From: Candidatus Aminicenantota bacterium
GTDB taxonomy: Bacteria; Acidobacteriota; Aminicenantia; UBA2199
Reading direction: 5' to 3'
NCBI GenBank assembly: GCA_020355945.1
Contig: CP070627.1
Location: 199,119 to 218,873 of the forward strand
DNA: 19,755 nucleotides
In this document: in pieces, positions 1 to 19,755 of the stretch
Position numbering within the stretch: the first letter of the stretch is position 1
How the letters are laid out: the number at the start of each line of letters is the position of its first letter
The notes under the pieces: generated by a model
The model's input: only the letters and a program-made list of their open reading frames with translations
What the model was told of the DNA's origin: nothing
The model's database searches: none
Position numbers and translations under genes: made by a program

Positions 1-2460
1 GTAGACTTCCCTGGTTCGCTCTTTTACCAGCCGTTCGAGCCGCTGTTTTTCCTTCTCCAATCTCCCGGACCGCCACTTTACCACCAGGAACATCAGCCCC
101 AAAAATAGGAAAGCATAAATGACAAATGACCACCACGTGTTGTACCAGGGCGGCAAAATCTTAAACTTGAATGCGTCTTCTTTCCCTTCATGACCATAAA
201 TATTTTTCGCCCGTACCCGGAAAGTATACAGCCCGAAGTCGAGGTTAGTATAATACTTCCTGGTCTCTTTGTTCCAGGTGGACCAATCGCTGTCATATCC
301 TTCCAGGAAACATCGATACTGTGTACCGGTTTCATCCTCGAAAAAAGGCGCGGCAAACTCAAAGTAGAGGTTTCTATCCCGATATTCAATAATTGGGAAA
401 GGCCGTTTAGCCACTTCATTGGTTTTATTTATATTTACAGGACCATCCATAATTTTTTTTTCATTTTTTTGCTTTTCATTTACAAGTACTCTTCGAATCA
501 ACGTGTGGAAACACTGTGTGTAATCCTTTTTTACTGATGAATCGAAACTGAATAGGCCATCATTGCTGGCGAACCAGGTGGTTTTTCCATCGGGTTCGGG
601 ATAGATGGCATTCACCTGTACGGTGGGGGGAATCCTGAGAAAAGGCCTGGAAATGATTTTATAAGGGGCTCCAGGCTGGGGAATGGCCTGGTAATTCCTG
701 GATTTCGAATGGAACCAGATGTGTTTATTCTTGCCTTCAGCAATGCGAAAGACAGGTCTGGCTCCACCTGCGAATTGATCGCCCAGTGTGGGGTCGGGGA
801 TAAAGGATTTGGTTTTGCCGTCAAAACGATATAATCCTTTGGTGGTGGCAAATAAGATGTGACCCGCGGCTTCGGCCACATACGTCTCTCCGCCGGGCAG
901 CCCGTGTGATGTGTCATAGGTTGTGACCGCGGATCTAGCCATGTCGTTTGGATATTCGATTTTAAACACATGTCCGGTTGATGGCCCCAGCCACAGGTTT
1001 CCTTGTTTGTCTTCCGCGATGCTTCTTATGGATTGATCGATATGCTCAAGCCGGTATTCGTTACTCCAATTGCCGTGTTTTTGTGATAAAGATGCCAATC
1101 CAAGTTTCGTTCCACACCAAATACGACCGGGGTGTTGTTTGGATATCAATAACACAAAAGCCGGATCTTTAATAACATTTCGTTGGATCTTCTTTTCAAC
1201 CTGGAAAACCCCTGCGGATGAAGCTGCTAAAATCGAATCCCCCACCGGTACCAGGTCCCAGCACCAACCGGACATACCGGGGACCAGGTGGAAGTTTTTA
1301 GAAGACTCAAGGTAGTACAATCCTTTGGAAGTGCCCGCATATAAAACATTCTCATGTTTGAGTACCGATGTAACCAGACCTTCCAGTTTGCACCGCTCAT
1401 CATATATAGAAAAGGGAGATGCATATTCGATTTTTGAAATACCTTTATTCAGGCACAACCACAGGTTTTCATGGATATCCTGGAAAACATATTTTACATT
1501 ATCATCCTGTAGGCCGGAGGTTTTATCCAGTATATCTTTAAGGTGTCCCTGTGGGTCTATCACCACGAGGCCGCCGTACAGGGTTGCCAGGGCAAAATCA
1601 CCGGAGGAAAGCCGGATACCATGAGATAGTTCATTGTTTTTTAAATAATCATCCGCTTCTGTAGGAAAAGGTTTAACTGCTTTTCCATCATAGATGAAAA
1701 AGCCAATTGACTGGGTTCCGATGATCAATTCCCGGTTTTTATTTTTATTATAAGGGGCCAGGAAATAAATCTTATGGTCTTTAAACAATTCAGTGCCAGG
1801 CAGCAGTTGCAGGGAGCCATTGACCATTTTTAAAAGTCCCCTGTTTTTTTCGTTTACAAGAAAATCTCCATTATGTACAAAAAAATTCCAGAAAGAGGAA
1901 GAAGAGGTCCATGATTTTATTTTTTTTAAATCGGGGTTCCATTGGAACAGGAATTTCGATGTCCTGAAAAAGATGCCTTGTTTTGCGGCATGGGTGGTCA
2001 ATACATTACCGAAATTTTTTTGATCATCCCGGAGGTGGTTTAACAGCGACTTATATATCAAAGCACCTGTCGAGTCATGGGCTAAATACCAGATTTTATT
2101 ATTTCCCCCGATGTAGATGGTTCCTGTTTTATCGATGGCCAGGGAGCGTACGGTGTCGTATTCGGGAGTGCTGATGAGCCGCCAGGAAACACCGTCAAAT
2201 TCCAGTACCCCGCCATGGTTAGCCACATAGATGATCCCGTTTTTAGCCTGGGCAATGCCCCAATTTTGCGGTTGATGATCATACTCCTTATAGCTGTAAT
2301 TCTTGAAATATTTAAAACCGGGAGACTGATGACTATAGATATTCGCAGATGTCCCCCAAATAAGTACGAGGAAAAAGAGTATTCCAATGCCCTTTGGGGC
2401 TGAAAAATTTTTACTTATCCCTTTTCGTTCTGCCAATTCGGTTGTTCTCCATCTAAGCAT
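1..2460 (-). CDS. two-component-regulator-propeller / Y_Y_Y sensor protein, C-terminus beyond window
   Basis: An uninterrupted 820-codon reading frame runs from an ATG at 2460 off the left edge. Residues about 24-38 form a hydrophobic segment (signal anchor or signal peptide). What follows is a series of beta-propeller blades with the reg_prop pattern, for example DNVKYVFQDIHENLWLCLNK, SIRSIAEDKQGNLWLG and ASNDGLFSFDS. About residues 690-770 resemble a Y_Y_Y domain (LEGYDSDWSTW, then YTFRVRAKN), ending with the typical PPWYNTWW. A transmembrane helix spans about 778-795 and a charged coiled segment (LEKEKQRLERLVKERTREV) enters the cytoplasm. In this family such a segment leads to a histidine kinase, GGDEF or DNA-binding output, which is not visible here. 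The likely role is periplasmic ligand sensing, often polysaccharide-related; the ligand is unknown. The Shine-Dalgarno is weak (TTGGAA directly before ATG). Confidence 0.88.
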   Translation of the reverse strand, partial: MLRWRTTELAERKGISKNFSAPKGIGILFFLVLIWGTSANIYSHQSPGFKYFKNYSYKEYDHQPQNWGIAQAKNGIIYVANHGGVLEFDGVSWRLISTPEYDTVRSLAIDKTGTIYIGGNNKIWYLAHDSTGALIYKSLLNHLRDDQKNFGNVLTTHAAKQGIFFRTSKFLFQWNPDLKKIKSWTSSSSFWNFFVHNGDFLVNEKNRGLLKMVNGSLQLLPGTELFKDHKIYFLAPYNKNKNRELIIGTQSIGFFIYDGKAVKPFPTEADDYLKNNELSHGIRLSSGDFALATLYGGLVVIDPQGHLKDILDKTSGLQDDNVKYVFQDIHENLWLCLNKGISKIEYASPFSIYDERCKLEGLVTSVLKHENVLYAGTSKGLYYLESSKNFHLVPGMSGWCWDLVPVGDSILAASSAGVFQVEKKIQRNVIKDPAFVLLISKQHPGRIWCGTKLGLASLSQKHGNWSNEYRLEHIDQSIRSIAEDKQGNLWLGPSTGHVFKIEYPNDMARSAVTTYDTSHGLPGGETYVAEAAGHILFATTKGLYRFDGKTKSFIPDPTLGDQFAGGARPVFRIAEGKNKHIWFHSKSRNYQAIPQPGAPYKIISRPFLRIPPTVQVNAIYPEPDGKTTWFASNDGLFSFDSSVKKDYTQCFHTLIRRVLVNEKQKNEKKIMDGPVNINKTNEVAKRPFPIIEYRDRNLYFEFAAPFFEDETGTQYRCFLEGYDSDWSTWNKETRKYYTNLDFGLYTFRVRAKNIYGHEGKEDAFKFKILPPWYNTWWSFVIYAFLFLGLMFLVVKWRSGRLEKEKQRLERLVKERTREVY
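2302..2333 (+). repeat. 32-bp direct repeat, copy 1 (inside sensor CDS)
   Basis: These 32 bases, beginning CTTGAAATATTTAAAACC and ending GACTGATGAC, occur identically at 2566-2597. This copy encodes part of the sensor's N-terminal region just after the signal segment (complement reads HQSPGFKYFK). Confidence 0.9.
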
Positions 2461-2477
2461 TTCCAACAGAAAATCTT

Positions 2478-2506
2478 ATTTTACCATAAAAGGAGAAAAA
2501 AATCAA
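2478..2506 (-). promoter_or_regulatory. sigma70-type promoter of the sensor gene
   Basis: On the minus strand, TTGATT (2501-2506) and TAAAAT (2478-2483) are separated by exactly 17 bases. The predicted transcript start near 2471 leaves a leader of only about 10 nt before the ATG at 2460. Prediction from consensus only. Confidence 0.55.
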
Positions 2507-2517
2507 TTCCTGGTTGA

Positions 2518-2554
2518 AATTTGGTGAATTTGGTGCCATGAATTTGGTGCCAGG
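2518..2554 (+). repeat. short imperfect tandem repeat AATTTGGTG(CC)
   Basis: Three successive copies of AATTTGGTG, the last two extended by CC, occupy the gap between the sensor promoter and the AAA remnant. No coding potential is seen in 2461-2703 beyond this and the 32-bp repeat. Confidence 0.7.
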
Positions 2555-2565
2555 CCAGAATGTCA

Positions 2566-2597
2566 CTTGAAATATTTAAAACCGGGAGACTGATGAC
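2566..2597 (+). repeat. 32-bp direct repeat, copy 2 (intergenic, upstream of the sensor promoter)
   Basis: Exact copy of 2302-2333 lying outside any gene, about 60 bp upstream of the sensor's -35. The bases on either side differ from copy 1, so the duplicated unit is limited to 32 bp. It could be a remnant of an earlier copy of the gene's 5' end. Confidence 0.9.
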
Positions 2598-2703
2598 AAA
2601 GAATTGGAAATATGTTTGGGGTAATGGGGCCAGGTATTTTGTTTATCCGCTTCTATTCTTCTTCTATCCAATAGGACACACCTTGTCTCAGACACAAGTT
2701 GTC

Positions 2704-3180
2704 TCATTTATCCCATTTTAAGATATCTCTTCGGATAAAATACATTAACATGGGATCAGTTAAGTAATAGTTCTTGCCCTTTTTTCTTATTATTCCTTTT
2801 TCGGTCAATTTTCTTAAGGCTCGAGATACATTCACCCGTTTTATATCCATCTCGTGATAGAGCGAATCGACATTTTGAGCAATGGCTATAAGAACTTGCG
2901 TTTGTTCCCGGCTGGAAGATAATTCATCCCAGGTTTTTTCGATATAGCTTATTTCACTCCAGAAAGCTTCCTCTATCGCTTCATCAACATCATGGCTATC
3001 CAGCGAGTTCGAGGAGGCCGAAAAATATTCCAGTTCCCTGCAAACCAACTGGGTATAGTAAGGATGTCCACCACTAAATACCATAATGCGATCTAAAGCA
3101 GCGGGTTTAATGATTTTTTCGCGGCCAATCAACTTCTCGCCTATCACCGGGCGTCCTGCCTGGAATATTTTGTTCTTCAT
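2704..3180 (-). pseudogene. AAA ATPase remnant lacking the nucleotide-binding core (158 codons)
   Basis: The first ~24 residues (FQAGRPVIGEKLIGREKII) match the start of archaeal-type AAA ATPases (PF01637/COG1672-like), in which a GRxxxI segment is followed by a linker and then the P-loop. Here it jumps straight to the C-terminal part: FSGGHPYYTQLVCREL (about 35-51), a helical region, and a winged helix (VNVSRALRKLTEKGIIRKKG, about 115-135). There is no Walker A, Walker B or sensor motif, and the length is well under half of the ~370 residues I expect for the family. An in-frame internal deletion explains this. The frame is open and keeps a good promoter and Shine-Dalgarno (CAGGAAAAAA before ATG), so it may still be expressed as a small winged-helix protein. 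Family assignment is from motif recognition only. Confidence 0.7.
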
Positions 3181-3203
3181 TTTTTTCCTGTTTCCTGTTG
3201 TTT

Positions 3204-3232
3204 ATTATATTATAACCGGCGTCCGTATTCAA
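3204..3232 (-). promoter_or_regulatory. sigma70-type promoter of the AAA remnant
   Basis: On the minus strand, TTGAAT (3227-3232), 17 bp, TATAAT (3204-3209); a second overlapping TATAAT lies at 3209-3214. The predicted start is near 3197, about 17 nt before the ATG at 3180. Promoter strength appears retained although the gene is gutted. Confidence 0.6.
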
Positions 3233-3324
3233 GAGCAAACGCGTTCTAATTTACTCCCGTCGTCACTAAAATTCTTGCTAAAAAAAAGAAGTTGACAGAT
3301 AGTATTACAAAAGCACGCAAAGGG

Positions 3325-4635
3325 TTATTTATATCGAATCCACTTGATGATTTCGGGAATGGTGGGTTTTTTGCCGTACATGAGAATGCCTACCCTGAAA
3401 ATCCTGGCTCCCAGCCAGGCCAGGAACATGGTGAAAAGAACGCTCATGGCAATAGAAATAACAACCTGGGAAAAGGAAGGAACCGCTACACTAATGCGCA
3501 TAAACATCAACGTCGGGGTAAACAACGGGAACAGCGACGTTAAAATAACCAACGGCGTATTGGGATTCTGGGTCACGATGATTCCTAAAATATAAGGGAT
3601 AATAAGAAGATAGGTAATAGGAGCGGCAAATTGCTGGGCTTCCTGGTCGGTATTCACCGAAGCCCCTACAATGGAAAACAAAATGGAATACATAAAATAA
3701 CCAATAGTAAAAAATATAACAAAATATATGCCCAGTTCAGGGGTTAAAAAATTGACAATACTTTTGTTGATTCCCAATGATGACTGCCCCAGCAGCGCTG
3801 CTGCCAATAAAGCCCATATAGCCACCTGGGTTAAACCGGCCAGACCAATCCCGATAATTTTCCCATAGAACAGGGTAGGGGCATTGGTGGATGAGATTAA
3901 CACCTCGATGATGCGATTGTTTTTCTCCTCGATGACTCCCCTCATAATCAATTGACCGTAGGCCATGATCACAGTAAAAAGGATGGTAAGCATAAGGATA
4001 GACATTATGTATTCCATGCCCGATGTTGTTTGCTTCGTGCCTTCCTTCTTAACCTTAAACGTTCCCAGGTCCATATCCCGGATCGCATTTTCTACAATTT
4101 GCAGGTCGATGTTTTGCTCGGTCAGGATTTTCTCGGACACGATCTTCTGCACGGTCGAGGTAATGTAATCATTGGTGCCGAAATCTGAAATATTTATGGC
4201 AAAATAATAAATACGACGGGTCTCTTCAATGTTTCCCGGGATTAAAATCAACCCGTCAATGGTTTTATCCAATATTTTTTTTCTGTATTCCGGCAGCAGT
4301 TCAAGGTTGGCTTCTTCTTTATTGGCAATCTTTTGTTCATAAATTTTGATTAAATCTTTTTGTTTTTGACTTTTATCCCGGATGGGCTGGAATTTTAATC
4401 TCAGGATGTCTGCGGCTTTTTTACTGCGCTGGCTTTTTTCTAAGAACTGCTGCTGGATCAACCCGGAATAATCTATGATTTCAATGATTTTCACTTCCCT
4501 TCCCACCCTGGTCAACAGCATGGGTAGAAATATAAACGCAGCCATGATCAATGGCGTTAATATGGTGGAAATCACAAAGGATTTCTTCTTGACAATTTGT
4601 TTATATTCCTTTCTGATGATGGTACCGATTTTCAT
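3325..4635 (-). CDS. ABC-2 type transporter permease (NatB-like)
   Basis: Membrane subunit of an ABC exporter of the ABC-2/NatB type (436 aa from the chosen start). One transmembrane helix lies near the N-terminus (FVISTILTPLIMAAFIFLPML). It is followed by a long polar extracytoplasmic domain of about 170 residues, then five or six helices in the C-terminal half, including the conserved EEKNNRIIEVLISS cytoplasmic loop between helices. This topology is standard for Na+ or drug/peptide exporters of the family; the substrate cannot be told. I chose ATG 4635 over ATG 4653 because AAGGAG sits 8 nt ahead of it; this places the start 4 nt after the ATPase stop, so the two genes are translationally coupled. 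No obvious terminator follows the stop at 3325. Confidence 0.88.
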   Translation of the reverse strand: MKIGTIIRKEYKQIVKKKSFVISTILTPLIMAAFIFLPMLLTRVGREVKIIEIIDYSGLIQQQFLEKSQRSKKAADILRLKFQPIRDKSQKQKDLIKIYEQKIANKEEANLELLPEYRKKILDKTIDGLILIPGNIEETRRIYYFAINISDFGTNDYITSTVQKIVSEKILTEQNIDLQIVENAIRDMDLGTFKVKKEGTKQTTSGMEYIMSILMLTILFTVIMAYGQLIMRGVIEEKNNRIIEVLISSTNAPTLFYGKIIGIGLAGLTQVAIWALLAAALLGQSSLGINKSIVNFLTPELGIYFVIFFTIGYFMYSILFSIVGASVNTDQEAQQFAAPITYLLIIPYILGIIVTQNPNTPLVILTSLFPLFTPTLMFMRISVAVPSFSQVVISIAMSVLFTMFLAWLGARIFRVGILMYGKKPTIPEIIKWIRYK

Positions 4636-4639
4636 ATCT

Positions 4640-5605
4640 TTACTCCTTATCATTTATCCCTGGCTGTCCGGGTTCTTCCGTGGTTAATATACCGGGTTCG
4701 GATTCATTGACTTTTCGGATAAAGATATTGTTCAACGACGGTTCGGTTACCTGGAAACTGTTGATGGTTACTTTATCCAGCAGGTCTCTTAACAATTTAT
4801 CTTTAAAATTAATATCCCTGGGTTCGATTTCCATTTCATTGCCGTAGTCTCTTACACCCTTGACATAGTCCAGCGCTGAAACAAAACCGGCGTCACCTTC
4901 ATATTTTACTTTAATAAATTTTGTGCCGTAATCCGCTTTAATACTGGACAGGGTGCCGTCGATAACTTTTTTGCCTTTATCAATCATCACCACACTGTCA
5001 ACAATTTTTTCCGCGTATTCCATCAGGTGGGTGGAAAAGATAATGGTAATACCTTCGCGTTTCATCTCCAGGATGATATCTTTTACCAGTTCGATATTAA
5101 CCGGGTCCAGCCCGGCAAAGGGTTCATCCAGGATGAGCAGTTCCGGGGAATGAATGATGGTAGTGATAAATTGGAGTTTTTGCGCCATACCTTTTGATAG
5201 TTCTTCTACTTTTTTATCCCTGTAGTCTGCCAGGCCAAACTCTTTGAGGAGTCCCTGTCCTTTGAATTTAATGTCAGCGGTTTTCATTCCTTTGAGTTCA
5301 CCAAAAAAGGTCAAGGTTTCAGAGACTTTTAATTTCCGGTATAGGCCCCGTTCCTCCGGTAAAAAGCCAATCCGTTCTTTCATTTTTTCTGAGAAATGTT
5401 CACCCAGGATTTTGATTGTCCCTGAATCGGGTGCGATGATGTTCAAAATCATTCGCAAAGTAGTGGTTTTACCGGCGCCGTTGGGCCCCAGCAGTCCCAG
5501 TATTTCACCTTTTTTTAATTTAAAGGAAATGTGGTCTACTGCTCGTTTTCCATTGAAATCTTTTACCAGTTTTTCCAGTTCCAACGCATAATCATAATGG
5601 CTCAT
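4640..5605 (-). CDS. ABC transporter ATP-binding protein (NatA-like)
   Basis: Cytoplasmic ATPase of the exporter whose permease follows. It shows Walker A GPNGAGKT (40-47), Q-loop region GFLPEERGLY (80-89), signature LSKGM (136-140), Walker B LLILDEP (156-162), D-loop AGLDP and switch His193 in STHL. At 321 residues it has the extra C-terminal domain (about 215-305, with IFIRKVNESE near its end) typical of DrrA/NatA-type proteins paired with ABC-2 permeases. The last residues after about 305 are polar and variable. GGAGG lies 11 nt upstream of ATG 5605; a nearer ATG just after it opens only a 7-codon out-of-frame peptide, so 5605 is preferred. First gene of a two-gene operon. Confidence 0.92.
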   Translation of the reverse strand: MSHYDYALELEKLVKDFNGKRAVDHISFKLKKGEILGLLGPNGAGKTTTLRMILNIIAPDSGTIKILGEHFSEKMKERIGFLPEERGLYRKLKVSETLTFFGELKGMKTADIKFKGQGLLKEFGLADYRDKKVEELSKGMAQKLQFITTIIHSPELLILDEPFAGLDPVNIELVKDIILEMKREGITIIFSTHLMEYAEKIVDSVVMIDKGKKVIDGTLSSIKADYGTKFIKVKYEGDAGFVSALDYVKGVRDYGNEMEIEPRDINFKDKLLRDLLDKVTINSFQVTEPSLNNIFIRKVNESEPGILTTEEPGQPGINDKE

Positions 5606-5643
5606 CAGTTTTCATGCCTCCTTTCAGGCCAATAAGTCTGGAA

Positions 5644-5672
5644 ATAGTACCATTCTCTCCCTATTCTGTCAA
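5644..5672 (-). promoter_or_regulatory. sigma70-type promoter of the ABC exporter operon
   Basis: On the minus strand, a consensus TTGACA (5667-5672) and TACTAT (5644-5649) are separated by 17 bp. The predicted start is near 5637, giving a leader of about 32 nt that carries the AAAGGAGG ribosome binding site. Confidence 0.65.
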
Positions 5673-5707
5673 CCCCTTCGGCGAGAAGGCAGCAGTTCTG
5701 ATTTCAG

Positions 5708-5744
5708 CCACGGATGAACACGGAGAAGCACGGATTAACACAGA
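5708..5744 (+). repeat. imperfect CACGGATGAACACGGA-type tandem repeat
   Basis: CCACGGATGAACACGG is followed by AGCACGGATTAACACAG, two degenerate copies of a unit of about 17 bases. I recognise this as a kind of low-complexity intergenic repeat seen in several bacterial phyla. It lies between the ABC promoter and the AAA/DUF4143 unit and has no evident function. Confidence 0.6.
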
Positions 5745-5801
5745 AGAATTCAGTGGCAAAAAAAATTCAAAATGATAATTGCTGCTTTTTTATTTTCTAG
5801 C

Positions 5802-5830
5802 TTGATTTTTAATACTTATGCGTATAAAAT
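5802..5830 (+). promoter_or_regulatory. promoter of the AAA/DUF4143 gene
   Basis: TTGATT (5802-5807), 17 bp, TAAAAT (5825-5830). The -35 lies outside and the -10 inside the 64-bp repeat. A second -10-like TATAAT is at 5835-5840. Either start would place the 15-bp-arm palindrome at the beginning of the transcript, directly before the Shine-Dalgarno. Confidence 0.5.
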
Positions 5831-5881
5831 AATTTATAATACGCAAAAGTTGGAACTTTTGCGTATTAAGGTGAAGAATAA
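5818..5881 (+). repeat. 64-bp direct repeat, left copy, containing palindrome and ribosome binding site
   Basis: Identical over 64 bases to 7225-7288. It starts ATGCGTATAAAATAATTT and ends GGTGAAGAATAA. Inside it is a perfect inverted repeat: arms 5837-5851 and 5854-5868 (TAATACGCAAAAGTT and its complement) around GG. The arm's ATACGCA core also occurs inverted near the repeat start (TGCGTAT, 5819-5825). AAGGTG (5868-5873) begins at the last base of the palindrome and is 8 nt before the AAA gene's ATG. The copy therefore contains most of the 5' leader of the gene. Confidence 0.95.
5837..5868 (+). promoter_or_regulatory. perfect palindrome (15-bp arms, GG spacer): operator or leader hairpin
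   Basis: TAATACGCAAAAGTT, GG, then the exact reverse complement. It lies just downstream of the predicted -10 and touches the Shine-Dalgarno. As DNA it has the size of a dimeric repressor operator. As RNA it could fold with a two-base loop (fewer pairs in practice) and affect ribosome access. Which of these holds is inference. Confidence 0.6.
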
Positions 5882-7150
5882 ATGGCAAAAATCCAAAATA
5901 TTTTAACAATGCAAAAAAGGGAACTGGAAAAAACCCTCCGCGCTCATTATATCCGCAGGGATATCCAATTACCCGCACCGGACAAAGATATTATAAAGGT
6001 GATTATTGGCCCCAGGAGGTCAGGCAAAAGCTTTTTTACCATTCATGAATTAAATAAAGTGGGTACTTACGGGTATGCCAATTTTGACGATGAAGCCCTG
6101 GTAGAGGTTGACGATTATAACGACATCATTGAAACCATCCAGGCACTATATCAAAAAACTGATGTTATTTTCCTGGATGAAATTCAGAATTTACCCAAAT
6201 GGGAATTATTTGTCAACCGACTGCAGCGGCAGGGGTATTGCCTGGTGGTCACCGGGAGTAATTCCCGGTTGTTAAGCCGGGAATTGGCCAGTCACCTGAC
6301 GGGTCGCTACCTTCCTGCTCTTGTTTTCCCGTTTTCTTTCAAGGAATATCTCAGGTATTATTATCCTGGGGATGTAACCACCAGCGAAATAAAGACAAAA
6401 TTGAGCGATTATCTTCAATCCGGGGGATTCCCCGAACCCCTGGTTAAAGACCTCAATCTTAAGCAATATTTAAGTACGCTGCACGATTCAGTGATATTTA
6501 AAGATATTATAAAGCGTCATAAGATCAGGGCTTCCAGGGGAATCGCAGAGTTATCCAGGTATTTATTGTCCAATCCCGGTGCGTTGGTTTCTTATCGGAA
6601 CCTGGCTAAAATATGCAAAGTAAAAAGTGAACATACCATAACCAAATACCTGGGCCACCTGGAAGAAGCATTTTTGTTCTTCCAGGTAACCGCTTTTTCT
6701 TTCAAGGTTAGAAACCAGGTAAAAGCCCCGAAGAAAATATACGCTGTAGACAACGGTTTGATTACTTCCCTGGGTTTTCGAGTTTTTGACACCCTGGGGG
6801 TTCTTTATGAAAACCTTGCAGCCATTGAACTTAAAAGAAGAGAGCTTAACGGTGAATTGGAATTCTATTATTACAAAACCCGGCAGGATTATGAAGTGGA
6901 TTTTGTTATTAAACAGGCACTGGAGGTGACTCAATTGGTCCAGGTCTCCTACAATATTACCGATGAGAAAACAAAATCCCGGGAAACCAGGGCACTGGTT
7001 TATGCCTCGAAGGAGTTGAATTGTACAAAACTTATGGTTATCACCGACGACTACGAAGGGGAAGAAACAGTTGAATGGTATGGGATAAAAAGAAAAATAA
7101 GGTTTATCCCCCTGTGGAGATGGCTGCTTTTACCGGACTTTACTTTATGA
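5882..7150 (+). CDS. AAA ATPase with C-terminal DUF4143 (PD-(D/E)XK-like) domain
   Basis: A 422-residue protein of the AAA_14/DUF4143 family. Walker A is GPRRSGKS (43-50), Walker B VIFLDEIQ (95-102), sensor-1-like TGSNS (124-128) and arginine finger-like HLTGR (138-142). The middle carries a winged-helix-like stretch (YRNLAKICKVKSEHTITKYL). The C-terminal DUF4143 part (about 205 onward) shows a PD-(D/E)XK-like set: E315 in AAIELKRR, EVDFV (337-341) and VQVSYN (352-357). Members are widespread, multicopy and mostly uncharacterised; proposed roles range from DNA-related ATPase to toxin-like element, and none is proven. ATG 5882 has AAGGTG 8 nt upstream. The gene is bracketed by 64-bp direct repeats and has no coexpressed neighbour. 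Confidence 0.9.
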   Translation: MAKIQNILTMQKRELEKTLRAHYIRRDIQLPAPDKDIIKVIIGPRRSGKSFFTIHELNKVGTYGYANFDDEALVEVDDYNDIIETIQALYQKTDVIFLDEIQNLPKWELFVNRLQRQGYCLVVTGSNSRLLSRELASHLTGRYLPALVFPFSFKEYLRYYYPGDVTTSEIKTKLSDYLQSGGFPEPLVKDLNLKQYLSTLHDSVIFKDIIKRHKIRASRGIAELSRYLLSNPGALVSYRNLAKICKVKSEHTITKYLGHLEEAFLFFQVTAFSFKVRNQVKAPKKIYAVDNGLITSLGFRVFDTLGVLYENLAAIELKRRELNGELEFYYYKTRQDYEVDFVIKQALEVTQLVQVSYNITDEKTKSRETRALVYASKELNCTKLMVITDDYEGEETVEWYGIKRKIRFIPLWRWLLLPDFTL

Positions 7151-7224
7151 TAGGTAATCCGTCGGTAAGAAGCCTTCCGAACGTCTTCTTGTCGCGGTGC
7201 GTCATCTGCTGCTGAAGATTCGAG

Positions 7225-7288
7225 ATGCGTATAAAATAATTTATAATACGCAAAAGTTGGAACTTTTGCGTATTAAGGTGAAGAATAA
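7225..7288 (+). repeat. 64-bp direct repeat, right copy (orphan leader)
   Basis: Exact copy of 5818-5881, starting 1407 bp downstream in the same orientation. It includes the palindrome (arms 7244-7258 and 7261-7275) and the AAGGTG site, but no ATG or gene follows at the expected distance. It is a leader without its ORF. Confidence 0.95.
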
Positions 7289-7391
7289 TTTGAGTTCCCC
7301 CTTGCACCTTGTGCCCCTAATGAAATTAATAAAAAGTTTTTGCGGAGGATGTCGGGTCCAGGGAGGGCGGTTTTTTCTAAAAAGCTCTTCC

Positions 7392-7473
7392 GTTGACAAT
7401 TGACCATTGACAATTAAAAGAGTTAAAGAAGATATTTCGATGAGAGATGAATTGTCAATCGTCAATTGTCAAC
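7392..7473 (+). repeat. 24-bp inverted repeat built of TTGACAATT units
   Basis: Left arm 7392-7415 (GTTGACAATTGACCATTGACAATT pattern) and right arm 7450-7473 are reverse complements with one mismatch, separated by 34 bp. A further AATTGTCAAT follows at 7478-7487. It could form a long cruciform or an RNA hairpin at the 3' side of the recA operon. I recognise TTGACAATT strings as a dispersed intergenic repeat type; it is not flanked by U-tracts, so a terminator role is uncertain. Confidence 0.8.
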
Positions 7474-7525
7474 TAATAATTGTCAATGTTTTAACCGTGA
7501 GGCACCCTGCGGCGCGGGGACCCTA

Positions 7526-8005
7526 TTAGTGTAGAAGAAACCCGGTTAGATAGCCGGATAGGGCGACCAGGGCGTTTCTCCAGGCGTCCAGGTAGTAAAA
7601 ATGACTGCCCATGGATAAATTAGAAGAAATTTCCGTCAATACCGCGACAGCGGCCAATAATAGAAAAGCGAGAGGGGACCTGGATTTTTTCCCTTCCGCT
7701 GCCAGCAAAATTCCCAGGATAAACATTTCCAGGACACTTAACTGGAACAAAAATACCGGTCGGGAAAGCAATAGAAAAAAAACCAATCCCATAGTGAGCA
7801 ATAGAATAGCGATTTCCAGGTTATTTATTTTGGGACGTTTTTTTAAGAAAATCACCAGGTAAAAGACCAGGAACAATACATAGATAAAAAAAAGAGCAAA
7901 ATTCCTGCTGCTTATACCAATGAGCCATTTTTCCACTTGAAAATGGAAGAAATTAATAATCACTAGAAAAATTGCATAAATAATGGAAAACTTATAGGTT
8001 TTCAA
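7526..8005 (-). CDS. small multi-pass membrane protein of unknown function
   Basis: A 159-residue, strongly hydrophobic protein with about five predicted helices: 7-25, 34-54, 64-82, 85-101 and 110-125. A final hydrophobic stretch (NALVALSGYLTGFLLH) follows a short polar loop (SMGSHFYYLDAWR). The size and the C-terminal DAWRNALVALSGYLTG are faintly VanZ-like, but I do not recognise the family and assign no function. The start codon is TTG at 8005, 6 nt after the recA stop, with no clear Shine-Dalgarno, so translation would depend on coupling to recA. It is the last gene of the yggS-recA operon. Confidence 0.7.
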   Translation of the reverse strand: MKTYKFSIIYAIFLVIINFFHFQVEKWLIGISSRNFALFFIYVLFLVFYLVIFLKKRPKINNLEIAILLLTMGLVFFLLLSRPVFLFQLSVLEMFILGILLAAEGKKSRSPLAFLLLAAVAVLTEISSNLSMGSHFYYLDAWRNALVALSGYLTGFLLH

Positions 8006-8011
8006 GGGCGT

Positions 8012-9046
8012 TTATTTTATTTTTTCTTCTTTTTCCTCTTTTCCTTTGGGTGTTGTTAGCCCGAGCTTTTCCAGGATTTTGCAGCGGATGTCTTCGTATA
8101 GTGAGGGGTTATCTTCCAGTAATTTGGTGACAACGGTTTTCCCCTGGCCCAGTTTTTCTTCTCCATAGGAGTACCAGGAACCGGTTTTGGAGATAATACC
8201 GTGTTGGGCAGCCAGGTCGATGATATCTCCTTCTTTTGAGATGCCCTGGCCGAATAAGAGGTCTACTTCAGTGGCTTTAAAGGGTGGTGACACTTTGTTT
8301 TTTACGATTTTAATCCGGGTCCGGCCGCCGACGATATCGGTTCCGCTTTTTAGGGTTAGAATTTTTCGCACTTCTATTCGTAAAGAGCTGTAGAATTTTA
8401 GGGCTTTTCCACCGGTGGTGGTTTCCGGGCTGCCCATAAACATGCCGATTTTTTCTCTCATCTGGTTGAGAAATATAAAAACGGTTTTGGAACGGGAGAC
8501 GATAGCGGTGAGTTTTCGCAGTGCCTGGCTCATGAGTCGGGCCTGGAGTCCCATATGGCTGTCCCCCATTTCCCCTTCCAGTTCGGCCTTAGGGACCAGA
8601 GCGGCCACGCTGTCAATGACAATGATATCCACACCGCCGGAACGTACCAGTATTTCGGCAATTTCCAGGGCCTGTTCACCGTAATCCGGCTGGGCGATGT
8701 AGAGTTCATCGATGTTTACCCCTAGTTTCTGGGCGTAGGTGGGGTCCAGGGCATGTTCGGCATCGATAAATGCAGCCTGACCACCGGCTTTCTGCGCCTC
8801 GGCAATGACATGAAGAGCAAGTGTGGTTTTACCCGATGCTTCCGGACCATATATCTCAACCACTCTTCCCCGGGGTAAGCCTCCGACTCCGGTAATAATA
8901 TCCAAAGACAAGCAGCCGGTAGAAATCACAGGCACTTCCACCCTGGTTCCGCTGCCCAACTGCATGATCGCCCCCTTGCCAAACTGCTTCTCAATTTGCG
9001 ACACCGCATTTTTTATAGCTGTTTCTTTCTGGTTGGCTTCACTCAT
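8012..9046 (-). CDS. recA: recombinase RecA
   Basis: DNA strand-exchange ATPase and LexA co-protease; 344 residues, normal length. Walker A is GPEASGKT (67-74), with Ala where many RecA proteins have Ser. The L1/L2 region is present ([40 protein letters not shown]), as is KNKVSPPFK of the core. The C-terminal tail is short, Lys/Glu-rich ([13 protein letters not shown]) and less acidic than in E. coli. GGAGG lies 5 nt before ATG 9046. I see no evident LexA-type box directly upstream. Because divIVA ends only about 47 bp upstream, recA is probably cotranscribed with it, though I cannot exclude its own promoter. Placement after divIVA is a recognisable but not universal arrangement. Confidence 0.98.
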
Positions 9047-9093
9047 TTTTCCTCCATTCTCGATTACCTATTTTCCCCATTTTCGTGGACTTT

Positions 9094-9579
9094 TTATTTG
9101 GCTAAGTACTCTATTTTTTCAAAATCTTCATCTTCTTTGCGATAGGTTTCGATTAGTTCCTTCAATGATGTCAGCATATTGATGATATCATTTTCCATTT
9201 CGATGCGCTTAAATTTTAAATTTCGTATTTCTTCTTTTATTTCTCTTTGCCTGCTAATTGCATTATCAACAATAGATTCCGCTTTTATTTCCGCTTCTTT
9301 AATCACCAATTCGGCTTCTCTTTCCGAATTCAATTTTATTTCATGGGAGAATTTTTGGGCGGATATCAACGTATCTCTTAGTATATCTTCCCTCTTTTCA
9401 AACTTTGCCAGGTTTTCTTTGACTTTGTCAAATTCCTTTTTTAATTGTTCCCGCTGGAGAATTTCACTTTCCAACATTTCAGCAATTTGCATCAAAAAAT
9501 GGTTAACTTCCTCTTTGTCATAGCCTTTCATTTTTACTGAAAATTGTTGACCTAAAATGTCCTGAGGTGTAAGTTTCAT
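9094..9579 (-). CDS. divIVA: DivIVA-domain cell division/polarity protein
   Basis: A 161-residue protein with the DivIVA N-terminal signature: LTPQDILGQQFSVKMKGYD (3-21), then EEVNHFL (23-29). A long Glu/Lys-rich coiled coil (about 30-145) follows, with a short tail. DivIVA proteins bind curved membrane through this N-terminal domain, oligomerise via the coil and recruit division, chromosome or wall factors to poles and septa. Position directly after yggS and yggT (ylmE-ylmG-divIVA order) is the classical division-cluster context. The start at 9579 has a GGGGGAT site and follows yggT by 4 nt. Reading as GpsB is less likely because of the longer coil. Confidence 0.92.
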   Translation of the reverse strand: MKLTPQDILGQQFSVKMKGYDKEEVNHFLMQIAEMLESEILQREQLKKEFDKVKENLAKFEKREDILRDTLISAQKFSHEIKLNSEREAELVIKEAEIKAESIVDNAISRQREIKEEIRNLKFKRIEMENDIINMLTSLKELIETYRKEDEDFEKIEYLAK

Positions 9580-9583
9580 TTTA

Positions 9584-9898
9584 TTATCCCCCTAATTTTA
9601 ATTGATAAGAAAACTCCAAAAGAAGACGGGTGACAAGGTTGTCGATTAAATATAGGGCCAGGATGATGATGATGGGTGAGATATCGATGCTGCCAATGAC
9701 GGTAATATTAGAAGGTAAAATTCGATGCACCAACCGAAATACAGGGTCGGTCAATCGTCTCAGGATTTGAACGAAGGAATTGGGTGGAATGTTTCCCATC
9801 CATGATATCACTGCCCGGACAATAATGATCAGGATATAAATCCGGATGGCCGTATGGAAAACGTCGGCGAGTAACCTGAATAAGTTACTGGTAATCAC
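9584..9898 (-). CDS. yggT: YggT/YlmG family membrane protein
   Basis: A 104-residue integral membrane protein with two hydrophobic blocks (about 15-34 and 72-92). The family motif lies between them: RAVISWMGNIPPNSFVQIL (28-46), then LTDPVFRLVHRILP (48-61). YggT proteins are linked to division-site and nucleoid organisation and, in some species, osmotic tolerance; the mechanism is unclear. The start is GTG at 9898, overlapping the yggS stop by 4 nt (GTGA), a translational coupling site. It sits between yggS and divIVA as in ylm clusters. Confidence 0.93.
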   Translation of the reverse strand: MITSNLFRLLADVFHTAIRIYILIIIVRAVISWMGNIPPNSFVQILRRLTDPVFRLVHRILPSNITVIGSIDISPIIIILALYLIDNLVTRLLLEFSYQLKLGG

Positions 9899-10578
9899 TT
9901 CAGCCGTCTCCCAAACAATGCAGTGCCGATCCGGATAATTGTTGCCCCTTCTTCAACTGCTATTTCGTAATCTTCACTCATCCCCATGGAAAGGTGTCGG
10001 ATATCAAAGTTAGACAAATTCATGCTGTTAATTTCATCTTTTAATTCACGAATCTTTTTAAAATAAGGGCGCACCTCTTCCGGATCGTCACAAATGGGAG
10101 GGATGGACATCAGGCCGGTGATTTTCACCCGGTCCAATAAGGCAACGTAATTTAAGGCTTTTTTCAATCCGTCAACAGTGAAACCGGATTTATTTTTCTC
10201 TTCACCGATATTAATTTCAATAAAGACCTCAATCACATCGCTTACACGTTTATGAATATGCTCCAGGGATTTGACACCGTCCACCGATTGGATAAAATCA
10301 AAGCTTTTTAAAATGCGGTTGATTTTGTTTTTTTGCAGCTTCCCGATAAAGTGCCATTTGATGTCCAGGTCTCTTAAGTCTGCTTGATGAATATCGGCTT
10401 CCTGGGTTTTATTTTCTCCGATTAGCCGAACTCCGCACTGGTAAGCTTCTTTTATTTTTTCTGTGGGTTGACTTTTGGCCACTCCCATGATTTGCACTTC
10501 AGACGCACTTCGAGCAACTCTTTGGCAGCCTCTGCGAACGTTTCCCATAATTTTTTGATAATTATCTTTAATACTCAT
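9895..10578 (-). CDS. yggS: YggS/PROSC family pyridoxal-phosphate homeostasis protein
   Basis: A 227-residue PLP-binding TIM-barrel protein that buffers PLP and amino-acid metabolism; no catalytic activity is established for the family. The PLP-binding Lys is expected at K35 in MGVAKSQP (31-38). Other family motifs are RLIGENKTQEA, WHFIGKLQKNK (the usual middle residue is His or Pro), a GLMSIPP segment, LSMGMSEDYEIAVEEGATII and RIGTALFGRR at the end. Length is normal. ATG 10578 is preceded by AGGGATGTTGAA. It is the first gene of the yggS-yggT-divIVA-recA operon. Confidence 0.95.
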   Translation of the reverse strand: MSIKDNYQKIMGNVRRGCQRVARSASEVQIMGVAKSQPTEKIKEAYQCGVRLIGENKTQEADIHQADLRDLDIKWHFIGKLQKNKINRILKSFDFIQSVDGVKSLEHIHKRVSDVIEVFIEINIGEEKNKSGFTVDGLKKALNYVALLDRVKITGLMSIPPICDDPEEVRPYFKKIRELKDEINSMNLSNFDIRHLSMGMSEDYEIAVEEGATIIRIGTALFGRRLK

Positions 10579-10616
10579 TTCAACATCCCTTATTTAATTA
10601 ATATATTCATATAAGC

Positions 10617-10638
10617 ACACGTTATACACGTTATACAC
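10617..10638 (+). repeat. 9-bp tandem repeat ACACGTTAT
   Basis: Two full copies (10617-10625, 10626-10634) plus ACAC. It lies about 40 bp upstream of yggS, within its predicted leader. Function unknown. Confidence 0.7.
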
Positions 10639-10766
10639 CGTTTCAGGGTGGTTTAATCGGTAACTGGTCTCTGGTGTACGTCCCCACTCCTGATATACCC
10701 GGTCTCGGGTCGATATCATCTTCAATTGCATACTCTTTTTCATTTTCCAACTAAATCGCATCGTAT

Positions 10767-10795
10767 ATTATATAATATTTTGAAGAAAATTTCTA
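10767..10795 (-). promoter_or_regulatory. possible promoter of the yggS-recA operon
   Basis: On the minus strand, TATAAT (10767-10772) lies 17 bp after a poor -35, TAGAAA (10790-10795). The transcript would have a leader of about 180 nt. The -35 is weak, so this is tentative. Confidence 0.35.
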
Positions 10796-10846
10796 TTCCT
10801 TCGGCGTCTATTTGTGTAATTTTCTGCAAGAATTTTCGAAATCTAT

Positions 10847-10875
10847 TTGCAAATTGCTGCAATCTCTTGTAATAT
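10847..10875 (+). promoter_or_regulatory. sigma70-type promoter of the Yip1-like/rlmN/helicase operon
   Basis: TTGCAA (10847-10852), 17 bp, TAATAT (10870-10875). The predicted start is near 10882, about 53 nt before the ATG at 10935. An AGAGG-type ribosome binding site lies in the leader. Confidence 0.6.
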
Positions 10876-10934
10876 TTATTAATTTTAAGCGAAAATGACG
10901 CCGAAATTAAATGTAAGAGAAGAGGTTTGCTAAG

Positions 10935-11627
10935 ATGAATCAATTGAGCGGTTTTTTAAATGAAGTGGCTGGTATTATTAGAACCCCGGGCCATACCCTG
11001 GGACAGTTGATGGAAGGGAAAAAATGGGTGCCGGTTTTTTTACTGTTGGCGATTGCCATCGGGATATTTACCTATGTTTCGTATCCCCTGCAAATGGCCA
11101 GGCTGTCTGAGAACTCGCAATTGGCCGGGCAACTGTCAGATGAAGAATTGTCATATTTTATCAAACATTCTACGGTAACCCGGCTTATGGCCAGCGTACT
11201 GGCAATTTTTGGGTTAGTGGTGACTCTTATTTTTGATGCTTTTTTTGTATACTTGTTTTTTGGAATTGGCGGCTCAAAAGGGGAATATGGGAACTATTTT
11301 GCCCTTGTGGTCAATGCCTCTGTCATCGATACGTTTCTTCCCTCTGCACTGCGAACCGGCACTCTCCTGTTTAATATCGATCTAATCAGCTTTTCAAAAC
11401 CAGCACTTTTATTTTTTCCTTTTGATCCCGGGAATTTAATTTATTTGATTCTTTCTCGCCTGGACATTTTTGCTGTTTGGTACCTTGTCGCTATTGCCGC
11501 GGGCATTCACGTGTTTTCCAAAATGAGTTTTAAAAAGAGTATATTTATTTCAATCCTCTATTTTCTCTTTAAGTTGGTGGTGGGGGTGGCATTTTCTTAT
11601 TTATTCTTTAAAATTGCATATTTGTAG
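10935..11627 (+). CDS. Yip1-like integral membrane protein
   Basis: A 230-residue membrane protein with an amphipathic N-terminus (NEVAGIIRTPGHTLGQLMEGKKW), as in bacterial Yip1-domain proteins. About five helices follow (near 31-50, 84-110, 120-138, 165-190 and 200-228). A polar loop (SENSQLAGQLSDEELSYFI) lies between the first and second helices. The bacterial family has no defined biochemical role; eukaryotic Yip1 acts in vesicle traffic. A GAGG is 9 nt before ATG 10935. The gene is first after a good promoter and precedes rlmN by 37 bp, so the two are probably cotranscribed. Assignment by general pattern. Confidence 0.72.
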   Translation: MNQLSGFLNEVAGIIRTPGHTLGQLMEGKKWVPVFLLLAIAIGIFTYVSYPLQMARLSENSQLAGQLSDEELSYFIKHSTVTRLMASVLAIFGLVVTLIFDAFFVYLFFGIGGSKGEYGNYFALVVNASVIDTFLPSALRTGTLLFNIDLISFSKPALLFFPFDPGNLIYLILSRLDIFAVWYLVAIAAGIHVFSKMSFKKSIFISILYFLFKLVVGVAFSYLFFKIAYL

Positions 11628-11664
11628 AAGAGAGGAGGTGGGTTTTTAAAAACTACAGTGAACC

Positions 11665-12792
11665 ATGAAGTGGATTTATGATTTATCGTATAACCAATTA
11701 AAAAAAGAAATCACCGCCCTTAAGATGAAAGAATTTGCAGGAGACCAGGTTTTCCAATGGCTTTATGCGAAAAACGTACAGGATACGGACCGCTGGTGCA
11801 ATGTTAGCAAAGCCAATAAGAAAATACTGCTGGAACACTATGATATAGGATTAAACAAAATCCTGCGCCTGGACCAGGATCACGAGGGTACGAAAAAAAT
11901 CCTGGTGGAGTTAAGGGATAAACATCAAATCGAAGCGGTATTGATCGAAGAAAAAGACCATTACACCTTTTGTATTTCCACGCAGGTGGGTTGTCCGTTG
12001 GGGTGTAAATTTTGTGCCACCGGCCGGATGGGGTTTACACGAAACCTGGGTGCCGGCGAAATCATATCACAGGTGTTGATATTAAGAAAAGAATTGGAAC
12101 GACAGCACAATCAAAACAGTAAATACACCGGGAAAATAAATATCGTATTGATGGGAATGGGTGAGCCTCTTCTCAATTACAACCATCTCAAGAAAGCATT
12201 GGAAATAATTATTTCAGATAAGTGGATAGGTATCTCACCCCGTCATATCACCCTGTCCACCGCTGGAATCCTGGAAAAAATCCGGCGCTTTGAAAAGGAT
12301 TTTCCCGGGATAAAACTCGGTTTTTCATTAAATGCCCCGGGTTCCTATTTAAGGGAGCAGTTGATGCCTATTTCCCAGCAGGAAAGGTTAGATGATATAA
12401 TAGCGTATTTTAAAAGTACCGGGAAAAAGCGAAAACACCGGGTGACCTTTGAATATGTGTTGATGGAAGGGATAAACGATTCCCGGGCGGATGCCCAAAA
12501 GACTGCCGCATTGCTCAAGGGAATACCCTGCAAGATTAATTTGATCCCTTACAATGAGTGTGAAGGTATCGAGTTTAAAACCCCGGATAAATCCCGGGTA
12601 GATGAGTTTAGTGATTATTTGTATTCCAGGGGATATACTGTGATGGTGCGGTGGTCCAAAGGCAAAGAGATCAAATCCGCCTGCGGACAGTTGGCGGTGA
12701 ACAATGAGCAGAAGGCAGAATACAGAAGACAGAAGACGGAGATTAGAGGGAACAAGGGGGCTTGCCCCCTTGATACGACGGAAAACAGGTGA
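11665..12792 (+). CDS. rlmN: 23S rRNA/tRNA (adenine-C2) methyltransferase RlmN
   Basis: Radical SAM enzyme that methylates A2503 of 23S rRNA and A37 of certain tRNAs via a methyl-Cys intermediate. The [4Fe-4S] motif is CPLGCKFC (Cys110, 114, 117). Cys103 in TFCISTQVGC and Cys340 in SACGQLA match the two mechanistic cysteines. Also seen are the MGMGEPLLNY and HITLSTAG motifs and SLNAPG. The catalytic fold should end shortly after SACGQLA. The remaining ~30 residues (VNNEQKAEYRRQKTEIRGNK...) are encoded by intergenic-type repeat sequence. ATG 11665 has no good Shine-Dalgarno nearby; a strong AGGAGGTGGG is about 25 nt upstream, but no in-frame alternative start exists because a TGA lies two codons upstream. 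It is followed after 24 nt by the helicase. Confidence 0.95.
   Translation: MKWIYDLSYNQLKKEITALKMKEFAGDQVFQWLYAKNVQDTDRWCNVSKANKKILLEHYDIGLNKILRLDQDHEGTKKILVELRDKHQIEAVLIEEKDHYTFCISTQVGCPLGCKFCATGRMGFTRNLGAGEIISQVLILRKELERQHNQNSKYTGKINIVLMGMGEPLLNYNHLKKALEIIISDKWIGISPRHITLSTAGILEKIRRFEKDFPGIKLGFSLNAPGSYLREQLMPISQQERLDDIIAYFKSTGKKRKHRVTFEYVLMEGINDSRADAQKTAALLKGIPCKINLIPYNECEGIEFKTPDKSRVDEFSDYLYSRGYTVMVRWSKGKEIKSACGQLAVNNEQKAEYRRQKTEIRGNKGACPLDTTENR
12708..12772 (+). repeat. CAGAAGAC-type repeat and 8-bp-stem hairpin forming the rlmN 3' end
   Basis: AGCAGAAGGCAGAATACAG and ACAGAAGACAGAAGACGG are degenerate copies of a purine-rich unit. A perfect hairpin follows, with stem 12753-12760 and 12765-12772 (CAAGGGGG/CCCCCTTG) and loop CTTG. 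The hairpin is not followed by a T-run. Both elements look intergenic yet lie inside the rlmN frame. Confidence 0.75.
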
Positions 12793-12816
12793 CAGAAAAT
12801 AGAGGAGCGTAGCCAG

Positions 12817-14775
12817 ATGACAAATAATGGGAATAATTTTCAATTGGATGATTTTCAAAAAAAGGCCATTGCAGCAGTGCAAGACGAATATTCAGTACTT
12901 GTATCCGCCCCTACGGGTGCGGGAAAGACGTTAATCGCAGAGCACCTGGTCAAGAAGTGCATGATCGAGCGGAGAAGTGTTATCTATACAGCGCCGATTA
13001 AAGCCCTTTCCAATCAAAAATTTCGTGAATTCCAGGCGTTGTTTCCCGACCTGGTGGGTATTATTACCGGTGATGTCAATATCAGGCCTCATTCACCCCT
13101 GTTGATCATGACCACGGAAATCTTCAGGAATAAAATATTGGAAAGTGAGTCCAGTTTGGGCGATCATCACTGGATTATATTTGATGAGATTCATTACCTG
13201 GATAGTATTGAGAGGGGAACCGTTTGGGAGGAATGTCTTATCCTATTACCCGGGCACATGCGCTTTTTGGGGTTGTCTGCTACCATTCCCAATATCGAGC
13301 AATTTGCCAATTGGCTCAGGCAGATTCACCCCCACCCCATCAAAGTGATTAAAGAAGGCAGGCGGCCGGTGCCATTGCATTTTTTCTTTCAATGCAGCGG
13401 GCAAATATGCGATGAGCTTAAAGAAGTGAAAGCCCATGCATACGGGCGGCGAAAACAGCACCGTTTCAAAGGGAATCAACTCCTGGATATGGGGGCCCGG
13501 GGGAACAGGCCTTTTGACCTGGTTTATCATTTGAAAGAGGAAGATCGACTGCCCTGTATTTATTTTTCTTTTGGTCGCAAACGGTGCGAAACCCTGGCCG
13601 GGGAGGCGGCAAAACTGGATTACTTGAACCAGGAAGAACGTTGCCAAATATTGCAAATGTACGACGATTTCTGCAGGAGATACGACATTTGCGGTGAAGA
13701 ACGCACTGAAAACCTCAGGACTTTGGTGAAAAAAGGGGTTGCTTATCATCACGCCGGTATTCATCCGATGTTAAAGGAGATTTTGGAGCGGCTGTTTACC
13801 CGGAAACTGGTTAAAATTATTTTTACCACGGAGACGTTTGCTTTAGGCGTTAATATGCCAGCACGCACGGTGGTATTGGATGAAGTGAAAAAGAAATACG
13901 GGCGGTTTTATCGGGCATTAAAGGTGCGGGATTTTTCCCAGATGGCCGGACGTTCCGGTCGGCGCGGTATTGACAAAGAAGGATTTGTTTACAGCCGCGT
14001 GAACCCCAAAGCTGTCTCCTTTCAAGAATTGCAATCCATCTTCAACGGTGAACCCGAGGTTATTCGCAGCCGATTCAATACCTCTTATGCCACGATTCTT
14101 AACCTTTACGAGACTTATGGGGAAGAGTTGTTACAAATTCATTCTCTTTCCTTTTTTTATTTCCAGGAAAAGGCGGCTGCCAGTTCACGGCAGTTGGAAC
14201 AGATGAAAGCCCGCTTAACTATTTTGAAACAATTGGGATATATTCATGACTATCAATTAACGGAAAAGGGACATTTTGCCAAAAAGATTCATGGCAATGA
14301 ACTGCCTTTGGCTGAACTTTTCGGTTATGGTGTTTTGGAGGATTTGACTCTTAACCAGATCGGGGCTTTAGCGTTGGCTGCGGTGTATGCGCCTCGGCTT
14401 AAAATAAAAAAACCAAAATACCCGGGGGAGATTAAAACATTGGAATCCATTACCTCTGAAGTGGTTAGGGGTATTCACCGCTTTGAAAAGAAGATGCGAT
14501 TAAGTTATTTGAGTAAGCCTTTTTTTTATGATCTCTCTGTTTCGTTATTGGATTGGATGAAGAATCAGTCGTTTCAAACGATTATTGAGCGATTGCGGAT
14601 TGATGAGGGTGAGGTGATTCGTTATTATCGCATGAGTATCCAGGTGCTGCGGGAAATCCTGGAAACACCGGCTGATGAGAAGTTGAAGCAAAAAATTCGC
14701 AAGGCAGTTGAGCTCATCAATCGTGGGGTAATCGATGCGGAAGAGCAGTTGAAGAGAACAGCAGAGATGGTTTGA
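12817..14775 (+). CDS. Ski2-like DExH-box helicase
   Basis: A 652-residue superfamily 2 helicase of Ski2/Mtr4/HelY type, probably acting on RNA. Motif I is SAPTGAGKT (30-38), Ia TAPIKALSNQKFREF (58-72), Ib TTEIFRNK, II DEIHYL (123-128), III LSATIPN (153-159), IV CIYFSFGRKRCE, V FTTETFALGVNMPAR (336-350) and VI QMAGRSGRRGID (375-386). VAYHHAGIHPMLKE (308-321) is the family-typical segment before motif V. A helical C-terminal part follows (to 652); the large inserted domains of eukaryotic Mtr4 and actinobacterial HelY are absent or short. GAGGAG is about 11 nt before ATG 12817. Likely cotranscribed with rlmN, hinting at a role in rRNA processing or RNA turnover; that is inference. Confidence 0.92.
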   Translation: MTNNGNNFQLDDFQKKAIAAVQDEYSVLVSAPTGAGKTLIAEHLVKKCMIERRSVIYTAPIKALSNQKFREFQALFPDLVGIITGDVNIRPHSPLLIMTTEIFRNKILESESSLGDHHWIIFDEIHYLDSIERGTVWEECLILLPGHMRFLGLSATIPNIEQFANWLRQIHPHPIKVIKEGRRPVPLHFFFQCSGQICDELKEVKAHAYGRRKQHRFKGNQLLDMGARGNRPFDLVYHLKEEDRLPCIYFSFGRKRCETLAGEAAKLDYLNQEERCQILQMYDDFCRRYDICGEERTENLRTLVKKGVAYHHAGIHPMLKEILERLFTRKLVKIIFTTETFALGVNMPARTVVLDEVKKKYGRFYRALKVRDFSQMAGRSGRRGIDKEGFVYSRVNPKAVSFQELQSIFNGEPEVIRSRFNTSYATILNLYETYGEELLQIHSLSFFYFQEKAAASSRQLEQMKARLTILKQLGYIHDYQLTEKGHFAKKIHGNELPLAELFGYGVLEDLTLNQIGALALAAVYAPRLKIKKPKYPGEIKTLESITSEVVRGIHRFEKKMRLSYLSKPFFYDLSVSLLDWMKNQSFQTIIERLRIDEGEVIRYYRMSIQVLREILETPADEKLKQKIRKAVELINRGVIDAEEQLKRTAEMV

Positions 14776-14793
14776 TAAAATTTTGTTAAATTA

Positions 14794-14822
14794 TTGACAA
14801 AACCTAATATCTATTATATCAT
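14794..14822 (+). promoter_or_regulatory. strong sigma70-type promoter of the ispH-rpsA-aspS operon
   Basis: Consensus TTGACA (14794-14799), 17 bp, TATCAT (14817-14822). The expected start is near 14829, leaving a leader of only about 6 nt before the ispH ATG at 14835, and no Shine-Dalgarno is seen there. Confidence 0.7.
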
Positions 14823-14834
14823 ATGCCTTAATAC

Positions 14835-15761
14835 ATGAAAGTTTACGTCGCTGAAGAGGCAGGATTTTGTTTTGGAGTAAAAAGAGCTTTGAATATTATT
14901 GAAAACTTGCATGAAAAAGGAAATGAAGTACAAATACTTGGCCAGCTGATTCACAATAGAAGTGTACTCGATGATTTAAAAACCAAAGGAATCCGTTGCA
15001 TCAATACCCTGGACCAATTAGACCCGGATAAAACCCTTATCATCCGGACCCATGGAATTCCCAAAGAGGCCGAAGCAGATTTGAAGAAAAAAAGAATTAA
15101 CTATGTGGACGCCACCTGTCCGCTGGTGAAAAAGCTTCATCAAACCATTGAAAAACAGGACCCCAATACTCCAAACACCCGGATCCTGATCGTGGGGGAC
15201 AGGAATCACCCTGAGATCATTGCAGCCAAAAGCTACTGTCCCGGGGCTATTGTCATCAATTCGCAAGAGGAGGCAAATGACATTGAATACAGCGATAACA
15301 TCAATGTTGTTGCCCAAACCACCCTGGATACGGATTTTTTTGAACGAATCGTATCCATCCTGGAGAACAAAACAAGAAAACTCCACGTCTATAACACCAT
15401 CTGTAAGGCCACCAAAGTCAGACAAGCGGCGATTAAAAAATTGGCCACCAAAGTGGACGTGGTGGTGGTGGTGGGTGGGAAAAATTCCTCCAATACCAAA
15501 AAACTCTATAACATCGCCCGAAAGAGAAATAAAAATACCTTTCATATTGAAAAAAGCAGTGATCTTCATGACGCTCATTTTATAGAGAAATTGGCAAACT
15601 TTCACTCTGTGGGTATTACAGCCGGAGCGTCAACCCCACCCGAAGAGATCGAAAAAATAGAAAAATTTTTAAGAAACTTTAGTTCAAATATAGAAGAAAA
15701 GGAGATGAACCATGGAAGAAGCGAAAGAAATGCAGGATATGAACGCGGATATGAATGCTAA
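14835..15761 (+). CDS. ispH: 4-hydroxy-3-methylbut-2-enyl diphosphate reductase IspH
   Basis: Last enzyme of the MEP isoprenoid pathway, an Fe-S reductase that converts HMBPP to IPP and DMAPP. The three cluster cysteines are Cys12 (GFCFGVKRA), Cys95 (DATCPLV) and Cys190 (NTICKAT). Substrate-binding residues match family positions: H40 (QLIHN), H73 (RTHG), H125/E127 (GDRNHPE), the Q161-T-T motif and SSN 218-220. SVGITAGASTPPEEI (258-272) closes the fold. The C-terminal ~18 residues (MNHGRSERNAGYERGYEC) are encoded by DNA that also encodes the start of rpsA in another frame; a 50-nt overlap. Length 308 is slightly long because of this tail. Present instead of, or besides, the mevalonate route. 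Confidence 0.97.
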   Translation: MKVYVAEEAGFCFGVKRALNIIENLHEKGNEVQILGQLIHNRSVLDDLKTKGIRCINTLDQLDPDKTLIIRTHGIPKEAEADLKKKRINYVDATCPLVKKLHQTIEKQDPNTPNTRILIVGDRNHPEIIAAKSYCPGAIVINSQEEANDIEYSDNINVVAQTTLDTDFFERIVSILENKTRKLHVYNTICKATKVRQAAIKKLATKVDVVVVVGGKNSSNTKKLYNIARKRNKNTFHIEKSSDLHDAHFIEKLANFHSVGITAGASTPPEEIEKIEKFLRNFSSNIEEKEMNHGRSERNAGYERGYEC

Positions 15762-17727
15762 AGCTAATGTAGACGCCGATACCCATGTGAATACCGATGC
15801 CGAAGCCCAGCCGGCTCATGATACCGATACCGATGGGGCAGCAGAACCCGAAACCGGTACGAATGCGGATACCACTGAAACCCCGGATACAGATACCGGT
15901 ACCGGTGCGACCGAGATAACGGATAAGGCCGCAGATACAGGGAGTGATACAGATACGGACATGAAAGCAGATACGGATGAAAGTGCGGAAATAGAGGCGG
16001 CTGCTGATGCAGATACAGGAGCAGAACAGAAACCCGAAGAAGAGGAACAGGAAAATGAATTCACAGAATTAATGAAAGATTACGACTTGAAAACAGCCAA
16101 AGCCGCCAGCCGTATTTCCGGCAAAATCATTGACATTATCAATGATAAAGTGGTTGTGGATATCGGACAAAAGACAGAAGGAATTTTAAATATACAAGAA
16201 TTATACGATTGGGATGGCAGTTTAAGAAACAAAGTAGGTGATACCATTACCGTGATTTGCAAAAATATCAATATCACGGAAGGGTATATCACGGTTTCCA
16301 AAAAACAGGTGGATTTACAAGACGGATGGCAGCAGGTCAGGCGAGCATATGAAAGAAAGCACCCCATTAGTGGCCGAATCGTTGGTGTGCTGGATGATAA
16401 CAAAGGGTTTAAAGTGGATATGGGTGTGGAAATGTTTCTACCCATGAGCCAGGCAGATATTAAAAAGGTCAAATCCCCGAAGAAATTATTGGGAAGGGAA
16501 TACCAATTTAAAGTTACTCGCCTTAATTCCAGGGAGAAAAACGGTGTTGTGTCCCGCAGGGTTATATTGGAAGAGGAAAAAGAAGCTAAAATACAAGAAT
16601 TGTTTAATTCACTGCAAGTGGGCGACATTATCAAAGGTAAAGTTACATCCTTGACCGATTACGGTGCGTTTGTAGACATCGGTGGTATGGATGGTTTGAT
16701 CCATAAAGACAATATTTCCTATGCCCGGGTCAACCACCCCAAAGAGAGATTGAGAAAAGGCGATGAAGTGGAAGCTAAGGTCTTAGAAATGAATCCGGGA
16801 AATAAGCGAATTTCTCTAGGCATCAAACAACGATACCCGGACCCCTGGATCGATATTGCTAAAAAATACCCCGTGGGTAAAAAGCTTATTGCCAAAGTTA
16901 CTAAAATCGTCAGTTTCGGTGCCTTTATCGAATTGGAAGAAGGAGTGGAAGGCCTACTCCATATCTCTGATCTCACCTGGGAGGGAAAAACCAACTCCGT
17001 GGAAGAGTTTGTTGCAGTGGGTGAACGGTTGTGGGTCCAGGTCATCGAATTAAACCCCGAAGAGAAAAAAATAAAACTGGGACTCAAACAACTGGAAATG
17101 AGACCCGAAGAAAAATACATCCAAAAGCATAAGGCCGGAGAAATTATTAAAGGTCTGGTGAAAAAAATATTAAAATCCCGGGTTTTCGTGGAACTGGAAA
17201 AAGGCGTGGAAGGTGTGGTGAAAATATCCGACATCACTTATTTCCGGATCGATTCCCCCCATGAATATCTAAAAGAAAAAGAGACCATCGACGTGATGAT
17301 CCTGAGTGAGGCACTGGACCCTAACTACAAGGTGAAACTGGGAATCAAACAGTTGTCTGACAATGAATGGAAAGAATATACCAATAAAAACAAACCCGGC
17401 ACTGTGGTGCCGATAAAAATCAAAAAAGTGACAGACAAAGGCATCAGTGTCGAAATCTCAAAGAACATCGAAGGCTTTATCCGACCCAATGAAATCGATG
17501 ATAAAAAATTGGAGTTCGAAGACATCAAAAAACTCTATCCCTCCGGCAAAGCAGTGGAAGCAATGGTGCTGAACTCTGATTTTGACAGGAAACGGATTTA
17601 TCTCAGTATCAGGGCATCAAGACGAAAGAGGGAAAGAGAAGATATCGATCGATATTCCAAATCCGCCAATGAAACGGTTACCACCATCGGCGACCTGTTT
17701 GAGAACGCTATAGACAAGAAGAAATGA
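15712..17727 (+). CDS. rpsA: 30S ribosomal protein S1 with long acidic N-terminal extension
   Basis: Ribosomal mRNA-binding protein with six S1 (OB-fold) domains, at about residues 134-199, 219-288, 304-373, 388-460, 476-547 and 563-634. Domains 3 and 4 are the most canonical (GKVTSLTDYGAFVDIGGMDG; AKVTKIVSFGAFIELEEGVE). The first ~118 residues are an extension rich in Asp, Thr, Ala and Glu (DTDT, DTDTGTGATE, DTGSDTDTDM), encoded by GATACN-like nucleotide repeats. The tail ends TIGDLFENAIDKKK. AGGAG lies 7 nt before ATG 15712. Total length of 671 exceeds the usual ~400-580 for S1. The start could in principle lie at an internal ATG, but no internal Met has a better Shine-Dalgarno. Its stop overlaps the HIT gene start (ATGA). 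Confidence 0.95.
   Translation: MEEAKEMQDMNADMNAKANVDADTHVNTDAEAQPAHDTDTDGAAEPETGTNADTTETPDTDTGTGATEITDKAADTGSDTDTDMKADTDESAEIEAAADADTGAEQKPEEEEQENEFTELMKDYDLKTAKAASRISGKIIDIINDKVVVDIGQKTEGILNIQELYDWDGSLRNKVGDTITVICKNINITEGYITVSKKQVDLQDGWQQVRRAYERKHPISGRIVGVLDDNKGFKVDMGVEMFLPMSQADIKKVKSPKKLLGREYQFKVTRLNSREKNGVVSRRVILEEEKEAKIQELFNSLQVGDIIKGKVTSLTDYGAFVDIGGMDGLIHKDNISYARVNHPKERLRKGDEVEAKVLEMNPGNKRISLGIKQRYPDPWIDIAKKYPVGKKLIAKVTKIVSFGAFIELEEGVEGLLHISDLTWEGKTNSVEEFVAVGERLWVQVIELNPEEKKIKLGLKQLEMRPEEKYIQKHKAGEIIKGLVKKILKSRVFVELEKGVEGVVKISDITYFRIDSPHEYLKEKETIDVMILSEALDPNYKVKLGIKQLSDNEWKEYTNKNKPGTVVPIKIKKVTDKGISVEISKNIEGFIRPNEIDDKKLEFEDIKKLYPSGKAVEAMVLNSDFDRKRIYLSIRASRRKREREDIDRYSKSANETVTTIGDLFENAIDKKK
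15752..16020 (+). repeat. degenerate GATACN/GCNGAT nucleotide repeat inside rpsA
   Basis: Codon-level repetition such as GATACCGATACCGAT, ACAGATACCGGTACCGG and GATACAGATACGG encodes the Asp-Thr-rich extension of S1. The repeats favour slippage and length variation; in-frame change would be needed because the downstream domains are essential. Confidence 0.8.
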
Positions 17728-18203
17728 AGTTCCTCGCCGCTCCCTGGAGATGGGAATTTATCTCCGGTCTAATTAAAAAAAAAGGATGTGTTTTTTGTAA
17801 TGCCCTTAAGTTACCGGAAAAAGACTCTCTCATTTGTTACCGGGGCAAGGATTATTATGTTATATTAAATAAATATCCCTATAACACCGCCCACCTGATG
17901 ATTGTACCTTATGAACATGTGGATTCACCGGGTAAAATTAAACCGGAGAAAACCATTGAAATGTGGGAATTAATGAACCGGAGCACGGAAATTTTAACGG
18001 CGCAGTTTCACCCTCATGGGTTTAACATCGGGATGAATATCGGTCAGGTAGCAGGAGCCGGGGTGAAAGACCATGTTCACTTGCATATTGTTCCCCGTTG
18101 GCATGGTGACGCCAATTTTATGCCCGTTATCGGAAAAACCCGGGTGCTCTCTTACAGTATTGAAACTATTTTTGAAATCTTACTCCGCGAGTTTAACAAA
18201 TGA
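17724..18203 (+). CDS. HIT family nucleotide hydrolase/phosphorylase
   Basis: A 159-residue histidine-triad protein. The N-terminus MKFLAAPWRWEFISG resembles the LxAPWRxxYI start of the Ap4A phosphorylase-like HIT subgroup. A CVFC pair (Cys22, Cys25) is the expected half of a zinc site, and the catalytic triad motif is HVHLHIVPRW (about 117-126), preceded by NIGMNIGQVAGAGVKDH. Substrates in this subgroup are dinucleoside polyphosphates or nucleoside phosphoramidates; the actual substrate is not shown. Its ATG overlaps the rpsA stop (ATGA) and its stop overlaps the next ORF in the same way, so all three are translationally coupled. Confidence 0.92.
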   Translation: MKFLAAPWRWEFISGLIKKKGCVFCNALKLPEKDSLICYRGKDYYVILNKYPYNTAHLMIVPYEHVDSPGKIKPEKTIEMWELMNRSTEILTAQFHPHGFNIGMNIGQVAGAGVKDHVHLHIVPRWHGDANFMPVIGKTRVLSYSIETIFEILLREFNK

Positions 18204-18409
18204 AACGGGTCCATATCCCTTCAGCAGGCATTTTTTCTTTAGTTTTTGTATTTTTACTTGCTGGTGTAAGCTGCACCTCCCCACCCACTCACATTTTTTT
18301 AGTTACACTGGATACCAGGCCGGCTGATTACATTGATTACTCGCTTTCCGGTATTGATTATGCGTACCAGGTCATCTTTTACCCCGGACGGCGAGATGAA
18401 AAATTCTAA
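18200..18409 (+). pseudogene. truncated lipoprotein-like ORF, possible sulfatase/DUF4127-type remnant
   Basis: A 69-codon frame begins at an ATGA overlap with the HIT gene. Residues 1-25 form a lipoprotein signal peptide (hydrophobic run, then LAGVSC, Cys25). The next segment, THIFLVTLDTRPADYIDYS, resembles the conserved start of sulfatase-type lipoproteins (LxTLDTxRADxL) or, alternatively, the LDxRP start of DUF4127 proteins. The frame ends 42 residues later without any catalytic domain. The last ~20 residues (YQVIFYPGRRDEKF) match nothing I know. It is either a gene eroded to its 5' end by deletion up to hisS, or a genuine small lipoprotein. I favour erosion. Confidence 0.5.
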
Positions 18410-18425
18410 AATCATTGGGGTACTT

Positions 18426-19685
18426 ATGAGTGAAAAAATCAGTATACCAAAAGGCACAAAAGATATTTTTCACCCGGAAGTTGCCAAATGGCAGCATGTG
18501 GAAAATCACATCAGGGATTTTTTTTCCCGGTTTTTATACAAGGAGATCCGCACCCCTATATTCGAGCACAGTGAGCTGTTTCAGCGGGGTATTGGCGGTG
18601 AGACCGAGGTGGTGCAAAAGGAGATGTACACGTTCCCGGACAAGGCTGGCCGCAGTTTAACGCTGCGGCCGGAAAACACCGCTTCTGTGGTACGGGCCGC
18701 CCTTGAAAACAATCTCTTTAATGAAATGTTTCCGCTGCGGTTTTTCTATATCGGTCCCATGTTTCGATACGAAAAACCCCAAAAAGGCAGATACCGTCAA
18801 TTTCACCAGATGGGCATCGAAGTCTTTGGCGATGACAGCCCGGGTGTGGATGCCGAAGTGATTTACTCGGCCTACAAATTCCTGGAAGAGCTCAACATCC
18901 GGAATATGAACTTATTAATCAATTCAGTGGGCTGCCGGCGTGAAGAGTGCCGTCCGGGTTTTTTAAAGAAACTGGAAACCGAAGCGGAAAAGCATCATGA
19001 TCAATTGTGCCCGGACTGCCAGCGCAAAATTCACACCAATCCCTTACGTATTTTTGACTGTAAAAACCAAATCTGTATTGAAATCTCCGATCATTTCCCG
19101 GTTATCCTTGATCACCTGTGCTCTGAGTGTGAAACCCATTTCCATCAAGTAAAAGCTTTCCTTTCCGCACTGGGAACAGGTTTTAGTGTAAATCCCCGCA
19201 TGGTGAGAGGGCTGGACTATTACACCAAAACCGCGTTTGAAATTACCTCCGGTCAATTAGGCGCCCAGGACGCTATACTGGGGGGCGGCAGGTATGACGA
19301 CCTGGTTAAAGAACTGGGCGGGCCGGATATCCCGGGCACCGGGTTTGCCGGTGGAATGGAGCGCATCATCCTTCATGTAGAAGCAGCAGCCGGGAAAAAA
19401 GACAAAGTCATCCTGGTGGCCTATCAAAACGAATCCCTTGAGTCCAACGCAGTCAAACTCACCAAAACCCTGTGGGAAAAAGGTATCAATGCTTACATCA
19501 GTTACAGCACCCGGAATATGAAAAAACAATTTAAGCGGGGTGACCGCATCGGCGCTGACTTTGCCTTTATCCTGGGGGAAGATGAAATTCAAACCAATAG
19601 GATTTCCATTAAAAACATGGCAACCAAAGAACAATTTACTATAAAAAACGAGGAAGTGGACCAATGGCTGAAAAACAATCTCTAA
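18426..19685 (+). CDS. hisS: histidyl-tRNA synthetase
   Basis: Class II aminoacyl-tRNA synthetase charging tRNA-His; 419 residues from ATG 18426, the normal length. The frame also opens at 18333 and 18396, but family proteins start near (M)..ISIPKGTKDIF, and TGGGGT lies shortly before 18426. Motif 1 region is TKDIFHPE, motif 2 FYIGPMFRYEKPQKGRYRQF, the HisA motif VRGLDYYTKTAFE, then GGGRYDD, and motif 3 GTGFAGGMERI. The Cys pairs LCPDCQ, DCKNQIC and LCSEC are those of the short bacterial HisRS. The C-terminal anticodon-binding domain (about 325-419) is complete. It overlaps aspS by 22 nt. HisS-aspS adjacency is common in bacteria. Confidence 0.96.
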   Translation: MSEKISIPKGTKDIFHPEVAKWQHVENHIRDFFSRFLYKEIRTPIFEHSELFQRGIGGETEVVQKEMYTFPDKAGRSLTLRPENTASVVRAALENNLFNEMFPLRFFYIGPMFRYEKPQKGRYRQFHQMGIEVFGDDSPGVDAEVIYSAYKFLEELNIRNMNLLINSVGCRREECRPGFLKKLETEAEKHHDQLCPDCQRKIHTNPLRIFDCKNQICIEISDHFPVILDHLCSECETHFHQVKAFLSALGTGFSVNPRMVRGLDYYTKTAFEITSGQLGAQDAILGGGRYDDLVKELGGPDIPGTGFAGGMERIILHVEAAAGKKDKVILVAYQNESLESNAVKLTKTLWEKGINAYISYSTRNMKKQFKRGDRIGADFAFILGEDEIQTNRISIKNMATKEQFTIKNEEVDQWLKNNL

Positions 19686-19755
19686 AACGAACCCTTTACT
19701 GCGGCAAAATCAATGAAGAATTTGTCGATCAAACCGTTACCGTTTACGGTTGGGT
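19664..19755 (+). CDS. aspS: aspartyl-tRNA synthetase, N-terminus only (runs off right edge)
   Basis: From ATG 19664 the frame is open to the edge (30 codons plus two bases). The peptide MAEKQSLKRTLYCGKI, then NEEFVDQTVTVYGW, matches the anticodon-binding OB-fold start of bacterial AspRS (RTxYCGxL...VGQxVTLxGWV). The gene begins inside the hisS 3' end (22-nt overlap, different frame). A tRNA-Asn-aware (non-discriminating) type cannot be distinguished from 30 residues. Confidence 0.85.
   Translation, partial: MAEKQSLKRTLYCGKINEEFVDQTVTVYGW

Follow-up and report, generated by a model that had tools for sequence, protein, structure and literature searches.

An ATPase gene between two copies of its own leader

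The window, by which we mean the whole stretch of 19,755 nucleotides analysed here, contains on its + strand a gene for an ATPase of 422 residues (5882..7150) that has its own leader on both sides, in two identical copies. Our repeat search places these copies at 5818..5881 and 7225..7288, both on the + strand, at a spacing of 1407 bp and with an identity of 64/64, as the earlier note had claimed. The last base of copy 1 lies directly 5' of the ATG at 5882, and a reading of the DNA bears out the description of this copy as a leader: it contains a promoter-like TATAAT (around 5835..5840), an operator-like palindrome of 32 bp with arms of 15 bp and a centre of 2 bp (5837..5868), and the ribosome-binding site AGGTG (around 5869..5873). 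The stop codon of the gene is followed by a spacer of 74 bp (7151..7224) and then by copy 2, in which the palindrome recurs at 7244..7275. This second copy does lead to no gene, since in the ORF list of the window no ORF of at least 70 aa starts on the + strand downstream of it until 7611. An exact repeat of 64 bp is not a chance event.

Between 5818 and 7288 the ATPase gene is the sole + strand ORF of at least 70 aa, while the two - strand ORFs in this interval (6563..6934 and 7241..7465), which are seen in the ORF list only, are short and mostly antisense. Judged from the ORF list of the interval, the unit contains no transposase such as a DNA transposon would carry; what it presents is one gene between direct repeats, the layout expected of a cassette born of recombination. 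The window contains 48 exact repeated 25-mers, of which 40 belong to the 64-bp pair and 8 to an exact 32-bp direct repeat (2302..2333 and 2566..2597) that lies in a gene-poor stretch close to an AAA-like remnant. A near-perfect inverted repeat of 24 bp, of the TTGACAATTG type, is found at 7392..7415 and 7450..7473, and similar stretches occur in loci L110 and L158. An Rfam scan of the window gave nothing at gathering scores. The ORF at 2704..3180 on the - strand, which the earlier note had called a gutted AAA gene, is indeed present; however, it has winged-helix-type matches alone, under the Pfam cut-off, and none to AAA_14 or DUF4143, leaving its kinship with the ATPase family unsupported. 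We take it to resemble a STAND-type ATPase with a deleted centre.

The ATPase itself matches AAA_14 and DUF4143 in Pfam at 102 and 79.2 bits, against cut-offs of 27 and 28.1, and its residues 22-416 match PDLC04787 (E = 1.2e-102), the PADLOC-DB model of PDC-S01, a single-gene phage-defence candidate. Phage defence by the window protein is here a candidate function, a label given by PADLOC rather than a result. The structure model (mean pLDDT 87.2) is similar to STAND-type ATPases, with SSO1545 (2fna) as the best likeness followed by CED-4 and NLR chains, whereas a PDB sequence search with a nine-row profile returned no match at E 0.01, its effective coverage being residues 6-325 with the C-terminal domain outside. 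The STAND-like fold is a prediction and gives no proof of function. Active sites of PD-(D/E)XK nucleases have an E-x-K after a conserved D. In the present family D340 and Q354 are invariant among 43 relatives, and nine aligned sequences have S, C or A, and never K, two residues past Q354; the E-x-K thus seems to have been exchanged in DUF4143 for Q-x-[S/C/A], and a nuclease activity of the PD-(D/E)XK type in this domain looks doubtful.

The best named relatives of the protein come from Candidatus Aminicenantes, and two Aminicenantes genomes hold 28 and 44 DUF4143 matches, which agrees with the proliferating ATPase family that the first reading of the DNA had proposed. Four relatives are found on Acinetobacter plasmids. 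Two of these (L282 and L284) adjoin genes annotated as WYL, DUF1819 and DUF1788, a third adjoins ORFs that agree with these in size and position but are named differently, and around the fourth none of the three was found in the stretch examined. We take these neighbours to be BREX components.

On one side of the unit the window holds two ORFs that are presumably an ABC transporter pair, and on the other a 159-aa ORF (hyp159) followed by recA and by what we take to be divIVA, yggT and yggS, in that order. The order from hyp159 to yggS is mostly conserved in 10 loci taken from the genomes that gave the ten best matches for RecA, with L156 lacking a match to hyp159 and L165 stopping at recA. An ATPase match occurs in 0 of these 10 recA loci, three of which offer little or no sequence past hyp159 (the contig of L160 stops within it, and L159 and L161 reach less than 1 kb beyond). 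This is not the arrangement conserved in all relatives that was expected of a simple old local duplication. The ABC-transporter side is likewise present in 0 of the 10 loci, and a clean empty site for the window can therefore not be read from them.

Direct repeats around the genes of the family

Flanking direct repeats are a trait of this ATPase family. In a sample chosen by homology (110 loci and the window; blastn at E <= 1e-5, with 500 bp required on each side of the ATPase), a direct repeat spans the gene for 19 of 99 ATPases versus 5 of 224 control ORFs, the controls being other ORFs of 250-650 aa from the same loci. Without the window the counts are 18/98 versus 5/224 (Fisher p = 1.2e-6), and the other 80 of the 98 ATPases in this unbiased sample have no flanking repeat. 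An enlarged sample gives 32/149 versus 12/420, figures that are biased upward because some genomes were taken in on account of their repeats; clustered at 90%, it gives 29/143 versus 12/412. If we ask for repeats of at least 40 bp and at least 85% identity, the clustered counts become 16/143 versus 4/412, and with at most two copies per locus 9/143 (including the window) versus 3/412, the contrast shrinking under this last limit because several of the counted repeats are dispersed. The repeat-flanked control ORFs are a mixed lot: among the 10 of 12 scanned against Pfam are a Na/Ca exchanger, a glycosyltransferase, a YhcG-type nuclease, a Schlafen-type protein and others, as well as three with no match.

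The repeats vary in length from 19 to 298 bp among loci and differ widely in sequence, and 28 of the 31 pairs other than that of the window are imperfect copies. ATPase-like sequence, searched for with each locus's own ATPase as query, lies within 800 bp outside the repeats in 2 of the 32 repeat-flanked loci, so that the repeats do not usually stem from a decayed tandem copy of the gene. Nor did we find support for the 64 bp of the window as a general end of such units. In the class to which the Aminicenantes relative G002 belongs, 0 of 142 genomes contain them, a weak negative since this search had no positive control, and the exact core of the window palindrome is present in 0 of 281 loci examined; the relatives use other repeat sequences. 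The core was found 0 times in viral contigs, where one of 18 pattern-matching stretches encodes a relative of the ATPase, at 32% identity. The viral search, which detects close relatives alone, gives no sign of phage carriage, which may still occur.

What, then, are the repeats? In 10 of the 32 pairs (L034, L008, L200, L210 twice, L209 twice, L035 and L003 twice) one copy coincides with the end of a readable ORF. This copy lies inside the gene, and the other is orphaned past the ATPase. The remaining 22 pairs are intergenic, dispersed, gene fragments or without assignment. For concreteness, consider cysS. In L034 the repeat spans the final 102 bp of an intact cysS (Pfam), with the orphan copy past the ATPase. 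Its relative L272 has, next to cysS, an ATPase of 37% identity and, beyond this, an orphan copy (156 bp) of the end region of cysS; the two loci together thus have two different ATPases at one gene end. Behind the cysS of L274 come a transporter-like ORF and a 249-aa gene shared with L272, the ATPase and the orphan being absent. Of 26 cysS loci with flanks of at most 1.5 kb, three have an ATPase match: L034, which is the query's own, L247, in the same place as in L272, and L252, on the opposite side of cysS. The repeat of L200 consists of the last 231 bp of an XPB-like helicase gene (Pfam), and those of L008, L209 and L029, assigned by eye instead of by profile, look like a HIT-family gene end, an EF-1beta gene end and a Trm5-like fragment.

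Gene copy and orphan differ by 39 synonymous and 24 non-synonymous changes over 11 partly dependent comparisons at eight sites, with L272 and L195 left out. Against the 41% synonymous that we expect, by our own rough estimate, for a drifting local copy, this gives p = 0.0007, or 0.016 after removal of three non-independent rows. One orphan has an in-frame stop and one is frameshifted. We lean towards the view that the orphan copies would derive from another functional gene, for example that of another strain.

In some loci the repeats punctuate whole arrays. L210 contains the end of an Lhr-type helicase gene four times (44-101 bp), and these copies enclose ATPase A, an AbiEii-type gene whose adjoining ORF has no Pfam match, and ATPase B. 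L195 has five copies of a LigD-type phosphoesterase gene fragment (LigD_N), the first of 61 bp at the edge of the locus, and between them a HicA/HicB pair, an ATPase, a nucleotidyltransferase (NTP_transf_2) and a ParE-type gene with its neighbour. Pfam supplied the names of the Lhr-type, AbiEii, HicA, HicB, NTP_transf_2, ParE and LigD_N genes. Since unrelated toxin-antitoxin modules occur in the same arrays, the ATPase is more likely to be cargo than engine. Two related archaeal genomes (L195 1-5463 and L204 6762-12030) have arrays in which pieces of the LigD-phosphoesterase gene take turns with an ATPase and genes of toxin-antitoxin type; an ATPase unit of 96% identity is common to both, in arrays of different composition. 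The Lhr-type gene beside the array is present as two ORFs in L210 (7157-9660) and as a single ORF of 863 aa in L273.

The array of L210 has an empty counterpart. In genome G208 the Lhr gene (77% identical) directly precedes a 115-aa ORF which in G145, the genome of L210, stands past the array, and the next genes after this ORF are the same in both. In G145 the inserted stretch includes, after its last copy of the repeat, an extra 344-aa ORF with no further copy found beyond it, and this ORF is not explained by the insertion model. The 30 of 33 Lhr matches that we examined are G145 itself, G208 and 28 others, the latter being uninformative because neither the array genes nor the 115-aa neighbour lay within the 1.5 kb or less available.

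Units of the family also turn up at new positions. A comparison of the related genomes G150 and G151 gives four ATPase pairs at 86-91% identity (L176/L196, L180/L200, L192/L200 and L184/L029) that have homology over about 1.3-1.6 kb, with no megablast match in the flanks examined. Across species, the homology of L009 and L074 (90%) starts 19 bp before the ORF and stops near its end, a comparison limited by the mere 296 bp of sequence behind the gene in L009. The pair L189/L202 is a counter-example, with common flanks and inheritance in place, and L035/L042 likewise have flanks in common and were inherited in place. Of the mobile or recombining unit envisaged in the earlier note, the general idea gains from the excess of flanking repeats, the units in new sites and the one empty array site, while the part assigned to the 64 bp as a common end finds no support.

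The palindrome in the leader

The idea of a cis element that recurs in front of these genes, which had also been proposed, finds support in the leaders of related ATPases. Among 30 ATPases at least 45% identical to that of the window, 28 have a readable leader, and an inverted repeat scoring at least 9 occurs in 15 of these 28, compared with 8 of the 136 leaders of control genes and 3.9% of leaders after shuffling (Fisher p = 1.4e-8; 5.3e-8 with the window excluded). The leaders counted are related rather than independent, and the control start positions were left unrefined. The common form of the palindrome is approximately TATAATGCATAAA, 8-10 bases, TTTTGTGCATTATA, in bacteria and archaea alike, and many archaeal leaders have a TATA-like stretch within the spacer; in some of the 15 leaders (at least L004 and L031) the top-scoring inverted repeat is of another form. 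Three more distant ATPases (L041, L044 and L047) have a different leader motif, approximately TAGTATATTTTAsTAAAAT, which is repeated or palindromic. The position of the palindrome in the leader suggests an operator, which might be bound by the ATPase itself or by another repressor.

Further copies of a leader within the same locus are somewhat commoner for ATPases (21/174) than for controls (37/498). Relatives seldom have a copy of the leader past the ATPase. The clearest case is L190, where operator-like leader copies at 5567-5626 and 10492-10547 have no ATPase downstream; L190 is the nearest analogue of the leader repeat in the window. In L032 a 72-bp repeat lies upstream of two ATPase leaders.

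Origin of the unit and its meaning

How could a gene come to lie between two copies of its own leader? We consider it close to an even call that the window holds a single-gene, defence-type cassette, consisting of a PDC-S01 ATPase with its operator-like leader, and that the bounding direct repeats mark a recombination event. The unit would be the cassette together with one repeat copy, 1407 bp in the window, and it would enter through a single crossover at a stretch of homology or arise through local duplication. After entry one repeat would stand on each side, and recombination between the two could loop the unit out again. Where a repeat is the end of a readable ORF, that end would be the homology used, and the ORF would be preserved; in the window the homology would be the cassette's own leader, and the incoming ORF would thereby be placed behind an existing promoter, operator and ribosome-binding site. 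Since the window unit has no recombinase, host homologous recombination would be the likeliest engine. What we see in the family suggests that its ATPase genes can travel as small one-gene units by way of recombination, and recombination across short homology, here the leader, would best join the window with the family. Several observations count against the cassette reading: a repeat made of the gene's own leader, as in the window, is scarce among relatives, most ATPases of the unbiased sample have no flanking repeat, some pairs are inherited in place, most repeat pairs have no ORF end assigned to them, the divergence between gene copies and orphans is mixed, and neither a circle nor an excision was seen.

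A broader proposal, which we put forward tentatively, is that PDC-S01 ATPases and toxin-antitoxin modules may spread as one-gene cassettes without an integrase, short ordinary homology providing the attachment sites and successive insertions leading to repeat-punctuated arrays. The attachment site would often be a conserved gene's end and, in the window, an operator-bearing leader.

The main rival is a local tandem duplication, in which leader and ATPase were doubled head to tail and a later deletion of the second ORF left the leader stub, with no need for mobility. Such a history matches the window sequence about equally well. The repeat coincides exactly with the gene's own leader, and tandem ATPases are known in the family (L030 and L055). 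However, no sequence like the window ATPase lies within 800 bp past the repeats, and the deletion must have started precisely at the start codon, the first base past the repeat; on balance we regard this history as rather unlikely. Selection could instead maintain copy 2, as a decoy operator, as a small-RNA promoter or as a second site looping with the first. While the perfect identity, palindrome included, the recurrence of the palindrome ahead of relatives and the stand-alone copies of L190 fit this idea, the identity also covers non-palindromic parts and the ribosome-binding site, for which a decoy has no need, and the excess of second leader copies among ATPases is small, and we judge it improbable.

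Site-specific recombination, by the ATPase itself or by an Xer-type host recombinase acting on the palindrome or repeat, is given an equally low probability. The palindromic repeat at either end of a one-gene unit speaks for it, exact 28-bp repeats do occur in L007/L211 (one locus) and in L020, and pdif modules, in the part of the literature drawn on here, show that small modules can move in this way. Yet repeat length and sequence vary widely among loci, the same arrays hold modules with no ATPase, and the 28-bp repeats are, by eye and against a consensus that we recall, unlike inverted Xer sites. An assembly artefact, finally, has nothing to recommend it but the metagenomic origin of most loci, and is hardly credible: the representative of the window protein, whose cluster has 7 member sequences, sits on a 9.13-Mb contig, and the imperfect copies that make up nearly all the other repeat pairs are not something that assemblers produce.

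The proposed cassette may be set beside several known systems. The pdif/dif modules of Acinetobacter plasmids, as far as the portions of the literature drawn on here describe them, are similarly small, include toxin-antitoxin modules too, have short bounding sites and are moved by a host recombinase; they use Xer sites, however, whereas the repeats here, at 19-298 bp, vary from locus to locus, and some of them are host gene ends. Arrays of integron cassettes consist of small cassettes in series with repeats between them. L195 and L210 are alike in their serial small cassettes with repeats, but here a fragment of a host gene provides the repeats, and the window unit has no integrase. Integrative elements insert at the 3' ends of genes and restore the gene. 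The kept host gene end and the orphan copy opposite, as in the cases of cysS, Lhr and the XPB-like helicase, recall such elements, while the units here are tiny, that of the window again lacks an integrase, and the repeats are long and mostly imperfect.

PDC-S01 has been reported as the fourth most common defence across prokaryotes, with 29,494 bacterial and 9,986 archaeal members, the PDCs being largely unvalidated (PMC12988326). In the portions drawn on here, the account of PDC-S01 in that paper is silent on repeats, cassettes and leader operators, and "direct repeat" occurs 0 times in its main text. A thin check of prior art, covering titles and abstracts of the open-licence literature on the topic, came upon no description of such cassettes.

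If the proposed explanation is true, it would show how the genes of a candidate defence family, whose members number in the tens of thousands, can be transferred. Single genes enclosed by gene-end repeats would then be a signature by which other mobile defence or toxin-antitoxin genes lacking a recombinase might be recognised, and the leader palindrome would be a cis element for studying the regulation of PDC-S01. Moreover, spread as cassettes, if true, would account for PDC-S01-type candidates being scattered instead of located in defence islands.
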